60,730 nt of DNA from assembly GCA_019119685.1 (NCBI GenBank), contig DWWN01000041.1, positions 1 through 60,730 on the forward strand. The letters run 5' to 3'. The position numbers and the translations under genes are program-made. Origin of the DNA: Candidatus Faecalibacterium faecigallinarum. Its GTDB lineage: Bacteria > Bacillota > Clostridia > Oscillospirales > Ruminococcaceae. Shown one piece after another: positions 1 to 60,730 of this stretch; within the stretch, counting starts at the first letter, position 1; each line of letters starts with the position of its first letter. The notes below the pieces were generated by a model. That model ran no database searches and was not told the origin of the DNA. It saw nothing but the letters and a program-made list of their open reading frames with translations.

Positions 1-69
1 TTCTTTCTTCTTTGTCCGTACCTGCGCCAACTCATCACTAAGCGCAGACATTGTCATCTGTTTATCCAT
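1..69 (-). CDS. IS5-family transposase, N-terminal fragment
   Basis: Twenty-three codons are visible, starting at base 69 and running off the left edge. The visible protein begins MDKQMTMSALSDEL and continues into a lysine-rich stretch. I recognise this as the usual N-terminus of a group of IS5-type DDE transposases in gut Clostridia. The rest, including the catalytic residues, is outside the window. The gene points away from mglA. The family call rests on memory of the N-terminus only. Confidence 0.65.
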   Translation of the reverse strand, partial: MDKQMTMSALSDELAQVRTKKKE

Positions 70-127
70 GGTCTTATTATATCACTTCTGGCAGTATCGC
101 GCCTACTTTTCTGTGCGGTATTGCCTT
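1..127 (-). mobile_element. End of an IS5-type insertion sequence (left edge)
   Basis: The first 127 bases look like one end of an insertion sequence. They contain the start of a leftward transposase gene and its promoter (a TATAAT-like box about 10 nt before the start codon, read on the minus strand). The outer end lies near base 127, about 21 nt before the mglA start codon. Only this end is present, so terminal repeats and the target duplication cannot be checked. Confidence 0.7.
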
Positions 128-148
128 AGATAAAGGAGGCTCTACGGA

Positions 149-1690
149 ATGGCAGAGTACCGTCTGGTCATGCGAGACGTCGTCAAGGTCTTTCCCGGCG
201 TCAAAGCTCTGGATCATGCCCGGCTTGAGCTCCGCCCCGGCTCGGTCATGGCCCTGATGGGCGAGAACGGCGCCGGCAAGTCCACTTTGATGAAATGTAT
301 GTTCGGCATTTACAAGATGGACGAAGGCGAGATCGAGTACGAAGGACAAAAGGTCACCATCCCCACCCCGCTGGACGCTCTGAAACGCGGCATCGCCATG
401 GTGCACCAGGAGCTCCAGCCCATCCCGGCCCGGACCGTCGCCGAAAATATCTGGCTGGGCCGCTACCCCACCAAGCGCTTTGGGCCCATCGTCACGGTGG
501 ACCACGCCAAAATGTACCAGGATACCGAGAAGCTGCTCAAGCGCCTCAAACTGGAGATCAACCCCCGCGCCAAACTCGGCTCCCTGAGCATCGCGCAGAT
601 GCAGATGGTGGAGATCGCCAAGGCCGTCTCGGCCAACTGCAAGGTGCTGATTTTGGACGAGCCCACCTCGTCTTTGACCTCCCACGAGGTCGATTCCCTG
701 TTCCGCATCATGCGGGAGCTGAAAAGCCAGGGCGTGGCCCTGGTCTACATCAGCCACAAGATGGACGAGATCAAGGTGATCGCGGACGAAGTCACCATCA
801 TGCGCGACGGCCAGTACATCGGCAAATGGAACGTCGCCGACATGACCAAGGAGGAGATCATCGCCAAGATGGTCGGCCGCGAGCTGTCCAACCAGTATCC
901 GCCGCTGGAAAACCGCCCCTCCAAGGATGTCATGCTCAAAGTCGAGGACTTTACTTCCATCCATCCCCGCTCCTTCCGCCACTGCAGCTTTGAGCTGTAC
1001 AAGGGCGAGATCCTGGGCGTGGCCGGCCTGGTGGGCGCCCAGCGCACCGAGCTGATGGAGGGCATTTTCGGCCTGCGCGCCCACACGTCCGGCAAAGTCT
1101 GGATCAAAGGGCATGAGGTCCACATCAAGCAGCCCCGCGACGCCATTTCCAAGAGCCTCGCCCTGCTGACCGAGGACCGCCGCGCCACCGGCATCATGGG
1201 TGTGCTCAGCGTTGCCGACAACATCTCCATCGCCTCCCTCGACGCGCTGCGCAAGGGTCCCATCTTCCTGGACAACAAGAAGATCCTGGACCTGGTCCAG
1301 ACCAACAAAGAGAAAATGGCCATCAAAGTGCCCAGCCCCAAGACCCAGATCAAGAGCCTTTCGGGCGGCAACCAGCAGAAAGTGCTGATCGCCCGGTGGC
1401 TGGCCAACAACCCCGACATCCTGATCCTGGACGAGCCCACCCGCGGCATCGACGTCGGCGCCAAGTATGAGATCTACTGCATCATCGCCGAGCTGGCCAA
1501 ACAGGGCAAGAGCATCATCATGATCTCCTCCGAAATGAGCGAGATCATCGGTATGTCCAACCGGGTCATGGTCATGTGCGACGGCCGCATCACCGGCTTC
1601 ATCGACGGCAAGGACGCCACCCAGGAGAACATCATGGCGCTCGCCACCCAGTTTGAGACCGCACCCGAAAAGGCCGCGGCCAATCAGTGA
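149..1690 (+). CDS. mglA: Galactose/methyl-galactoside-type sugar ABC importer, ATP-binding protein
   Basis: A 513-residue protein with two fused ABC ATPase domains, the layout of MglA/RbsA/XylG proteins that energise CUT2 monosaccharide importers. The first domain has a full Walker A (GENGAGKST, residues 38-46). The second has the degenerate G-L-V-G-x-x-R form usual in this family but keeps the LSGGNQQKV signature and an LILDEPTRG Walker B. The start at 149 follows an AAAGGAGG site. The permease gene mglC follows after 19 nt. A sugar-binding protein (mglB) would normally precede; instead an IS end lies 21 nt upstream, so the native promoter has probably been separated. Substrate (galactose versus ribose or xylose) is inferred from overall likeness. 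Confidence 0.9.
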   Translation: MAEYRLVMRDVVKVFPGVKALDHARLELRPGSVMALMGENGAGKSTLMKCMFGIYKMDEGEIEYEGQKVTIPTPLDALKRGIAMVHQELQPIPARTVAENIWLGRYPTKRFGPIVTVDHAKMYQDTEKLLKRLKLEINPRAKLGSLSIAQMQMVEIAKAVSANCKVLILDEPTSSLTSHEVDSLFRIMRELKSQGVALVYISHKMDEIKVIADEVTIMRDGQYIGKWNVADMTKEEIIAKMVGRELSNQYPPLENRPSKDVMLKVEDFTSIHPRSFRHCSFELYKGEILGVAGLVGAQRTELMEGIFGLRAHTSGKVWIKGHEVHIKQPRDAISKSLALLTEDRRATGIMGVLSVADNISIASLDALRKGPIFLDNKKILDLVQTNKEKMAIKVPSPKTQIKSLSGGNQQKVLIARWLANNPDILILDEPTRGIDVGAKYEIYCIIAELAKQGKSIIMISSEMSEIIGMSNRVMVMCDGRITGFIDGKDATQENIMALATQFETAPEKAAANQ

Positions 1691-1709
1691 ATAAGGAGGC
1701 AGTCTAATC

Positions 1710-2708
1710 GTGGAAGCTACCAAGAAATCCACCGGCCAGATCATCAAGAGCTGGCTCGGCAATAACGCCATCATCGTGCTGATGGTCCTCGTATCCATCA
1801 TTGTCGGCATCATCCACCCCAACTTCTTTGGTCCGACCAACATCATCAACCTGCTCAAGAACGTGTCCATCCGCTACATCATCGCGCTGGGCATCTCGGG
1901 CTGTCTGATCACCACCGGCAACGACCTGTCGGCCGGCCGTCTGGCTGGCTTTGCCGCCTGCCTGGCCTGCATCTTTGCCCAGAACGCAGACGCGCCCAAC
2001 AAGTTCTATCCCGGCCTGCCCACCCTGCCCACCCCGGTGGTCTTTATCCTGGTCATGGCCATCTGCGCCGTGGTCGGCCTGTGCAACGGCCTGGTCGTCT
2101 CCTACCTGCGGGTGCAGCCCTTCATCGCCACCCTGGGTATGCAGCAGGTGGTGTACGGTATCTGCCTGGTCTACACCGGCGGTACCCCCATCGGCTCTTT
2201 GAACTCGGGCTTCACCTCCATCGCCATCGACAGCTTCCTCGGCATCCCCATCCTGATCTGGATCGCCGTCATCGTGGCTGTTTTCTTCTGGTTCCTGTAC
2301 AACAAGACCCGCCACGGCAAGTATATGTACGCCATCGGCGGCAACGAGTCCGCTGCTGAGGTCGCCGGCGTCAACGTCGCGGCCACCAAGATCCGCATTT
2401 ACGCCCTGGCCTCCTGCATGTTCGGCCTGGCCGGCTGCCTGCTGGCTGCCAAGTCCGGCGGCGCATCGGTCAACACCGCCCAGAGCTACGAGCTGGACGC
2501 CATCGCGGCGGCCACCATCGGCGGCGTTTCCACCACCGGCGGCGTGGGCACCGTCCCCGGCATCCTGGTCGGCGTGCTGGTCTTTGAGCTGATGAAGGTG
2601 GCGCTGCAGTTCATGAACGTCAACTCCTCTTACACCTACATCGTTCAGGGCCTGGTCATCATCCTGGCTGTCGCCATCGACATCCGCAAGTACCTGGCCA
2701 AGAAGTAA
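1710..2708 (+). CDS. mglC: Sugar ABC importer permease, CUT2 type
   Basis: A 332-residue very hydrophobic protein with about eight to ten membrane segments and the small-residue-rich loops typical of MglC/RbsC permeases, for example the ATIGGVSTTGG stretch near residue 270. It forms the membrane channel with the upstream MglA ATPase. The start is GTG at 1710, chosen because an AAGGAGG site sits 10 nt ahead and the N-terminus then matches the family layout of a short cytoplasmic tail before the first helix. It is the last gene of the operon as seen. No terminator with a T-run on this strand follows directly; the next feature is a structured repeat on the other strand. Confidence 0.88.
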   Translation: MEATKKSTGQIIKSWLGNNAIIVLMVLVSIIVGIIHPNFFGPTNIINLLKNVSIRYIIALGISGCLITTGNDLSAGRLAGFAACLACIFAQNADAPNKFYPGLPTLPTPVVFILVMAICAVVGLCNGLVVSYLRVQPFIATLGMQQVVYGICLVYTGGTPIGSLNSGFTSIAIDSFLGIPILIWIAVIVAVFFWFLYNKTRHGKYMYAIGGNESAAEVAGVNVAATKIRIYALASCMFGLAGCLLAAKSGGASVNTAQSYELDAIAAATIGGVSTTGGVGTVPGILVGVLVFELMKVALQFMNVNSSYTYIVQGLVIILAVAIDIRKYLAKK

Positions 2709-2740
2709 ATCTTTTCCGCACTGTCCGACAGAGGGCCACT

Positions 2741-2926
2741 AAAAAAACGTCCCGCCCGGACGACATGTGCGTCCGGGCGGGACACATACAGGGAAATTCA
2801 GCGCAGAGAGTGTGCGAGCCGCCTTGCGGCGAGTGCGCGGTTCTGCGCTGAATTTTGTCCCCAGGGGAATATTAGGGGGAAGGAATTTCTGTCGCGCTGC
2901 TGCGCGCAGAAATGGGTTCCCCCTAA
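2741..2926 (-). ncRNA. Copy A of a three-hairpin structured element ending in an intrinsic terminator
   Basis: Read on the minus strand from 2926 to 2741, the element has three stems. Hairpin 1 pairs TTAGGGGGAA with TTCCCCCTAA and continues through ATTTCTG/CAGAAAT. Hairpin 2 pairs AAATTCAGCGCAGA with TCTGCGCTGAATTT and carries an apical CGCC-GCAA-GGCG hairpin. Hairpin 3 pairs GTCCCGCCCGGACG with its exact complement around the loop CACATGT and is followed by seven T. A second copy lies at 53847-54029 on the plus strand. Stems 2 and 3 differ between copies but remain paired. It could be a small RNA, or a mobile palindromic repeat that carries a terminator. No coding role is apparent, and I do not recognise a named RNA family. 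Confidence 0.7.
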
Positions 2927-2950
2927 AGCGTGGCGCTTTTGCGCCACGCT
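2925..2950. repeat. Perfect GC-rich hairpin beside copy A
   Basis: AAGCGTGGCGC and GCGCCACGCTT flank a four-T centre, giving an 11-bp perfect stem that abuts hairpin 1 of the structured element. It has no T-run on the plus strand. Its role is unknown. It has no equivalent beside copy B. Confidence 0.5.
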
Positions 2951-3013
2951 TGGGCGGCCCTCTTGCATTTCCCTTCCACAATATTTATACTAAGCTTAAA
3001 GGAGGGAGTTCCC

Positions 3014-3334
3014 ATGACTGAACACGACGCCCAGCCCGCCGCCCAGACGGCAGAGGAGCGGGAGGCCCAGCTGGCCGCGCGGGAAGCCGCCCTGGCGGCC
3101 CGCGAAGCCGAACTTGCCGCCCGCGAGGCCGAGGCCGCCCAGGGCTCCGCCCCGCACAAAGGCGGCCTGCTGAACAACGGCGACCCCCACTTCAAAAACG
3201 AGAAGGAAAAGATCTACGACCACTTCCCCCTCAGCGTCCACCAGATGGACATCCTGATCGGGGTGCTGGTGGCGCTGATCGCCCTGTTCGTCTTTCTTGG
3301 GGTCAACCACATCAGCTTTTTCGGGCTGTTTTGA
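3014..3334 (+). CDS. Small coiled-coil protein with one C-terminal membrane segment
   Basis: A 106-residue protein of unknown function. Residues about 20-45 contain near-identical heptads of the form LAAREAA/LAAREAE, which predict a short charged coiled coil. A charged linker follows, then a single hydrophobic segment near the C-terminus (about residues 80-103). The start at 3014 has a strong GGAGGGAG site. The topology suggests a tail-anchored or single-pass membrane protein whose coil projects into the cytoplasm. It is monocistronic, with a terminator just after it. I do not recognise a named family. Confidence 0.75.
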   Translation: MTEHDAQPAAQTAEEREAQLAAREAALAAREAELAAREAEAAQGSAPHKGGLLNNGDPHFKNEKEKIYDHFPLSVHQMDILIGVLVALIALFVFLGVNHISFFGLF

Positions 3335-3348
3335 ATGGAAAAGAAATT

Positions 3349-3390
3349 GGCGGGACCGCGCCCCGAAGGGTACGGCCCCGCCGCTTTTTT
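3349..3390 (+). terminator. Intrinsic terminator after the coiled-coil membrane protein
   Basis: GGCGGG-A-CCG pairs with CGG-C-CCCGCC across a 14-nt loop and is followed by two T-runs. It ends the gene at 3014-3334 and faces the convergent symporter gene. Confidence 0.75.
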
Positions 3391-3413
3391 GCTTTTTTGT
3401 TGGTTCTTCAGGC

Positions 3414-4772
3414 TCAGACCAGGCCCTGGATCAGGATCACCAGGATCAGGATGGGCAGCACGAACTGCAGATACCGCTTGAACCACTTGGACTTGGGCAG
3501 CTTGATGCCCTCGCCGGTGTTGGCCTCGGCAAAGTACTTGTCGTAGCCCCAGCCCCACTTGCTGACGCAGAACAGCAGGAAGATCAGCGAGCCGACCGGC
3601 AGCAGCAGGTTGCTGACCAGGAAGTCCTCGGTGTCCAGGACGTTCTTGCCGCCCAGGAAGGTCAGGCCGCTCCAGACGTTGTAGCCCAGCACACAGGGCA
3701 CGCTGGCCACCAGAACGATGATCATGTTGATGAGGCAGGACTTCTTGCGGTCCCAGCCGAAGCAGTCGCAACAGATGACCAGAATGTTTTCAAACACCGC
3801 GATGACGGTGGTAAAGCTGGCAAAGGTCATGAACACGAAGAACAGGCTGCCCCACAGCCGCCCGCCGGGCATATTGACAAACACCTCGGTCAGGGTGATG
3901 AAGATCAGCGAGGGGCCCTGGTCCGGCTCGATGCCGTAGGCAAAGCAGGCCGGGAAGATGATCATGCCGCTCATCAGGGCGACGAAGGTGTCCAGCGCGC
4001 AGATGCGGATGGCCTCGCCGGGCAGGATGTTGTCCCGCTTCATGTAGCTGCCGAAGATCTCCATCGCGGCAATGCCCAGGCTCAGGGTGAAGAAGGACTG
4101 GTTCATGGCGGCCATGGCCACATTGCCGATGCCCACCTCAGCGGCCCGCTCCACGCTGGGCAGCAGGTAGAAGGAGACGCCCGAGCCTGCGCCGGGCAGC
4201 AGCACACTGTTGACAGCCAGGATGACGATCAAAATCAGCAGGGCGATCATCATCCACTTGCTGATCCGCTCCAGGCCGTTCTGCAGGCCGAAGCTGACCA
4301 CCGCAAAGCCGGCAATGACGATCACCACCATCCAGATGCCCATTTCCACGGGGTTGGCCAGCATGGCGTTGAAAGCGTCCACCGCATGGCCGGACTCCAT
4401 GCCCACAAACTGGCCGGTGGCAAATTTGGCGAAGTAATCCAGCATCCAGCCGGCCACGGTGGTGTAGTACATCATCAGCAGGTAGCAGCCCGCCATGCAG
4501 AACCACCCGTGGATATGCCACTTGGAACCGGCGGGCTCCAGCGCCTGGTAGCCCTGCACCGCGCTCTTGCGGCTGGCGCGGCCGACGGCCAGCTCCATGG
4601 TCAGCACCGGCACGCCCATGATGACCAGGAACATCAGGTAGAACAGAACAAACAATCCGCCGCCGTTCTGCCCCACCAGGAACGGGAACCGCCACACGTT
4701 CCCGATGCCGATCGCACAGCCCGCGCTGACCAGGATAAAGCCCAGCCGCGAACCAAAGGTTTCACGTTTCAT
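3414..4772 (-). CDS. Sodium-dependent symporter of the NSS (SNF) family
   Basis: A 452-residue membrane protein of the neurotransmitter:sodium symporter family, relatives of bacterial LeuT/YocR/YhdH that bring in amino acids with sodium. The N-terminus carries the family hallmark GNVWRFPFL (about residues 24-32) in the first unwound helix, which supplies sodium and substrate contacts. About 11-12 hydrophobic helices follow. The start at 4772 is preceded by AGGAGGA at the right spacing. The C-terminus has the short final segment after helix 11 usual in bacterial members. The gene stands alone. The substrate cannot be read from sequence; an amino acid is likely from the family. Confidence 0.88.
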   Translation of the reverse strand: MKRETFGSRLGFILVSAGCAIGIGNVWRFPFLVGQNGGGLFVLFYLMFLVIMGVPVLTMELAVGRASRKSAVQGYQALEPAGSKWHIHGWFCMAGCYLLMMYYTTVAGWMLDYFAKFATGQFVGMESGHAVDAFNAMLANPVEMGIWMVVIVIAGFAVVSFGLQNGLERISKWMMIALLILIVILAVNSVLLPGAGSGVSFYLLPSVERAAEVGIGNVAMAAMNQSFFTLSLGIAAMEIFGSYMKRDNILPGEAIRICALDTFVALMSGMIIFPACFAYGIEPDQGPSLIFITLTEVFVNMPGGRLWGSLFFVFMTFASFTTVIAVFENILVICCDCFGWDRKKSCLINMIIVLVASVPCVLGYNVWSGLTFLGGKNVLDTEDFLVSNLLLPVGSLIFLLFCVSKWGWGYDKYFAEANTGEGIKLPKSKWFKRYLQFVLPILILVILIQGLV

Positions 4773-4909
4773 GATTTTCCTCCTAAACAACAAGATAGCG
4801 CCGCAAAGCGGCCCCTCTATTGTATCCGCCTGAAGGACAGGATGCAAGAGGAAACCCGCCTTTTTGCCCTGCCGCGGCAAAAAATCGTTTGATTCGATCA
4901 TATCCATCG

Positions 4910-4945
4910 AAAAAAGTAAAGGCCCCGCCACCCGGCAGGGCCTTT
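4910..4945 (-). terminator. Intrinsic terminator of the lipoprotein gene
   Basis: AAAGGCCC and GGGCCTTT pair across a 12-nt loop. On the minus strand the stem is followed by a broken T-run. It lies between the stop of the lipoprotein gene and the start of the symporter gene. Confidence 0.65.
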
Positions 4946-4958
4946 TGCGATGTTGATT

Positions 4959-5519
4959 TCAGGTTCGTACCAACACCACCGCGTAGACGGCGCGGCCGTC
5001 CTGGCCGTCCTCCACGCTGAGGTAGACCTGACACGCCGTGTCCGCCGTTTGCGCCGCGCTCATCTGCTGCAGCACCTCCGACATGGTCACAGCGTCCAGC
5101 CCGCTCTCGCTGGCCGCTGTCCGCAGCAGCACCACGCAGCAGGCCGTCTCCTCCTTTGCAGCCAGCAGGCTGGGCAGGTCGCTGTAAACGGCGGCGTCGA
5201 TGCCTGCCCGGCGCAGAGCATCGCGCAGCGTCCGCGCAAAAGCAGCCTCGCGGCCTTCAACCGCCGTCCGCCGGTTGAGGGCCTGGTTCAGTGCGTCCTG
5301 CACGCGCTGGTCGGCGCCGGCCTGCAGGCCGCTGTCCGCCAGGGCATCCTGATAGATGCGCTTCAGCGTCTCGGTCCCGGCCTCGCCCAGGATGGCAGAG
5401 GTGCCCACCCCTGCGGGGTCCTCTACGTCGGACGTGTCGTACATTGCTCCGCATCCGGCCAGACAGCCGGCGGCAAACAGGGCCGACAGGATCAGGGCGG
5501 TACATTTTTGGTGTTTCAA
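4959..5519 (-). CDS. Putative lipoprotein of unknown function
   Basis: A 186-residue protein with a short positively charged start, a hydrophobic stretch and a lipobox LAGC (cysteine at about residue 23), so it is probably lipidated and displayed outside the membrane. The rest is Ala/Asp-rich and mostly helical in character, with no recognised catalytic motif. The last 25 residues form a possible beta pair (VYLSVEDGQ, YAVVLV). The start at 5519 has an AGGAGG site. It is transcribed divergently from the XRE regulator at 5672 across a 150-nt AT-rich gap, which makes control by that regulator possible but unproven. Confidence 0.75.
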   Translation of the reverse strand: MKHQKCTALILSALFAAGCLAGCGAMYDTSDVEDPAGVGTSAILGEAGTETLKRIYQDALADSGLQAGADQRVQDALNQALNRRTAVEGREAAFARTLRDALRRAGIDAAVYSDLPSLLAAKEETACCVVLLRTAASESGLDAVTMSEVLQQMSAAQTADTACQVYLSVEDGQDGRAVYAVVLVRT

Positions 5520-5671
5520 CAGAAAAGCCTCCTTTCAAGCGCTTACTTTATATGGATTCTAGTTTAACATAGAGTTTATATAAATTCAACTTTTTGTTAC
5601 AGCCCTCTCTAACCTAGCGTTACATATTTCTTTATACAATGGTTAAAAACTGTTATAAAGAGGCTTTTTTT

Positions 5672-6055
5672 ATGTACGAGTTTGACCTTGGGTTAAAAAT
5701 AAAATCCTACCGGCTTTCCATCAACTTAACACAGGCGCAGTTCGGTGAGCGGATCGGCGTGTCGGGCGCGGCGGTCTCTTTCTACGAGACCGGCACCCGG
5801 ACGCCCTCCCACCGCGTCCTGGTGCGGATCGCCAATGTCATGGGCGTTTCCATCGACTCTCTGCTGGGCAAAGCGGCTTTCGATCCCGTCAGCCTGCCAG
5901 CGGCCAACACCGTTACGCTGGACATCACCAACCTCACCGCCGAACAGCGGCGCATCATCCAGCGCACCGCAGAGATCTTTGAAGCCAGCAACCGGCTCCA
6001 ACAGGACAGCGGCCCGCCTGCCCCCGAAGAAGCGGAAGCGCAGGCGCAGGAATAG
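5672..6055 (+). CDS. XRE-family helix-turn-helix regulator
   Basis: A 127-residue protein with an N-terminal Cro/C1-type HTH (about residues 8-63): LTQAQFGERIGVSGAAVS forms the helix pair and FYETGTRTPS the usual turn after the recognition helix. The C-terminal half is acidic and proline-rich with no known domain. The start at 5672 is preferred over one at 5639 because AAAGAGG lies just ahead of it and the HTH then begins at a normal distance. The AT-rich upstream region has a TATACAAT-like box. The target is unknown; the divergent lipoprotein or the gene itself are candidates. Confidence 0.82.
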   Translation: MYEFDLGLKIKSYRLSINLTQAQFGERIGVSGAAVSFYETGTRTPSHRVLVRIANVMGVSIDSLLGKAAFDPVSLPAANTVTLDITNLTAEQRRIIQRTAEIFEASNRLQQDSGPPAPEEAEAQAQE

Positions 6056-6100
6056 CGCCTGGCCGTCCCGGGCATCCTGAACAAAAAAGGAGGCCCGCAG

Positions 6101-6841
6101 ATGGACAAAAAGGACAAGAAAAAGACCAAACACGCCCCGGAGGCGGCCACAGAGCAGCCCGCCGGCGGCAGCGAGGAGACCGAGCGCCGCGCCTTTGCGC
6201 AGGACCAGCTGGAGGCCATGGGCACCGTCAGCCTGACCAAGGGCGCCCACGCCATCCACTGCCTGACTGTCATCGGCCAGATCGAGGGGCACGTGGAGGC
6301 CCCCCAGGGCCAAAAGACCACCAAGTATGAGCACGTCATCCCCCAGCTGGTGGCCGTCCAGGAGGACCCCGCCATCGAGGGGCTGCTGGTCCTGCTGAAC
6401 ACGGTGGGGGGCGATGTGGAGGCCGGGCTGGCCCTGGCCGAGCTGATCGCCAGCATCTCCAAGCCCAGCGCCACGCTGGTGCTGGGGGGCGGGCACTCCA
6501 TCGGCATCCCTCTGGCGGTCAGCGCACGGCACAGCTTCATCGTGCCCACCGCCACCATGACCGTCCACCCGGTGCGCCATTCGGGGATGATCCTAGGGGT
6601 GCCCCAGACCATGCGCTGGTTCGAGCAGATGCAGGAGCGGATCACCGGCTTTGTGGAGCGCCACAGCCAGATGCCGGCGGGCCGCTTCAACGAGCTGATG
6701 CTCCACACCGGCGAGCTGGTCATGGATATGGGCACCGTGCTGGACGGGCGCCGCGCCGTGGAAGAAGGGCTGATCGACCAGCTGGGCGGCCTGTCCGAGG
6801 CCATGCGCTGGCTCTACCACGAGATCGAGATCCAGAAATAG
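6101..6841 (+). CDS. tepA: ClpP-fold serine protease, TepA/YmfB type
   Basis: A 246-residue protein whose residues about 45-235 match the ClpP/crotonase fold as seen in the Bacillus TepA (YmfB) group, linked by name to protein translocation. The catalytic serine is in GGGHSIGIP, and a histidine lies in TMTVHPVR one turn later, as in ClpP. The first 35 residues are charged and low-complexity. Unlike ClpP there is no sign of an ATPase partner nearby. The gene lies between an XRE regulator and rex, each apparently a separate unit. Whether it is an active peptidase is not shown by sequence alone. Confidence 0.82.
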   Translation: MDKKDKKKTKHAPEAATEQPAGGSEETERRAFAQDQLEAMGTVSLTKGAHAIHCLTVIGQIEGHVEAPQGQKTTKYEHVIPQLVAVQEDPAIEGLLVLLNTVGGDVEAGLALAELIASISKPSATLVLGGGHSIGIPLAVSARHSFIVPTATMTVHPVRHSGMILGVPQTMRWFEQMQERITGFVERHSQMPAGRFNELMLHTGELVMDMGTVLDGRRAVEEGLIDQLGGLSEAMRWLYHEIEIQK

Positions 6842-6857
6842 GAACCGCTGTTTGAGG

Positions 6858-6885
6858 GCCTCTGTCTGCGACAGGGGCTTTTTGC
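6858..6885 (+). terminator. Intrinsic terminator after tepA
   Basis: GCCTCTGTC pairs with GACAGGGGC across a TGC loop and is followed by five T, 17 nt after the tepA stop codon. Confidence 0.85.
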
Positions 6886-6936
6886 GTTGTAGCAGGGACG
6901 CATGGGGGCAGTTTGTGAAAGAAAGCGCAAAAAACA

Positions 6937-6975
6937 TTGTCAAGGGTTTGACATTCATCCCGTTTGATGTATACT
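6937..6975 (+). promoter_or_regulatory. rex promoter overlapped by a Rex-like operator
   Basis: TTGACA (6948-6953) and TATACT (6970-6975) with a 16-nt spacer form a promoter 86 nt before the rex start codon. The -35 box is the right half of the inverted repeat TTGTCAA-GGGT-TTGACAT (6937-6954). It has the length and centre of Rex operators (TTGTTAA-N4-TTAACAA in Firmicutes), though with C for T in each arm. This suggests rex represses itself in response to NADH. Confidence 0.6.
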
Positions 6976-7060
6976 TATATTACATCATTTGAGAAGAAAG
7001 CGTCTCTTTCCGGCCAAGATATCTAAAATTTACAGCGCCACATACAGAGGAGGTCTTGTC

Positions 7061-7699
7061 ATGAATCCATCCGCCAAGGCTTCGGTGCCGGTCATCCGGC
7101 GCCTGCCCAAATATTACCGCTACCTGCGCGCCCTCAAGGATGCCGGTGTGAACAGCATCTCCTCCCGGGAGCTTGCCGCGCAGATGGGCACCACCGCCTC
7201 CCAGGTCCGCCAGGATTTCAACTGCATCGGCAACGTCAACGGCCGGCAGGGCATCGGCTATTCGGTGGACAAACTGCTGTCCATCCTGGAAGGGCTGCTC
7301 TTTGGCGGGGGCGACCACCTGCCCGCCATCCTGCTGGGCTGCGGCCGGCTGGGCACCGCCGTCAGCAGCTTTATCGCCAACAACAACAATGGCTTTACAT
7401 TGATCGCCGCGTTTGACGTCAACCCCGCCCTGATGGGCCAAACCATCAGCGGCATCCCCATCCGTCCCCTGGACAGCCTGGAGGACTTCTGCAGCCAGCG
7501 CCACCCCCAGATGGCGGTGCTGTGCCTCCCCCGCAGCGGGGCCGAGCAGATCAGCGGCCGGCTGGTGGAGCTGGGCATCCGGGGGTTCTGGAACTTTTCC
7601 CACTACGATCTGTCGGTGTCCTACCCCGACGCCGTGGTGGAAAACGTCCACCTCGGCGACAGCCTCATGAGTCTGGGCTACCGTCTGCGCAATGATTGA
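7061..7699 (+). CDS. rex: Redox-sensing transcriptional repressor Rex
   Basis: A 212-residue protein of the usual Rex length. Residues 1-80 form the winged-helix DNA-binding domain (LPKYYRYLRAL, then TASQVRQDF in the recognition region). Residues 85-205 form the Rossmann NAD(H)-binding domain, with LLGCGRLGTAV as the dinucleotide loop. Rex represses fermentation and NADH-reoxidation genes when NADH is low. The start at 7061 follows GGAGG. A Rex-like inverted repeat overlaps its own promoter. It is followed after 18 nt by tdk and is probably cotranscribed with it. pflB lies elsewhere in the window but shows no clear Rex site. Confidence 0.95.
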   Translation: MNPSAKASVPVIRRLPKYYRYLRALKDAGVNSISSRELAAQMGTTASQVRQDFNCIGNVNGRQGIGYSVDKLLSILEGLLFGGGDHLPAILLGCGRLGTAVSSFIANNNNGFTLIAAFDVNPALMGQTISGIPIRPLDSLEDFCSQRHPQMAVLCLPRSGAEQISGRLVELGIRGFWNFSHYDLSVSYPDAVVENVHLGDSLMSLGYRLRND

Positions 7700-7717
7700 A
7701 CCAACGAAAGGTATGCT

Positions 7718-8329
7718 ATGGCAAAACTTTATTTCCGATACGGCGCGATGAACAGCGGCAAGAGCACCGCCCTGATGCAGGTTGCGCACAACTACGAAGA
7801 ACAGGGGATGCGGGTGCTGATCCTGAAACCGCAGGTGGACTCCAAAGGCGGCGGCGAGCTGGTCAGCCGGCTGGGGGTGCGGCGGAAAGCCGACCTGCTG
7901 ATCCGCCCCAGCGACGACGTGTTCCTGGCGGTGGAGGCCGACCGCGCTGCCCACCAGACCCCGCTGGCCTGCGTTTTGTGCGACGAGAGCCAGTTCTTCA
8001 CCCCTGCCCAAGCCGAGCAGCTGTTCATGGTCACGGTGGACCTGGGCATCCCGGTGATCTGCTACGGGCTGCGCAGCGACTTTTCCCTCCGGGGGTTCCC
8101 CGGCTCCACCCGTTTGATGGAACTGGCCCACACCATTGAGGAAATGAAGACCATCTGCTCCTGCGGGCGCAAAGCCATCTGCAACGCCCGCAAGGTGGGG
8201 GGCCGGTTCGTTTTCGAGGGCGAACAGGTGGCCATCGACATGGAGAACGACGTCCAATATGTCAGCATGTGCCCCCAGTGCTACTTCCGGGAGCGGCGGG
8301 CTTTTTATGCCGCCCGCGGCGAAAAATAA
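7718..8329 (+). CDS. tdk: Thymidine kinase
   Basis: A 203-residue protein matching type II (TK1-like) thymidine kinases, which phosphorylate salvaged thymidine with ATP. The P-loop is GAMNSGKST (residues 9-17), and CDESQFF carries the catalytic acid region. The C-terminal part has two cysteine pairs (CSCG near residue 149 and CPQC near 187) that bind zinc in the lasso domain. Length is normal. It begins 18 nt after rex behind a weak GAAAGG site, so translation may be modest. A GC-rich hairpin about 70 nt downstream probably ends the transcript. Confidence 0.95.
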   Translation: MAKLYFRYGAMNSGKSTALMQVAHNYEEQGMRVLILKPQVDSKGGGELVSRLGVRRKADLLIRPSDDVFLAVEADRAAHQTPLACVLCDESQFFTPAQAEQLFMVTVDLGIPVICYGLRSDFSLRGFPGSTRLMELAHTIEEMKTICSCGRKAICNARKVGGRFVFEGEQVAIDMENDVQYVSMCPQCYFRERRAFYAARGEK

Positions 8330-8401
8330 CTTTCCATCGCCGGGGCCGCTCTGCACAGCGCGTCCCATCCCGTGCAAATGTTGCCCACACAGGCCCTGTG
8401 C

Positions 8402-8427
8402 GCCGCGGCTGTCCGCCGCGGCGTTTT
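8402..8427 (+). terminator. Probable terminator of rex-tdk
   Basis: GCCGCGGC repeats as an inverted pair around TGTCC and is followed by GTTTTC. The T-run is short, so termination may be partial. Confidence 0.5.
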
Positions 8428-8561
8428 CGCGCTGGTTTTAAGCGGCGAGCAGCCGGCGCGCTTTTCGGGCAGTCCATAGAAAGGGCCGGGCAAAATCGTT
8501 AATATATCAGCAATTTAAAAACGAATCCCGTCACTTTTCCCTAAAATCTGTGCAAATCGCT

Positions 8562-8725
8562 GTTGTGTACAAGTTGCACAACTTTTTGTTTCAAGTTTGG
8601 ATATTTCGGCAAAGGCTCCGAAAGGCCCGGTTTCAGTACAGCAAGATATGCGCGTTTTTGCCTTTCAAACCACAATTTGCGTCTTTCTTTTCGCGCAGTT
8701 TTTTGTTATCATAGTTGTATACAAA
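8562..8725 (+). promoter_or_regulatory. Pair of GTTGTRTACAA operator-like sites
   Basis: GTTGTGTACAAG at 8562-8573 and GTTGTATACAAA at 8714-8725 are 152 bp apart, and both centre on the TTGT-RT-ACAA pattern. GntR/FadR-type regulators of sugar-acid genes bind similar TTGTATACAA palindromes, which would fit a pectin-use locus. No GntR regulator is in the window, so the binder is unknown. Confidence 0.4.
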
Positions 8726-8782
8726 GGGGGTCTGCGATAGCCCCCTGAGAGTTTTGTGTTTTACAATTAGGAGGAGAAAAAA

Positions 8783-10156
8783 ATGAGCAACGCAATTTCC
8801 CGTCGTGACTTCCTGAAGGTCACCGGTGCTGTAGGCGCAGCCGGCCTGTTGGCTGCCTGCGGCGGCGGCAGCAGCTCTTCTACTGCAGCTGCCAACTCCG
8901 CTCCCGCTTCTGTTGCCGCTCCCACGGGCGACGCCGTCGAGCTGAGCATCAGCTGGTGGGGCGGCGAGTCCCGCCACGAGGCCTACCAGAAAGCCATCGC
9001 CGCTTTCAGCGAGGCCAACTCCAACGTCACCGTCAACCCCACCTTCGCCGCATGGTCCGGCTGGGAGGACACCATGTCCACCAAGTTCGCCGGCGGCGTG
9101 GCCGAGGATGTCTGCCAGGTCAACTGGAACTGGCTGTACAACTATTCCGGCAACGGCCAGACCTTCATCGACCTGAACAGCGTGTCCGATTACATCGACC
9201 TGTCCCAGTGGGATGAGACCGTCCTGAACACCTGCGTGGTCGCCGATATGCTGCAGGCCATCCCCGTTTCGATGACCGGCCGTATCTTCTACTGGAACAT
9301 GACCACCTTCAACAAGGCCGGCATCACCGAAGTGCCCAAGACCCTGGACGACCTGATGGCCGCCGGCGCCGCTTTCCAGAGCCAGCTGGGCGATGACTAC
9401 TATCCCCTGCACCTGGGCGGCTACGACCGCATGATCATGATGGTCTTCTATCTGGAGTCTGTCTACGGCAAGGACTGGGCTGATCCTGCCACCTCCACTC
9501 TGAACTACACTGCCGACGAGATCGCCGAGGGCCTGGACTTCATCAAGAGCCTGGTGGACAACCACGTCGTCATGCCTCTGCCCACCTACTACGGCAACAA
9601 CGGTTCTACCGCCGCTCACCAGTCCAACGAGTGGATCACCGGTAAGATCGCCGGCATCCTGGAGTGGGATTCTTCCGCTTCCAAGTATCAGGACGCTCTG
9701 GACGACGAGAACAAGGCTGGCTTCACCGTCGGCGAGGAGATCAAGTTCGGCGATTACAACGGCGGCTTCACCAAGGTTTCCATGGGCCTGGCCATCACCC
9801 AGACCTGCCAGCATCCCGCCGAGGCTGCCATGCTGGTCAACTACCTGCTGAACGACGAGGAAGGCGCTGCCATCATGGGTTCCGAGTGCGGCATCCCCGC
9901 TTCCAAGGCTGGCCTGGCCGCCGCTGAGGCTGCCGGCGCTGTGGACGAGCTGGTCAACGAGGCCAACAGCAAGGTCATGGCCTTCTGCGCCTTCCAGCTG
10001 GACCCCCTGTTCGAGCACAACAACCTGAAGGCTGACGGCACTGGCATTTACCAGGAAGTCTTTGATACCATCGATTACGACGGCGTGTCCGGTGCCGAGG
10101 TCGTTGACGTTCTGCTGGACGGCATGGAGAGCGTCGGCTACACCATCAACGCATAA
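8783..10156 (+). CDS. Carbohydrate ABC importer, substrate-binding lipoprotein (CUT1)
   Basis: A 457-residue extracellular solute-binding protein (SBP_bac_1 type). The N-terminus has a twin-arginine-like SRRDFLK motif (residues 6-12) followed by a lipobox LAAC (Cys26), so it is exported, perhaps folded, and anchored by lipid. A Ser/Ala-rich linker leads to the mature binding domain. Two permease genes follow, and the GH28 and GH105 genes nearby point to pectic oligosaccharides as the ligand. That is an inference from context. No ATPase gene is present, as is common for CUT1 systems that share an MsmK-type ATPase. Confidence 0.88.
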   Translation: MSNAISRRDFLKVTGAVGAAGLLAACGGGSSSSTAAANSAPASVAAPTGDAVELSISWWGGESRHEAYQKAIAAFSEANSNVTVNPTFAAWSGWEDTMSTKFAGGVAEDVCQVNWNWLYNYSGNGQTFIDLNSVSDYIDLSQWDETVLNTCVVADMLQAIPVSMTGRIFYWNMTTFNKAGITEVPKTLDDLMAAGAAFQSQLGDDYYPLHLGGYDRMIMMVFYLESVYGKDWADPATSTLNYTADEIAEGLDFIKSLVDNHVVMPLPTYYGNNGSTAAHQSNEWITGKIAGILEWDSSASKYQDALDDENKAGFTVGEEIKFGDYNGGFTKVSMGLAITQTCQHPAEAAMLVNYLLNDEEGAAIMGSECGIPASKAGLAAAEAAGAVDELVNEANSKVMAFCAFQLDPLFEHNNLKADGTGIYQEVFDTIDYDGVSGAEVVDVLLDGMESVGYTINA

Positions 10157-10204
10157 TTCGTTTTTGTAAGGCTCCTTTTGCAAAAAGGCAGCTGTGCGGA
10201 CAAT

Positions 10205-10260
10205 GCGCCAACGGGAGGGGCGCCTGCATCCTTACAAGATTCGGGTGCCCCTCCTTTTCC
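10205..10260 (+). terminator. Partial terminator between binding protein and permease genes
   Basis: GGAGGGGC pairs with TGCCCCTCC across a 30-nt loop and is followed by TTTT. Such a structure after a binding-protein gene usually lowers expression of the downstream permeases relative to the binding protein. Confidence 0.55.
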
Positions 10261-10370
10261 GGCGCAGCTTTGGGCTTTTTGCCTGATAGTTTTGCGCTTT
10301 TGACCAGTGTTTTGCGGCACGATGCTGCTATTTTGAAGAAAAAACACACCTAAAAAGGAGGAATCCCCTG

Positions 10371-11297
10371 ATGAAAGCAAACAATGCGCCTGCGGTCGGG
10401 CGCACGCCGTTTCAGAAGTGGTGCGACAAGTACCAGGGCCTTTTCTACCTGATTCCCTGGATCATCGGCTTTGTCGTGTTCAAAGCAGTTCCGTTCGGCC
10501 AGTCGCTGTACTACAGCTTCACCGACATGAACTTCTTCAACGGCATCAGTGAATACGGCCTGATGAACTACATCGAAGCCTTTACCAGCGACCGTATCAC
10601 CAAGTCGCTGATCACCACCTTCCAGTATTCGTTCATCACCGTGCCCCTGAAGCTGGTCTTTGCTCTGTTCATTGCGTACATCCTGAACTTCAACATCAAG
10701 TTCGTCAACCTGTTCCGCACCGTCTACTACATCCCGTCCATCCTGGGCGGCTCGGTGGCCATCGCCGTGCTGTGGCGCGCGGTCTTCCGTGACGACGGCC
10801 TGATCAACACCCTGATCAAGATGCTGACCTTCGGCGCTTTCGACGGCCCGTCCTGGCTGTCTGACCCCGATTACGCCCTGTGGGTCATCTGCCTGCTGCG
10901 TGTGTGGCAGTTCGGTTCCGCCATGGTGCTGTTCCTGGCTGCTCTGAAGGGCGTGCCCGCCGACCTGTACGAGGCCGCCACCATCGACGGCGCAGGCAAG
11001 TGGCGTCAGTTCTTCTCCATCACCGTCCCCATGATCACCCCCATCATCTTCTACAACCTGGTTACCCAGATCTGCCAGGCGTTCCAGGAATTCAACGGCC
11101 CCTACATCATCACCAACGGCGGCCCGCGCAACGCTACCACGCTGATCGCCCTGCTGGTTTACCAGTACGCCTTTAAGCAGAACGAAATGGGCATGGCCTC
11201 CGCTCTGGCCTGGATCATGTTCATCATCGTCTGCGTGCTGACGATCATCGCGTTCACCAGCCAGAAGAAGTGGGTCTACTACTCGGATGAAAGGTAA
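10371..11297 (+). CDS. Sugar ABC importer permease 1 (CUT1, MalF-like)
   Basis: A 308-residue protein with six predicted membrane helices and the coupling-loop motif EAATIDGAGKWRQFFSITVP near residue 205 that contacts the ATPase. N-terminal residues are polar, and the first helix begins near residue 25. The start at 10371 follows AAGGAGG. The partner permease begins 11 nt after its stop. It pairs with the binding protein upstream to import oligosaccharide, probably pectin-derived. Confidence 0.88.
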   Translation: MKANNAPAVGRTPFQKWCDKYQGLFYLIPWIIGFVVFKAVPFGQSLYYSFTDMNFFNGISEYGLMNYIEAFTSDRITKSLITTFQYSFITVPLKLVFALFIAYILNFNIKFVNLFRTVYYIPSILGGSVAIAVLWRAVFRDDGLINTLIKMLTFGAFDGPSWLSDPDYALWVICLLRVWQFGSAMVLFLAALKGVPADLYEAATIDGAGKWRQFFSITVPMITPIIFYNLVTQICQAFQEFNGPYIITNGGPRNATTLIALLVYQYAFKQNEMGMASALAWIMFIIVCVLTIIAFTSQKKWVYYSDER

Positions 11298-11308
11298 GGT
11301 GAACTAGT

Positions 11309-12166
11309 ATGGGAATGAAAGCTGCGCACCGCATCGCTACCTTTTTTAAGTACTTCGTCCTGATCCTGGTTGGCCTGATCATGATCTATCCCCTGCTGTG
11401 GATGGTCAGCGCCACCTTCAAGGACAACAGTGAGATCTTTGCAGGCATCAGCCTGTGGATCAAGAACCCCACCCTGGAGGGCTACCGCAACGCCCTGAAC
11501 GACTTCGGCGGCTCCATCAACATCATCCAGGCCATGATCAACACCTACAGCTACGTGATCCCCAAGGTGATCCTGACGGTGGTCTCGGCCTGCATCGCCG
11601 CCTACGGCTTCGGCCGCTTCGACTTCCCCGGCAAGAAGATCATGTTCAGCATCATGCTGTCCACCCTGTTCCTGCCCCAGGTCGTTCTGAACGTTCCCCA
11701 GTTCCTGCTGTACAACAGCTTCGGCTGGATCAACAGCCCCTTCTACCTCGCCATCTGGGTCCACTGCGCATTCGCTACCGAGACGTACTTCGTCTACCAG
11801 CTGATCCAGTTCCTGCGCAATGTCCCCCGTGACCTGGACGAGGCTGCCTCCATCGACGGCTGCAACTCGTTCCAGACCCTGTACAAAGTCATTGTCCCCA
11901 TGCTGCTGCCCGCGCTGGTCTCCTGCGCGCTGTTCCAGTTCATGTGGAGCTGCAACGACTTCATGGGCCCGCTGCTTTACGTCTCCACCCCCGCCAAGTA
12001 CCCCATGTCCCTGTTCGTCAAGCTGTCGATGGACGGCGATACCGGCTTCGCGTGGAACCGTATCCTGGCTTTGTCCCTGATCTCCATCCTGCCGCAGCTG
12101 ATCGTCTTCTTCTGTGCACAGGACCAGTTCGTCGAGGGTATCTCGGCCGGCGCAGTCAAGGGCTGA
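11309..12166 (+). CDS. Sugar ABC importer permease 2 (CUT1, MalG-like)
   Basis: A 285-residue permease with six predicted helices and the coupling motif EAASIDGCNSFQTLYKVIVP near residue 185. It is the second half of the membrane channel with the gene at 10371. The start at 11309 has an AAGGTGA-like site; the next in-frame methionine (residue 3) is an equally plausible start. The operon ends at a strong bidirectional terminator shared with the AraC gene on the other strand. Confidence 0.87.
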   Translation: MGMKAAHRIATFFKYFVLILVGLIMIYPLLWMVSATFKDNSEIFAGISLWIKNPTLEGYRNALNDFGGSINIIQAMINTYSYVIPKVILTVVSACIAAYGFGRFDFPGKKIMFSIMLSTLFLPQVVLNVPQFLLYNSFGWINSPFYLAIWVHCAFATETYFVYQLIQFLRNVPRDLDEAASIDGCNSFQTLYKVIVPMLLPALVSCALFQFMWSCNDFMGPLLYVSTPAKYPMSLFVKLSMDGDTGFAWNRILALSLISILPQLIVFFCAQDQFVEGISAGAVKG

Positions 12167-12202
12167 TGTTCCCCTGCTGAGCGGCGCCCCGGCGTCCCGC
12201 TG

Positions 12203-12242
12203 AAAAAGATCCCCTGTGCTTTACCGGCACAGGGGATTTTTT
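12203..12242. terminator. Bidirectional terminator between permease and AraC genes
   Basis: ATCCCCTGTGC pairs with GCACAGGGGAT across a 7-nt loop, with A5 before and T6 after, so it can stop transcripts from both converging genes. Confidence 0.9.
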
Positions 12243-12249
12243 GCGAGGT

Positions 12250-13083
12250 TTATTCCTTGCCGCTGCGGCAGGCTTTGCGGTACTGCATAGGGCTGACCCC
12301 CACCTGTTCCCGGAAGACCCGTCGGAAGTGGGCCGTGGTGGAAAAGCCCGTCTCCTCGGCCACGTCGTTGATGCCGAGGTCGGTGCTCTCCAGCAGGCGG
12401 CGCGCCGCCTCGATCCGCCGCACGTTGATAAAGTCCACGATGGACTGCCCCGTCACCCGCCGGAACAGCCGGCTGAGGTAGTAGGGCGACAGATAGAACT
12501 GCGCCGCCACGCTGCTGAGGGTCAGCTTCTGGTTGTAGTTGGCGGTCAGGTAGGCGCAGATCTTTTCGATGGTCTCGTTGCGGGGCTGGGACGCGCTGCC
12601 GCCCTCGGCGGCGGCCTCCTTGCCCACATAGTGCATCAGCAACGACAGGTACAGCCTGCCGGGGCAGTCCGGCTCCTGCCAGGCCCCGGCTGCCAGTTCC
12701 AGCAGGGTGTGCACCCGGTTGGACCACACCGGGTCCCCCAGCAGGACCAGCGGGCCCTTGCTGCCGTCCAGCAGGCGGGCTTTTTGCACCTCGGTCATCA
12801 TTTCCAGAGGGAAGCGGCAGCCCAGCAGTTCGGCGGGCCAGCCCCCCGCGGGCTCGAAATCGCAGTCCCGCCGGCCCAGCAGCAGCACGCTGCCGGGGCC
12901 TGCGCCCACGCCGCCCTCCGGGCCCTGGTTCCAGAACAGCATCCCGCTGCCGCTCAGCACCATGAACAGGCACCCTTCCCCGCTGCCGGCGCTCAGCAGG
13001 CGGGCCGGGCCTGTCAGCTGCAGCGCCTCCACCTTCAGTTTGCCGTCCTGGCCGCTCTTTTTGCTCCCCGCGTCGTTCTTCAC
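12250..13083 (-). CDS. AraC-family transcriptional regulator
   Basis: A 277-residue protein with an N-terminal cupin-like sensor half and a C-terminal double HTH (about residues 175-275): ICAYLTANYNQKLTLSSVA and FYLSPYYLSRLFRRVTGQS form the first HTH, and VAEETGFSTTAHFRRVFRE the second. The sensor half keeps the PGSVLLL turn seen in sugar-responsive members. I chose the GTG at 13083 because a GGGGGG tract precedes it; ATG codons at 13113 or 13116 would add about ten residues but lack a ribosome site. It lies between the importer and the GH28/GH105 genes and is divergent from the latter, so it probably controls this locus. Confidence 0.85.
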   Translation of the reverse strand: MKNDAGSKKSGQDGKLKVEALQLTGPARLLSAGSGEGCLFMVLSGSGMLFWNQGPEGGVGAGPGSVLLLGRRDCDFEPAGGWPAELLGCRFPLEMMTEVQKARLLDGSKGPLVLLGDPVWSNRVHTLLELAAGAWQEPDCPGRLYLSLLMHYVGKEAAAEGGSASQPRNETIEKICAYLTANYNQKLTLSSVAAQFYLSPYYLSRLFRRVTGQSIVDFINVRRIEAARRLLESTDLGINDVAEETGFSTTAHFRRVFREQVGVSPMQYRKACRSGKE

Positions 13084-13161
13084 GACGTTCCCCCCTTTTT
13101 CCGTTTTTCTCATCATAACACATTCACACCACGCGAAACAATAGCGAGAGGATGATTTTCT

Positions 13162-14718
13162 ATGAAATTGACCTTGATCCGCGCCATGACCCGCAGCGCC
13201 GTCTTTGAGCTGGAGAACGGCCTGTGCTTCCGCCCGGCCGAGCCCTTTGCCGTCTTTCTGGACGGCCAGGAAGTCTACGCCGCCTGCAACACCAACGTCT
13301 TTTCGGTCTATTCGCTGCTGCCGGGCCGCACCTATACCCTGACCGTCCGGGCCAGCGGCGAGGAGCTGACCCTGGACTTTGCCACCCGGACCGAGACCTT
13401 CTTTGTGGACGCGTCCCGCTACGGGCTGGTGGGGGACGGCGTCACCGACAACACCGCAAAGCTCCAGGCGGCCCTGTCCACCTGCCCGCCGGGCGGCACC
13501 GTCTACCTGCCCGCCGGCCGCTACCGCTCGGCCAGCCTGTTCTTGAAGAGCCACACCACCCTCTACCTGGAAAAGGGCGCGGTGATCCTGGGCGACAACG
13601 ACCGCACCCACTACCCCATCCTGCCCGGCGTCCTGCCCAGTGAGAACGAGGTGGACGAATACTACCTCACCGGCTGGGAGGGCAACCCCCTCGACAGCCT
13701 GGCCAGCCTCATCAACGTCACCCAGGCCGAGGACGTGACCATCACCGGCGAGGGCGAGATCGACGCCGACGCCCAGCACGGCGACTGGTGGCAGGACGTC
13801 AAGAAAAAGAAGATCGCCTGGCGGCCCCGCACCGTCTCCATCACCGACAGCCGCTATGTGGTGCTGCACGGCGTGACGGTCAAAAACAGCTACTCCTGGA
13901 CCATCCACCCCATGTTCTCCACCGGGCTGGACCTGCTGGACTTCAAGATCCGCAACCCCTACAACGCCCCCAACACCGACGGCATCGACCCCGAGAGCTG
14001 CGTCAATACCCGCATCATCGGCGTGGACATCCACGTGGGCGACGACTGCATCGCCATGAAGGCCAGCAAGGTCTTTTTGGGCATGAAGCTGAAAAAGAGC
14101 TGCAAGAACACCGTCATCCGCAACTGCCTGCTGGACAAGGGCCACGGCGGCATCGTCATCGGCAGCGAGATGTCGGGCGGCGTCAAGGACATGGTGGTCA
14201 CCCAGTGCCTGATGGACCACACCGACCGGGGCCTGCGGGTCAAGACCCGGCGCGGCCGCGGCAAGACCGCCGTCATCGACGGGCTGGTGTTCCACAACGT
14301 GGAGATGCAGGGCGTGAAAGCCCCCTTCGTCATCAATATGTTCTATTTCTGCGACCCCGACGGCCACAGCGACTATGTCCAGTGCCGCCAGGCCATGCCG
14401 GTGGACGACTACACCCCCCGGCTGGGCAGCCTGACCATGGAGGACATCCGGGCCACCGGCGCCCAGTTCGCCGGCTGCTACTTCGACGGCCTGCCCGAAA
14501 TGCCCATCGGCGAGATCATCATGCGCAACGTCCACATCACCTTTGACCCCAACGCCCAGGCCGGCCAGGCCGCCATGGCCGACGGCCGCCCCCTGGTCAA
14601 AAAGCTGGCCATCTACGCCGAGAACGTCAAGAAGATCGAGCTGCACAACGTCCAGATCGAAGGGTACGAGGGCGAGCGGCTCCAGTTTGCCAATGTCGGC
14701 AGTTTTGAGGAGGATTGA
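13162..14718 (+). CDS. GH28 family polygalacturonase-type glycoside hydrolase
   Basis: A 518-residue protein. Residues 1-80 are a small beta domain. From about residue 85 (the VGDGVTDNTAKLQ motif) it has the right-handed beta-helix of GH28. All four family motifs are present: NTD (271-273), GDD (293-295), GHGG (327-330) and RVK (359-361). The aspartates at 273, 294 and 295 are the expected catalytic set. No signal peptide is visible, so it should act in the cytoplasm on imported oligosaccharides, most likely as an exo-acting galacturonidase or rhamnogalacturonase. It is translationally close to the GH105 gene that follows. Confidence 0.92.
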   Translation: MKLTLIRAMTRSAVFELENGLCFRPAEPFAVFLDGQEVYAACNTNVFSVYSLLPGRTYTLTVRASGEELTLDFATRTETFFVDASRYGLVGDGVTDNTAKLQAALSTCPPGGTVYLPAGRYRSASLFLKSHTTLYLEKGAVILGDNDRTHYPILPGVLPSENEVDEYYLTGWEGNPLDSLASLINVTQAEDVTITGEGEIDADAQHGDWWQDVKKKKIAWRPRTVSITDSRYVVLHGVTVKNSYSWTIHPMFSTGLDLLDFKIRNPYNAPNTDGIDPESCVNTRIIGVDIHVGDDCIAMKASKVFLGMKLKKSCKNTVIRNCLLDKGHGGIVIGSEMSGGVKDMVVTQCLMDHTDRGLRVKTRRGRGKTAVIDGLVFHNVEMQGVKAPFVINMFYFCDPDGHSDYVQCRQAMPVDDYTPRLGSLTMEDIRATGAQFAGCYFDGLPEMPIGEIIMRNVHITFDPNAQAGQAAMADGRPLVKKLAIYAENVKKIELHNVQIEGYEGERLQFANVGSFEED

Positions 14719-14723
14719 ACACC

Positions 14724-15866
14724 ATGACACACCAGGAAATTCTCACCATGCTGGGCGAATACGTCGATTATCTGATCGCCCATTCCAGCGCCGAGGCCCC
14801 CATGTGGAACATCGAGAAGGTGCGCAGCGGCCAGCCCAACAAGTGGAACTACATCGACGGCTGCATGATCACCGCCTGCCTGAGCTTGTACCACACCACC
14901 GGCGACAAAAAATACCTCGACTTTTCCAAAGACTTCATCGACTGGTTCGTCCAGCCCGACGGCAGCATCAAGACCTATGACCCCGAGGAATACAACCTCG
15001 ACAACGTCAACCAGGGCAAGAACCTGTTCATCCTCTACGACATCTTCGGGGACGAGAAGTACCGCAAGGCCATCGACGTCATCGACAGCCAGCTGAAAGG
15101 CCAGCCCCGCACCAAGGAGGGCAACTTCTGGCACAAGAAGATCTACCCCTGGCAGGTCTGGCTGGACGGCGCCTACATGGCCCAGCCCTTCTATATGGAG
15201 TACGAGACCCGCTTCAACAAGATGAGCGGCTGCATCGACAGCTACCGCCAGTTCATGAACATCCAAAAGCATATGCGGGACGAAAAGACCGGCCTTTACT
15301 ACCACGGCTACGACGAGAGCCGCCAGATGTACTGGGCCGACCCCGTCACCGGCTGCAGCCCCAACTTCTGGCTGCGGGCCATGGGCTGGTTCATGGTGGC
15401 CATGGTGGACGTGCTGGAACGGATGGACGAGCAGCTGTACAACGAGTACCGCGGCATCCAGGCCATGCTCAAGCAGACCATCGAGGACATCCACAAGTAC
15501 CAGGACGAGGAGACCGGTATGTTCTGGCAGGTGATCGACCACGGCGGCGAGGAGGGCAACTACCTCGAGACCAGCGGCACCGCCCTGTTTGCCTACGCGG
15601 TGCTCAAGGGCGTGCGTCTGGGCCTGCTGCCCAAGCGGATGCGCGCCTGGGCTGAGAAAGCCTTCTACGGCGTCTGCGACAAGTACCTGTCCAAGAACCC
15701 GGACGGCAGCCTGCAGCTGGACGGCATCTGCCTGGTGGCGGGCCTGGGCGGCCCCCAGCACCGGGACGGCAGCCTGGCCTACTACTACAGCGAGCCGGTG
15801 GTCTGCAACGACGCCAAGGGCGTCGGGCCTCTGGTGCTGGCCTACACTGAAATGATCGCAAAGTAA
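14724..15866 (+). CDS. GH105 unsaturated glucuronyl/rhamnogalacturonyl hydrolase
   Basis: A 380-residue protein of the GH88/GH105 (YteR/YesR) family, which removes the unsaturated uronic acid left at the non-reducing end by pectate or rhamnogalacturonan lyases. Two aspartate sites fit the family, in WNYIDGCM (about residue 40) and WLDGAYMAQPF (about residue 146). No signal peptide is seen, so it acts in the cytoplasm. The ATG at 14724 is chosen because GAGGAGG lies 10 nt ahead, inside the end of the GH28 gene, showing translational coupling. A TTG at 14715 would sit too close to that site. No lyase gene is in the window. Confidence 0.92.
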   Translation: MTHQEILTMLGEYVDYLIAHSSAEAPMWNIEKVRSGQPNKWNYIDGCMITACLSLYHTTGDKKYLDFSKDFIDWFVQPDGSIKTYDPEEYNLDNVNQGKNLFILYDIFGDEKYRKAIDVIDSQLKGQPRTKEGNFWHKKIYPWQVWLDGAYMAQPFYMEYETRFNKMSGCIDSYRQFMNIQKHMRDEKTGLYYHGYDESRQMYWADPVTGCSPNFWLRAMGWFMVAMVDVLERMDEQLYNEYRGIQAMLKQTIEDIHKYQDEETGMFWQVIDHGGEEGNYLETSGTALFAYAVLKGVRLGLLPKRMRAWAEKAFYGVCDKYLSKNPDGSLQLDGICLVAGLGGPQHRDGSLAYYYSEPVVCNDAKGVGPLVLAYTEMIAK

Positions 15867-15875
15867 CCTTCGCAC

Positions 15876-15918
15876 AAAAAGCCCCTGCTGTTCGTGAATG
15901 GACAGCAGGGGCTTGTCA
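15876..15918. terminator. Hairpin after the GH28-GH105 operon
   Basis: AAGCCCCTGCTGT and ACAGCAGGGGCTT pair across a short loop 13 nt after the GH105 stop. The plus-strand T-run is poor. Confidence 0.65.
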
Positions 15919-16024
15919 TTTGCAGGCAGATATGCTATTGTATAGTTGGATACTGTCGATTTGGCGGCAGCGGTGCGTTCCCCTCTCTTTCTACTTCGTG
16001 TTGTTTGCAGGGGGCGCTTCTTTG

Positions 16025-16063
16025 CCCCCTGTCTCTTATTTTGGTAAGAAAGGGGGGCTTGTC
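16025..16063 (+). promoter_or_regulatory. Hairpin masking the ribosome site of type I toxin 1
   Basis: GCCCCC followed by TCTCTT pairs with AAGAAA followed by GGGGGGC, with one mismatch and one bulge, folding the G-rich ribosome site just before the toxin start into a stem. This would keep the full-length toxin mRNA poorly translated. Confidence 0.55.
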
Positions 16064-16165
16064 ATGGTCACACTTTCCGAGCTTATCCAGGTTGGAATCC
16101 TGGTCGTCGGCGTGATTGAATTGGTCCTCCATCTCATTGAGCTGGACAGGCACCATCGGCAATAA
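16064..16165 (+). CDS. Type I toxin 1, small hydrophobic holin-like peptide
   Basis: A 33-residue peptide beginning MVTLSELIQ, with one hydrophobic helix (about residues 8-24) and a charged tail ending DRHHRQ. This is the layout of the putative holin-like toxin family of Firmicutes, which act at the cell membrane. It is 33 of 33 residues alignable without gaps to the peptide at 30332-30433. A G-rich ribosome site lies within a hairpin upstream. The transcript would end at a two-way hairpin shared with a convergent antisense RNA that has a near-consensus promoter. Function is inferred from this architecture; toxicity is not shown by sequence. Confidence 0.8.
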   Translation: MVTLSELIQVGILVVGVIELVLHLIELDRHHRQ

Positions 16166-16292
16166 AAAAGAAGTAACCGCTCTATGCTCCCCAGCTGACG
16201 GTTACTTCTTGTAACTAGAGGGGGAACCACCGTTCAAATCGGCAGTACCCTTCTTCTATGTTTATTATATCCTATATCCTGCGGATTGTCAA
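16163..16292 (-). ncRNA. Antisense antitoxin RNA 1 with promoter
   Basis: On the minus strand a promoter TTGACA (16292-16287) and TATAAT (16269-16264), with a 17-nt spacer, should start an RNA near 16257. It runs toward the toxin gene and ends at the stem AAGAAGTAACCG/CGGTTACTTCTT, followed by six T overlapping the toxin stop region. The RNA would be about 95 nt and overlap the 3' end of the toxin mRNA, like RatA or RNAII of type I systems. Its 5' 40 nt resemble the 5' end of the toxin mRNA itself. Confidence 0.75.
16168..16212. terminator. Bidirectional terminator of toxin 1 and its antisense RNA
   Basis: AAGAAGTAACCG and CGGTTACTTCTT form a 12-bp stem around a 21-nt loop, with A6 before the stem. 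The T-run is clear for the minus-strand RNA and short for the plus strand. Confidence 0.8.
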
Positions 16293-16385
16293 TCAAAAGC
16301 CCTTGCCTCTTTCCTGAGATCATGGAAAAGACAGGGGCTTTTGCTCTATCTCGATTTTTGTTTTGCAGGTTTGGGCAGATACGTT

Positions 16386-17423
16386 TCAGTACATACGGAA
16401 CTGGATGACCGGCTCGACGGCCACCGGGTCAGCAAAAACGACTTCCGGGGCTTTGGGCACGTCTGGAATGACCGGGTCTGCCCGCACCACATCGGCCGGG
16501 TCTGGGGCCTCCGGCGCTTCGGGACTTTCCGGGGCGCTGGGTGCTTCCGGGGCGGCGCTTTCTTCCGCATCGGTCCCGTCCAGCCCGCTGTAGGCCGAGC
16601 CGCTGTGGCTCGAATCTTCGTCCAGCCAGACGTAGGTCTGTTCTGTCATTTGTTCAGTAGTCCAGTTCATCTGGACCTGATTTCGCAGGCTGATGCTCAT
16701 TCGGACTGTTTCTTTTGCGTCCTCCCACTCGAACTCAATTTGTTCGGGCATCGGCCCCCATTCGGCCGCCACTTGTTTCACAGCGTCGCGCAGCACGGCA
16801 CAGTCATTCGCAAAGTCGGCTGTCCGGTCATAAGGCCCATATAGTTCAATCGACAGCGACAAGAATACGCCGGGCTGGTTCAGCTCCGCAAGGGTCTCCG
16901 GTTGCACGCCATATCCTGTATCCATATATGTGTGCACTGTAAACAGTCGGATACCCGTATCTTCCAGCGCATCAAAAAGAGCTTGTTCATATTCATCTTT
17001 GAGCGTTTCGGTCTGGATGCGCCGTTCCGGGTCGACCTGCTCCCAGAACAGGGGCAGCAAGGTCAGGCAGAAGGCTCCGCCCATCAGCACCAGGCAGCCG
17101 AACACGGCCAGGAAATCGTATTTCCAGCGGCCGGGGTGGGAGGCGCACCACAGCACTTCCACGCCCAGGGCCACCAGGGCCAGGGGCGCGCCCACCTTGG
17201 CCACCAGCAGCCAGTCAAAGCCGGGCACAAAGTAGTACAGCAGGAAGCACGCGCCCACCGCCATCAGGCACAGGCCCAGGGTGATGCTGCCCACCCGGCG
17301 GACCGGCTGCTTTTCCTCTTTGGGCGGCCGGCCGGCGGGGGTTTTAGGGGGCGTCTGCGAGTTAGGCTGAGGGTTCGGGGCAGAGGCGGCCCCGGCGGTT
17401 TTCTCATTGTGCATCTCCGTCAT
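16386..17423 (-). CDS. Membrane protein with extracytoplasmic domain, sigma-factor operon
   Basis: A 345-residue protein of unknown function. A Pro/Gln-rich N-terminal cytoplasmic region (about 40 residues) precedes three hydrophobic helices (about residues 45-125). A folded-looking polar domain follows (about 130-265) and then a Glu/Ala/Pro-rich tail. The ATG at 17423 is chosen because AGGAGG lies just ahead; it overlaps the end of the preceding gene by 20 nt, so translation is coupled. It is the last gene of the ECF sigma operon and may be an output or sensor of that system. No family recognised. Confidence 0.72.
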   Translation of the reverse strand: MTEMHNEKTAGAASAPNPQPNSQTPPKTPAGRPPKEEKQPVRRVGSITLGLCLMAVGACFLLYYFVPGFDWLLVAKVGAPLALVALGVEVLWCASHPGRWKYDFLAVFGCLVLMGGAFCLTLLPLFWEQVDPERRIQTETLKDEYEQALFDALEDTGIRLFTVHTYMDTGYGVQPETLAELNQPGVFLSLSIELYGPYDRTADFANDCAVLRDAVKQVAAEWGPMPEQIEFEWEDAKETVRMSISLRNQVQMNWTTEQMTEQTYVWLDEDSSHSGSAYSGLDGTDAEESAAPEAPSAPESPEAPEAPDPADVVRADPVIPDVPKAPEVVFADPVAVEPVIQFRMY

Positions 17424-18036
17424 GGTTTTCGTCCTCCTTTTCGCTGTAGCCGCTGAACGCGTCCAGCTGGCCGGGCAGCTGCTCAAAGGGCTCGAAGGGG
17501 TCGCCGGCGGGGTCCTGCTTTTTCTGTTGGGGACCGCGCACCAGCCATGCGCCCAGGGCGATCAGGGCCAGGCAGATCAAAACGGTGGGCACCTCGTCCA
17601 TGATGTTGTAGATCACCCGGATGATCCAGTTGTTTTCGCTGTTCCAGTACAGCTCGCGCAGAAAACCCATGATGAGCTCGTCGTAGAGGGTGTACAGGCC
17701 CACCGCCACCAGCACCCAGCCGAACAGTTTGTGGCGGGTCTTGAGCAGGCGCTCCAGACTGACGTCATAGCCCAGATGGAACAGGTAGTCGTCCTCGGGG
17801 GCGGCGCCGGCCAAAAGCTGGCTGCGCAGGTTGAAGGTGTCGAAAAAGCTGTACATCCACACGACGCAGCAGACTGCAAAGGCGAAGCCCACCAGCGGGT
17901 AAAACAGCGAGCCCAGCGCAATGGCCGCCGCGCAGATCATCACCAGGGACAGCCCCCGCTTCATATACCCCTGGTACATTTCCCCTGCGCCCGGGATAAA
18001 GGCAAAGCAGAATGTAAGGATACCGTTCTTTTTCAT
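17404..18036 (-). CDS. Multi-pass membrane protein, sigma-factor operon
   Basis: A 210-residue protein. The first 60 residues hold the PGAGEMYQGYMKRGL turn between two helices, typical of TM2/DUF5683-like proteins. Two more hydrophobic stretches follow near residues 100-120 and 150-170, and the C-terminus is acidic. It starts 15 nt after the anti-sigma gene ends. Membrane proteins of this kind often accompany ECF sigma/anti-sigma pairs in Clostridia. The function is unknown. Confidence 0.75.
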   Translation of the reverse strand: MKKNGILTFCFAFIPGAGEMYQGYMKRGLSLVMICAAAIALGSLFYPLVGFAFAVCCVVWMYSFFDTFNLRSQLLAGAAPEDDYLFHLGYDVSLERLLKTRHKLFGWVLVAVGLYTLYDELIMGFLRELYWNSENNWIIRVIYNIMDEVPTVLICLALIALGAWLVRGPQQKKQDPAGDPFEPFEQLPGQLDAFSGYSEKEDENHDGDAQ

Positions 18037-18051
18037 GGCAACTCTCTCCCA

Positions 18052-18564
18052 TCAGTTGGTCGTACCGGCGTTGCCGGTCTTTGCGGCAAAGCCGCTCAAA
18101 AAGCCGCCGACGGCCTGCTGGACCTTTTCGGCCATCCCGGTCTTGTCGCCGGGACGGGGCGGCGTTATATAATTCGATTCGGGCACCGTGTCCGAGGCCG
18201 GCGGCGCGATCTGTTCCGGCACATACGCTTCCAGCGCGGAAGCGTTCCGGTCCAGAATCAGCTCCAGGCTGCCGCTGCGCCAGATGGTCAGCGCCAGCAC
18301 GGCCGCCACCGCCGCCACCGCCGCGCGGCCATAGAAATTGGCCATCAGGTGCACCCAGAGGGCGCGGCCCAGGGGGCGGCTGAGGTCCCGGGGCGGCGTT
18401 TCCAGCTTGTCGCCGGTGAGCAGGGCCGTGTAGCGGTCCAGACATTTGGTGCAGTAGCTCAGGTGTTCGGCTGCTTCCAGCCGGCCCAGTTCATCCAGCT
18501 GCCCGTCGATCAGGGCCTGCAGCCCTTCGTCGGTCAGGCAGCCATCCTCTCTAAACAGTTCCAT
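18052..18564 (-). CDS. Zinc-finger anti-sigma factor
   Basis: A 170-residue protein with an N-terminal zf-HC2 type anti-sigma domain: the HxxxCxxC motif is seen as HLSYCTKC (about residues 34-41). One membrane helix follows (about residues 82-100), then an outer tail rich in Pro and Ser. It should bind and hold the ECF sigma factor encoded just upstream until a signal arrives at the envelope. The ATG at 18564 is preferred because AAGGAGG precedes it. It overlaps the sigma gene by 14 nt, which keeps the two proteins in balance. Confidence 0.85.
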   Translation of the reverse strand: MELFREDGCLTDEGLQALIDGQLDELGRLEAAEHLSYCTKCLDRYTALLTGDKLETPPRDLSRPLGRALWVHLMANFYGRAAVAAVAAVLALTIWRSGSLELILDRNASALEAYVPEQIAPPASDTVPESNYITPPRPGDKTGMAEKVQQAVGGFLSGFAAKTGNAGTTN

Positions 18565-19090
18565 CCCCAGTCCTCCTTTCCTGTTCACGTTCCTGTTCGA
18601 TCTCGGCCCGCAGCATCTTTTTGGCCCGCCACAGCTGGGCGTTCAAGGTCTTTTCGGGGCGGCGGCAGAGGCGCGCGGCCTCCGCCGGGGTGTACCCTTC
18701 CAGCAGGCAGAGCCGGCAGGGGGTCTTGTAGGGCTCCCGCAGGCTTAAAATCTTCTGCCGCAGGGCCTCCTGCCCCAAGTCGGCCAGGGCCCGGGCCTCG
18801 GGCCCCTGGTCGGGCGGCGCGCCGGCCAAGGCCAGCACCTCGTCGCCGGGGGTGCTCATCTTGCGGGCCCACCCGCTGCGCAGGTGGTCTTTTGCCTTGT
18901 TGGCTGCAATGCGGGCCAGCCACTGCTTTTCGCAGCCGGCCGGGCACCGGTCCGCCGCCCGCCAGGCCGCCAGGAAGGCTTCCTGCGCCAGGTCCTGGGC
19001 GGTGTCGGCGTCCTGCACCAGCTGGTAGCAGACCGTATAGACAAGCCCCTGGTACTCCCGCACCATGGATGTAAACTCCTGTGTCGTCAT
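18551..19090 (-). CDS. ECF-type RNA polymerase sigma factor
   Basis: A 179-residue sigma-70 family protein. Region 2 (about residues 5-75) has the DLAQEAFLAAWRA core-binding helix. Region 4 (about 110-165) has the HTH GYTPAEAARLCRRPEKTLNAQLWRA. It begins an overlapping four-gene operon with its anti-sigma factor and two membrane proteins. No self-regulated ECF promoter is evident by eye upstream. It would direct RNA polymerase to a small envelope-related regulon. Confidence 0.88.
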   Translation of the reverse strand: MTTQEFTSMVREYQGLVYTVCYQLVQDADTAQDLAQEAFLAAWRAADRCPAGCEKQWLARIAANKAKDHLRSGWARKMSTPGDEVLALAGAPPDQGPEARALADLGQEALRQKILSLREPYKTPCRLCLLEGYTPAEAARLCRRPEKTLNAQLWRAKKMLRAEIEQEREQERRTGDGTV

Positions 19091-19202
19091 ACCACTTCAC
19101 CCGCACCCCCTTTCCCGTTTGTTGTGAACGGCCCGTTCTGTCTACTAATACGAAGCAGGGGCCGGATTTTCCGCAAGTTTTTGAAAAAATTTTCTGCACC
19201 GC

Positions 19203-19243
19203 AAAAAACGCCCCGAGAATGTACCTCAGAGCGTTTTTTTATG
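19203..19243 (-). terminator. Terminator of the ligase/carrier/condensation operon
   Basis: AACGC-CCC-GAG pairs with CTC-AGA-GCGTT across a 7-nt loop. On the minus strand it is followed by six T, 6 nt after the stop of the condensation-fold gene. Confidence 0.75.
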
Positions 19244-19248
19244 TATTC

Positions 19249-20487
19249 TTATTCCTGATAGGGCAGGGCGGGGCCCATCTGCGCGGTGGAGAGTACCTTG
19301 ACCCCCTCCCGCTCGCAGACGGCGCGGATGGCCTCGGTCAGGCCGGCGCGGCCCAGCTTGTCCTGAATGCAGAGGATCAGCTGGCCGTGGAGGCTGGCCA
19401 CCTCGTACCCCACCGAAGCGCCGTCGGGCGGCACCCAGACCTCAAAGTCCCGGATGTAGTCCAGCAGGGCGGCCGGGTAGCGGCGGTCGGGGTCCAGCGG
19501 GTCGCCCAGATAGCTGATCCAGAAGTCCGCCGGGAAGTTGCCCATGGCCTCCCCCATGCTGAACACCCGCCGCTTGATCTTGAGGGGGGCTTTCAGGGCG
19601 TCCACCCGGACCACCCAGTTCATCATCTTGGCCATCTGGCCCAGCTGGGTGGAAGGCACCAGGCTGGCCTTCAAATCGGCGTCGATGGCCGGGACGATGT
19701 CCGCCAGGCGGACCTTTGGCCCAGCGTCCACCCCGTAGCGGAAGGAGGCGACGCAGTTGTAAAAGGCGTCGGGCACCTTGAGGGTGCGGCGGGTGTCGGT
19801 GGAATAGCAGTACTCCACCCGCTCGCGGCCCACCAGCGGCTGCATGGCCAGGCTGAGCAGCCCCAGCAGGGCGCTGACCGGCTTGACCCCGCAGGCCAGG
19901 GCTGCGTCCACCAGGCTCTGTTTGTCCAGACGGACCATCGAGCGGCAGAGCTGCCCGGCCTCAGGCTGGACCGGCTCGATCTCGGGCAGGCGCTCCTGCC
20001 CGGCGGTGGGGTCCAGGGCCACCAGCGCGTCCATGTCGTAGGCCAGGGCCGACGGCAGGGGCGGGCAGTCAAAGCCCGCGCCATACCGGCGGTTGCAGTA
20101 TTCCATCAGGATGCGGGTCAAAAAGCGGGAGACCCCGTGCCCGTCCGCCAAAAAGTGGAACCAGTCGAAATAGACGGTGTCCCCCTCGCAGGAGACATTG
20201 AACAGATACCCCCCTGTCTCCTCGGGCATGGCCTTGAGCTGGCTGCCCAGGCTGACGGTGAAGGGCTGGTCGTTCTCCACGAGGTATACATCCCGTTTTT
20301 CCCGCACCAGTTTCATCTTAAAGTAATCGGCGGCGTCCAGAGCGGCGTCCACCGCCTGCTGCAGCAGGGCGGGGTCCACCGGGTCTTTCAGGGCATACTG
20401 GTACCGGCAGTAGATATTTTTCTCCCGGTAAAAGTACATGGCACCCTGCGGGAGAAATTCGCTGTAGCGGGTCAGTGTCTCGGTCAT
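19249..20487 (-). CDS. Condensation-fold acyltransferase (NRPS C-domain/PapA-like)
   Basis: A 412-residue stand-alone protein that looks like the chloramphenicol-acetyltransferase-like fold shared by NRPS condensation domains, PapA5 and alcohol acetyltransferases. The active-site motif reads FHFLADG (His111, Asp115, Gly116), keeping the catalytic His and Asp-Gly of HHxxxDG but with Phe for the first His. It starts three nucleotides after the carrier-protein gene and should take the acyl or aminoacyl group from that carrier and pass it to an amine or alcohol. The acceptor is unknown. With the ligase and carrier it makes a minimal three-protein assembly system. Confidence 0.78.
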   Translation of the reverse strand: MTETLTRYSEFLPQGAMYFYREKNIYCRYQYALKDPVDPALLQQAVDAALDAADYFKMKLVREKRDVYLVENDQPFTVSLGSQLKAMPEETGGYLFNVSCEGDTVYFDWFHFLADGHGVSRFLTRILMEYCNRRYGAGFDCPPLPSALAYDMDALVALDPTAGQERLPEIEPVQPEAGQLCRSMVRLDKQSLVDAALACGVKPVSALLGLLSLAMQPLVGRERVEYCYSTDTRRTLKVPDAFYNCVASFRYGVDAGPKVRLADIVPAIDADLKASLVPSTQLGQMAKMMNWVVRVDALKAPLKIKRRVFSMGEAMGNFPADFWISYLGDPLDPDRRYPAALLDYIRDFEVWVPPDGASVGYEVASLHGQLILCIQDKLGRAGLTEAIRAVCEREGVKVLSTAQMGPALPYQE

Positions 20488-20490
20488 AGA

Positions 20491-20733
20491 TCAGCCCACC
20501 CGCGCGCTCAGGTAGTCGGCCAGGTCGCTGATGGTGACAAAGCTGCGCAGCTCCTTTTCGGGGATGCGGATGCCAAAGGTCTCCTCCAGGTCGGCCACGA
20601 TGGTCAAAATCTCCATCGAGGAGAGGTCCAGATCGTCCATCAGGACGCTGTCTTCCGTCACTTCGTCGGGGCTGATCTCCGCGACATCCTCCAGGATGCC
20701 CACGATCTGTGCAATGATCTCGGTACGGCTCAT
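20491..20733 (-). CDS. Acyl/peptidyl carrier protein
   Basis: An 80-residue acidic helical protein of the ACP/PCP family. The phosphopantetheine site is in DLDLSSMEI, with Ser39 in the place of the usual DSL serine. It would be charged by the upstream adenylating ligase and unloaded by the downstream condensation-fold enzyme. The holo form requires a phosphopantetheinyl transferase; acpS is at 55567 in the same window. It is distinct from a fatty-acid ACP in having the less common SSM site and in its gene context. Confidence 0.9.
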   Translation of the reverse strand: MSRTEIIAQIVGILEDVAEISPDEVTEDSVLMDDLDLSSMEILTIVADLEETFGIRIPEKELRSFVTISDLADYLSARVG

Positions 20734-20817
20734 AGTAAATGCTTCCTTTCGGTAATATTCGATGTTTTCTATACAAGGCGGCCCTTATAGTATCCCAAGG
20801 GGCCGCGCCCATATGCG

Positions 20818-22287
20818 TTATTTGCGCTGCAGTTTGCCCACGGCGGTGCGGGGCAGCGGCCCTTCCGACAGGTGGACCGCCGCGATCCGCTTGTACAGGG
20901 GCAGGGTGCGGTTCAGCTCGGTGACATACGCCTGCACCGCCGCCTGCTTTTCCTCCGCGCTGCCGCCCTCGCCGCACCAGACCAGCGCGCCGATCTTGTC
21001 GTTCTCCTCCCGGACCAGGCTCTCGGTGACTTCCGGGCACTGGTTCAGCTTGGCTTCCAGCTCCTCGGGGCTGACGTTCTCGCCGCTGCCCAGGATGATG
21101 ACGTTCTTTTTGCGGCCGGTGAGGAAGATGTACCCCCGTTCGTCGATGCGGGCCAGGTCTCCGGTGTGGAGCCAGCCCTCGGCGTCCAGCACCTCGGCGG
21201 TGCCCTCAGGGTCCTTGTAATAGCCCATCATCACCGAGTCGCCCCGGATGCACAGCTCGCCGTTGTCCAATTTATATTCCCGCTTGGGGTCCCGCAGGCC
21301 TACCGAGTGGATATCAGCCAGGTCCTGGGAGTTGTTCCAGGCGCCGTCGCCCACCGTTTCGGTCAGGCCGTACATCTGGCAGATGAAAAAGCCCGCCTTG
21401 ATCAGATCGGACATGGTCTCGGCGTCCATCGAGGCCGCGCCGCAGGTCAGCGCTTTCAGGCTGCCCAGACGGTCCCGACGGCCGCGCACCACATCCCGGT
21501 GGATGGTCTGCAGCAGCACCGGCACCACCGCCATGACTTCGCTGTCCATGGCGGCCAGGTCGCGGTAGAAATATTTCAGGTCGTTGCACAGGTTGATGGT
21601 GTTGCCCATGATGGCCCAGGAGATGGAGCTGGTCAGGGCCGCCACATGGAACATGGGCAGCACCGAGAAGGAGCGGAACTTGCTGGTGTCCCAGCCGGTC
21701 TGCTTCTTGATGTCCTCAAAGGGCAGGCAGTAGAAGTCCATCGGGGCAAAGAGGTTGCGGTGGTTGATCATGACGCCCTTGCTGCGGCCGGTGGTGCCCG
21801 ACGTGAACAGGATCACCGACAGCGCGTCCCGGTCGGCGCACTCGGCGCAGGCATCGCTCCACTGGGAGGTCTTGTACCCGTCCACCGGCAGCAGCTTGTC
21901 CCCGTAGGCGGCGGTCAGGGCCGGCTCGCGTGCGGCGAACTCGCCGTCGTGCAGGATATAGACCGGCTCCACCAGGTCCAGCTCATACTGGATCTCGTCC
22001 CAGTTCTTCTGCAGGTTGAGGGGCACCAGCACCGCGCCGGTCAAAAGGACCGAGAACATATTGATCAGAAAATCGTAGCTGTTGCGGGCCAGCAGGCAGA
22101 CCTTCTTGCCCCGGATGTCCGGGTCGCGGTGGAGCAGCAGCCCCGCGGCGCGGCGGATGTCCTGGGCGTACTGCCCGTACCGGATGCTGACCACGCCCTG
22201 CCGGGCCTCGTCATAATACTGGATGGCGGTCTTGTCGGCGTAGTTTGCCTCCATGTTGTTGACCAGCTGATAGACTGTAGAGATCAT
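20818..22287 (-). CDS. AMP-forming acyl/aminoacyl ligase (ANL superfamily)
   Basis: A 489-residue adenylate-forming enzyme. The phosphate loop is FTSGTTGRSKG (residues 161-171), YGLTE is the A5 motif, HTGDLARIDE the A7 motif, and the C-terminal catalytic lysine is K485 in the last residues. It activates a carboxylic acid as an acyl-AMP and should load the carrier protein encoded 84 nt downstream. The substrate pocket is not readable by eye; both fatty acid and amino acid are possible. It leads the operon behind a good promoter (22340-22368). The gap to the carrier gene contains a stem (GCGGCCCCTT/AAGGGCCGCC) that may adjust expression. Confidence 0.88.
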   Translation of the reverse strand: MISTVYQLVNNMEANYADKTAIQYYDEARQGVVSIRYGQYAQDIRRAAGLLLHRDPDIRGKKVCLLARNSYDFLINMFSVLLTGAVLVPLNLQKNWDEIQYELDLVEPVYILHDGEFAAREPALTAAYGDKLLPVDGYKTSQWSDACAECADRDALSVILFTSGTTGRSKGVMINHRNLFAPMDFYCLPFEDIKKQTGWDTSKFRSFSVLPMFHVAALTSSISWAIMGNTINLCNDLKYFYRDLAAMDSEVMAVVPVLLQTIHRDVVRGRRDRLGSLKALTCGAASMDAETMSDLIKAGFFICQMYGLTETVGDGAWNNSQDLADIHSVGLRDPKREYKLDNGELCIRGDSVMMGYYKDPEGTAEVLDAEGWLHTGDLARIDERGYIFLTGRKKNVIILGSGENVSPEELEAKLNQCPEVTESLVREENDKIGALVWCGEGGSAEEKQAAVQAYVTELNRTLPLYKRIAAVHLSEGPLPRTAVGKLQRK

Positions 22288-22339
22288 CGTTCATCCTCCC
22301 ATCTTGCGGCGCATGATACGCCCCGGTTTTATCGTATTC

Positions 22340-22368
22340 ATTATATAGGAACACAGATGCCTTTGCAA
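22340..22368 (-). promoter_or_regulatory. Promoter of the ligase/carrier/condensation operon
   Basis: Minus-strand TTGCAA and TATAAT boxes with a 17-nt spacer, about 50 nt before the ligase start codon. Confidence 0.7.
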
Positions 22369-22649
22369 CCAAAAAGCCGCCGCCGGGCCGCGGCGCGGCA
22401 ACCTGTATTACAGGTCATATCAACAGGATACCACGCGCCCGCCCGGCTGTCAATGCCCGGGGCGGGATTTTTGCGGCGCACACTCCCCCCTGTTTTTGCA
22501 TACGATGCACCAGCACAGCAAAACAGGGCCCCATCCGCCCGGAACGGCGTCCGTTTTGATGCAAATGTTCCCAAATGCTTGGACAGGACGGGATTTATGC
22601 TAAACTAAATTTCGTCAGGCCCCCGGCCGGCGCAAAATGCCGATTCAAA

Positions 22650-22678
22650 TTGACAGCCGGGTGAAAAAGCATTATACT
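22650..22678 (+). promoter_or_regulatory. Promoter of the membrane acyltransferase gene
   Basis: TTGACA (22650-22655) and TATACT (22673-22678) with a 17-nt spacer, a near-consensus sigma-A promoter giving a leader of about 110 nt. Confidence 0.8.
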
Positions 22679-22794
22679 AGATTTGAACAAATCTTTGTGC
22701 AAACCAAAGGCACGATGTGTATAACCTGCCAATCCTTCCTTTTTCGCCGGGCCTGCTGGAAGGAATTTTTGATTTCTGCGAGGAGGACCCTTCG

Positions 22795-23925
22795 ATGAAA
22801 GGAACCAAAGCGCGCACGGTCAACACTCTTGGAATGTTCGACCTGTTCAAGGGCATAGGCATGGCCACCGTCATCTTTGTGCATACGGCCGAATCCTATT
22901 CCATCGATCTGGGCGGCGGCCTGTCCGTCACAAGTTTTCTTCTGTTCATCTACCGGGAGGCGCTGATGTCCGCCTTCTACATAGCCAGCGGGTACGGTTT
23001 CCGCAAGCGGTCAGTGGGCAAATGCGTCCAGCAGCAGCTGCGGGGCATCCTGCCGCCCTTCCTGTACACGGCGCTGGCTACGGCGGGGCTGCATCTGTTT
23101 TTGCACCACCACTTCTTCGGCTCGTGGGAGGTGGCCGTCGCCGAAAGCGAGAAGGTCCTGGCGGGCTTTCTGCTGGGGCTGCCCCACACCTCCGATTATT
23201 TCGGGATGAACATCTTCTCCTGCGGGCCCATGTGGTACCTGCTGACCATGGCCGTAGGCTGGATCATCCTGGACATCCTGTTCAACGCCTTTCCCGAGCG
23301 GTACATACCCTGCGCGGTGGCCGTCACAGCCATCCTGGGCTGGGGCACCTGCCTTGTGTGGGAGCTGCCCTTCTGCCTGTCCCAGGGCATGACGGTGGTG
23401 CCCTACCTCTATCTGGGCCACATCATGAAAAAGCGCCGCTGGCTGGAGCAGCCCCGGCTGCCTTGGCTGTTCCCGGCGGCGGCGGTCTGCATGGCGGTGT
23501 CGGCGATGGGGTCCATCCTGTCCGGCGCCACCGACAACATGTCCATGGGCGAGTGGACCCTGGGCCCCGTGGGCATCTTCGTCAACGGCGTCATTGGCCT
23601 GTGGATCATCACCCTCTTTGTCCGGCTGGGCAGCCGCTGTGAAAACGCCCTGACCCACTTCCTGGACGGGGTGGGCCGCCGGTCCCTCCACATTTTCTGC
23701 CTCCACACCATAGAGTTGATCGCGGTGCCCTGGTATCTGTTTGCGGCCCAGTTTGCGGCAAACCCCATCGTGGGGCTGCTGGCCCAGTATCTGCTGCGGT
23801 GCACGCTCATCGCGGCCGGGTGCCTGCTGCTGGAACTGCGCAAACGGGTCGCCTCGCCCCGCACCCGGAAAGCCCGGCTGGCGCGCCGGCAGGAGCGGGT
23901 GCAGCGGTACGTCGCCCGCCACTGA
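22795..23925 (+). CDS. Membrane acyltransferase (acyltransferase-3 type)
   Basis: A 376-residue integral membrane protein with about ten helices and the opening layout of acyltransferase-3/OafA-like proteins: FDLFKGIGMATVIFVHTAES near residue 20 with its helix-1 histidine, and a glycine-rich GYGFRKRS loop after helix 3. Such proteins move acyl groups onto sugars or lipids across the membrane. The start at 22795 follows GAGGAGGA. It faces the ligase/carrier operon from its own strong promoter, so it may be a partner, but shared regulation is not proven. The C-terminal 30 residues are Arg-rich and cytoplasmic. Confidence 0.75.
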   Translation: MKGTKARTVNTLGMFDLFKGIGMATVIFVHTAESYSIDLGGGLSVTSFLLFIYREALMSAFYIASGYGFRKRSVGKCVQQQLRGILPPFLYTALATAGLHLFLHHHFFGSWEVAVAESEKVLAGFLLGLPHTSDYFGMNIFSCGPMWYLLTMAVGWIILDILFNAFPERYIPCAVAVTAILGWGTCLVWELPFCLSQGMTVVPYLYLGHIMKKRRWLEQPRLPWLFPAAAVCMAVSAMGSILSGATDNMSMGEWTLGPVGIFVNGVIGLWIITLFVRLGSRCENALTHFLDGVGRRSLHIFCLHTIELIAVPWYLFAAQFAANPIVGLLAQYLLRCTLIAAGCLLLELRKRVASPRTRKARLARRQERVQRYVARH

Positions 23926-24089
23926 AAACACATCCATCTTCTTCTGCGGCAGGGTCCGCCCCGCCGCAGAAATTTTTGTTCCTCTGCGGCTTCCAGAATC
24001 TTCCAAAAGATCCGGTTCTCAATTTCTGACGGCAAAACGGATTCCCGGGCCCCGCGCCCGGGCAGACTAAGGATATGAGGTGAAGAATC

Positions 24090-24884
24090 ATGCCCCCTGC
24101 AACCAAACCGACCCCCGCCCAGCGGATTGCCGAGCTGGAACAGCAGCTCGCCCTTTCCGATCAGGGCGTGTCCAAACTGGCCCAGCGCTGCCTTGCGCTG
24201 GAACAGCAGCTCGCTGCTCTGGAAAAGCACGAGACCTACGACAACATGACCCTGTTCCGCCTGACCCTTTACCTGGACTGTGGCCTGGGCTTTTCCGAGC
24301 AGGACACCCTGGCCGCGCCGGTGTCGGCCTATTCGGCCAACACCCACAGCGTCTCGGCCGTCTTTGAGCTGCCCCGGGAGGTCAAGGCCATCCGCATCGA
24401 CCCCGGCGAGCTGCCCTGCTATGTGGCCGGGCTGGCCCTGTCGGACGAGCGGCTGGAAGCCGTCCCCAACGCCGCTTTAGCCCTGGATGGGGACAAGACC
24501 CTGTTTTTGAACTTTGACCCCCAGTTCTATGTGGACTGCCCCGACCGCCTGCCGGCCGGGACCAAGCTGGCGGTCTCCTACACCTACTACCCTTTGCAGA
24601 CAGGGACCGACGACACCGTTTTTTACGCCATGCGCCGGGGCATTGAGCTGGCCCAGGAGCGGGCCGCCTCCTCAGCGGCCGCCGCCGACGAGCAGCGGGC
24701 CCTGGCCCAGAACTACGGCGAACAGCTGGCCGGGCAGGAACGGCGGGCCCTCCACCTGGAAGAACAGCTGGAAGCCGCCATCACCGAAAAGGAACACTTC
24801 CGCATCAGCTACGAGGCGGTGCTGTCCAGCGCCTGCTGGAAGCTGACCGCCCCCATCCGCGCGCTGTTCGGGCGGAACAAGTAA
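24090..24884 (+). CDS. Coiled-coil protein paired with a glycosyltransferase
   Basis: A 264-residue protein of unknown function. Residues about 8-50 and 190-240 are coiled coils rich in Glu, Gln and Ala. Between them is a beta-rich domain (about 55-180). The end, YEAVLSSACWKLTAPIRALF, closely resembles the C-terminal tail of many cell-wall-polysaccharide glycosyltransferases and their helper proteins. The GT4 gene follows after 13 nt, so the two probably act together on a surface glycan. The weak ribosome site (GGTGAAG) fits the start at 24090. Confidence 0.7.
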   Translation: MPPATKPTPAQRIAELEQQLALSDQGVSKLAQRCLALEQQLAALEKHETYDNMTLFRLTLYLDCGLGFSEQDTLAAPVSAYSANTHSVSAVFELPREVKAIRIDPGELPCYVAGLALSDERLEAVPNAALALDGDKTLFLNFDPQFYVDCPDRLPAGTKLAVSYTYYPLQTGTDDTVFYAMRRGIELAQERAASSAAAADEQRALAQNYGEQLAGQERRALHLEEQLEAAITEKEHFRISYEAVLSSACWKLTAPIRALFGRNK

Positions 24885-24897
24885 GCCGAGGTAAGCC

Positions 24898-26514
24898 ATG
24901 TATTCCACGTACAGTCAATTCCAGCAGTTCCAGCTGTCCACCCAGCCCTACCAGGACACCCAGCGCACCTGGCTGGCCGTCTATGCGCCGGGACGCTGCG
25001 TCAGCCTGACGGCCAGCCTGGAGCTGCAGCTCCACCGCAAATTCCAGCTGACCCGGGCCCTCGGCGATCTGCCCGCCGGGGTGGACGGGGTGGTGGTGGC
25101 CGCAGAGGACGCCGAATGCCTCAGCACCGCCCTCTCTTACTTTGCGGCCGCGCTGCAGAGCGGGGCCGACTGCGCTTTCTGCGACGCTGTGTTCGGCTTT
25201 GAGGGGGACACGGTGGTCTACCGGGCTGCCGGCCGTCCCGAGGGCTGCAAGTGCGCCGTCCTCTCCCGGCCGCTGCTGGCCCGCTGCCGCGCCCAGGCCA
25301 AAGACCCCGACGATCCCGCCGCCCTGTTGGAGCTGGCTTTCCGGCTGGCCCGGCAGCCGGTCCATATCCCCCAGGCGCTGCTGCGCTACCGCCGCCAGCC
25401 CGGCGCGGAGGACCTGTTCTCCCAAAACGGCAAGCGCGTCCTCCTGCTCAGCCATGTGCTGGACATGACCGGCGCGCCCATCGTGCTGGTCAGCGCGGTG
25501 CCGGTGCTGCGCCAAATGGGCTACGAAGTGGCCGTGATGGGCCCGGGGGACGGCGGTTCCCTGCCCCTCTTTGTGGAGGCCGGCGCCACCGCCATCACCC
25601 ACCCCGACTGCGTCAGTTCCTCCCTTCTGTGGGGGCTGGCCACCGCCGCCGACCTGGTGGTCGCCAACACCATCGTGGAGGTAAAAGCCATCCGCGCCCT
25701 GAACGGCGGGCCGGTGCCGGTGCTGTGGTGGCTCCACGACGCCTTTGTGGGGTACGGGTATCTGTCCCACCTGATCCCCAAAGAGCTGGAGCGCAACATC
25801 CGCGTCTGCGCGGTGGGCAGCCACGCCACCGCCGCCATGCACGCCCACCGCCCCGGCTTTGCCATCGGGCAGCTGATCTACGGCCTGCCCGACTACGCGC
25901 AGGACCGTTTTGCCCCCTACGACATCAGCTACGCCGGCGGGCGGCCCCTCTTTGTCAGCGTGGGGGCTTTTGAGTCCCGCAAGGGCCAGGACATCCTGGT
26001 GGACGCCATCCGGCTTTTGCCCGACGAGATGCGCAGCCAGGCCGCCTTCCTCTTTGTGGGCAAGGGGGCGGACAAGCGCCTGCTGGCCCAGGTGCAGGAG
26101 CTGGCCGCCGAATACCCCCAAAACGTCTTTTACGTCAGCCGGCTGAGCCGGGACGAGATCAAGTCCCTGATGCAGCAGTGCGCCTGCACGGTGTGCAGCT
26201 CCCGGGACGACCCCATGCCCACCTTTGTCACCGAGGGGCTGATCTTCGGCAAGCCGGGCATCGTCTCGGAGCACACCGGCACCGCCGGCCTCATCACCGA
26301 AGGGGTGGACGGCTTTGTCTACCACGGGGACAGCCCCGCCGCCCTGGCCGAGACCATGACCAAGCTGATTGCCCATCCGGGGCTCGCGGCCCGGATGGCT
26401 CCGGCCTGCCGCGCCCTCTACGAGCGGTACTACTCCAAACAGGCTTTCGCCGACACCCTGCAGGCCCAGGTGGAAGCCCTTTTGCAGCAGAACCAGCCGG
26501 ACGCAGCGGAGTAA
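24898..26514 (+). CDS. Glycosyltransferase family 4 protein with N-terminal extension
   Basis: A 538-residue protein. Residues 1-165 are an unusual extension that resembles a degenerate nucleotide-sugar or GT2-like region (AVYAPGRCVSL, DAVFGFEGD). From about residue 178 it is a GT-B fold GT4 enzyme: VGAFESRKGQDILVDAI starts the C-terminal nucleotide-binding half, and MPTFVTEGLIFGKPGIVSEHTG holds the E-x7-E-type motif that grips the donor. It should add a hexose to a surface polysaccharide in the cytoplasm. It is preceded by the coiled-coil partner and ended by a clear terminator. Confidence 0.82.
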   Translation: MYSTYSQFQQFQLSTQPYQDTQRTWLAVYAPGRCVSLTASLELQLHRKFQLTRALGDLPAGVDGVVVAAEDAECLSTALSYFAAALQSGADCAFCDAVFGFEGDTVVYRAAGRPEGCKCAVLSRPLLARCRAQAKDPDDPAALLELAFRLARQPVHIPQALLRYRRQPGAEDLFSQNGKRVLLLSHVLDMTGAPIVLVSAVPVLRQMGYEVAVMGPGDGGSLPLFVEAGATAITHPDCVSSSLLWGLATAADLVVANTIVEVKAIRALNGGPVPVLWWLHDAFVGYGYLSHLIPKELERNIRVCAVGSHATAAMHAHRPGFAIGQLIYGLPDYAQDRFAPYDISYAGGRPLFVSVGAFESRKGQDILVDAIRLLPDEMRSQAAFLFVGKGADKRLLAQVQELAAEYPQNVFYVSRLSRDEIKSLMQQCACTVCSSRDDPMPTFVTEGLIFGKPGIVSEHTGTAGLITEGVDGFVYHGDSPAALAETMTKLIAHPGLAARMAPACRALYERYYSKQAFADTLQAQVEALLQQNQPDAAE

Positions 26515-26562
26515 TGCACAGGACTCAAACGCACATTCTAAAACGCATCGCGCAACAAAAAG

Positions 26563-26602
26563 GCGGGCGCCCGGGTGGTCAAGCCGGGCTGCCCGCTTTT
26601 TG
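26563..26602 (+). terminator. Terminator of the glycosyltransferase pair
   Basis: GCGGGC and CCCGG pair with CCGGG and GCCCGC around a 9-nt loop and are followed by five T. Confidence 0.85.
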
Positions 26603-26752
26603 TTCTGCCGTCCGGGCGCGCGGCGGCGCAAACCAAAACCGCCCGCGGCCCTCTCAGAAGGTGAGATAAAAGAGAGAATGGAATGGAGGAGTTCTCGTAT
26701 CGCAAAAGCCCCCTGCCCCTTGCTGCAGGAAAGGCTTTTGTTGTGGTACGCC

Positions 26753-26772
26753 AGGTTAGATTATACTAACCT
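26753..26772. promoter_or_regulatory. Inverted repeat upstream of the pflB promoter
   Basis: AGGTTAG and CTAACCT with a 6-nt AT spacer. The same core, GTTAG-N6-CTAAC, occurs at 27070-27087. It resembles DtxR-family iron-box halves (TTAGGTTAG/CTAACCTAA) and has the 6-nt centre of CRP/FNR sites; the binder is unknown. Confidence 0.45.
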
Positions 26773-26933
26773 CGGCGCACCCATATCATACCATAGCCGT
26801 GGGTCTGTGTCAAGCCTTCTTTTGGAAAAATTTTGCGCCTCGCCTTTCCGCACAATCGGCGCGGCGCAGCTTGGGCGCATTTGTGCATTGTAACAACCTT
26901 TTTTGTTTGTGACCGGATTACAGGTTTTGCCTC

Positions 26934-26961
26934 TTGATTTTTCCTATTTTCATGGTATGAT
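26934..26961 (+). promoter_or_regulatory. Probable pflB promoter
   Basis: TTGATT (26934-26939) and TATGAT (26956-26961) with a 16-nt spacer, giving a leader of about 160 nt. Confidence 0.6.
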
Positions 26962-27069
26962 ATATAAGGCCGGGACGGGTGGAGCACAAACCACCTGCTC
27001 CCGCCAGACAGCGCACGCGCTGTCCGAAGGGGCTGTCCGGTGGTCAGTGCCCTTTCTCTTACGCAAGAC

Positions 27070-27087
27070 AGTTAGGTTTTACTAACT
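27070..27087. promoter_or_regulatory. Inverted repeat in the pflB leader
   Basis: AGTTAG-GTTTTA-CTAACT lies 43 nt before the pflB start codon, downstream of the promoter. It shares the core of the repeat at 26753-26772 and is placed where a bound protein would block transcription. Confidence 0.45.
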
Positions 27088-27129
27088 TTATCCACGCCCG
27101 ATCTGATCTCGATACTAAGGAGGTAACCA

Positions 27130-29382
27130 ATGAAGGAGTATACCCAGTGGGAAGGCTTTGAGGGCCGCATCTGGAAGGAAGAAGTGAATGTCCGCGACTT
27201 CATCCAGAAAAACTACACCCCCTATGAAGGGGACGAGAGCTTTCTGGCAGGCCCCACCGAAGCGACCGACAAGCTCTGGGGCGCTTTGCAGAAGCTGCAG
27301 AGGGAAGAGCGCGCCAAAGGCGGCGTGCTGGACATGGAGACCGACGTGGTCAGCGGCCTGACCTCTTACGGTCCCGGCTACATCGACGAAAATCTCAAGG
27401 ATCTTGAACAGATCGTCGGCCTGCAGACCGACAAGCCCCTCAAGCGGGCCTTTATGCCCTACGGCGGCATCAAGATGGCTGAGCAGGCCTGCACCACCTA
27501 CGGCTACCAGCCCAGCGCCGAGCTGCACAAGATCTTTACCGAATATACCCGCACCCACAACCAGGCCGTCTTTGACGCCTACACCCCCGAGATGAAGCGG
27601 GCCCGCCACAGCCACATCATCACCGGCCTGCCCGACACCTACGGCCGCGGCCGCATCGTGGGCGACTACCGCCGCGTGGCCCTGTACGGCATCGACTACC
27701 TGATCGAGGCCAAGCAGAACGACCTGGCCAACTGCGGCGACGGCACCATGACCGACGACGTCATCCGCCTGCGGGAGGAGATCGCCCGCCAGATCAACGC
27801 CCTCAAGGGCATGAAGAAGATGGCCGAGATCTACGGCTACGACATCTCCCAGCCGGCCAAAAACGCCAAGGAGGCCGTCCAGTGGCTGTACTTCGGCTAT
27901 CTGGCCGCCATCAAGACCCAGAACGGCGCCGCCATGAGCGTGGGCCGCATCTCCACCTTCCTGGATATCTACATCCAGCGCGACCTGGACAACGGCGCCC
28001 TAACTGAGACCCAGGCCCAGGAGCTGATCGACCACCTGGTCATGAAGTTCCGCATGGTCAAGTTTGCCCGCATCCCCAGCTACAACCAGCTGTTCTCGGG
28101 CGACCCCGTCTGGGCCACCCTGGAAGTGGCCGGCATCGGCATGGACGGCCGCAGCATGGTCACCAAGACCTGCTACCGCTTCCTCCACACCCTGGAGAAC
28201 ATGGGCCCCGCCCCCGAACCCAACCTGACCGTCCTGTACTCCCCCGCCCTGCCCGAGGCCTTCAAGAAGTACGCCGCCAAAGTCTCGATCGACACCAGCT
28301 CGGTGCAGTACGAGAACGACGACGTCATGAAGCCGGTCTGGGGCGACGACTACTCCATCTGCTGCTGCGTGTCCGCCACCCAGACCGGCAAGGAGATGCA
28401 GTTCTTCGGCGCCCGCGCCAACCTGGCCAAGTGCCTGCTGTACGCCATCAACGGCGGCGTGGACGAGAAGAACCACGAGCAGGTTGGCCCGAACTACGCC
28501 CCCATTACCAGCGAGTACCTGACCTACGACGAAGTGCTGCCCAAGTACGTCCAGATGCTGGACTGGCTGGCCGGCCTCTACGTCAACGTGCTGAACCTGA
28601 TCCAGTATATGCACGACAAGTACTACTATGAGGAAGCCGAAATGGCCCTCATCGACACCGACGTGCGCCGCACCTTCGCCACCGGCATCGCCGGCTTCTC
28701 CCACGTGATCGACTCCCTCAGCGCCATCAAGTACGCCAAGGTCAAGGCCATCCGGGACGAGAGCGGCCTGGCTGTGGACTTTGCCATCGAGGGCGACTTC
28801 CCCAAGTACGGCAACGACGACGACCGCGCCGACGACATCGGCGTATGGCTGCTGCGCACCTTCCTCGAAATGATCAAGAAGCGCCACACCTACCGCAACT
28901 CGGAGGCCACCACCTCCATCCTGACCATCACCTCCAACGTGGTGTATGGCAAGTACACCGGCGCGCTGCCCGACGGGCGCAAGGCTTACACCCCCTTCGC
29001 CCCCGGCGCCAACCCCAGCTACGGCGCAGAGCAGAACGGCCTGCTGGCCTCTCTGAACTCGGTGGCCAAGCTGCCCTACCACTGGGCGCTGGACGGCATC
29101 TCCAACACCCAGACCATCAACCCCGACGCGCTGGGCCACAGCGAGGGCGAGCGGGTCGAGAACCTGGTCCAGGTCATGGACGGCTACTTCGGCCAGGGCG
29201 CGCACCATCTGAACGTGAATGTCTTTGGCAAGGAAAAGCTGATCGACGCCATGGAGCACCCCGAGAAGGAAGAGTACGCCAACTTCACCATCCGTGTGTC
29301 CGGCTACGCGGTCAAGTTCATCGACCTGACCCGCGAGCAGCAGCTGGACGTCATCAGCCGCACCTGCCATGGCCGCCTGTGA
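27130..29382 (+). CDS. pflB: Formate acetyltransferase (pyruvate formate-lyase)
   Basis: A 750-residue glycyl radical enzyme of normal length that converts pyruvate and CoA to acetyl-CoA and formate. The active-site cysteine pair is in [10 protein letters not shown], and the radical glycine is Gly725 in RVSGYAV near the C-terminus. Codon use is strongly biased to C-ending codons, as expected of a highly expressed enzyme. The start at 27130 follows AAGGAGG. The activase gene overlaps its end by 14 nt, so both are made together. This is a central step of mixed-acid fermentation and fits a strict anaerobe. It is oxygen-sensitive by chemistry. Confidence 0.97.
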
Positions 29383-30130
29383 TCCCCGCCCGGAAGGGCT
29401 GGTCCACTCGCTGGAGAGCTTCGGCTCGGTCGATGGGCCCGGGGTCCGGTTCGTCGTGTTCCTGCAGGGGTGCAACCTGCGCTGCCGCTACTGCCACAAC
29501 CCCGAGACCTGGGCCTGCGGCTGCGGCCAGCGCTGGACGGCGGACAAGCTGTTCGCCCACGTCTGGCGCTACCACAACTACTGGGGCAAAAAGGGCGGCA
29601 TCACGGTCAGCGGCGGCGAGCCGCTGCTCCAGCTGCCCTTCCTGACCGAGTTTTTCCGGCTGGCCCATCAGAAAAAGGTGCACACGGCCCTTGACACGGC
29701 CGGCGAGCCCTTCCGCCCGGACGACCCGGATTACCTGGCCGCCTTCGACCAGCTGATGCAGTACACCAGCCTGGTGATCCTGGACCTGAAAGAGATCAAC
29801 CCCGAAAAGCACCGCCGGCTCACCGGCAAATCGAACGAGAACATCCTCGCCATGGCCCGGCACGTGGCGGAATTGGGTGTGCCCCTCTGGATCCGGCACG
29901 TCCTGGTGCCCGGCCTGACCGACGACGAGGACGGCCTGCGCCGGACCGGCGCGTTCATCGCCAGCCTGCCCACCGTCCAGCGCGTGGAGGTGCTGCCCTA
30001 CCACACCCTGGGCCTGTTCAAATGGCAGAAACTGGGCATCCCCTACACCCTGGCGGACGCCGTCCCCCCCACCGACGAACAAGTCCGCCGCGCCGAGGAA
30101 CTGCTGATGGTCGGCCGCTATCCCGGATAA
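29369..30130 (+). CDS. pflA: Pyruvate formate-lyase activating enzyme
   Basis: A 253-residue radical SAM protein. The iron-sulfur cluster cysteines are C35, C39 and C42 (CNLRCRYC), and [13 protein letters not shown] is the SAM-binding GGE motif. It abstracts a hydrogen from the PflB glycine. The start at 29369 lies inside the last codons of pflB. A stable terminator follows. Length and motifs are typical. Confidence 0.96.
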
Positions 30131-30140
30131 TTTTCAACGC

Positions 30141-30181
30141 AAAAGCCCAGAATCTGTGCAAAACAGGCTCTGGGCTTTTTT
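30141..30181 (+). terminator. Terminator of pflB-pflA
   Basis: AAAAGCCCAGA and TCTGGGCTTTT pair, with an inner CTGT/ACAG stem, followed by T-rich sequence, 11 nt after the pflA stop. Confidence 0.88.
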
Positions 30182-30331
30182 GACGTCTGCGGCTTGTTTT
30201 TTCTGGCCGCCTATGGTATTTTATAGGTGGGTGTTGTCGATAAACGGCAAGCGGTGTGTCTTCCCCTGGCTCATACTGGGGCGGAAGGCACTTCTTTGGG
30301 CCCTCCGTTCTACGGAAGGGGGGGCTGGCTT

Positions 30332-30433
30332 ATGGTAACATACTCTGACTCCATTCAGTTGGGTCTGCTGATCGTCGCCATCATTGGCCTCGTCCTCAAG
30401 ATCATTGAGATGGACCGGAACCACAGGCAATAA
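30332..30433 (+). CDS. Type I toxin 2, small hydrophobic holin-like peptide
   Basis: A 33-residue peptide beginning MVTYSDSIQ, with one hydrophobic helix (about residues 8-24) and the tail DRNHRQ. It aligns without gaps to toxin 1 at 16064. The G-rich ribosome site is partly paired with an upstream CCCTCCG stretch. A convergent antisense RNA with a near-consensus promoter ends at a shared hairpin. The family call (holin-like type I toxin) rests on size, hydrophobic profile and this arrangement. Confidence 0.8.
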   Translation: MVTYSDSIQLGLLIVAIIGLVLKIIEMDRNHRQ

Positions 30434-30558
30434 AAAGAAGTAACCGCCTTAGCTTCCCAGGCACGCGGTTACTTCTTCATCCAAGCCAGGGGAGACTACC
30501 GTTTGTCCGGCAGCACCCTTTCTATTGATAGTATAACGCATATTCGCCAATTTGTCAA
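30434..30558 (-). ncRNA. Antisense antitoxin RNA 2 with promoter
   Basis: Minus-strand TTGACA (30558-30553) and TATACT (30535-30530) with a 17-nt spacer start an RNA near 30523. It runs to the hairpin AAGAAGTAACCGC/GCGGTTACTTCTT, then five T, overlapping the toxin 3' end. Its layout and length (about 90 nt) match antisense RNA 1. Its 5' part shares AAACGG and CCCCTGGCT with the toxin 2 mRNA leader. Confidence 0.75.
30438..30479. terminator. Bidirectional terminator of toxin 2 and its antisense RNA
   Basis: AAGAAGTAACCGC and GCGGTTACTTCTT form a 13-bp stem around a 16-nt loop. The stem arms are nearly the same as in locus 1, but the loop differs. Confidence 0.8.
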
Positions 30559-30598
30559 CCGCAATCCGCCCGGTTTTATCTACCAAGGAGGCCACGCC

Positions 30599-30958
30599 AT
30601 GCCCAGCTCCAACGAGAAAGTGTACGCTATGCCTTTTGCCAAAGTCTACCCGCTGTTGGTGAACAAAGCTGTCAAAAAGGGCCGCACCGCCGCCGAGGTG
30701 GACCAGGTCACCAGCTGGCTGACCGGCTACAGCCCCGAACAGATCGCCGCCGCCACGGTCTCGGGCCTCACCTATGGGGACTTTTTTCGCCAGGCCCCGG
30801 CCCTGAACCCTGCCCGCGAGCTGGTCACGGGCGTGGTCTGCGGGGTGCGGGTGGAAAACATCGAGGAACCTCTGATGCGGGACATCCGCCGCCTGGACAA
30901 ACTGGTGGACGAGCTGGCCAAAGGCAAACCCATGGAAAAGATCCTCCGCAAGATGTAA
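30599..30958 (+). CDS. DUF2200 domain protein
   Basis: A 119-residue protein that I recognise as a DUF2200 member: [21 protein letters not shown] opens the domain, WLTGYSP follows, and [21 protein letters not shown]-type sequence closes it, ending in a Lys-rich tail. The function of this widespread small family is not known. The start at 30599 follows CAAGGAGG. It is 15 nt upstream of the DUF5655-like gene, with which it probably forms an operon. The promoter region overlaps the antisense promoter of toxin locus 2 on the other strand. Confidence 0.85.
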
Positions 30959-30973
30959 AGGGGGCGCAAGACG

Positions 30974-31357
30974 ATGGACTTCGATACCCTGCACTTTTTC
31001 GAGCTGCAAAAGCACCCCGACGCCGTGCCCCTCTACGAGGCGCTGGAAACGCGCATCCTCGCCGAGATCCCGGACGTGCGCATCAAGGTGCAGAAAAGCC
31101 AGATCACCTTTTACAACAAGCACCTGTTCGCCTGCGTATCCTATGTGCGGGTGCGGAAAAAGGCCCAGCTGCCGCCCTGCTACATAGTGGTGACGGTGGG
31201 CCTGGCCCGCAGGGTGGAAAGCCCCCGCATCGCCGTGGCGACCGAACCCTACCCCGGCCGCTGGACCCACCACATCGTGGTGTCAAGCCTTGAGGAGATC
31301 GACGATGAACTGATGGGCTGGATCAAAGAAGCCGCAGCTTTTGCGGCCGCCAAATAA
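30974..31357 (+). CDS. DUF5655-like small protein
   Basis: A 127-residue protein. FELQKHPDAVPLYEALETRI and VQKSQITFYNKHLFACVSYVRV resemble the DUF5655/DUF1801-like proteins that have a compact alpha-beta fold. It ends in an alanine-rich helix. It follows the DUF2200 gene closely, and both are ended by the same terminator. Function unknown. Confidence 0.78.
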   Translation: MDFDTLHFFELQKHPDAVPLYEALETRILAEIPDVRIKVQKSQITFYNKHLFACVSYVRVRKKAQLPPCYIVVTVGLARRVESPRIAVATEPYPGRWTHHIVVSSLEEIDDELMGWIKEAAAFAAAK

Positions 31358-31369
31358 CGCCAAACAAAA

Positions 31370-31400
31370 AAGACGTGCTTGCGCAGCACGCCTTTTTGTT
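31370..31400. terminator. Bidirectional terminator between DUF5655-like and rodA genes
   Basis: CGTGCT and AGCACG pair around TGCGC, with A6 before and T5 after, serving both convergent genes. Confidence 0.8.
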
Positions 31401-31408
31401 TTTGCTTT

Positions 31409-32629
31409 TTAGCCGAACAGCTTTTTCTTGTTGTGCATATGCACCGACAGGACCAGACCGACGCAGATATACAGCATCAGGACCGAACTGCCGCCCGCCG
31501 AATAAAACGGCAGCGTCACGCCGATGACCGGCAGGAGCCGCAGGTTCATCCCCACGTTGACGGCGATCTGGGCCAGCAGCGCGCCGCCCACGCCCGCGCA
31601 GATGAAGCTGCCCAGCAGGTCCTCGCTGCGGGCACCCACCGCAAAGGTGCGGACGACCAGGGCGAGCAAAACCCCCAGCACCACCATGCAGCCCACAAAG
31701 CCCAGGGCGTTGCCCACCCAGCTGAAAATAAAGTCGTTGTGGGCGTTGGGGACGCTGTAGTATTCCCCGCTGAACATCCCGTTGCCGAAGATGCCGCCCG
31801 CGCCCAGAGCCACCTCGCCCCGGTCCTGCTGGTAGACGATGTTTTTCCACACGTCCTCGCTGGGGGCCCAGCCGGTGGCGTTCTCGGGGTCGATGACCGC
31901 GAGGATGCGGTACCACTGGTAGCTCTTGCCGATGCTGTCGCTCAGGAACATGAAGGCCGCCGACACCGCCGCGACGCCAGCCGACAAAGCCCCCACGATA
32001 TACTTCCAGCTCAGTCCGGCGGTGAACATCATGCAGCACCCGATGATACCATAAATGATGGCTGTGCCGTCGTCGCCCTGGATGTGGATGAGCAGGATGG
32101 GCGCAAAGAGATGCGCCAGCAGTTTGAGCAGCTCTTTGGGCTCGTTGATGCGGCTGCGGACGTTGTTCAGGTGCATGGCAAAGGTCAGGATAAAGCTGAT
32201 CTTGGCCAGCTCGGTGGGCTGGAAGGTGAACCCTCCCAGCCGGTACCAGGAATAGTTGTCGGTGTCGCCGGCGTTGTAGCCGATGGTCAGCGGCCCCAGC
32301 GACAGGTTATGGATGAACAGCGTGGGCAGCACCAGCCCCCAGGTGAACGCCACATGGAAGGGCCACACCTTGACCAGGCTGCGGTAATCCACCGTGGACA
32401 GAGCCAGGGCGATGAGCACCCCCATTCCCGAGGCCGCCGCCTGGACCAGCGCCCGGCGGTAGTCCCCGATGCCGGTGATCCGGCCAGTGATCTCGTCCAC
32501 CGCAAAGCCGCCGCCCTGTTCTGCCGCCCAGGAGGCCAGCATCAGCACGGCCATGGCGCTGCTGAACAGGCACAGCAGCAGATAGACCTTGTCGGTCCGT
32601 TTCGCATATACCCGAACCGTTTCGAGCAC
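31409..32629 (-). CDS. rodA: RodA/FtsW-type SEDS peptidoglycan polymerase
   Basis: A 406-residue protein with about ten helices of the SEDS family, which polymerise glycan chains of peptidoglycan with a partner transpeptidase. FQPTELAKI (about residue 136), the loop DRGEVALGAGGIFGNG, and LPVIGVTLPFYSAGGSS near the C-terminus are family signatures. The start is GTG at 32629 with AAGGTGG ahead. RodA rather than FtsW is preferred from the QQD-loop form and the isolated position away from a division cluster, but this is not firm. A promoter with TATAAT lies about 60 nt upstream. Confidence 0.87.
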   Translation of the reverse strand: MLETVRVYAKRTDKVYLLLCLFSSAMAVLMLASWAAEQGGGFAVDEITGRITGIGDYRRALVQAAASGMGVLIALALSTVDYRSLVKVWPFHVAFTWGLVLPTLFIHNLSLGPLTIGYNAGDTDNYSWYRLGGFTFQPTELAKISFILTFAMHLNNVRSRINEPKELLKLLAHLFAPILLIHIQGDDGTAIIYGIIGCCMMFTAGLSWKYIVGALSAGVAAVSAAFMFLSDSIGKSYQWYRILAVIDPENATGWAPSEDVWKNIVYQQDRGEVALGAGGIFGNGMFSGEYYSVPNAHNDFIFSWVGNALGFVGCMVVLGVLLALVVRTFAVGARSEDLLGSFICAGVGGALLAQIAVNVGMNLRLLPVIGVTLPFYSAGGSSVLMLYICVGLVLSVHMHNKKKLFG

Positions 32630-32768
32630 AAAAGCACCACCTTTCTCCCAAAATCCCTCTTTACGTGATTTTAGTCATTATACCTCACTTTATCCCCCGG
32701 CGCAAGCGGATGGATATGGCCAATCTGTGACAGGTTTGCAAAAAGAAGGTAAAACGAAACGCCGATTC

Positions 32769-32797
32769 TTGACAAAGCCGCCGCCGGCCTCTACAAT
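32769..32797 (+). promoter_or_regulatory. Promoter of the secreted caspase-fold gene
   Basis: TTGACA (32769-32774) and TACAAT (32792-32797) with a 17-nt spacer, giving a leader of about 40 nt. Confidence 0.8.
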
Positions 32798-32845
32798 GGG
32801 GACAGGCGAGCCGGATATGCGGCCGCCCGTGAGGAGGATAGAACC

Positions 32846-34039
32846 ATGGATCGGAACCGTTTACAGCTTTTCCGGCGCACCGTCTGCGCCGTTTGCGCTT
32901 TTGCTCTTGGATTGACTCTGGCCGGCCCCGCCGCCTTTGCCGCCAACGAGGCCACCCCTGCCGAAACCGAACTGACCCAGGCCCAGGCCGCCGAGATGGC
33001 CCAGGCCGACGCCGCGCTGGACCAGCTTCTGGACAGCGGCAGCTACGCCGCCATGACGGTGGACGAGCGGCAGGCCGCCGCCCAGGCCCGGCTGGACCGG
33101 CTGGCCGGGGAGGGGCTGGTCCAGCCCGGCTCGATCCGGTACGACGAGGAAAACGGGATGCTCTCCTTTGCCTATGACTGCGGCGTGCTGGGCGGCGTGC
33201 TGCTCACCGACTGGGAGGACGAGCCCTTTGTGGACCTGCCCCTCGAGATGCCCGAAGGGCTGCCCGGCCCTCTGGACGCCGAGAACGACGTCCGCCCCCT
33301 GGGCAACGCCATCATCTACTACGCCTTTGACGATACCGTCAACTCCACCCGCTACCCCAACTACCTCACCATGCAGGAGGCGTGGAATGGCTGGGGCCTT
33401 TCCACCACCCTGGACACCGACGTCACGGTGGCCGACCTGCGCCATATGGACGACTACGACCTGTGCATCATCAGCACCCACGGCGCTTACTACACTTACA
33501 CCACCGGCTGGCTGTTCAAGCAGGTGCGCACCTCGCCGGTGCTGCTGCTGCGGGAGGAATCCTCCTTCTGGGACGACCTGCGCTACGGCTTTGACCTCTT
33601 GACCCACCGCGTCATCAAGGTGAACGGCAACTACTGCATCACGCCGGACTTCTTCTCGGCGGCCTACCGGGGCGGCCAGCTGAACGGCACCATGGTCTTT
33701 TCCGAGACCTGTGAGTTCTTCGGCGGCAACAACATTTTGGACCTGTCCATGTCCAACGCCCTGCTGGACGCCGGGGCCCGGGCCGTGGTGGGCTTTGTGA
33801 ACAACGTCTATGCCGTCTACTCCCGCAGTATGCTGTGGGGCACCGTCAACCAGCTCATCATGGGCAAGAACATCCTGCAGGCAGTGGATGCAGCCGCCGC
33901 CACCTACGGCCCCGACGACATCTACTGGTACCTGTCCCAGGGCGGCACCCAGCCCCACCGCTACGCGGCCTTCGCCCTGGTCCACGGGGACGACACCGCC
34001 GTGCTGTATGATTTGAACGAGAGCGCTGCGGCGGCGTAA
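32846..34039 (+). CDS. Secreted caspase-fold (CHAT-like, clan CD) protein
   Basis: A 397-residue protein with an N-terminal signal peptide (cut predicted near AFA-AN, residue 32) and no anchor. A helical Ala/Gln-rich region (about 40-95) and a short beta region precede what looks like a clan CD cysteine peptidase core. A hydrophobic strand leads into STHG (His212-Gly213), and a second strand, GTMVFSETC, ends in Cys289. It is followed by ALLDAGARAVVGFVNNVY, which is close to the helix-strand after the cysteine in CHAT domains. The spacing of 77 residues fits the family. Activity and target are unknown. It stands alone behind its own promoter. Confidence 0.65.
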   Translation: MDRNRLQLFRRTVCAVCAFALGLTLAGPAAFAANEATPAETELTQAQAAEMAQADAALDQLLDSGSYAAMTVDERQAAAQARLDRLAGEGLVQPGSIRYDEENGMLSFAYDCGVLGGVLLTDWEDEPFVDLPLEMPEGLPGPLDAENDVRPLGNAIIYYAFDDTVNSTRYPNYLTMQEAWNGWGLSTTLDTDVTVADLRHMDDYDLCIISTHGAYYTYTTGWLFKQVRTSPVLLLREESSFWDDLRYGFDLLTHRVIKVNGNYCITPDFFSAAYRGGQLNGTMVFSETCEFFGGNNILDLSMSNALLDAGARAVVGFVNNVYAVYSRSMLWGTVNQLIMGKNILQAVDAAAATYGPDDIYWYLSQGGTQPHRYAAFALVHGDDTAVLYDLNESAAAA

Positions 34040-34081
34040 CGATTGCAAAACTTATACAGTTAAAAAGAAATTATAGATTCG

Positions 34082-35032
34082 ATGTCAGCTGAATTGGTGT
34101 TTTTTTGCTTTTTTATTTTAATTTTTTGCCTCATATTTGCTGCTACAATTTACGCACTCTACGATTTTTTTGTAGCTTCAAAATCTCGTTACAAAAAGAC
34201 TGATTACTATGATCAAACGCACAAAAGCTTTTGGAGTATGCAGTTTGATAAAGGTTCTCAGGGTGAATATCTGATTTGGGATTCCTTGCAGCAGTTACCT
34301 GGATATAAAAAATTCCTGTTTAATTGCTACCTTCCTAAAAGAAACGGTGAATCCACTGAAGTCGATTTGATTCTTCTACATGAATCCGGGATTTATGTCT
34401 TTGAATCCAAAAACTACAGCGGATGGATTTTTGGAACCGAAACCCAACAGTATTGGACACAGTCCTTGCCGGGACGTTATGGTCAAGCGCATAAGGTAAA
34501 ATTCTTTAACCCCATTCTGCAAAATCAGGCGCACCTGAAATGGTTGGGCGAATATCTTGGCATTGACTCTCATTTTTTCTATTCTTGCATTGTTTTTGGC
34601 GATGAATGCACTCTCAAAGATATTACTTTGACAAGCGGCCGGCACTATGTCACGAACCGAAGCAATCTCTTCGCCGCAATCAGCTCCCATATCCAATTAT
34701 CCATCACCAAATTGTCACCAGAACAAATTGACTCCCTATACGCAAAGCTGTTTCCGCTCACGCAAGTCGACGCAGAGCAAAGAGCTCAACATATTAAAGA
34801 GGTCAAAGAAATTCAACATAAGCAGGAAGTGGCTGCCCAAGCACCTGTAGCAAGTGCGCAGGGCTCTCAAGATGGAATTTGCCCCCTTTGCGGAGGCCGC
34901 CTTGTTTTACGGACTGCTACAAGAGGCGCAAATGCCGGAAATAAGTTTTGGGGATGTTCCAATTTTCCAAAATGCAGATACATCAAAACCATTTCATCAA
35001 GTCACGAAGAAAAGCAACCCCCAGTCCAGTAG
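34082..35032 (+). CDS. NERD nuclease-domain protein with C4 zinc finger
   Basis: A 316-residue protein. One N-terminal membrane helix (about residues 4-28) is followed by a NERD domain (about 55-165) with the expected acidic residues and the core VDLILLHESGIYVFESKNY. A Gln/Lys-rich linker leads to a topoisomerase-type C4 zinc ribbon (CPLCGGRL, then CSNFPKCRY, about 268-300). NERD domains are related to restriction-type nucleases and are thought to process DNA. The gene is clearly AT-rich against GC-rich neighbours, a sign of recent transfer. The start at 34082 has no strong ribosome site. Confidence 0.82.
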   Translation: MSAELVFFCFFILIFCLIFAATIYALYDFFVASKSRYKKTDYYDQTHKSFWSMQFDKGSQGEYLIWDSLQQLPGYKKFLFNCYLPKRNGESTEVDLILLHESGIYVFESKNYSGWIFGTETQQYWTQSLPGRYGQAHKVKFFNPILQNQAHLKWLGEYLGIDSHFFYSCIVFGDECTLKDITLTSGRHYVTNRSNLFAAISSHIQLSITKLSPEQIDSLYAKLFPLTQVDAEQRAQHIKEVKEIQHKQEVAAQAPVASAQGSQDGICPLCGGRLVLRTATRGANAGNKFWGCSNFPKCRYIKTISSSHEEKQPPVQ

Positions 35033-35128
35033 TAATCAGCTGATTGCACTTTTCCCTATTTTATACTATACTTAATGCGGCAGGTCCGTTCCCCTGCCGC
35101 ATTTTGCGTTGTTTTTGAGGTATCAACC

Positions 35129-35554
35129 ATGGCTGAATTCATCACCCGCTCCCCCGAGGAGACCGCCGCGCTGGGCCGCCGCCTGGCCGCCGCGCTGCCG
35201 GGCGGGGCGCTCATCGCCTTCACCGGCGGGCTGGGGGCCGGCAAGACCGCCTTCTGCCGGGGGCTGGCCGAGGGCCTGGGCTGCACCGACCCGGTCAGCA
35301 GCCCCACCTTTGCCATCGTCAACTATTACCGCGGGCCCCGGCCCATGGCCCATTTCGACCTGTACCGCATCCACACCGAAAACGACCTGGCCGCCGCCGG
35401 CTTTTACGATTACCTGGACCAGGGGGCGGTGGTGGCCGCCGAGTGGAGCGAGAATTTTTCTGCCCTCCTGGCCCAGGAGGACCCCATCCGGGTGGACATC
35501 CAGATCCTGGACCCCTCCACCCGCAAGATCACCATCGAGGGGGTGTCGCTGTGA
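35129..35554 (+). CDS. tsaE: tRNA threonylcarbamoyladenosine biosynthesis ATPase TsaE
   Basis: A 141-residue P-loop protein: GGLGAGKTAF is Walker A, and SSPTFAIVN, HFDLYR and AAEWSE are family motifs. TsaE supports the TsaB-TsaD complex that makes the t6A base at position 37 of ANN-decoding tRNAs. The start at 35129 is the ATG at the family start. Its stop overlaps the GTG start of tsaB. Confidence 0.93.
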   Translation: MAEFITRSPEETAALGRRLAAALPGGALIAFTGGLGAGKTAFCRGLAEGLGCTDPVSSPTFAIVNYYRGPRPMAHFDLYRIHTENDLAAAGFYDYLDQGAVVAAEWSENFSALLAQEDPIRVDIQILDPSTRKITIEGVSL

Positions 35555-36258
35555 ATATCTTAGCCGTGGACACCGCGGGCAAGACCGCCGGCGTGGCCCT
35601 CCTGCAGGACGGCCGCCTGCTGTACGAAGTCTATCTGGACGGCGGGCTGACCCACAGCGAGACCCTGCTGCCCCTGATCGACACCTGTCTCAAGCTGTGC
35701 GGGCTGACCTGCGCCGGCATCGACCTGTTCGGCGTCAACGCCGGGCCCGGCAGCTTTACCGGGCTGCGGATCGGGCTGGCCGCGGTCAAGGGGCTGGCCT
35801 TCCCCCGGCACACCCCCTGCGCGCCGGTCTCCACTTTGGAGGCCCTGGCCGCCGGCCATGTGGGCCAGGGCACCGTCCTGTGCGCGCTGGACGCCCGGCG
35901 CGGGCAGGTCTACTGCGCCGCCTTTGACCTCGAGACCCATGCCCGCCTGCTGGAGGACGACGCCCGCGCCGCCGCCAGCCTTGCAGATTTTGTAAAAAGC
36001 TGCAAAAAGCCCCTGTTTTTTGTTGGTGACGGGGCTTATCTGTGTTATAATATCTATAGTGAGGCAGAAGGCGTCCTGCCGGTGCCCCCTGCCCTGCGGG
36101 GCGGGCGGGCTGCCGGGGTCGCCCTGGCCGCCCAGCGGATGGCCGAGGCGGGGCAGACCGTGCCCCCCGAAGCTCTGCTGCCCGACTACCACCGGCTGAG
36201 CCAGGCCGAGCGGGAGCGTGCCGCCCGCCTGGCCGCCGGCCAAAATGAACAAAAGTGA
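35551..36258 (+). CDS. tsaB: tRNA threonylcarbamoyladenosine biosynthesis protein TsaB
   Basis: A 235-residue protein of the ASKHA fold: ILAVDTAGKTAGVALL at the start and FGVNAGPGSFTGLRIGLAAVKGLA are hallmark. It partners TsaD in t6A synthesis. The start is GTG at 35551, overlapping the tsaE stop by 4 nt. A stretch of lower GC with Lys-Lys codons (about 35990-36060) interrupts the C-rich codon use. A GTGA site joins it to rpiB. Confidence 0.93.
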   Translation: MNILAVDTAGKTAGVALLQDGRLLYEVYLDGGLTHSETLLPLIDTCLKLCGLTCAGIDLFGVNAGPGSFTGLRIGLAAVKGLAFPRHTPCAPVSTLEALAAGHVGQGTVLCALDARRGQVYCAAFDLETHARLLEDDARAAASLADFVKSCKKPLFFVGDGAYLCYNIYSEAEGVLPVPPALRGGRAAGVALAAQRMAEAGQTVPPEALLPDYHRLSQAERERAARLAAGQNEQK

Positions 36259-36272
36259 GTGAGGTATCCCCA

Positions 36273-36719
36273 ATGGAAAAGCCCATCGCGCTGGCCGCCG
36301 ACCACGGCGGCTTTGAACTGAAGGAAGCCGTCCGCGCCCACCTGGACGAGGCCGGCATCCCCTACATCGACTTTGGCACCCACAGCACCGACAGCGTGGA
36401 CTATCCCGACATGGCTGTGCCCGCCTGCGACGCCGTCGTCTCGGGCCAGTGCGGCAAGGCCCTGCTGTTCTGCGGCACCGGCGTGGGCATCAGCATGGCC
36501 GCCAACAAGATCAAGGGCATCCGCGCCTGCTGCTGCTCGGACAGCTTCAGCTGTGAGTACACCCGCCGCCACAACGACGCCAACGCCCTGTGCATGGGCG
36601 GCCGCGTGGTGGGCCCCGGTCTTGCCTGCCAGCTGGTGGACCTGTTCCTGGCCACGCCCTTTGAGGGCGGCCGCCACGAGCGCCGCATCGAAAAGCTGAT
36701 GGCGCTGGAAAACCGCTGA
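36273..36719 (+). CDS. rpiB: Ribose 5-phosphate isomerase B
   Basis: A 148-residue protein of the RpiB/LacAB family, interconverting ribose 5-phosphate and ribulose 5-phosphate in the pentose phosphate pathway. [12 protein letters not shown] at the start, [19 protein letters not shown] (catalytic-cysteine loop) and the [14 protein letters not shown] motif are conserved. The ATG at 36273 is preferred over a GTG at 36255, which would add residues upstream of the normal start. It lies between tsaB and upp. Confidence 0.94.
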
Positions 36720-36757
36720 GACGTTGTATTTCAAAACCTTCAAAGGAGCGTGTAGTT

Positions 36758-37384
36758 ATGAACCCGATGATCGTTGAGCATCCCCTGCTGCAGCACAAGA
36801 TCAGCCTGCTGCGCAACAAGCAGACCGGCACCAAGGAATTCCGCGACCTGGTCAGCGAGATCGCCACCCTGCTGTGCTACGAAGCCACCCGCGACCTGCC
36901 CCTGGAAGAAGTGCAGATCGAGACCCCCATCTGCATGGCCAAGACCAAGGTGCTGGCCGGCCGCAAGCTGGCCCTGGTGCCCATCCTGCGGGCCGGCATG
37001 GGTATGCTGGACGGTATGCTGAGCCTGATCCCCGCCGCCAAGGTGGGCTTCATCGGCCTGTACCGCAACGAGGAGACCCTGCAGCCTGTGGAATATTTCT
37101 GCAAGCTGCCCTCCGACATCAACGAGCGTGACGTGCTGGTGCTCGACCCCATGCTGGCCACCGGCGGCAGCGCTGTGGACGCCATCACCATGATCAAAAA
37201 GCGCGGCGCCAAGCACATCAAATTCATCGGCCTGATCGGCGCGCCCGAAGGCGTCGAGGCCCTGCGCACCGCCCACCCCGACGTCCAGATTTACCTGGGC
37301 GCTCTGGACGAATGCCTGGACCAGAAGGGCTACATCGTCCCCGGCCTGGGCGACGCTGGCGACCGCATTTACGGCACCAAGTGA
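36758..37384 (+). CDS. upp: Uracil phosphoribosyltransferase
   Basis: A 208-residue enzyme that makes UMP from uracil and [19 protein letters not shown] and the PRPP-binding [14 protein letters not shown] are diagnostic, as is the C-terminal [12 protein letters not shown]. The start at 36758 follows AAAGGAG. It follows rpiB by 38 nt, linking ribose phosphate supply to nucleotide salvage. A strong terminator follows. Confidence 0.97.
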
Positions 37385-37411
37385 TTCCCGCCCTTGCCTG
37401 AAAAAATAAAG

Positions 37412-37457
37412 CTGCCCCTTCATCCGCCGTTTGGGACCGGATGAAGGGGCAGTTTTT
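37412..37457. terminator. Terminator of tsaE-tsaB-rpiB-upp
   Basis: CTGCCCCTTCATCCG pairs perfectly with CGGATGAAGGGGCAG and is followed by T5. An AAAAAATAAA stretch before it could serve the converging gene. Confidence 0.92.
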
Positions 37458-37487
37458 GCGTTTTCGTGTGGAAAGGGCAGTGTGCCG

Positions 37488-37802
37488 TCAGCGGCCGCGG
37501 CCGCCTCCGCCGCCATGGCTCCGGCCGCCGCCCATGCCGCCGAATCCGCCGGGACGGCCGCCCATCCCGCCGCGGGGAGGCCGCGGGCCCATGGGCGGGC
37601 GAGGACCACGCGGGCCGCGGAAACCGCCGCCCATCGGCGGACGGGGCGGGCGGGGAGGACGGGAGCCATAGCCGCCGCCCCAGAACCTGCTGCGCGGGGG
37701 ACGCGGCGGAGGCGGAGGCCCGTCATAGGGGCCGCGTGGGCCGCGCGGCATCAGGATGGCCAGCAGGACCACCACGATGATGACCACGATCACAATTTCC
37801 AT
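37488..37802 (-). CDS. Small membrane protein with Gly/Pro/Arg-rich tail
   Basis: A 104-residue protein. One hydrophobic helix opens the protein (residues 2-19), and the remaining 85 residues are almost entirely Gly, Pro and Arg. The last 17 residues match, with one change, the end of the TPM-domain protein encoded just upstream (GGMGGG, then SHGGGGGRGR). The tail is probably disordered. It looks like a cut-down relative of the neighbouring protein's C-terminus. No function can be assigned. Confidence 0.7.
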   Translation of the reverse strand: MEIVIVVIIVVVLLAILMPRGPRGPYDGPPPPPRPPRSRFWGGGYGSRPPRPPRPPMGGGFRGPRGPRPPMGPRPPRGGMGGRPGGFGGMGGGRSHGGGGGRGR

Positions 37803-37835
37803 GGCATTTCCTTCTTTCTCACTGCAAGCGCAGCG

Positions 37836-38759
37836 TTACCGGCCGCGGCCGCCACCGCCGCCATGGCTGGAGCCGCCGCCCATGCCGCCGAATCCGCCGC
37901 CAAAGCCGCCTCCACCGAAGCTGCCGCCGCCGAACCCGCCAAAACCACCGCCGCCGTAGGGCGGGCGGGGTCCCCTGGGGGGACGCGGGGGCGGGGGCGG
38001 CGGAGGACCGCGGCGCGGAGGCCGGGGCCCTCTGGGCGGGCGCGGGCCGCGGGGCCCGAAGTGGCTGCCCAGGCACCAGCCAAAGCAGAAGGGGAACGTA
38101 TTGCCCAAAAAGTTGCCGAACACCAAAATCAGCATCACCACGGCCAGCGCCCCCACCAGGACGAACACGCCCAGGTTCATGACGCTGCCATAGGGCGGGT
38201 CTGCGGGGGCGGGCTGGCCGCTGGCCAGGTCCACGCCGTAGATGTCCGCGATGGCGCCGGCCACCGCATCGGCGCAGGTGCGCACCGCGGCGTCATAGTT
38301 GCGGGCGGCGAAATCGTCCTCCATCGTCTGGGACAGGGTGCTGGCCTGCCGGTCGATGGTGGTGTTGCGGAAGCCGTCGCCATAAGTCAGGTAATAGTCG
38401 CCGTCGGCATAGAGGGGGGACTCCATCACCAGCAGGAGCAGAACGCCGTTGTTGTGCTCCTTGCTGCCGATGCCCCAGGCGTTGAACGCCTCCAGGGCGT
38501 ATTCCTCGGTGGAGGCGCTGCCGGTGTACTGGACCGTCAGCACCCCGATCTGTGCGCCGGAACAGCTGGCTTCCAGCTGGCCGTTCAGCTGTTCGAGGTA
38601 GGCGGTGGTGTCCTCCGAGAGGACGTCCGCGTCATCCACTACGCACTCGCTCTGGGGCAGGTCGGGCAGAGTGACGGCGGCCCAGGCCGGGACGGCCAGC
38701 CCCACCGCCGCCACAACGGCCACGGCGCAGGCCGACAGCCGCTTCAAGATCGTTTTCAT
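37836..38759 (-). CDS. TPM-domain protein with Gly/Pro-rich C-terminal tail
   Basis: A 307-residue protein with a signal peptide (residues 1-27), a TPM (TLP18.3/Psb32) domain (about 36-165; VVDDADVLSEDTTAYLEQLN opens it) outside the membrane, a membrane helix (about 190-215), and a long Gly/Pro/Arg tail inside. TPM proteins of this layout have been linked to membrane or photosystem upkeep elsewhere; here the role is unknown. It overlaps the LemA-like gene by 4 nt, the usual TPM-LemA pairing in bacteria. Confidence 0.85.
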   Translation of the reverse strand: MKTILKRLSACAVAVVAAVGLAVPAWAAVTLPDLPQSECVVDDADVLSEDTTAYLEQLNGQLEASCSGAQIGVLTVQYTGSASTEEYALEAFNAWGIGSKEHNNGVLLLLVMESPLYADGDYYLTYGDGFRNTTIDRQASTLSQTMEDDFAARNYDAAVRTCADAVAGAIADIYGVDLASGQPAPADPPYGSVMNLGVFVLVGALAVVMLILVFGNFLGNTFPFCFGWCLGSHFGPRGPRPPRGPRPPRRGPPPPPPPRPPRGPRPPYGGGGFGGFGGGSFGGGGFGGGFGGMGGGSSHGGGGGRGR

Positions 38760-39475
38760 CCAAACACCTCGACTTCCTTGATCCCAAACAGCCCTTTCAG
38801 CACGCTGGCCCAGGGGCCGCCGGTATCCTTCTGATAGTCCAGAACCGCTTCATTGTAGTGCAGGCTGCCCAGCACCGTGCCGGCGCTGTTGAACCGCCCG
38901 TACTGCTGGCCCACCGCGCCCATATCCAGCGGGTCGGCGGCCAGCTCCTGCATCTGGCCGTACAGCAGGTTGATGGCGGAGTCCAGCGCCTCGTCGGCCC
39001 GGTACATCTCAGACATCCCCGCGCCGCCAGCGGCCACCGCTTCCTGACAGGCCGTAAAGCCGTCCAGCGCCACCTGCGCCGCCTGCACCGCGCCGCTCTC
39101 CGCCCCCAGGCCGGGGGTGTTGAGGGCGGTTGTGATGACGTTGGCGGCCGTGTTGGCCCGCTCGTTCAGCTCATCGCTGAGGGTGTAGCCGTTGTCGGCG
39201 GGGACGCCTGCTGTGTACCAGCTTGCCGCCTCGCGGGAGCGGGCCGCCAGCTTTGCCCCGCCGATGCCCACGGCCCCGGCCGCCAACAGCACCACCGCCA
39301 GCAGCAAAGCCGCGGCCCGGGTGCGCAGCGCTTTGGGCAGGGCCTTTTCAAGGGCTGCCAGTTTTTGCTGCAGGGGGGTCAGTTCCCTGGCCTCGCCGCC
39401 GGGCTCGGGCGCCCGGTAGCTGGCGCTGTCAAAGCCGCCCTGCCTGCTGTTCCGTTCAAATTCTGCCTGTGCCAT
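38756..39475 (-). CDS. LemA-like membrane protein
   Basis: A 239-residue protein. A polar N-terminal 45 residues precede one membrane helix (about 55-76), followed by a helical outer domain (about 85-235) of LemA-like character, including a stretch ending in NEAVLDYQ. LemA proteins typically sit beside TPM proteins, as here. It lies immediately after telA (one-base gap), so it is part of the same operon. The homology is weak by eye. Confidence 0.65.
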   Translation of the reverse strand: MAQAEFERNSRQGGFDSASYRAPEPGGEARELTPLQQKLAALEKALPKALRTRAAALLLAVVLLAAGAVGIGGAKLAARSREAASWYTAGVPADNGYTLSDELNERANTAANVITTALNTPGLGAESGAVQAAQVALDGFTACQEAVAAGGAGMSEMYRADEALDSAINLLYGQMQELAADPLDMGAVGQQYGRFNSAGTVLGSLHYNEAVLDYQKDTGGPWASVLKGLFGIKEVEVFG

Positions 39476-39476
39476 A

Positions 39477-40631
39477 TCAGCCGCGGATCTCCATCATCTT
39501 TTGTTTCAGTTCGTCCTCGATGCGGGTCAGTTCCTGCTCGGCGGCCTGGCGCTTGGCCCGGCCCTCGGACTGGATCTTGTTCAGTTCGTCCAGCGTTTCG
39601 ATCAGGCTCTTGTTGGTCTGCTGCAGCGTCTCGATGTCCACCACGCCCCGCTGTGTCTCCCGGGCCGTCTCGAGGGTGCCCATCTTGAGGGCCTCGGCGT
39701 TTTTCTTGAGCAGGTCGTTGGTCATGTTGGTGACGGCCCGCTCGGCCTCCATGGCCTGCTGGCTGTGGACCAGGCCCAGCGCCAGCACCATCTGGTTTTT
39801 CCACAGGGGGATGGTGTTGACGATAGTGGACTGGATCTTTTCCGCCATCATGCTGTTGTTGTTCTGCAGCAGGCGGATCTGGGGGCCCATCTGCAGGCTG
39901 ATGTTCCGGGTCAGTTCCAGGTCGTACAGCTTTTTCTCAAACCGCTCGCACTGGTCGGCCAGGTCCCGGGCCGCCTGGGCGTCCTCGGGCAGGCCGCTGC
40001 GCTTGGCCTTGTCCATGGCCTGCTGCAGCTCCCCGGCGCGAACTTCGGCCAGCTTTTTCTTGCCGGCCAGGATATACATGGACAGTTCCTTGAAGTAGGC
40101 CATGTTCAGCTGGTACATTTTGTCCAGCATGGCGATATCTTTCAGCAGCTGCACCTGATGGTTTTCCAGCATGGCCTGGATGTTCTCCACGTTGGTCTCG
40201 GCCTTGTTGTACTTGGCTTTCAGGTTGTCCAGCTGGTTCTGCTTTTTCTTGAAGAAGCCGAAGATCCCCTTTTCCTCCTCGGCGGCGTCGAAGCTCTTGA
40301 GCTCGCCGATCAGGCTGGTGATCATCTCCCCCACTTCGCCCAGGTCCTTGGTAGAGACCTTGGACAGCGCCGCCTCCGAGAAATCGCCGATCTTTTTCTG
40401 GCTGGCTGCGCCGTACTGCAGCACCTGCTGGCTGTTGGTGATGTCGATCTTTTCGGCAAAGTCGTCCACCATCTTCTGTTCCTCGGGGGAGAGGCGGACT
40501 TCCTCCGGGGCGGGCTGGACGGGCTTTTCCTCCCCGGCGGGCTTTTCGTCAGCCAGCTCGGCCGAAGGGTCCAGCGTCAGGCTGGGAGCTGCGGGCATCT
40601 CGAAGTCAAAGTTCAGGTTGTTGTCTGCCAT
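39477..40631 (-). CDS. telA: TelA-family (toxic anion resistance) protein
   Basis: A 384-residue helical, cytoplasmic protein of the TelA/YceH family. The family core is seen at FFKKKQNQLDNLKAKYNK (about 125) and NTIPLWKNQMVLALGLVHSQ (about 268). The family is linked to tellurite and other envelope stresses, usually with XpaC as here. The start at 40631 has a GAAAGGA site. The N-terminal 45 residues are acidic and low-complexity. It sits after xpaC, across a hairpin-rich gap. Confidence 0.9.
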   Translation of the reverse strand: MADNNLNFDFEMPAAPSLTLDPSAELADEKPAGEEKPVQPAPEEVRLSPEEQKMVDDFAEKIDITNSQQVLQYGAASQKKIGDFSEAALSKVSTKDLGEVGEMITSLIGELKSFDAAEEEKGIFGFFKKKQNQLDNLKAKYNKAETNVENIQAMLENHQVQLLKDIAMLDKMYQLNMAYFKELSMYILAGKKKLAEVRAGELQQAMDKAKRSGLPEDAQAARDLADQCERFEKKLYDLELTRNISLQMGPQIRLLQNNNSMMAEKIQSTIVNTIPLWKNQMVLALGLVHSQQAMEAERAVTNMTNDLLKKNAEALKMGTLETARETQRGVVDIETLQQTNKSLIETLDELNKIQSEGRAKRQAAEQELTRIEDELKQKMMEIRG

Positions 40632-40671
40632 AACAAGATTCGTCCTTTCTCAAAATAAATACCATCGTACC

Positions 40672-40837
40672 TTGTGGGACGCCGCTGCGCGCCCCCCAGC
40701 GGGGGGCTGCCGCCGCAGGCGGCTGGGGGGGACTCCTCTAAACGGTGCGGGACTGCCAGGCTCGCGGGCAGGGCGGCAGTCTGCCGGCCCATCTCCCCGG
40801 CGGGGAGATGCCGCGCAGCGGCAGAGGGGGTTCCGCT
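40672..40837. repeat. Hairpin-rich repeat-like stretch between xpaC and telA
   Basis: Several perfect stems occur in 160 nt: CCCCCCAGC/GCTGGGGGG (40692-40730) with an inner GCCGCC-GCA-GGCGGC, CATCTCCCC/GGGGAGATG (40790-40810), and CCGC-GCA-GCGG (40811-40821). This resembles REP-like palindromes that are common in gut Clostridia. No gene is seen. Confidence 0.55.
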
Positions 40838-40855
40838 TGGGGTGGGCGGGCGGGT

Positions 40856-41479
40856 TTACAATCCCTGGTTTTTCATCAGCGTTTCCAGGACCGCCAGGTC
40901 GGCGGAAAGGTCCATGCTCTCGGCGGCGTAGAGGGCGTCCAGCTGGTGCTCGAAGGCGGCGGCGATCATCCCCACGTTCTTTTCCACCTCGCTGCGGACC
41001 GCAGCGGCGTTTTCTCCCCGCACCCCCTGCCGGGCCATGACCGCATACTGTTCCAGCACGTGGACCGCGTCGGGCAAGTAATAGTTGGCAAAGCGGCGGA
41101 TCTGCTTGGCCTTGGCAGGAGCCTGCTCCACCACCTCGATGATGGAGCGCCCCGCCTTTTCCATCCGGTCCATGGCGGCGGAAAGCTGCGGGTCGGGCAG
41201 CGCGTCGTTCAGGGCGTGGAGGGTGTCCAGCTGCTTCTGGATGCCGGTGAGCATCTCGTCCACATCCCCGCTGCCGGTGTGGAAGGGCACCTCCCGCTCG
41301 ATGACCTGGGGCGGGCAGACCCTGCGGGCCGCGATAAAGGCCGCCGCAGCCCCCGCCAGCACAACCAACAGGGCCCACAGCTTATACACCGGCAGCGCCG
41401 CGCACAGCACGAGCCCCGCGGCCCCCGCCGCGTAAAAGGGCAGGACGCTGGGCTTTTCGGTGCGGATGATCTTGCTCAT
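40856..41479 (-). CDS. xpaC: XpaC-like protein (5-bromo-4-chloroindolyl phosphate hydrolysis family)
   Basis: A 207-residue protein with two N-terminal membrane helices (about 14-50) and a helical cytoplasmic domain, the layout of XpaC proteins. The enzyme name comes from an old phenotype; the true role is unsettled. The usual Firmicute pairing with telA holds here. It opens this leftward operon. Confidence 0.83.
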   Translation of the reverse strand: MSKIIRTEKPSVLPFYAAGAAGLVLCAALPVYKLWALLVVLAGAAAAFIAARRVCPPQVIEREVPFHTGSGDVDEMLTGIQKQLDTLHALNDALPDPQLSAAMDRMEKAGRSIIEVVEQAPAKAKQIRRFANYYLPDAVHVLEQYAVMARQGVRGENAAAVRSEVEKNVGMIAAAFEHQLDALYAAESMDLSADLAVLETLMKNQGL

Positions 41480-41574
41480 GTTCGCATCTCCTTTGGAACA
41501 AAGTCTGTTGCTTCTACTATAAAGCCTTTTAACAAAAACGCAAGGGTTTGGGCAAAGATTTTACAGCTTGGAAA

Positions 41575-42075
41575 TCATTTTGCCTCATTTTTTGCAAGAT
41601 AGGGCGCCAGCGCCGCGCCCCATGCCTCCCGCAGGCGGGCCATGGTCCAGGCCGCGTTGGCGGGGCTGGTGCTGGGCAGGCGCACTGCCGCGATGCCGCT
41701 GACCGGCTGCATATACTTGACGTAGAGTTTATACGCCGCCGCGCCGTTGCAGAACACCGCCTCGATGGGGGCCCGCGCCAGCAGAAAGCCGATGTCCTCG
41801 GGGACGGCGTCCCGGATGGAGGCGTCGGAGGCCCCCTCGATGGTGCAGCTGGCCAGCACGTCCCAGAGGGCCAGGCCGTGCTGCAGGATCAGCTGCCTCT
41901 TGGCCGCAATGTCCTCCCGGGCGGGCGCCGGCGCGCCGGTCAGGCCGGCCAGCAACGGCCAGAAACGGTTTTGCGGGTGGCCGTAATAAAAGCCCATATC
42001 CCAGCTTTTGGGGCTGGGCCAGCTGCCCAGGATCAGGGCGCGGCTGCGGGGCCCATAGACAGGCGCAAAGCTCAT
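41575..42075 (-). CDS. DNA-deoxyinosine glycosylase (UDG superfamily)
   Basis: A 166-residue protein of the uracil-DNA-glycosylase superfamily in the deoxyinosine type: LILGSWPSPKSW opens the active-site region, YYGHPQNRFWPLL binds the flipped base, and LPSTSPANA is the C-terminal motif. It would remove deaminated adenine from DNA. The ATG at 42075 overlaps the stop of the HAD gene (ATGA). It is the last gene of the tRNA/RNA maintenance operon. Confidence 0.9.
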   Translation of the reverse strand: MSFAPVYGPRSRALILGSWPSPKSWDMGFYYGHPQNRFWPLLAGLTGAPAPAREDIAAKRQLILQHGLALWDVLASCTIEGASDASIRDAVPEDIGFLLARAPIEAVFCNGAAAYKLYVKYMQPVSGIAAVRLPSTSPANAAWTMARLREAWGAALAPYLAKNEAK

Positions 42076-42953
42076 CCTTTCAGCATCCCTCCCCAGGCGG
42101 AACCAAAGTCCCGCCCCGAGGGTTCGGCCCGGGGGCCGCCGAACCACAGTTCTTCGATCAGGGCGGCCAGTCCATCCTCCCGCACGTCCCCGATGATCCG
42201 GTCGGCGGCGGCTTTGGCGTCGGGGCTGCCGTTGGCCATGCAGCACCCGAGGCCCGCCGCTTTCAGCATCCCCACGTCGTTGGCCGAGTCGCCGGCGGCC
42301 ACCGTCTCGGACAGGTCCAGGCCCATGGCCCTGCACAGGCCGGCCAGACCCGCTCCTTTGTCGATGCCCTGCCGGACCACGTCGTAGCAGCACCAGCCGG
42401 TCTCGGTCCGGCCGCCCACCCGCATGAAATGGAGTTCCAGGTGGCCGAACTTGGCCTGGAAGGCCGGCACCGCCTCCTCGGGGCAGACCATAAAGGCCGC
42501 GTGGGGCATATCAATGAGATGGCGGTCCTGGTCCTCGCCGTCCAGGCAGGCAAGGCCGGGGCTGCCCATCTGTTCGTACCGTCTGCGGAGGGCGTCGTAG
42601 CCGCAGTAGGCGTAGTAGCCGTCCTTAAAGTTGAACTGCAGCAGATAGTCGTAATCCTCGCAGAAGTCCACCAGGGCGTACATCTCCTCGGGGGTCAGGG
42701 GGCACTCGTAGACCGGCGTGCCGGCGCGGTCCACCACATAGGCACCGTTGCAGGTGATGGCGTAATCAAAGCGGATGGCGCCCAGCTGGCCGGGGTTTTT
42801 GACGGCCGGCCAGGCCCGCCCGGTGCTCAAAACGAATTTGCCCCCCGCGGCCTGCATCCTGCGGACGGCATCCTCCACCGCCGGGCGGGGCCGCTTTTCC
42901 CCAAAGGGGACCAGGGTGTTGTCGTAATCGCTGGCAAGTAATTTGTACTGCAT
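42072..42953 (-). CDS. Cof-type HAD phosphatase
   Basis: A 293-residue HAD-superfamily type IIB hydrolase. The nucleophile motif is DYDNT (Asp9), the second motif STGRAW (about 43), the conserved lysine KGAGL near residue 200, and motif IV GDSANDVGML (about 222). It probably removes phosphate from a small metabolite such as FMN or a sugar phosphate; the substrate is not readable. The Gly-rich C-terminus is short. Confidence 0.9.
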   Translation of the reverse strand: MQYKLLASDYDNTLVPFGEKRPRPAVEDAVRRMQAAGGKFVLSTGRAWPAVKNPGQLGAIRFDYAITCNGAYVVDRAGTPVYECPLTPEEMYALVDFCEDYDYLLQFNFKDGYYAYCGYDALRRRYEQMGSPGLACLDGEDQDRHLIDMPHAAFMVCPEEAVPAFQAKFGHLELHFMRVGGRTETGWCCYDVVRQGIDKGAGLAGLCRAMGLDLSETVAAGDSANDVGMLKAAGLGCCMANGSPDAKAAADRIIGDVREDGLAALIEELWFGGPRAEPSGRDFGSAWGGMLKG

Positions 42954-42960
42954 GGTTTCC

Positions 42961-43728
42961 TCACTTTTGGCTGACGCCGCTCAAATCCCGTATCACTTCG
43001 CCCGCCAGCACCAGCCCCGCCGCCGAGGGCACAAAGGCCACCGAGCCGGGGGCGCGCTTTTTGGGTGTGCCGGGCCGGGCCGGTGCGCCGGCAGGCGCGG
43101 TTTCTTCCGTTGTTTCCTCTGCGATGGGGGCCAGGGGCGGCTCTTTGGAGTAGACCACCTTCAGATGATCAACGCCCCGTTTGCGGCACTCGGCCCGCAT
43201 CACCCGCGCCAGCGGGCAGACCGACGTCTCGTAGAGGTCGGCCACCTCAAAGCGGCTGGGGTCCAGCTTGTTGCCCGCCCCCATGGAGCAGATGATGGGC
43301 ACCCCCGCCGCCTTCGCCTGCATGACCAGGGACAGCTTGCCGGTAACGGTGTCGATGGCGTCCACCACATAGCTGTACTGGGTAAAATCGAACTGGTCCG
43401 CCGTCTCGGGGGTGTAAAAAGTCTTATAGGTGCGCACCACGATCTCCGGGTCGATGTCCCGGACGCGGGCCGCGGCGGCGTCCACCTTGTACATCCCCAG
43501 CGTGGAGCGTGTCGCGATGATCTGCCGGTTCAGGTTGGACAGGCAGACCTTGTCGTCGTCGATGAGGTCCAGCGCCCCCACCCCGCTGCGGGCCAGGGCT
43601 TCCACCACATAGCCTCCCACCCCGCCGACGCCGAATACCGCCACACGGGCTTTGCGCAGCCGGTCCAGCCCGTCCTGCCCCAGCAGCAGCCGGGTGCGGG
43701 CATACTGTTCTCTTGTCTCGTCGTTCAT
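42961..43728 (-). CDS. tcdA: tRNA threonylcarbamoyladenosine dehydratase (TcdA/YgdL)
   Basis: A 255-residue E1-like protein that cyclises t6A in tRNA. The nucleotide loop is GVGGVGG (33-39), and SNLNRQIIAT is the ubiquitin-E1-like loop. The region around residues 201-225 is an Ala/Pro/Glu-rich insert. The start at 43728 overlaps the cca stop by 4 nt. It complements tsaE and tsaB found at 35 kb. Confidence 0.92.
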   Translation of the reverse strand: MNDETREQYARTRLLLGQDGLDRLRKARVAVFGVGGVGGYVVEALARSGVGALDLIDDDKVCLSNLNRQIIATRSTLGMYKVDAAAARVRDIDPEIVVRTYKTFYTPETADQFDFTQYSYVVDAIDTVTGKLSLVMQAKAAGVPIICSMGAGNKLDPSRFEVADLYETSVCPLARVMRAECRKRGVDHLKVVYSKEPPLAPIAEETTEETAPAGAPARPGTPKKRAPGSVAFVPSAAGLVLAGEVIRDLSGVSQK

Positions 43729-44954
43729 AGCTTCTCCTGTTCGCACGTGGTTTGTCGTGTTTGCAGCCAGCCCAGCAGGGCGGCCCGGTCGTTGGGCAGT
43801 TTTTCTTCCACCACCTGTTCCAGGGCGGCCGACAAAAGGCGCCCCACCGCCGGGCCGGGCCGCACCCCCAGGGCCAACAGGTCCCGGCCATTCACCGCCA
43901 GCTGGGAAACGCGGCAGCAGGCGTGTTCTGCCTGCAGCTGGTTTGCCGCGGCGGCCACGGCGGCAAAGCCCTCGTCCCCGGTCTGGGCCCTGCGCAGCGC
44001 CAGCAGGCGGCGGACCGTGTCCGGGGCCAATCGGGCCAGCAGCCGCCGGGCCTGGAGCCGGGGCGGGTCCCCGGTCAGCGCCAGACTGCTCTCCGCCGCC
44101 AGGGTGCAGACCTCGCCGGCCTCGGCGCGGGAACAGCGCAGCCGGGCCGCAGCCGACACAGCCCCCGCCGGGCCGGCAGGGGCCAGCAGAGCCGCCAGCC
44201 GCACCAGCGGGTCGGGCGGCAGGGCGTCCACGGCCCGGATGCAGGCGGGATAGGCTCCCCCGTCCAGCTCGGGCAGGATCTGCCGCAAGATCTCGGGCGG
44301 CATCCAGCGTCCGGGCCGGCGGGCGGACAGCAGCTTGTACAGCTCCTGCCAGATCCGCTCGGCCGAAACGCACCCCAGCCGCTCCCGCTCCTGCAGGGCG
44401 GCGGCCGCGGTGGCAGGGTCGAGGGCCAGTTCTTCCTTTGCGCCGAAGCGGTACAGCCGCAGGATGCGCAGCCCGTCCTCCTCAAAGCGGCGGGCCGGCT
44501 CGCCCACCGCGCGCACCACCCGGCGGACCAGCAGGTCCTCCCGGCCCCCAAAGGGGTCGATGAGGCCCTCGGCCTCGTTGTAGGCCATGGCGTTGATGGT
44601 AAAGTCCCGCCGGGCCAGGTCGGCCTCCACATCGGCCACGAACTCTACCCGGTCGGGGTGGCGTCCGTCGGCATAGCCGCCCTCCACCCGGAAGGTGGTC
44701 ACTTCGTAAAAGCCCCCGCCCTGCCGGACGGTGACGGTGCCGTGCTGCAGCCCGGTGGGGATGCAGTGCTTTTCCCCAAAGACGGCCATCGTCTGCTCGG
44801 GCCTTGCGCTGGTGCAGATGTCCCAGTCGTGGGGGGCGCGGCCGGCCAGGCTGTCCCGGACACAGCCGCCCACCAGATAGGCTTTGTATCCCGCCCGGTG
44901 CAGTCCGTCCAGCACCTGCGCCGCGCCGGGGTCTAGGTTGATCTTCTCGTTCAT
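43725..44954 (-). CDS. cca: CCA tRNA nucleotidyltransferase
   Basis: A 409-residue enzyme adding or repairing the CCA tail of tRNA. GGCVRD (residues 28-33) and the DWDICT metal-binding motif (about 43-48) are in the N-terminal catalytic half; RRDFTINAMAYN and RFEEDGLRILRLYRF follow in the neck. The C-terminal half is GC-rich and Ala/Leu-dominated. It overlaps rnz and tcdA by four bases each, so tRNA 3' processing and CCA addition are cotranslated. Confidence 0.93.
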   Translation of the reverse strand: MNEKINLDPGAAQVLDGLHRAGYKAYLVGGCVRDSLAGRAPHDWDICTSARPEQTMAVFGEKHCIPTGLQHGTVTVRQGGGFYEVTTFRVEGGYADGRHPDRVEFVADVEADLARRDFTINAMAYNEAEGLIDPFGGREDLLVRRVVRAVGEPARRFEEDGLRILRLYRFGAKEELALDPATAAAALQERERLGCVSAERIWQELYKLLSARRPGRWMPPEILRQILPELDGGAYPACIRAVDALPPDPLVRLAALLAPAGPAGAVSAAARLRCSRAEAGEVCTLAAESSLALTGDPPRLQARRLLARLAPDTVRRLLALRRAQTGDEGFAAVAAAANQLQAEHACCRVSQLAVNGRDLLALGVRPGPAVGRLLSAALEQVVEEKLPNDRAALLGWLQTRQTTCEQEKL

Positions 44955-45859
44955 GTCTCTGTAAACCGCAGGGTGACGGCCTTGCCGTCAAAGCCGCACT
45001 CAGCCGCCGGGAACACCGCCTGCGCCAGAGGCAGGGCGGCTTCCGGGTCCTCGATGCGGGGGGAATAGTGGGCCAGCCAGAGCCGCCGCACCTGTGCGCG
45101 GGCGGCCAGAGCCGCCGTCTGCCGGAAGGTGCTGTGGCCGTACCGGGCGGCCTCGGGGGCCAGTTCCTCGGTGTCGTAGGTGGCGTCGCAGATCAGCAGG
45201 TCAGCGCCGCGGGCGGCTTCTTCCAGGGCCGGGCAGGGGGCGGTGTCCCCCGAAAAGACCACCTTGATCCCCCGCCGGGCCGGCCCGCAGACGTCGCCGG
45301 GGGCCACGGTGCGGCCATTGACCGTCAGGCTCTCCCCCTGCTGCAGTTTTTTCCAGTCCCGAACCGGCACGCCCAGCGCGCGGGCCTTGTCCGGGTCGAA
45401 CCGGCCGGCCCGGGGCAGCTGGAAGCAGTAGCCCTGGCTGGGCACCCGGTGCTTGGTGGGGACGGCAGTCAGGGTGGCCCCTCCCTCGAACCAGAGGCCC
45501 TCGGCGGGCATATCCACCGGGATGACCTGGTAGGGCAGCGGCCCGGCCAGCAGCCGCATGACCGCCCAGAAGTTTTCCAGCCCTTTGGGCCCGGCCAGCA
45601 GCAAAGGCCGGGTGCGCCCCTGGCAGGCGATGGTCTGCAGCAGGCCCGGCAGGCCAAAAACGTGGTCGCCGTGGTAGTGGGTCAGGCAGACAGCTTCCAG
45701 TCGGGACAGGCCCACCCCCGCCCGCATGGCGGCGGCCTGGGTGCCCTCACCGCAGTCGAACAGGAGGCTGTGCCCCTCCCAGGACAGCAGGGCCGTGGTC
45801 AGGGCCCGGTCGGGCAGGGGCATGGTGGCGGCAGTGCCCAGCAGGGTGACGGTGACCAT
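44951..45859 (-). CDS. rnz: Ribonuclease Z
   Basis: A 302-residue metallo-beta-lactamase nuclease that cuts the 3' trailer of tRNA precursors. The metal site is HYHGDH (His61, His63, Asp65, His66). GTAATMPLPDR at the start, FSGDT, and HSTF near residue 242 are family marks. Genes for CCA addition follow directly. The start at 45859 is the first codon of the family N-terminus (MVTVTLLGT); its ribosome site is weak, and the YbaK gene ends 4 nt upstream. Confidence 0.93.
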   Translation of the reverse strand: MVTVTLLGTAATMPLPDRALTTALLSWEGHSLLFDCGEGTQAAAMRAGVGLSRLEAVCLTHYHGDHVFGLPGLLQTIACQGRTRPLLLAGPKGLENFWAVMRLLAGPLPYQVIPVDMPAEGLWFEGGATLTAVPTKHRVPSQGYCFQLPRAGRFDPDKARALGVPVRDWKKLQQGESLTVNGRTVAPGDVCGPARRGIKVVFSGDTAPCPALEEAARGADLLICDATYDTEELAPEAARYGHSTFRQTAALAARAQVRRLWLAHYSPRIEDPEAALPLAQAVFPAAECGFDGKAVTLRFTET

Positions 45860-45863
45860 CCGC

Positions 45864-46346
45864 TCAACCCTCGGCTGGCTGCCAGCCCTTGCAGACGTCC
45901 ACCCAGGCGGTGTAGCCGGAATACTGTTCCAGCTCGGGGATGGTCAGCTCGATGGCCGAATTGCTGCTGCCCGCCGCCGGGAACACCGTCTCGAACCGCT
46001 TGAGGGACTCATCCAGGTACACCTTGACCCCCGGGTTGACCGCAAAGGGGCAGACCCCGCCCACCGCGTGGCCCACCAGCCCGGTGGCTTCCTCCGCCGT
46101 CAGCATCTTGGCCTTTGTGGCAAACTGCTGCTTGTATTTGTGGTTGTCCACTTTGGCGTCGCCGGCAGCCACGATCAGCACCGGCCCGCCGTCCACCATG
46201 AAGGACAGGGTCTTGGCGATGCGGGCTTCCTCACAGCCCACCGCCTGGGCGGCCAGGGCCACCGTGGCGCTGGAAACGTCAAACTCCCGGATGCGGTCCT
46301 CGATGCCGCAGGTCTTGAAATATGCTCTGACTTTTTCGATGGACAT
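45864..46346 (-). CDS. YbaK/EbsC-type aminoacyl-tRNA deacylase
   Basis: A 160-residue single-domain editing protein of the YbaK/ProX superfamily. KTLSFMVDGGPVLIVAAGDAKVD and the GGVCPF motif (which holds the tRNA-binding cysteine region) fit, with a conserved lysine in the IAKTL stretch. It hydrolyses mischarged tRNA. It opens the operon that continues with rnz, cca and tcdA. Its exact tRNA substrate is not readable. Confidence 0.88.
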   Translation of the reverse strand: MSIEKVRAYFKTCGIEDRIREFDVSSATVALAAQAVGCEEARIAKTLSFMVDGGPVLIVAAGDAKVDNHKYKQQFATKAKMLTAEEATGLVGHAVGGVCPFAVNPGVKVYLDESLKRFETVFPAAGSSNSAIELTIPELEQYSGYTAWVDVCKGWQPAEG

Positions 46347-46444
46347 AATCGTTACCCCTCTCTGAAATTGGGCGCCAAACGCGTGTCTCTTATACTATAG
46401 CACACCACAGCCCAAAACGCCAGATTTCGCCCCCTGTGGGAAGC

Positions 46445-46472
46445 TTGACTTTTCTTTGATTTCTGCTACAAT
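46445..46472 (+). promoter_or_regulatory. Promoter of the MATE leader
   Basis: TTGACT (46445-46450) and TACAAT (46467-46472) with a 16-nt spacer, giving an RNA start near 46479 and a leader of about 215 nt. Confidence 0.7.
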
Positions 46473-46478
46473 AGGCCC

Positions 46479-46693
46479 TGTACTAAAAAACAAGAATGTC
46501 TCACCGGAGGGCCGCGTATCGCAATACGCCAAGGGGCTTTCGCTCCCGGATCGGCCGGATAAGGTGACGAGTGCGCTCGGTTGTTGTGTTTGCAATGGCC
46601 GGGCGCTTTTTGTCGGGCCTGCGGCCTCTTGTGAGGCGAGCCAGGGGCGCGCGGGCGCGTCCGAATGGCAGAAAGGAGACGATCGTACACAGT
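46479..46693 (+). promoter_or_regulatory. Structured leader of the MATE gene, possible riboswitch with attenuator
   Basis: A closing stem TCACC (46501-46505)/GGTGA (46563-46567) encloses the hairpin GCGTAT/ATACGC (46514-46529), the stem GGGGC-TTTC-GCTCC, and a CCGG-rich arm. The stem CGCTCGG (46574-46580)/CCGGGCG (46599-46605) follows, with CTTTTTG immediately after. This looks like an aptamer followed by a terminator that could switch. I could not match it to a known riboswitch class. The remaining 80 nt before the start codon are GC-rich. Confidence 0.5.
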
Positions 46694-48037
46694 ATGGATT
46701 CTACCGCGCTTTTTTCCAAGACACCGCCGCTGAAGCTGTTCTTCACGGCGGCTCTGCCGGGGGCTGTCAGTATGCTGGCCTCCTCCCTTTACCAGCTGAT
46801 CGACGGCATTCTGGTGGGCAACTTTCTGGACGGCACGTCCTTTGCCGCCCTCAACCTCGCCATGCCCTTTGTCATCATCAACTTTGCCCTGTCGGACCTG
46901 GTGGGCGTGGGCTCGTCGGTGCCCATCTCGGTGGCCCTGGGCCGCGGGGACCGCAAAGAGGCCAACAACGTATTCACCTGCGCCTGCATCCTGATCCTTG
47001 CCGCGGGCGTGGTGATGGGCGCGGCCATGTTCACGGCGGCCCCCTTCCTGATCGGGATGATGGGCGCCGAGGGTGAGTTCGCCTCCCTGGCGGTGGAGTA
47101 CCTGCGCACCTACGCCATGTTCTCCCCTTTCACCACCATCCTTTACGCCGTGGACAACTACCTGCGCATCTCGGGCTACATCCGCGGCAGCATGTGCATC
47201 AACATCCTGATGTCGGTGCTGTGCGTGACCTTCGAGTTCGTGTTTCTGGGCGTGCTGGACCTGGGACTGTGGGCGGCGGCTTTCGGCGCGTCGCTGGGTA
47301 TGTTCATCTGCGTGGTGCTGGCCTTCATCCCCTTTGTGCGGGGCAAGGCGCTGCTGCACTTCGTCCGGCCCAAATTTGAGCTGCGCACCCTGCGGCAGAT
47401 CGTGGCCTGCGGCAGCCCCACCTTCCTGAACAACATTGCCGGCCGCGTCACCTCTATTTTGATGAATCTGTTCCTGGTCCGGCTGGGCGGCGAGCTGGCG
47501 GTGTCGGTCTACGGCGTCCTCATGTACGTGGACGGCTTCATCCAGCCGCTGCTGTACGGCATGTGCGACTCGCTGCAGCCCGCCGTGGGCTACAACTGGG
47601 GCGCCCAGAAATACAGCCGGGTGCGGGCCATTGAAAAATGCTGCTTTGCCGCGGCGGCGGTCATCAGCCTGGCCTCGGTGGCAGTCATCGCCCTGCTGCC
47701 CGCCCCCATCACCCGGCTGTTCATCGCCGGGGCCGAGGGCGGCGCGCTGGCCATGGGCGTCACCGCGCTGCGCTTCTTCAGCCTGACCTACCTGACCCGC
47801 TGGCTGTCCTTCGCCACCCAGAGCTATATGCTGGCGGTGGAAAAGGCCCTGCCGGCCTCCATCCTCTCGGTGTCCACGGCGCTGGTGTTCCCGGTAATCC
47901 TGCTGGCGGCGCTGGGCTCTCTGGGGCTGAACGGGCTGTGGATCAACTTCCCTGCCACGTCGGCCCTGGCGGCGGTGCTGGCCCTCGTCATCCTGCGCCG
48001 GACCCGGGCCGACCTGCACCGCCCCGACGCCCCGTAA
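46694..48037 (+). CDS. MATE-family multidrug/toxin exporter 1
   Basis: A 447-residue membrane protein with twelve hydrophobic segments and two MATE repeats. LPGAVSMLASSLYQLIDGILVG opens the first repeat, and GVLMYVDGFIQPLLYGMCDSLQPAVGYNWGA opens a loop in the second, with the Gln-Pro and Asn-Trp-Gly motifs common to DinF-type exporters. It would expel drugs or metabolites using sodium or protons. The start at 46694 has GAAAGGAG 13 nt ahead. A candidate riboswitch leader precedes it, and the cytidylate-kinase-like gene follows 19 nt after. Confidence 0.88.
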   Translation: MDSTALFSKTPPLKLFFTAALPGAVSMLASSLYQLIDGILVGNFLDGTSFAALNLAMPFVIINFALSDLVGVGSSVPISVALGRGDRKEANNVFTCACILILAAGVVMGAAMFTAAPFLIGMMGAEGEFASLAVEYLRTYAMFSPFTTILYAVDNYLRISGYIRGSMCINILMSVLCVTFEFVFLGVLDLGLWAAAFGASLGMFICVVLAFIPFVRGKALLHFVRPKFELRTLRQIVACGSPTFLNNIAGRVTSILMNLFLVRLGGELAVSVYGVLMYVDGFIQPLLYGMCDSLQPAVGYNWGAQKYSRVRAIEKCCFAAAAVISLASVAVIALLPAPITRLFIAGAEGGALAMGVTALRFFSLTYLTRWLSFATQSYMLAVEKALPASILSVSTALVFPVILLAALGSLGLNGLWINFPATSALAAVLALVILRRTRADLHRPDAP

Positions 48038-48056
48038 GCCCAAAGGAGGCATGACT

Positions 48057-48677
48057 ATGAACCGCATCATCACCATCAGCCGCGAGTTTGGCAGCGGCGG
48101 GCGGGAGGTTGGCAAACGGCTGGCCGACGCGCTGCACTGCGCCTACTACGACAGCGAGATCGAGGCCAGCATCGCCCAGAACATGGATCTGGACGAGGGC
48201 TTTATCGCCCGTTCCATCGGGAACGGCGCCCTCACCAATATTCCCCTCCACTTTGGCCGGACCATCGCCAGCTCCTATCTGTACAAACAGCAGGTGGACA
48301 TTCTGGTGGAAAAGCGCCGGGTCCTGCGCCAGATCGCCGCGGCCTCCGACTGCGTCATCGTGGGCCGGGCGGCGGACGTCATTCTCGAGGACCTTGCCCC
48401 CTTCAAGCTGTTCGTTTACGCCAGCATGGACCATAAGCTGGCCCGCTGCCGGCGCTACGAGGAGACCAGCCGCCTGGACAGCCCCAAAGCCCTGGAAAAG
48501 GAGATCCGGCAGGTGGACGCCCGCCGGGCCAAGTACCACGGGATGTTTTCCCCCGTCAAGTGGGGCGACCGGGCCAACTACCACCTGTGCCTCAACACCA
48601 CCGGGCTGGAGATCAAGCAGCTGATCCCTCACCTGACAGGCTATGCCCAGGCCTGGTTTGCCATGCACGGCCGCTAA
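48057..48677 (+). CDS. Cytidylate-kinase-like P-loop protein
   Basis: A 206-residue protein of the cytidylate-kinase-like family. The P-loop region is ISREFGSGGREVGKRLA; the Gly-rich loop departs from GxxxxGK[ST] by ending in KR. CVIVGRAADVIL is the next motif. An ATG at 48051 is too close to the AAAGGAGG site, so 48057 is chosen. Its substrate is unknown. It follows a MATE exporter and is ended by a terminator. Confidence 0.85.
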   Translation: MNRIITISREFGSGGREVGKRLADALHCAYYDSEIEASIAQNMDLDEGFIARSIGNGALTNIPLHFGRTIASSYLYKQQVDILVEKRRVLRQIAAASDCVIVGRAADVILEDLAPFKLFVYASMDHKLARCRRYEETSRLDSPKALEKEIRQVDARRAKYHGMFSPVKWGDRANYHLCLNTTGLEIKQLIPHLTGYAQAWFAMHGR

Positions 48678-48685
48678 AAACAAAC

Positions 48686-48730
48686 GGCGGAGCCGGCTGG
48701 ACCAAAAGGTCTTGCCAGTTCCGCCTTTTT
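48686..48730 (+). terminator. Terminator after the cytidylate-kinase-like gene
   Basis: GGCGG and CTGG pair with CCAG and CCGCC in an interrupted stem followed by TTTTT. The T-run doubles as part of the next promoter's spacer. Confidence 0.75.
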
Positions 48731-48740
48731 GTTGTATAAT
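48712..48740 (+). promoter_or_regulatory. Promoter of the ECF S-component gene, embedded in the terminator
   Basis: TTGCCA (48712-48717) and TATAAT (48735-48740) with a 17-nt spacer. The -35 box lies inside the preceding terminator stem. Confidence 0.6.
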
Positions 48741-48752
48741 AACTGACACAAC

Positions 48753-48772
48753 GTCAGGCATTGCAGCCTGAC
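48753..48772 (+). other. Hairpin in the leader of the ECF S-component gene
   Basis: GTCAGGC pairs with GCCTGAC around ATTGCA close to the RNA 5' end. It has no T-run and may shield the RNA end. Confidence 0.4.
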
Positions 48773-48805
48773 TTCCATTTCGTGTCTGTATGGAGGAGAA
48801 ACCGT

Positions 48806-49366
48806 ATGTCCAAGAACCTGAAAAACATGACCCTCGCCGCCTTGTTCCTGGCGCTGGGCCTGGTGCTGCCCTTTTTCACCGGGCAGATCCCCCAAATCGG
48901 CAGCATGCTGCTGCCCATGCACATCCCCGTGTTCCTCTGCGGGCTGATCTGCGGCTGGCAGTACGGCGCGGCGGTGGGCTTCATCGTGCCCCTGATGCGC
49001 TCGGTTTTGTTCGGGATGCCGCCCCTGTTCCCCACCGCCACCTCGATGGCCTTTGAGCTGCTGACCTACGGCCTGGTGGTGGGCCTGCTGTACAGCCGGT
49101 CCCGCTGGCAGTGCATCCGCGCCTTGTACCGCTGCCTGCTGCTGGCCATGGTGGCCGGCCGCGTGGTGTGGGGCGTGGTGCAGGCAGTGCTGCTGGGGCT
49201 GACCGGCAGCGCCATGACCCTGCAGATCTTCCTGGCCGGGGCGCTGCTCAACGCCATCCCCGGCATCATCGTGCAGCTCATCCTCATCCCCGTGGTGATG
49301 TTGGCCCTGAACCGCACCGGCCTGGTGCCCTTCAAGCAGACGAATCCCAAGGCCAAAAACGCCTGA
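48806..49366 (+). CDS. ECF transporter S component (vitamin uptake)
   Basis: A 186-residue membrane protein with five or six helices, the substrate-binding subunit of an energy-coupling-factor vitamin importer. LVLPFFTGQIPQIGSMLLPMHIPVFLCGLICGW is typical of a sub-family in Clostridia. It binds one vitamin and docks on a shared EcfT/EcfA module encoded elsewhere. The substrate is not readable. The start at 48806 follows TGGAGGAG. The gene is alone in its transcript. Confidence 0.85.
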   Translation: MSKNLKNMTLAALFLALGLVLPFFTGQIPQIGSMLLPMHIPVFLCGLICGWQYGAAVGFIVPLMRSVLFGMPPLFPTATSMAFELLTYGLVVGLLYSRSRWQCIRALYRCLLLAMVAGRVVWGVVQAVLLGLTGSAMTLQIFLAGALLNAIPGIIVQLILIPVVMLALNRTGLVPFKQTNPKAKNA

Positions 49367-49388
49367 TTACGCCTGCACATAAACCGCG

Positions 49389-49424
49389 AAGCCCCCGTTC
49401 TCCACAAAGAAGAACGGGGGCTTT
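49389..49424. terminator. Bidirectional terminator between ECF S component and HicB
   Basis: AAGCCCCCGTTCT pairs with AGAACGGGGGCTT around a short loop, with short T and A flanks, between converging genes. Confidence 0.85.
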
Positions 49425-49434
49425 GTTCTGTGTT

Positions 49435-49644
49435 TCAGGCGTAGCGCAGCCGCCCTTTGGGCACAGGGATGGGACGGCCCAGCTCCTGTGCAGTCTCGAT
49501 CCATTCCTGGATGACCCGTTCGGCCTCGGCCAGCGCTTCGGCCGCCGTCGCGCCGTCGGCCATGCAGCCGGCCAGCTCCGGCACCTCGGCGATGTAAGCG
49601 CCATCTTCTTCGCTCCAATACAGAATGATCTCATACTTGGTCAT
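49435..49644 (-). CDS. HicB-family antitoxin-like protein, solitary
   Basis: A 69-residue protein with the HicB partial RNase H fold: YWSEEDGAYIAEVPELAGCMADGATAAEAL is the canonical start, and the C-terminal VPKG follows. HicB normally neutralises a HicA RNase encoded next to it. No HicA-like gene is seen on either side. Its ATG overlaps the stop of the LysR gene (ATGA), so the two are translated together. It may act as a stand-alone regulator or be a relic. Confidence 0.83.
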   Translation of the reverse strand: MTKYEIILYWSEEDGAYIAEVPELAGCMADGATAAEALAEAERVIQEWIETAQELGRPIPVPKGRLRYA

Positions 49645-50591
49645 ATAGGATGCCTCCCAACTGATAACGCAGGATCACATTGCGCACCTGCTTTACCTGT
49701 ATGTTCCACCAAAGCCCGCAGGCGGGTGAGGAACAGCTCGGCCGCGGGCGAAAAGACCTGGTACTTTTTCCAGATGATGTCCAGGCCCGATTCCAGCCGG
49801 GGCCACAGCGGCCGGAAGCACAGCGCGCTCTCCGGCGAGGTGTCGGCCAGGCCGTCCAGAGTGATGGCGTAGCCCACCCCCGCCTCCACCAGGATGGCGG
49901 CGTTAAAGACCAGATTATAATTGACCGCGATGTCCAGCTTGCCGAAATCTTCCCCGAACCAGTCCACAAAGGCGTTCTCGCCGGGGTGCGGGGTGATGAC
50001 CTGCCGGGAGCACAGCAGGGGCAGGTCCAGCAGGTCGGCCTTTTCGATGCGCTCTTTGGCGGCCAGCGGGCTGTCCCGGCGCATCAGCACGCCCCACACG
50101 TCCCGGGCGGGCAGGGACAGAGCGTCGTACTTGGAAATGTCCGCCGGCTCGATGACGATGCCGAAATCCAGCAGGCCCTTGTCCAGCCGGTCGGTGACAT
50201 CCTGGGCGTTGCCGCTGTACAGGTGGTAGCGGATGGCCGGGCTCTCGGCCCGCAGCTGCCGGATCACCTTGGCGATGGGGCACAGGCCGCGGGTCTCGCC
50301 GCTGCCGATGTAGACGTCCCCGCTGACGGTGTCCTCCAGGGCGGTGAACTCAGCCTCGGTCTTGTCCACCATGGCCACGATCTCCTCCGCCCGCTTGCGC
50401 AGCAGCACCCCTTCGGGGGTCAGGTCCACCCGGTGGCTCTTGCGGACCAGCAGCGGCCGGCCCAGCTCCTCCTCCAGATCCTGCATCTGGCGGGAGAGGG
50501 TGGGCTGGGTCAGGTGCAGAAAATTGGCCGCCCGGGTGATGCTGCCCTCCCGGGCCACGGCCAGGAAATAGCGCAGCGTCCGTATCTCCAT
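49641..50591 (-). CDS. LysR-family transcriptional regulator
   Basis: A 316-residue regulator with the winged HTH at residues 1-60 (LRYFLAVAREGSITRAANFLHLTQPTLSRQMQDLE) and a periplasmic-binding-like effector domain (about 90-295). The start at 50591 follows GGAGGAGG. It is divergent from the small genes at 50740 and 51006 and ends in overlap with hicB. The divergent pair is likely its target; the gene it most probably served seems to have collapsed (see 51006). Confidence 0.88.
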   Translation of the reverse strand: MEIRTLRYFLAVAREGSITRAANFLHLTQPTLSRQMQDLEEELGRPLLVRKSHRVDLTPEGVLLRKRAEEIVAMVDKTEAEFTALEDTVSGDVYIGSGETRGLCPIAKVIRQLRAESPAIRYHLYSGNAQDVTDRLDKGLLDFGIVIEPADISKYDALSLPARDVWGVLMRRDSPLAAKERIEKADLLDLPLLCSRQVITPHPGENAFVDWFGEDFGKLDIAVNYNLVFNAAILVEAGVGYAITLDGLADTSPESALCFRPLWPRLESGLDIIWKKYQVFSPAAELFLTRLRALVEHTGKAGAQCDPALSVGRHPI

Positions 50592-50739
50592 TGCGTTGTC
50601 CTCCTCCATTGGTTTGACACGTTGTCACTATTATACACCTTTTTGCCATGCCTTGGAAGCATTTGATGGAATAAAAACGAAGTATTTGCTATTTTCCTGC
50701 CCGGCCGCTACAATAAAAGCACGCAAGGAGGCATGGAGC

Positions 50740-51027
50740 ATGAGCATGAAGTGGGAGGAACGTGTGTTCCGCATCCGCAGGGTCCTGACCGACGCGGGCT
50801 GCTCGGAGGAGCAGATCGCCGCGTTCCTGGAATGGGAGCAGGCCAAAGACCGCTGCCGCCAATATAAATTCCTGGCGCGGCACCGGGCCTGCCTGCTGGA
50901 CCAGCTGCACCAGGACGCCGCCCGGCTGGACTGCCTGGACCACCTGGTCTTTATCATGCGCCAGGCCGAAAAACAGTACACAGACGAAACGGAGGGCATC
51001 TGCATATGGAAGAACAACTGCATCTGA
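50740..51027 (+). CDS. Small helical protein in a LysR-linked operon
   Basis: A 95-residue charged protein, mostly alpha-helical, with DAGCSEEQIAAFLEWEQAKDR and a conserved-looking HRACLLDQLHQDAARLDCLDHL segment. I recall similar small proteins beside LysR regulators in gut Clostridia but know no function. The start at 50740 follows AAGGAGG at good spacing; a second in-frame ATG is at 50746. The end overlaps the remnant gene at 51006 by 22 nt. Confidence 0.72.
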   Translation: MSMKWEERVFRIRRVLTDAGCSEEQIAAFLEWEQAKDRCRQYKFLARHRACLLDQLHQDAARLDCLDHLVFIMRQAEKQYTDETEGICIWKNNCI

Positions 51028-51122
51028 CCGAAGAATGGGACAAGACCTTCCCCCGGAACGACCGGATGGACGTCATCCCCTTTGACAAGATGGAAGCCTT
51101 CTTCCGCCAGTACCTGCAGTAA
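51006..51122 (+). pseudogene. Collapsed alpha/beta-hydrolase gene (38 codons)
   Basis: A 38-residue frame whose start (LTEEWDKTFPRNDRMD) closely matches the N-terminus of a ~310-residue family of alpha/beta hydrolases often found next to LysR regulators. Its end (IPFDKMEAFFRQYLQ) resembles the C-terminus of the same family. The joined ends suggest an in-frame deletion of about 270 codons. GGAGGG precedes the start, so the residual peptide may still be made. Confidence 0.6.
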
Positions 51123-51126
51123 TCGA

Positions 51127-51158
51127 AAAGGGACAGCCCCCGCGGAGACTGTCCCTTT
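51127..51158. terminator. Bidirectional terminator between hydrolase remnant and GNAT gene
   Basis: AAAGGGACAG pairs with CTGTCCCTTT around a 12-nt loop. A- and T-rich flanks are short on both sides. Confidence 0.75.
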
Positions 51159-51173
51159 AGCTGTTCTGTATTT

Positions 51174-51605
51174 TTATCCCAAACGATTCCAGGCCATGGT
51201 ATATTCCGGTTCGCCGGTGTTTGCATCGACGCCTGCCGCAAGGACAACAAAGCCCTCCCGCTGATAAAACGCGGCGGCCCTTTCGTTTTTCCGGTAGACA
51301 CTCAGGCTGAGCTGTGTCCGGTGCGCTTTTGCACAGTCCAGCAGTTCTCTGCCCACCCCGCGGGACCGGGCGTCCTGCCGGACAAACAGGCCTGCGACGT
51401 AGTTTCCCTCCAGCCCCAAGAAGCCGTCGATCCAGCCTGCGGGGTCCTGGTGGACGTACAGCTCCGCCTGGGGCAGCATCTCCTGCACCAGCCCGCGGCA
51501 GCCCTGCCAATACTCCGCCGGGATAAAGGCGTGGGCGTCCAGGTTGGCGTCCAGCCAGATGCGCAGCACGGCGCCCAGGTCGGACGGCTCTGCTCTGCGG
51601 ATCAT
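51174..51605 (-). CDS. GNAT-family N-acetyltransferase
   Basis: A 143-residue acetyltransferase: AGLFVRQDARSRGVGRELLDCA carries the acetyl-CoA pyrophosphate loop (RSRGVG), and NERAAAFYQREGFV is motif B. The acceptor is unknown. The MATE exporter gene lies 13 nt upstream on the same strand, and its stop precedes this start, so the two may be cotranscribed; modification plus export would fit a detoxification pair. Confidence 0.9.
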   Translation of the reverse strand: MIRRAEPSDLGAVLRIWLDANLDAHAFIPAEYWQGCRGLVQEMLPQAELYVHQDPAGWIDGFLGLEGNYVAGLFVRQDARSRGVGRELLDCAKAHRTQLSLSVYRKNERAAAFYQREGFVVLAAGVDANTGEPEYTMAWNRLG

Positions 51606-51618
51606 AAAGCCGTCCCCC

Positions 51619-52956
51619 TTACTGCATGGCGGAAAAGACTTTTTTCCGGCAGATCAGCCAGCTGGCCGCCGAGGCCGCCACCTCCGTCACCCAGAAGGCG
51701 TGCCACACGCCCACCGGGCCCCACAGCAGGTTAAAGACAAAGGCCAGCGGCAGGATGACCACCGCGTACCGCATCAGGGAAATGACGAGGGAAGGCCCGC
51801 CCATCCCCAGACCCTCCAGGGTGCCGCAGGAAATGACCGACACCGCCGAGATGATAAAGCCCAGGCTGATGATCCGCAGCGCGGTGCTGCCCAGGGCGAT
51901 GGTCTCGGCGCTGGTGGAGAACAGGCCGATCAGCTGGCCGGGAATGGTCCAGCACAGGACGGTGCCCAGCACCATGATGCCCGCCGAAAGGGCCAGGCCG
52001 GTGAGGAAGATCTTCCGCACGCGGGCGGGCTCCTTGGCGCCGTAGTTGTAGCCCACGATGGGCCGCATCCCCTGCACGATGCCGTTGGCGGGCAGGTAGA
52101 GGAAGGTCTGCAGTTTGTAGTAGACCCCCAGCACCAGGACATATACTTCTGACGAGGCCGCCAGGATGATGTTCAGGCAGGAGATGAGCAGGGAGGGCAG
52201 CGCCAGGCTGAAGGTGGCCGGGACGCCCACCGCGTACATCTTTTTGGCGATGGCGGGGTCGGCGATCTCCCGGTTGAAATGCAGGCGGATGGGGATCATT
52301 TTGGCCGCGTAGCAGGCCAGGTAGATGACCAGGCTCAGGGCCTGGCCGATGCCGGTGGCCAGGGCCGCGCCCTCGATGCCCATCTCCGGGAAGGGCCCCC
52401 ACCCGAAGATCATCACCGGGTCAAGGATGATGTTGGCCACACAGCCCGACATCATGCACACCATGGTGATCATCATCCGGCCGGTGGCCTGGAAGATCTT
52501 TTCCATCGACATGGACGCGGCGATCACCACCGAGAACAGGAACGCGATGCGGGAATAGCGCACCCCCATATCCACGATCATCTCATCCGAGGTGAACATC
52601 CGCAGGAAGGCGGGCATCACCGCGATGCACACCACCGTCAGGACGATCCCGTGCAAAACGTTCCACAAAATGCTCTGGGCCGCGGCGGCGTTGGCCTTCC
52701 TGGCGTCCTGGGCCCCCAGGTGATAGGCGATCACCGCGTTGGCGCCGATGGAAAAGCCGATGGTCACGGCGTTGATCAAATTCTGCACCGGGTAGACCAG
52801 GGACAGGGCGGTCATGGCGTCCTCGCTGATCTTGGCCACGTAGTAACTGTCCACGATGTTGTACAGCGACGACACCATCATGGACAGCACCATCGGCAGC
52901 GACATGGACAGCACCAGCGGCAGGACGGGCCGCGTTTTCATAAAGCTCTGCTGCAT
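51619..52956 (-). CDS. MATE-family multidrug/toxin exporter 2
   Basis: A 445-residue, twelve-helix membrane protein. LSMSLPMVLSMMVSSLYNIVDSYYVAK opens the first MATE repeat and GNIVQG-like NGIVQGMRPIVGYNYGAKE the second. The start at 52956 is chosen by homology length; its AAGGAGAG site is a little distant. It is not closely alike to MATE 1 in sequence. It has no special leader. Confidence 0.87.
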   Translation of the reverse strand: MQQSFMKTRPVLPLVLSMSLPMVLSMMVSSLYNIVDSYYVAKISEDAMTALSLVYPVQNLINAVTIGFSIGANAVIAYHLGAQDARKANAAAAQSILWNVLHGIVLTVVCIAVMPAFLRMFTSDEMIVDMGVRYSRIAFLFSVVIAASMSMEKIFQATGRMMITMVCMMSGCVANIILDPVMIFGWGPFPEMGIEGAALATGIGQALSLVIYLACYAAKMIPIRLHFNREIADPAIAKKMYAVGVPATFSLALPSLLISCLNIILAASSEVYVLVLGVYYKLQTFLYLPANGIVQGMRPIVGYNYGAKEPARVRKIFLTGLALSAGIMVLGTVLCWTIPGQLIGLFSTSAETIALGSTALRIISLGFIISAVSVISCGTLEGLGMGGPSLVISLMRYAVVILPLAFVFNLLWGPVGVWHAFWVTEVAASAASWLICRKKVFSAMQ

Positions 52957-53223
52957 AGGGCGTAACTCTCCTTTTTCCGTAAAAAGCACAACAAAAAAGC
53001 CATATCCGCCCTGTTTATGAATCAGAAACAAGGAAAGATATAGCTTTCGCGCCCGTTATTATAATACACGCCGCGCCGCTTGTCAAGAGGCGCGGGTCGG
53101 CTTTCCATTTCCTTGACGCCGTGTTATAATAGGGGCATATTCCAGAACGCTGTTTTGCTGAAAGCAGGCCCGCGCCTGTTTCATCCATACAAAGCAAACC
53201 AAAACCCAAGCGAGGTGCAAACC

Positions 53224-53841
53224 ATGAAAGTCCTTATGATCAACGGCAGCCCCCGGGCCGGGGGCAATACGAGTATTGCGCTCGCAGAAATGGAAAAAGT
53301 TTTTGCAGAGGAAGGCATCGAGACCGAGACCATCCAGATCGGCGCCCAGGCCATCCGCGGCTGCATCGCCTGCGGCAGCTGCGCCAAACTGGGCCGCTGC
53401 GTCTTTGACGATGCGGTCAACCAGGCGGCCCCCAAGTTCGAGGCTGCGGACGGGCTGGTGGTGGCCTCCCCGGTCTACTACGCTTCGGCCAACGGCACCC
53501 TTGTCTCCTTCCTGGACCGGCTGTTCTACAGCACCCCCTTTGACAAGACCATGAAGGTGGGCGCCAGCGTGGTGGTGGCCCGCCGGGGCGGCCTGTCGGC
53601 CACCTTTGACGAGCTGAACAAGTACTTCACCATCGCCGGGATGCCGGTGGCCTCCAGCCGGTACTGGAACAGCGTCCACGGCCGCCTGCCCGGCGAGGCC
53701 GCCCAGGACGCCGAGGGCCTGCAGACCATGCGGGTGCTGGCCCGGAACATGGCTTTCCTCCTCAAGAGCATCGCCCTTGGCAAGGAAAAGTACGGCCTGC
53801 CCGCCAAGGAAGCCCCCCAGCAGACAAACTTTATCCGCTAA
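53224..53841 (+). CDS. NADPH-dependent FMN reductase / iron-sulfur flavoprotein-like protein
   Basis: A 205-residue flavodoxin-fold protein. NGSPRAGGNTSIAL is the FMN phosphate loop, and GCIACGSCAKLGRC carries the cysteine cluster seen in iron-sulfur flavoproteins of anaerobes. ASPVYYASANGTL follows as the FMN ring contact. It reduces an unknown acceptor in the cytoplasm. The start at 53224 follows a GAGG-like site (AGCGAGGTG). Copy B of the structured element begins 5 nt after its stop codon. Confidence 0.9.
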   Translation: MKVLMINGSPRAGGNTSIALAEMEKVFAEEGIETETIQIGAQAIRGCIACGSCAKLGRCVFDDAVNQAAPKFEAADGLVVASPVYYASANGTLVSFLDRLFYSTPFDKTMKVGASVVVARRGGLSATFDELNKYFTIAGMPVASSRYWNSVHGRLPGEAAQDAEGLQTMRVLARNMAFLLKSIALGKEKYGLPAKEAPQQTNFIR

Positions 53842-53846
53842 AGCTG

Positions 53847-54029
53847 TTAGGGGGAACCCATTTCTGCGCGCAGTCGCGCGACAGAAATTCCTTCCCCCTA
53901 ATATCCCCCTGGGGACAAAATTTGCCGCTAAACCGCACACTCGGCCTTGCGGCCTCGCACACTCTCAGCGGCAAATTTCCCTGGTTGTGTCCCGTCCATC
54001 CGCACATGTCGGCTGGACGGGACTTTTTT
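53847..54029 (+). ncRNA. Copy B of the three-hairpin structured element with terminator
   Basis: Same order of parts as copy A at 2741-2926. Hairpin 1 is nearly identical (TTAGGGGGAA/TTCCCCCTAA). Hairpin 2 pairs AAATTTGCCGCT with AGCGGCAAATTT, with an apical GGCC-TTGC-GGCC. Hairpin 3 pairs GTCCCGTCCATCCG with CGGCTGGACGGGAC around the same loop CACATGT and ends in six T. Hairpin 3 has at least three compensated base pairs against copy A and one mismatch. It directly follows the flavoprotein gene and probably serves as its terminator. Confidence 0.72.
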
Positions 54030-54133
54030 GACAAACTGCACCCGCCCCAAAAGGGCGGGTCCTTTTTGCATCTCTTGACAACGCCCCTGACTCTATGCTA
54101 TCGTGTCAGGGAAACGTGCAAAGGAGACAAACG

Positions 54134-55072
54134 ATGATGCGATACGACGCGGCCCCCATGGAGGGGCTGACCGACCGGGTCTGGCGGCAGGCCCACCAGC
54201 GCTGGTTCGGCGGGGCGGACCGGTATTACGCGCCCTTCCTCTCCCCGCCCGAGAACCGCATCCCGATCAAAAAGAAGATGGCGGAGCTGGCCCCCGAAGC
54301 AAACCCCGGCGCGCCGGTCATCCCCCAGCTGCTGGGCAAGGACGGCAGCTGCGCCGCCTGGATGATCGGGGTGCTGCGGGACATGGGCTACACCGAGGTC
54401 AACCTGAATTTCGGGTGCCCCTCCGGCACCGTCACCGCCAAGGGCAAGGGCGCCGGGATGCTGCGGGACCTTGCGGCCCTGGACCGCTTTCTGGATACTG
54501 TGTTCACCGAGGCGGGCGGGCCCATCTCGGTCAAGACCCGCATCGGGGTGGAGCGGCCGGAGGAGTTCGGCGCCATCCTCGAAGTGTACAACCGCTATCC
54601 CCTCGCCGAGCTGATCGTCCACCCCCGGGTGATGCGCCAGCTCTACCGCGGCCAGGCCAACCGGGACGCCTTCGAGGCGGCCCTGCCCGCCTGCAAAGCC
54701 CCCGTCTGCTACAACGGGGATATCACTGCCCCGGAGGACTTTGCAGCTCTGGCGGCGCGCTGGCCCGGCCTGGCCGGCCTGATGGCGGGCCGCGGGCTGA
54801 TCGCCGACCCGGCGCTGCTGCGCAGGGCGCGGGGCGGGCCCGCCGCCTCCAAAGAGGAGCTGCGGGGCTACTTTGCCGAGCTGTATGCCGGGTACACCGC
54901 CGCTTTCGGCAGCCCCCAGGCGGCCATCAGCCGGATGAAAGCCCACTGGCATGAGGCCGCCGGCCTTTTCGAGGGCTCGGACAAGCTGGCCAAACAGCTG
55001 AAAAAGCTCCGCGACCCCTGGGAATACGAAGTGACGGTAGGCCAGCTGTTCACCCTCCCCCTGCGCAAATAA
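54134..55072 (+). CDS. tRNA-dihydrouridine synthase family protein
   Basis: A 312-residue flavoenzyme that reduces uridines in tRNA. APMEGLTDRVWR opens the barrel, NLNFGCPSGTVTAKGKGAGML holds the catalytic cysteine, and NGDITAPEDF and LMAGRGLIADP bind FMN. The start at 54134 follows AAGGAG. The family member (DusA/B/C type) is uncertain; the short C-terminal domain resembles the compact Dus of Firmicutes. Confidence 0.9.
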   Translation: MMRYDAAPMEGLTDRVWRQAHQRWFGGADRYYAPFLSPPENRIPIKKKMAELAPEANPGAPVIPQLLGKDGSCAAWMIGVLRDMGYTEVNLNFGCPSGTVTAKGKGAGMLRDLAALDRFLDTVFTEAGGPISVKTRIGVERPEEFGAILEVYNRYPLAELIVHPRVMRQLYRGQANRDAFEAALPACKAPVCYNGDITAPEDFAALAARWPGLAGLMAGRGLIADPALLRRARGGPAASKEELRGYFAELYAGYTAAFGSPQAAISRMKAHWHEAAGLFEGSDKLAKQLKKLRDPWEYEVTVGQLFTLPLRK

Positions 55073-55109
55073 GTCCCACCCGGCAGACACGCGCCGCCGG
55101 ATGGGGCAC

Positions 55110-55140
55110 AAAAAAGCCCGCGTCCTTTCGGGACACGGGC
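55110..55140 (-). terminator. Terminator of ireB
   Basis: GCCCG-C-GTCC pairs with GGAC-A-CGGGC around a TTTCG loop and is followed by six T on the minus strand. Confidence 0.8.
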
Positions 55141-55148
55141 CTGTGGAT

Positions 55149-55394
55149 TTACACGTCCAGGTAGCTGCGCAGCAGCGCCTGCAGCAGGTCGTCGCGGTCC
55201 ACCTTGCGGATCAGGGAGCGCGCGCCGTTGTGGGTGGTGATGTAGGTGGGGTCTTCCGACAGGATGTAGCCCACCAGCTGATTGACAGGATTATACCCCT
55301 TCTCTTTCAGGGCTGCGTAAACTTGCTGCAGGATCTCGCGGATCTCCTCGTCCTTTTCATCGTGGATCGAAAAAATAGCAGTAGGTTCACTCAT
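55149..55394 (-). CDS. ireB: IreB-family regulatory phosphoprotein
   Basis: An 81-residue protein of the IreB/UPF0297 family. [27 protein letters not shown] is diagnostic. IreB is a target of the IreK-type Ser/Thr kinase that governs envelope stress and cephalosporin tolerance in enterococci. It is usually followed by ruvX, which is absent here. The ATG at 55394 is chosen; a GTG at 55406 is possible. Confidence 0.93.
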
Positions 55395-55566
55395 ATAACA
55401 ATCCACTCCCTTCTGCCTTGCGGCGCAAGGCTGTCTGCGGCTATGGGCCGCCGCCGAATGCTTCTTTTATTCTACACGAATCAGGGGCAAACTTCAAGTA
55501 CAGAGACAAATATTTACAAAAGAAATACAAAATGCGGTCCCTCCGGGCCGCGGAAGGAGCGGCAGC

Positions 55567-55977
55567 ATGATCTTTGGCATCGGGTGCGACCTGTGCGCCA
55601 TTTCCCGGATGGAAAAAAGCCTGACCGGCCCCCACGGACCGGCCTTTGCCCGGCGGGTGTTCGGCCCGGCCGAGCGGGCGGCCCTGGGCCTGGACGGACC
55701 GGGCCCCCTCACCCCGCGGCGGGCCGCCAGCGCGGCGGCCGACTTTGCCGCCAAGGAAGCCTTCCTCAAGGCGGCGGGCACCGGGCTGGCCGGGCCCTTT
55801 GCCCTGGCCGAGATCGAGGCGGTGCGGCTGGATTCCGGCGCGCCGGCCTACCGCTTTTCGGGACGGACGGCGGACTGGGTGGCCCAGCGCCGCCTTGTCG
55901 CCCACCTGACATTGAGCCACGACGGCGGCACGGCCATGGCCGTCTGCCTGCTGGAGGCCGCCGGCGACGAAAACTAA
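55567..55977 (+). CDS. acpS: Holo-[acyl-carrier-protein] synthase
   Basis: A 136-residue phosphopantetheinyl transferase. The metal-binding FGIGCDLCAISRM at the start (with Asp8) and the FAAKEAFLKA motif are typical. It activates ACPs with the CoA arm, perhaps including the carrier protein at 20491. The loop between them is Ala/Arg/Gly-rich and longer than usual. The start at 55567 follows GGAAGGAG. Confidence 0.92.
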   Translation: MIFGIGCDLCAISRMEKSLTGPHGPAFARRVFGPAERAALGLDGPGPLTPRRAASAAADFAAKEAFLKAAGTGLAGPFALAEIEAVRLDSGAPAYRFSGRTADWVAQRRLVAHLTLSHDGGTAMAVCLLEAAGDEN

Positions 55978-56128
55978 ATCTTCCCTCCGCATAAGATAGA
56001 CCAGGCCGTGCATAGCGGGCGGCGCTTCGGGGCATACTCTCAGTGTCCACAAAAGCGCGGGCCGCCGGCACGCCGACACATAGAGCGGCCAGACACCGCG
56101 CCCTTCACACCAGCAAGGAGGGAGTTCC

Positions 56129-56479
56129 ATGGAGGTACACAGAGGAGAAGTTTTCTACGCCGACTTATCACCCGTGGTCGGCTCGGAGCAGGGCGGCGTC
56201 CGCCCGGTCCTGATCGTCCAGAACGAGATCGGCAACCGCCACAGCCCCACCGTGATCGCAGCGGCCATTACATCCCGGCTGGATAAGACCCGCCTGCCCA
56301 CCCACATCAACATCCGTGCGGCGGACACCGGCCTGGCCAAGGACAGCGTGGTCCTGCTGGAGCAGATCCGCACCCTGGATAAGCACCGCCTGCGCCAGCG
56401 CGCCGGCCAGATCACCCCCGAGGACCAGAAGCGGGTCAACCAGGCCCTGGACGTCAGCCTGGGCCTGGACGGATACTGA
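56129..56479 (+). CDS. mazF: MazF/PemK-family mRNA interferase
   Basis: A 116-residue RNase toxin of the MazF/NdoA type. RGEVFYADLSPVVGSEQGGVRPVLIVQN is the conserved start with the RNA-cleaving Arg region, and TSRLDKTRLPTHINI follows. It normally pairs with a small antitoxin gene upstream. The 150 nt between acpS and this gene show no such antitoxin. The acpS-to-mazF order matches Bacillus acpS-ydcC-alr-ndoAI-ndoA with the middle genes missing. The start at 56129 has a strong AAGGAGGGA site. Confidence 0.92.
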   Translation: MEVHRGEVFYADLSPVVGSEQGGVRPVLIVQNEIGNRHSPTVIAAAITSRLDKTRLPTHINIRAADTGLAKDSVVLLEQIRTLDKHRLRQRAGQITPEDQKRVNQALDVSLGLDGY

Positions 56480-58051
56480 AAAACAAAAGCTGTGGAATAC
56501 CCCCGGTGAAACCCGCCGGGGGCGTTTTGTTGTCTTTGACACAACAAAAAACGGCGGCCACTGTTGTGGTCGCCGTGGTGCGGTTAAGCAATCCAAATCC
56601 GAACCAATTTCCCTTGTCACAGCCTCTGCAGCCTGGGCAAAGGAAACGGTCTCCGTCCCTTCCTTGTAGTTGAAGGTAATGAGCATTTTTTCATCGTACA
56701 GGTAGATGGCGTTGATGAAAGTGTCAATCAGCGCCTGACGCTGCTCCTTTTGAGAAAGGTCCAGCTTGCGGAACCGGGTCAGCCAGAACCGCACAAAGTC
56801 CTCGCTGAGCTTGGGCTTTGCCAGCCGCTCTTCGGCGATCTTGGCTTCCAGTTCTTTTTTCTGTGTCTCCAGGGCTTCCAGGCGTTCTTTGGTGGAGCTG
56901 GTGAGGATGCCGGCCTGGATAGCGTTGAGCATATTCTGGATGCCGGTCTCTGTTTCCCGAAGCTGCTTCTCATAGAGGGGCAGATTGGTGTTTTCTTTAT
57001 TTTGCAGCTCCATCACGCTGAAAACAATGGAATCAATCACGGTATCGTCCATAATAAGCGCTTTGGTTTTTGCAATCACCAAGTCTTCCAGCCACTGCTT
57101 CCGGACAGTCTTCTTTTGACAGGACTTTCTCTTTTTAACCGTCGCGCATTTATAGTACCGGTGCACGTCCCCGGAACGGCTGGTACCGCTCTCCCCGAAC
57201 ATCAAGGAACCGCAGTAACCGCAGAACAGTTTGGTAGTCAGAAGATAGTCATCCTCTGCCTTGCGCCGGGCAGGGGCCTTTTTATTTTTGGCCATCTTGA
57301 TTTGTACATCCTCGAATAGTTCCGGTGATACAATCGGCGGAATCGCATCTGGAATCAAGATATCCCGGTATTTCAGTTCACCTATATAGCGGCGATTCTT
57401 CAGCATATGCTGGACAGTATTGTAGCTCATGGGGCCACCACGAGGATTTTTGACCTGGTGTTCATTCAGCCAGTCCCGTACTTCGGTCATGGTAGCGCCT
57501 TCGTTATACATCCTGAAAGCTTCGGCAATGAGCGGGGCTGTGAAAGGATCGGTTTGAAAACGCTGATTCTCATCAATCCGATAACCAACCGGGACGGCCC
57601 CACCGGTAAACTTGCCCTTTAGCGCATTTTCTGTCATACCGCGAATGACTTTCTCCGAGAGGTCTGCTGAATAGTATTCGGCATATCCTTCCAGAACAGA
57701 TTCCAGAATGATGCCCTCCGGTCCGTCTGAGATGATTTCAGTCGCAGACATCAGCTTGACCCCATTCTTTTTCAGCTGGGTCTTATAACGAGCGCTGTCG
57801 TAGCGGTTCCGGGCAAAGCGATCCAGTTTCCAGACCAGGACCATATCAAATAGCTTTCGCTCGCTGTCCTTAATCATCTGCTGGAACTGGGGGCGGTTGT
57901 CCGTTTTGGCCGAGATTGCCCGATCAATATAGTGCTTTACCACGGTGATATCGTTCTTCTCGGCATAGGCCGTGCACTCGCGGATCTGACCTTCGATGGA
58001 CTCCTCCCGCTGATTGTCGGAGGAATAGCGGGCATAGATGACAGCGGTCAT
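56168..58051 (-). CDS. Large serine recombinase, C-terminus run-on into mazF
   Basis: A serine recombinase beginning MTAVIYARYSSDNQ. The resolvase domain (about 1-150) has the catalytic serine (Ser10 or Ser11 in the YARYSS motif) and DRFARNR. The recombinase domain and a zinc ribbon (CGYCGSL, then the second pair CATVKKRKSC, about 270-320) follow, then a long coiled coil. Family members stop shortly after the AVTREIGSDLD stretch. Here the frame stays open for about another 140 codons, through a terminator hairpin and antisense to mazF, to a stop at 56168. It was probably made so by integration at this point. The start has AGGAGG. Confidence 0.82.
   Translation of the reverse strand: MTAVIYARYSSDNQREESIEGQIRECTAYAEKNDITVVKHYIDRAISAKTDNRPQFQQMIKDSERKLFDMVLVWKLDRFARNRYDSARYKTQLKKNGVKLMSATEIISDGPEGIILESVLEGYAEYYSADLSEKVIRGMTENALKGKFTGGAVPVGYRIDENQRFQTDPFTAPLIAEAFRMYNEGATMTEVRDWLNEHQVKNPRGGPMSYNTVQHMLKNRRYIGELKYRDILIPDAIPPIVSPELFEDVQIKMAKNKKAPARRKAEDDYLLTTKLFCGYCGSLMFGESGTSRSGDVHRYYKCATVKKRKSCQKKTVRKQWLEDLVIAKTKALIMDDTVIDSIVFSVMELQNKENTNLPLYEKQLRETETGIQNMLNAIQAGILTSSTKERLEALETQKKELEAKIAEERLAKPKLSEDFVRFWLTRFRKLDLSQKEQRQALIDTFINAIYLYDEKMLITFNYKEGTETVSFAQAAEAVTREIGSDLDCLTAPRRPQQWPPFFVVSKTTKRPRRVSPGVFHSFCFSVSVQAQADVQGLVDPLLVLGGDLAGALAQAVLIQGADLLQQDHAVLGQAGVRRTDVDVGGQAGLIQPGCNGRCDHGGAVAVADLVLDDQDRADAALLRADHG
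56500..56530 (+). terminator. Terminator of mazF
   Basis: CCCCCGG pairs with CCGGGGG around a 9-nt loop, followed by CGTTTTGTTG, 20 nt after the mazF stop. Confidence 0.8.
56545..56575 (-). terminator. Hairpin with T-run inside the run-on part of the recombinase gene
   Basis: CGGCG-A-CCAC pairs with GTGG-C-CGCCG around AACA on the minus strand and is followed by six T. It would end recombinase transcription before the frame's stop codon. Confidence 0.7.
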
Positions 58052-58079
58052 AGAAAATCCTCCTCCATCATGGAACGAA

Positions 58080-58391
58080 TTATAACGTCAGGTCAGAATG
58101 ATCCTGCCTGCAATCAAGGACGGCATCCAGATAGACGGTGCTGCCTTCTACCATAAAAACAGCTTTGTACCGCCTGGCAAACAGTGCGGAACGATATTGG
58201 GAAGGAAGATTCAGTTCTTCCTCTACTGGAAATTGCATGGGATTCTGTTCCAGACGTTCCAGAAGGTGTGCAAACTCTGCGCGGAACTTTTTGGCAGCGG
58301 GAACACTGACATGAGCAAGAAATGAGACGTGCCGCAGGAGCATCCCGTCCACACGCCGCGCCAGGATGATCTGGTAGTTTGGCTGGCTCAT
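58080..58391 (-). CDS. RelE/ParE-family toxin
   Basis: A 103-residue basic protein with the RelE/ParE fold: helices in the first 60 residues, then RSALFARRYKAVFMVEGSTVYLDAVLDCRQD, the strand pair common to the family. It overlaps the antitoxin gene by 4 nt and lies 28 nt before the recombinase gene on the same strand. Whether it cuts mRNA or inhibits gyrase is not readable. Confidence 0.85.
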   Translation of the reverse strand: MSQPNYQIILARRVDGMLLRHVSFLAHVSVPAAKKFRAEFAHLLERLEQNPMQFPVEEELNLPSQYRSALFARRYKAVFMVEGSTVYLDAVLDCRQDHSDLTL

Positions 58392-58684
58392 CGTTCTGCC
58401 TGACTTTCTGCCGCGGCGATGATGGAATCCATGTCCGCAAGGGCATCTTGTGCGCTGCGCCCCACAAATCCCTTGGCACGGTCAGCCTGGGCAAAAAGCA
58501 GATCGGCATACAGAGATTGTTCGGCATTCAGGGAGAGGTTCAGTGGAACAGATTTCTCCCGCACAATCTGCTGCAAAAACATATTGATGGTTCCGTTCAT
58601 AGTCATTCCCAGCTGATTCAGCACATACTCTGCCTGTGCTTTCAGTTCAGGATCAACCCGGATGCTCATGTTAATGGTTGACAT
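58388..58684 (-). CDS. RelB/DinJ-family antitoxin
   Basis: A 98-residue protein with an N-terminal ribbon-helix-helix (INMSIRVDPELKAQAEYVLNQLGMTMNGTINMFLQQIV), typical of RelB/DinJ antitoxins, and a flexible C-terminus that binds the toxin. It begins the transcript behind a near-consensus promoter and likely represses it. A GAGGTGA ribosome site precedes the start. Confidence 0.9.
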   Translation of the reverse strand: MSTINMSIRVDPELKAQAEYVLNQLGMTMNGTINMFLQQIVREKSVPLNLSLNAEQSLYADLLFAQADRAKGFVGRSAQDALADMDSIIAAAESQAER

Positions 58685-58704
58685 TACGTATCACCTCAAG
58701 AATA

Positions 58705-58733
58705 GTATAAGCAACATAGTGTGCAATGTCAAT
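58705..58733 (-). promoter_or_regulatory. Promoter of the relB-relE-recombinase unit
   Basis: Minus-strand TTGACA (58733-58728) and TATACT (58710-58705) with a 17-nt spacer, about 20 nt before the antitoxin start. Confidence 0.82.
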
Positions 58734-58855
58734 ACATTTGAATACAACTTTCAAGACTGGTCCGTAAACCTGTGTTTATGACAGAAAATCTATGGTTTGC
58801 TGCATTTTCATAGAAAAAAACACGCAGGTTCTGATACAATAAAAGATCAAGAGGA

Positions 58856-58887
58856 TTGAAATTGTCAACCATTATTGACAATTTCAA
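58856..58887. promoter_or_regulatory. Inverted repeat before the response-regulator gene
   Basis: TTGAAATTGTCAA and TTGACAATTTCAA pair around CCATTA, a 13-bp perfect arm. A further TGTCAAC copy follows, then a GATACAAT box. It is a likely operator or promoter element of the two-component genes. Confidence 0.5.
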
Positions 58888-58947
58888 AGTGTCAACTAAA
58901 ATGATACAATATCAGATGTTTTTTCTGAGTTGTTGGGAGTGATGCAG

Positions 58948-59667
58948 ATGAATCTTTTGGTTTGCGACGATGACCGGCAGGATCTGGACCGGATTACCGC
59001 TTTGCTGGCGGGACCCTGCCAGGGAATGGGGGCAAACCTGGTGGCAACCAGCCGGCCGGAAGAACTGGAAGATCTGTCCCGTTTTGACCTGGCTTTTCTG
59101 GATATCGACATGAAGGAAATCAATGGGCTGACGCTGGCCCGGCGGCTCCGGGCTGCCCGGCCGGATGCGGTGATTGTGTTTATCACAAACTTTGTCCAGT
59201 ATGCTCCGGAAGGCTATGAGGTACAGGCTTTCCGTTACCTGCTGAAACCAGCGCTGGAAGAAAAGCTGCCCGCCTGCTTTGCGCTCGCGGTGGAAGAACT
59301 GCGCCGCAGGCGCCGGTCCATCATCGTCCGCTCGGAAGGGGAAGCGGTGGAACTCCAGCTGCGGGACATCCTCTATTTTGAATCAGACCAGCGGATGGTC
59401 ACCGCTCATCTGCTCCGAAACCAACGGACAACCTGTCGTTTTTATTTTAGTTTAACCGAGCTGGCCCGACAACTGGAAGGGGCGGGCTTTCTGCGGGTGC
59501 AGCGCAGCTATCTGGTTCATATGGTCTATATCCAGCGGTTTCAATACGGGACTGTGGAGCTGCGGGGCGGTGTCCGGCTGCCAGTCAGCACAAAATACTA
59601 TGCCGAGCTGAAACAGAACTATCTGAAGTGGAAAGGACAAACTTCATGGAAACTCTCTTGGCCCTGA
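58948..59667 (+). CDS. LytTR-family response regulator
   Basis: A 239-residue AgrA/LytR-like regulator. The receiver domain (1-115) has the phosphate-accepting Asp52 in AFLDIDM and an acidic pocket at DDD (7-9). The LytTR DNA-binding domain (about 125-230) has LRDILYFESDQRMVTAHL and FLRVQRSYLVHM. The ATG at 58948 is preferred over 58942 on ribosome-site spacing. The histidine kinase gene overlaps its end by 22 nt. Quorum or peptide sensing is the usual role. Confidence 0.9.
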   Translation: MNLLVCDDDRQDLDRITALLAGPCQGMGANLVATSRPEELEDLSRFDLAFLDIDMKEINGLTLARRLRAARPDAVIVFITNFVQYAPEGYEVQAFRYLLKPALEEKLPACFALAVEELRRRRRSIIVRSEGEAVELQLRDILYFESDQRMVTAHLLRNQRTTCRFYFSLTELARQLEGAGFLRVQRSYLVHMVYIQRFQYGTVELRGGVRLPVSTKYYAELKQNYLKWKGQTSWKLSWP

Positions 59668-60603
59668 TGGAAGGTTGGAAGGGGATTGTTTTATCCGCAG
59701 CCGCGCCTCTTTTTGACTGGATCACGTTTCTTGTCTTTATGGGTTCCTTCGGCACCCGCCGCTTTCCGCAGTCTGTGGGCAAGGGCATCGCCTGTTTGTG
59801 CGGGCTGTTGGTTTGGGGATGGTACAGCTCATCCGGTGCCCTTTTTGCAGCCCAAGCTACGCCTTTTGGAATCCTGGCAGCCTTTGTATTGTTCTATATC
59901 CTGTCGTGTATCCTTTTTACCGGGCTGACCTTTCTATACCGGTTCTTTCTGGTGCTGCTGTGGTGTTTGGGCCGCTGCCTTTACATTGCCGTCCTGCTGC
60001 TCGCCTTTTCGGCCCTGTTCGATCTGCCCTATCCGCTGCCCCGTGTCTGGAGAGAGGCATCCGCCCAGGGATGGTTTCTTTTCATCTATGGGGGATTTGA
60101 ACTGGTGGTGGCTCTGGCCCTCCGCCAACTGCTGCGGCGACCAGACAGGCTGCATCTGAACCCCCGGCAGCTGCTTTTGTATCTTGCTTTTCCGGCGGCT
60201 TCTTTTGTGTCGCTTTTGGCTTTTCTGCCCATGCTCAACGGCAGGCCGGTCAACCAATGGCTGATTGGCGGATGCTGCATCGCGCTGCTGCTGGCCAATC
60301 TGGCAGTTTTGTTTCTGCTGCGGAGGATGGAGCAGGCCGCCCGGGATCGGGAAAGGCTGGCGGCGCTGGATGAGCAGTTTCAGATGCAGTCCAGGAACAT
60401 GGAGGCAACCCGGGAGCTTTATGAGGTACAGCGCAAGGCCACCCATGATTTTGGAAGCCAGCTGGAGGTTTTGGGGCAGCTTTTGCAGCATCAGGAATAT
60501 GACGCTGCCCGGGACTATCTCAAGTCGGTGTCAGACCGCAGGCTGGAATACCAGGCTCTGGTGGACTGCCGCCACCCGGCCCTGAACGCTCTGTTCAACA
60601 CTA
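59646..60603 (+). pseudogene. GHKL-type sensor histidine kinase, cut by an insertion sequence
   Basis: The first 319 codons of an AgrC-like sensor kinase. Six or so hydrophobic helices (about 15-225) are followed by a coiled linker, the phospho-accepting His267 in ATHDFGSQLEVLGQLL, and the HPALNALFNT stretch. The ATP-binding half is missing because an IS begins at about 60604. The open frame runs a further 20 codons into the IS to 60665. The start at 59646 has AAAGGA. Confidence 0.87.
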
Positions 60604-60730
60604 GAGCGTGTTTTAAAACCCGGAAGTTGTGTGCAAAGTGCCAATATGGTAAACTCATAATATGAGAAGACATGAATTAAGCGAAGCACAATGGAACAAA
60701 ATCAAAGATTTGCTGCCCCCAGAACGAAAA
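60604..60730 (+). mobile_element. IS5-type insertion sequence end (right edge)
   Basis: Starts near 60604 with GAGCGTGTTTT right after the kinase codons. About 58 nt of leader precede the transposase start. The far end is outside the window. It differs from the IS at the left edge. Confidence 0.75.
60662..60730 (+). CDS. IS5-family transposase, N-terminal fragment
   Basis: Twenty-three codons beginning MRRHELSEAQWNKIKDLLPP, the typical start of a transposase of the IS5 (IS427/IS1031-like) group, which has an HTH of this form. The rest is outside the window. It reads rightward. Confidence 0.8.
   Translation, partial: MRRHELSEAQWNKIKDLLPPERK

Follow-up and report, generated by a model that had tools for sequence, protein, structure and literature searches.

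The locus near the left end of the window (the whole 60,730-nt stretch of Candidatus Faecalibacterium faecigallinarum DNA analysed here) raises the question of whether a sequence that keeps three hairpins by compensatory change must be an RNA gene. A first-pass annotation, made from the letters alone, had described a two-copy element with a constant apical hairpin flank and an intrinsic terminator at its end, and had proposed a possible new structured RNA. The two copies indeed lie on opposite strands and share all three hairpins and their order (Table 1), and they align in two ungapped blocks with 91% (97 nt) and 82% (76 nt) identity. The earlier hairpin numbers follow the minus-strand order, so that the "stem 3" with the CACATGT loop is hairpin 1 here. 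Copy A with its flanks (2735-2975) folds at -149 kcal/mol compared to a shuffle mean of -93.7 (z -11.2), and none of 200 shuffles was as low; ORFs of 80 and 84 aa run across it. No tRNA or tmRNA was found within the window, and no Rfam family (release 15) reached its gathering score over it. A permissive Rfam scan of ten element loci returned four matches, all below the gathering score and all to unrelated families, and a known RNA family was therefore rejected. Group II domain V was also considered for hairpin 2, by eye, and was rejected because the pairing did not fit. Elsewhere in the window, a GC-rich stretch carries two 77-nt direct repeats that are 87% alike (37486-37562 and 37834-37910).

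Table 1. Positions of the element copies and associated features in the window.
Feature	Position	Strand	Remarks
Copy A	2749-2924	+	Three hairpins, ordered as in copy B
Copy A, left-end A-run	2741..2747	+	Only recognisable rest of the left end CAGACTGTCRAAAAA known from better copies; on the minus strand, a T-run after hairpin 1
Copy A, hairpin 1	2749..2783	+	7-nt loop ACATGTG; minus strand reads as an intrinsic-terminator-like hairpin followed by the T-run
Copy A, hairpin 2	2791..2858	+	Conserved apical motif GAGTGTGCGAG...CGAGTGCGCGGTT; lower stem covaries strongly
Copy A, hairpin 3	2875..2923	+	GGGGGAA..TTCCCCC and ATTTCTG..CAGAAAT, with internal loop GGA/GGG
Copy A, right-end hairpin	2927..2950	+	AGCGTGGCGC-TTTT-GCGCCACGCT; holds the right terminal inverted repeat
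AGAGGGCC, left half of short inverted repeat around copy A	2730..2737	+	By eye
GGCCCTCT, right half of short inverted repeat around copy A	2956..2963	+	By eye
Copy B	53849-54023	-	Three hairpins, ordered as in copy A
Copy B, hairpin 1	53989..54023	-	
Copy B, hairpin 2	53915..53981	-	
Copy B, hairpin 3	53850..53898	-	Stop codon of the plus-strand ORF 53080-53841 lies a few nt from its end
Terminator-like hairpin directly beyond the left end of copy B	54040..54060	+	
Empty-site terminator hairpin (part)	31374..31394	-	A congener (L043) has the element between two copies of this terminator

The complete element is about 210 nt long. From the left, it consists of an A-rich end, hairpin 1 (loop ACATGTG or a variant), a linker ending in CAGGGAAAT, hairpin 2, whose stem is long and variable and whose apex is GAGTGTGCGAG..CGAGTGCGCGGTT, a second linker, GTCCCCAGGGG.ATATTA, and hairpin 3, to which many copies add a right-end hairpin, AGCGTG..CACGCT. 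At least five A residues occupy the eight nucleotides preceding hairpin 1 in 88 of 111 copies. The description as a three-hairpin unit thus holds for copies A and B, whereas complete copies have the right-end hairpin as a fourth; this hairpin is absent from copies that abut a stop codon, such as copy B.

The fold of the element is maintained. On an RNAalifold consensus drawn from the same 40 own-genome copies, which favours the structure on the share of cells paired, 99.2% of the 2434 cells at 61 pairs are paired, and 19 of the 61 pairs change on both sides (177 cells). None of 500 shuffles attained any of five pairing measures. When the partners were shifted by 1-3 columns, only 35-56% of cells remained paired. 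The loops and the hairpin 2 apex are nearly fixed while the three internal hairpins change in a compensatory fashion, and the apex flanks, already called constant from two copies, are among the best-conserved positions. The compensatory changes and the selection for structure that the first-pass annotation had read from copies A and B are thus borne out, by shuffle tests on the 40 copies and by covariation over both these and a larger set of 105 insert-free sequences. In this larger set, all distinct and uninterrupted, the 55 pairs with a Watson-Crick majority hold 104 G-U cells vs 28 A-C cells on the plus strand (23:5, 64:10, and 10:8 in hairpins 1, 2, and 3), which is a count of sequences and not of events. 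Because an A-C cell is a G-U on the opposite strand, the plus strand is favoured, either as RNA or as single-stranded DNA. We also compared copy pairs at five orthologous sites, the site pairs kept from 45 raw rows once identical, near-identical-flank, and insert-bearing pairs had been excluded, and found 13 double changes, 7 single changes with the pairing preserved, and 7 broken pairs; some of these differences swap whole subtypes, and gene conversion or re-insertion is possible there.

The element is present in dozens of copies rather than two. In the own genome (G000; 2.06 Mb in 71 contigs, 85% complete), BLAST gave at least 40 matches at E 4.2e-42 or better and nine short, weak ones with 40 of 85 candidates scored. 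A covariance model built on hairpins 2 and 3 for the genome searches gave at least 43 matches at 120 bits or more with 150 of 1213 candidates scored, of which at least four are cut by contig ends and possibly represent the same copy twice. About eleven insert-bearing copies lie beyond these 43, and the weaker model matches comprise insert-bearing copies, contig-end fragments, degenerate copies, and antisense echoes. The model also found further copies in related genomes of the genus, a check that the first-pass annotation had named: 11 of 61 genomes, equivalent to 11 of the 31 from the window's genus with the own genome included, are carriers, with 1 to at least 54 matches each under filters stricter than those of the own-genome search, and none of the 30 genomes outside the genus gave a match. 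A pattern scan of genome contigs gave at least 98 stretches. Among those listed, 71 carry Faecalibacterium titles, many of them naming avian isolates, and 22 are Oscillospiraceae; Gemmiger and Pullilachnospira contribute 1 each, and the remaining 3 look like chance. In the pattern matches L135, L164, and L145, the hairpin architecture is missing by eye, and they were discounted as chance. Copy A had no match in the phage and plasmid collections, and a phage or plasmid origin was rejected on this basis. One stretch, L086, appears by eye to be a strongly decayed copy in AT-rich sequence that has kept end-like sequences around a broken core.

The copies sit mostly at gene 3' ends. A home-made gene caller placed 98 copies: convergent genes flank 43 of them and divergent genes 2, and in 3 copies one side has no called gene. 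A neighbour turns its 3' end toward the right side of the element in 81 of 96 cases and toward the left side in 57 of 97. Where the neighbours are co-directional, the two orientations occur 37 vs 13 times (binomial p 0.0009, with related genomes not being independent), and 16 vs 9 times when the own genome is taken by itself. In the commoner orientation, the transcript of the upstream gene reaches hairpin 1 last, as a hairpin and then U. The intrinsic terminator that had been placed at the end of the element is present on the minus strand, as hairpin 1 followed by a T-run; a consensus terminator scan listed it for copy A and did not list hairpin 1 of copy B, which is followed by T6 by eye on the minus strand. 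A terminator role for the minus strand is plausible, although it fits awkwardly with the plus-strand G-U evidence.

The ends of the element and the sequences around it point to transposition. The best copies have imperfect terminal inverted repeats. Where duplications bound the copy, the left end, read inward, is like CAGACTGTCGAAAAAG and the right end like CAGCGTGTCGCAAAAG, and in L007 the two agree at 13 of 16 positions. All 12 exact own-genome matches to AGRCTGTCRAAAA are left ends of copies, and with one mismatch the pattern gave 31 matches vs 16 for its reverse. When the left end was recognised by at least 6 of 8 positions of AGACTGTC and the right end by at least 8 of 9 positions of CGACACGCT, 23 of 94 insert-free copies had both ends and 25 had neither. 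We then examined the 110 of 136 copies that were distinct and had full flanks. A direct repeat between the two flanks scored at least 16 in 16 of these 110 copies vs 1 of 435 cross-paired controls, and at least 20 in 13 copies vs no control, while the other 94 copies had no flanking repeat above the threshold. The 16 repeats are 23-43 nt long and mostly comprise a whole terminator hairpin; 14 of them, the exceptions being L054 and L099, form a hairpin of at least eight pairs on at least one side. An empty-site search, for which 13 of 16 candidate rows were listed, revealed three orthologous sites with one terminator vs two around the element (L166/L128, L053/L067, and L043/window). In a further pair, L070/L150, the insertion adjoins a terminator without duplication, and in L037/L172 the insertion seems to have split a terminator. 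The short inverted repeat around copy A, AGAGGGCC/GGCCCTCT, is probably another split terminator. The side taken as empty in L029/L099 and L099/L082 still has element-like remnants, and the other rows showed no clear pattern.

Terminal inverted repeats, duplicated terminators, empty sites, and patchy presence together indicate a mobile element with a conserved fold. What stands of the "possible new structured RNA" is thus the fold itself; its surroundings are those of a high-copy interspersed mobile repeat, and not of an RNA gene or cis-regulator. Like bacterial MITEs, the element is short, non-coding, and intergenic, with terminal inverted repeats, target duplication, and many copies, and a MITE with terminator duplication is well supported. 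In contrast to such MITEs, its multi-hairpin core is kept by compensatory change and its target is an intrinsic terminator. The kind of element is therefore ordinary, while the target and the maintained fold are unusual. The pneumococcal repeats BOX, RUP, and SPRITE, likened here by their descriptions, are likewise interspersed and insert into one another, and SPRITE is described as terminator-like (PMC10969869). A further comparison is with REP, BIME, and REPIN sequences, which are also extragenic palindromes. A REP/BIME-like origin, with a REP-associated tyrosine transposase and a fold that acts as single-stranded DNA, would suit the high copy number, and the strand-asymmetric pairing would also suit single-stranded DNA. 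However, the element is far longer than REPs, for which 20-40 bp is given (PMC3733652), and it has inverted ends and long terminator duplications, so we find such an origin scarcely credible.

Which transposase could have moved the element? IS1182-type transposase matches were found in 24 of 61 genomes, in 8 of them above the curated cut-off, and 11 of the 30 loci retrieved were examined. One of these, L192, from another family of the same order, contains an intact 484-aa ORF (NF033551, E 3.6e-115, above the cut-off) bounded by the ends CAGACTGTCGAAAAAC and CAGACTGTCGAAGAAC. By eye, the left end of L192 matches the left end of our element at 15 of 16 positions, and the right end of the element matches the left end of L192 at 12 of 16. 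A 32-nt palindrome lies beyond each end of L192, a duplicated terminator in this one element, so that both the ends and the target behaviour of our element have a counterpart in L192. The two palindromes (L192:1358-1389 and 2915-2946) differ, when read directly, at the two central bases only, and the right one is the reverse complement of the left, as if inverted. Related but differing ends were found in L198, from the same genus (CAGACTGTCTAAC), L216 (CAGCCTGTCGAAAAAG), L191 (CAGACCGCTGACAAAG), and L193, L194, and L215 (CTGTTGACAAA); L191 and L216 sit, by eye, between differing terminator-like hairpins, and no ends could be assigned to L195, L196, L197, and L199 (4 of the 11 loci).

The likeness to the IS1182 family (NF033551, including IS1272) thus comprises nearly identical ends in L192 and the use of hairpin targets. 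The differences are that the element has no transposase gene, and that its conserved three-hairpin core was not seen in ten IS loci. The hairpin 2 motif was found in none of these 10 loci, and hence no known parent has the interior of the element. IS1272 is reported to choose inverted-repeat targets of 22-30 bp and to replace the target hairpin without duplication (PMC5678879), whereas here the hairpin is duplicated. The own genome, at 85% completeness, yielded a single IS1182-type gene, with an internal TAG and no matching ends, and no intact parent. A search for the parent by end pattern alone was rejected: CAGNNTGTCGNAAAAG occurs at 5 own-genome places vs 1 for the control, and at the places inspected no transposase was linked to these or to the AGRCTGTCRAAAA matches. 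The assignment of the parent thus rests on the ends and the target behaviour, and not on a cognate transposase from the same cell, and the IS1182 link appears likely. In the main text of a MITE review (PMC10969869), a term search for IS1182 gave no hit; among the open-licence PMC matches listed, none dealt with repeats like this one in Faecalibacterium or with MITEs of IS1182, which we do not put forward as a claim of absence. Separately, the same IS1182-type element adjoins the same terminator-like hairpin in two species (L190/L197 in the own genome and L196 in G002), with an in-frame TAG in the own copy.

We consider it probable that the element is a MITE that an IS1182-type transposase moves in trans and directs to terminators. 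Such a transposase would recognise the ends and cut at the base of the terminator hairpin, and a cut at this position would turn the hairpin into a long target-site duplication. The targeting of terminators, combined with the element's own terminator-like hairpin (hairpin 1 and its U-tract on the minus strand), would make the insertion nearly harmless, because the preceding gene would retain a transcription stop. A SINE-like retroelement, copied via a plus-strand RNA, would also account for long target duplications and for selection on the plus-strand fold, and the repeats are indeed long and variable in length, with G-U over A-C cells at 104 to 28. Against this, the inverted ends are shared by an IS1182 element around which the same duplication is seen, and we regard retroelement-like copying as highly improbable.

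The fold could have a further role. The 25 copies with neither end recognisable are still 96.6% paired, compared to a maximum of 87.9% in 200 shuffles, and their hairpin 2 apex has 93% identity vs a mean of 83% over all columns; in copies with both ends, pairing is 99.3% and identity is 98% at the apex and 90% over all columns. The same picture would result if these copies had lost their ends through truncation and not with age. Together with the strong covariation and a hairpin 2 motif that is common to elements in other Oscillospiraceae records, the kept fold of the end-less copies is what a new stand-alone structured RNA would lead us to expect, that is, a small RNA or 3'-UTR regulator with a host function, whose copies are paralogous RNA genes. 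However, the copy number is high and patchy, the flanking duplications involve the terminators of unrelated genes, and there are empty sites and terminal inverted repeats. Furthermore, no sigma-70-like promoter was detected around copy A (2650-3050) in a consensus scan, and the single one near copy B is located outside the element. A stand-alone RNA is thus unlikely, and the MITE remains our preferred reading. Within it, the plus-strand fold, and hairpin 2 above all, may act additionally as RNA or single-stranded DNA, given that the plus strand tolerates G-U and that copies without ends keep the fold; this is a weaker suggestion than the transposition steps. A plus-strand partner of the fold is a testable idea. 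In its strongest version, which we offer tentatively and do not expect to hold, the three-hairpin core would be a plus-strand nucleic-acid module that outlives the transposon, a mobile RNA or single-stranded DNA device with a conserved partner that a transposase has seeded into many 3' untranslated regions.

If the MITE reading is correct, the element represents a class of transposon that targets the intrinsic terminator and copies it as its target duplication, and it would connect IS1182 transposases with the targeting of hairpins. A single genome would then have many genes ending in one and the same mobile fold, which would provide natural replicates for the function of a shared 3'-end structure. 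The case is also a warning that covariation by itself is no proof of an RNA gene.

The hairpin 2 apex also occurs among different outer hairpins, in 22 Oscillospiraceae stretches and two viral contigs (L173, L174, and L181 are included in this set); the two viral-contig matches may be host DNA. In this second architecture, which has the hairpin 2 motif GAGTGTGCGAG..CGAGTGCGCGG, a hairpin 1 loop RCRTGYR lies alongside in 14 of 24 stretches, and the other 10 all come from the assembly SUG991. Four of the 24 have a flank repeat with a score of 26-27, each a terminator-like palindrome, compared to a best score of 15 in 70 controls, and L137 and L161 have TGTCAAAAA-like ends by eye.

Several own-genome copies of the element carry inserts (L070, L071, L072, L073, L074, L077, L078, L080, L081, and L088). 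The inserts are structured-looking, of two types and about 110-120 nt long (longer in L074), and lie mostly between hairpins 2 and 3, with L081 having one between hairpins 1 and 2 in addition. At one orthologous site, L041 has no insert and L140 has two, and the inserts therefore look mobile themselves. The pattern GNRGCGGAGCNGGGGCNGC has 18 exact own-genome matches, of which 7 lie no more than about 110 nt away from a contig end, and its count is at the control level when mismatches are allowed. The core of one insert type is also found outside the element in the own genome, where we inspected 13 loci (L221-L233), and in several places it is framed by the palindromes CTCCC.CGCGTGCGG and GGGCC.GAGAGGG.
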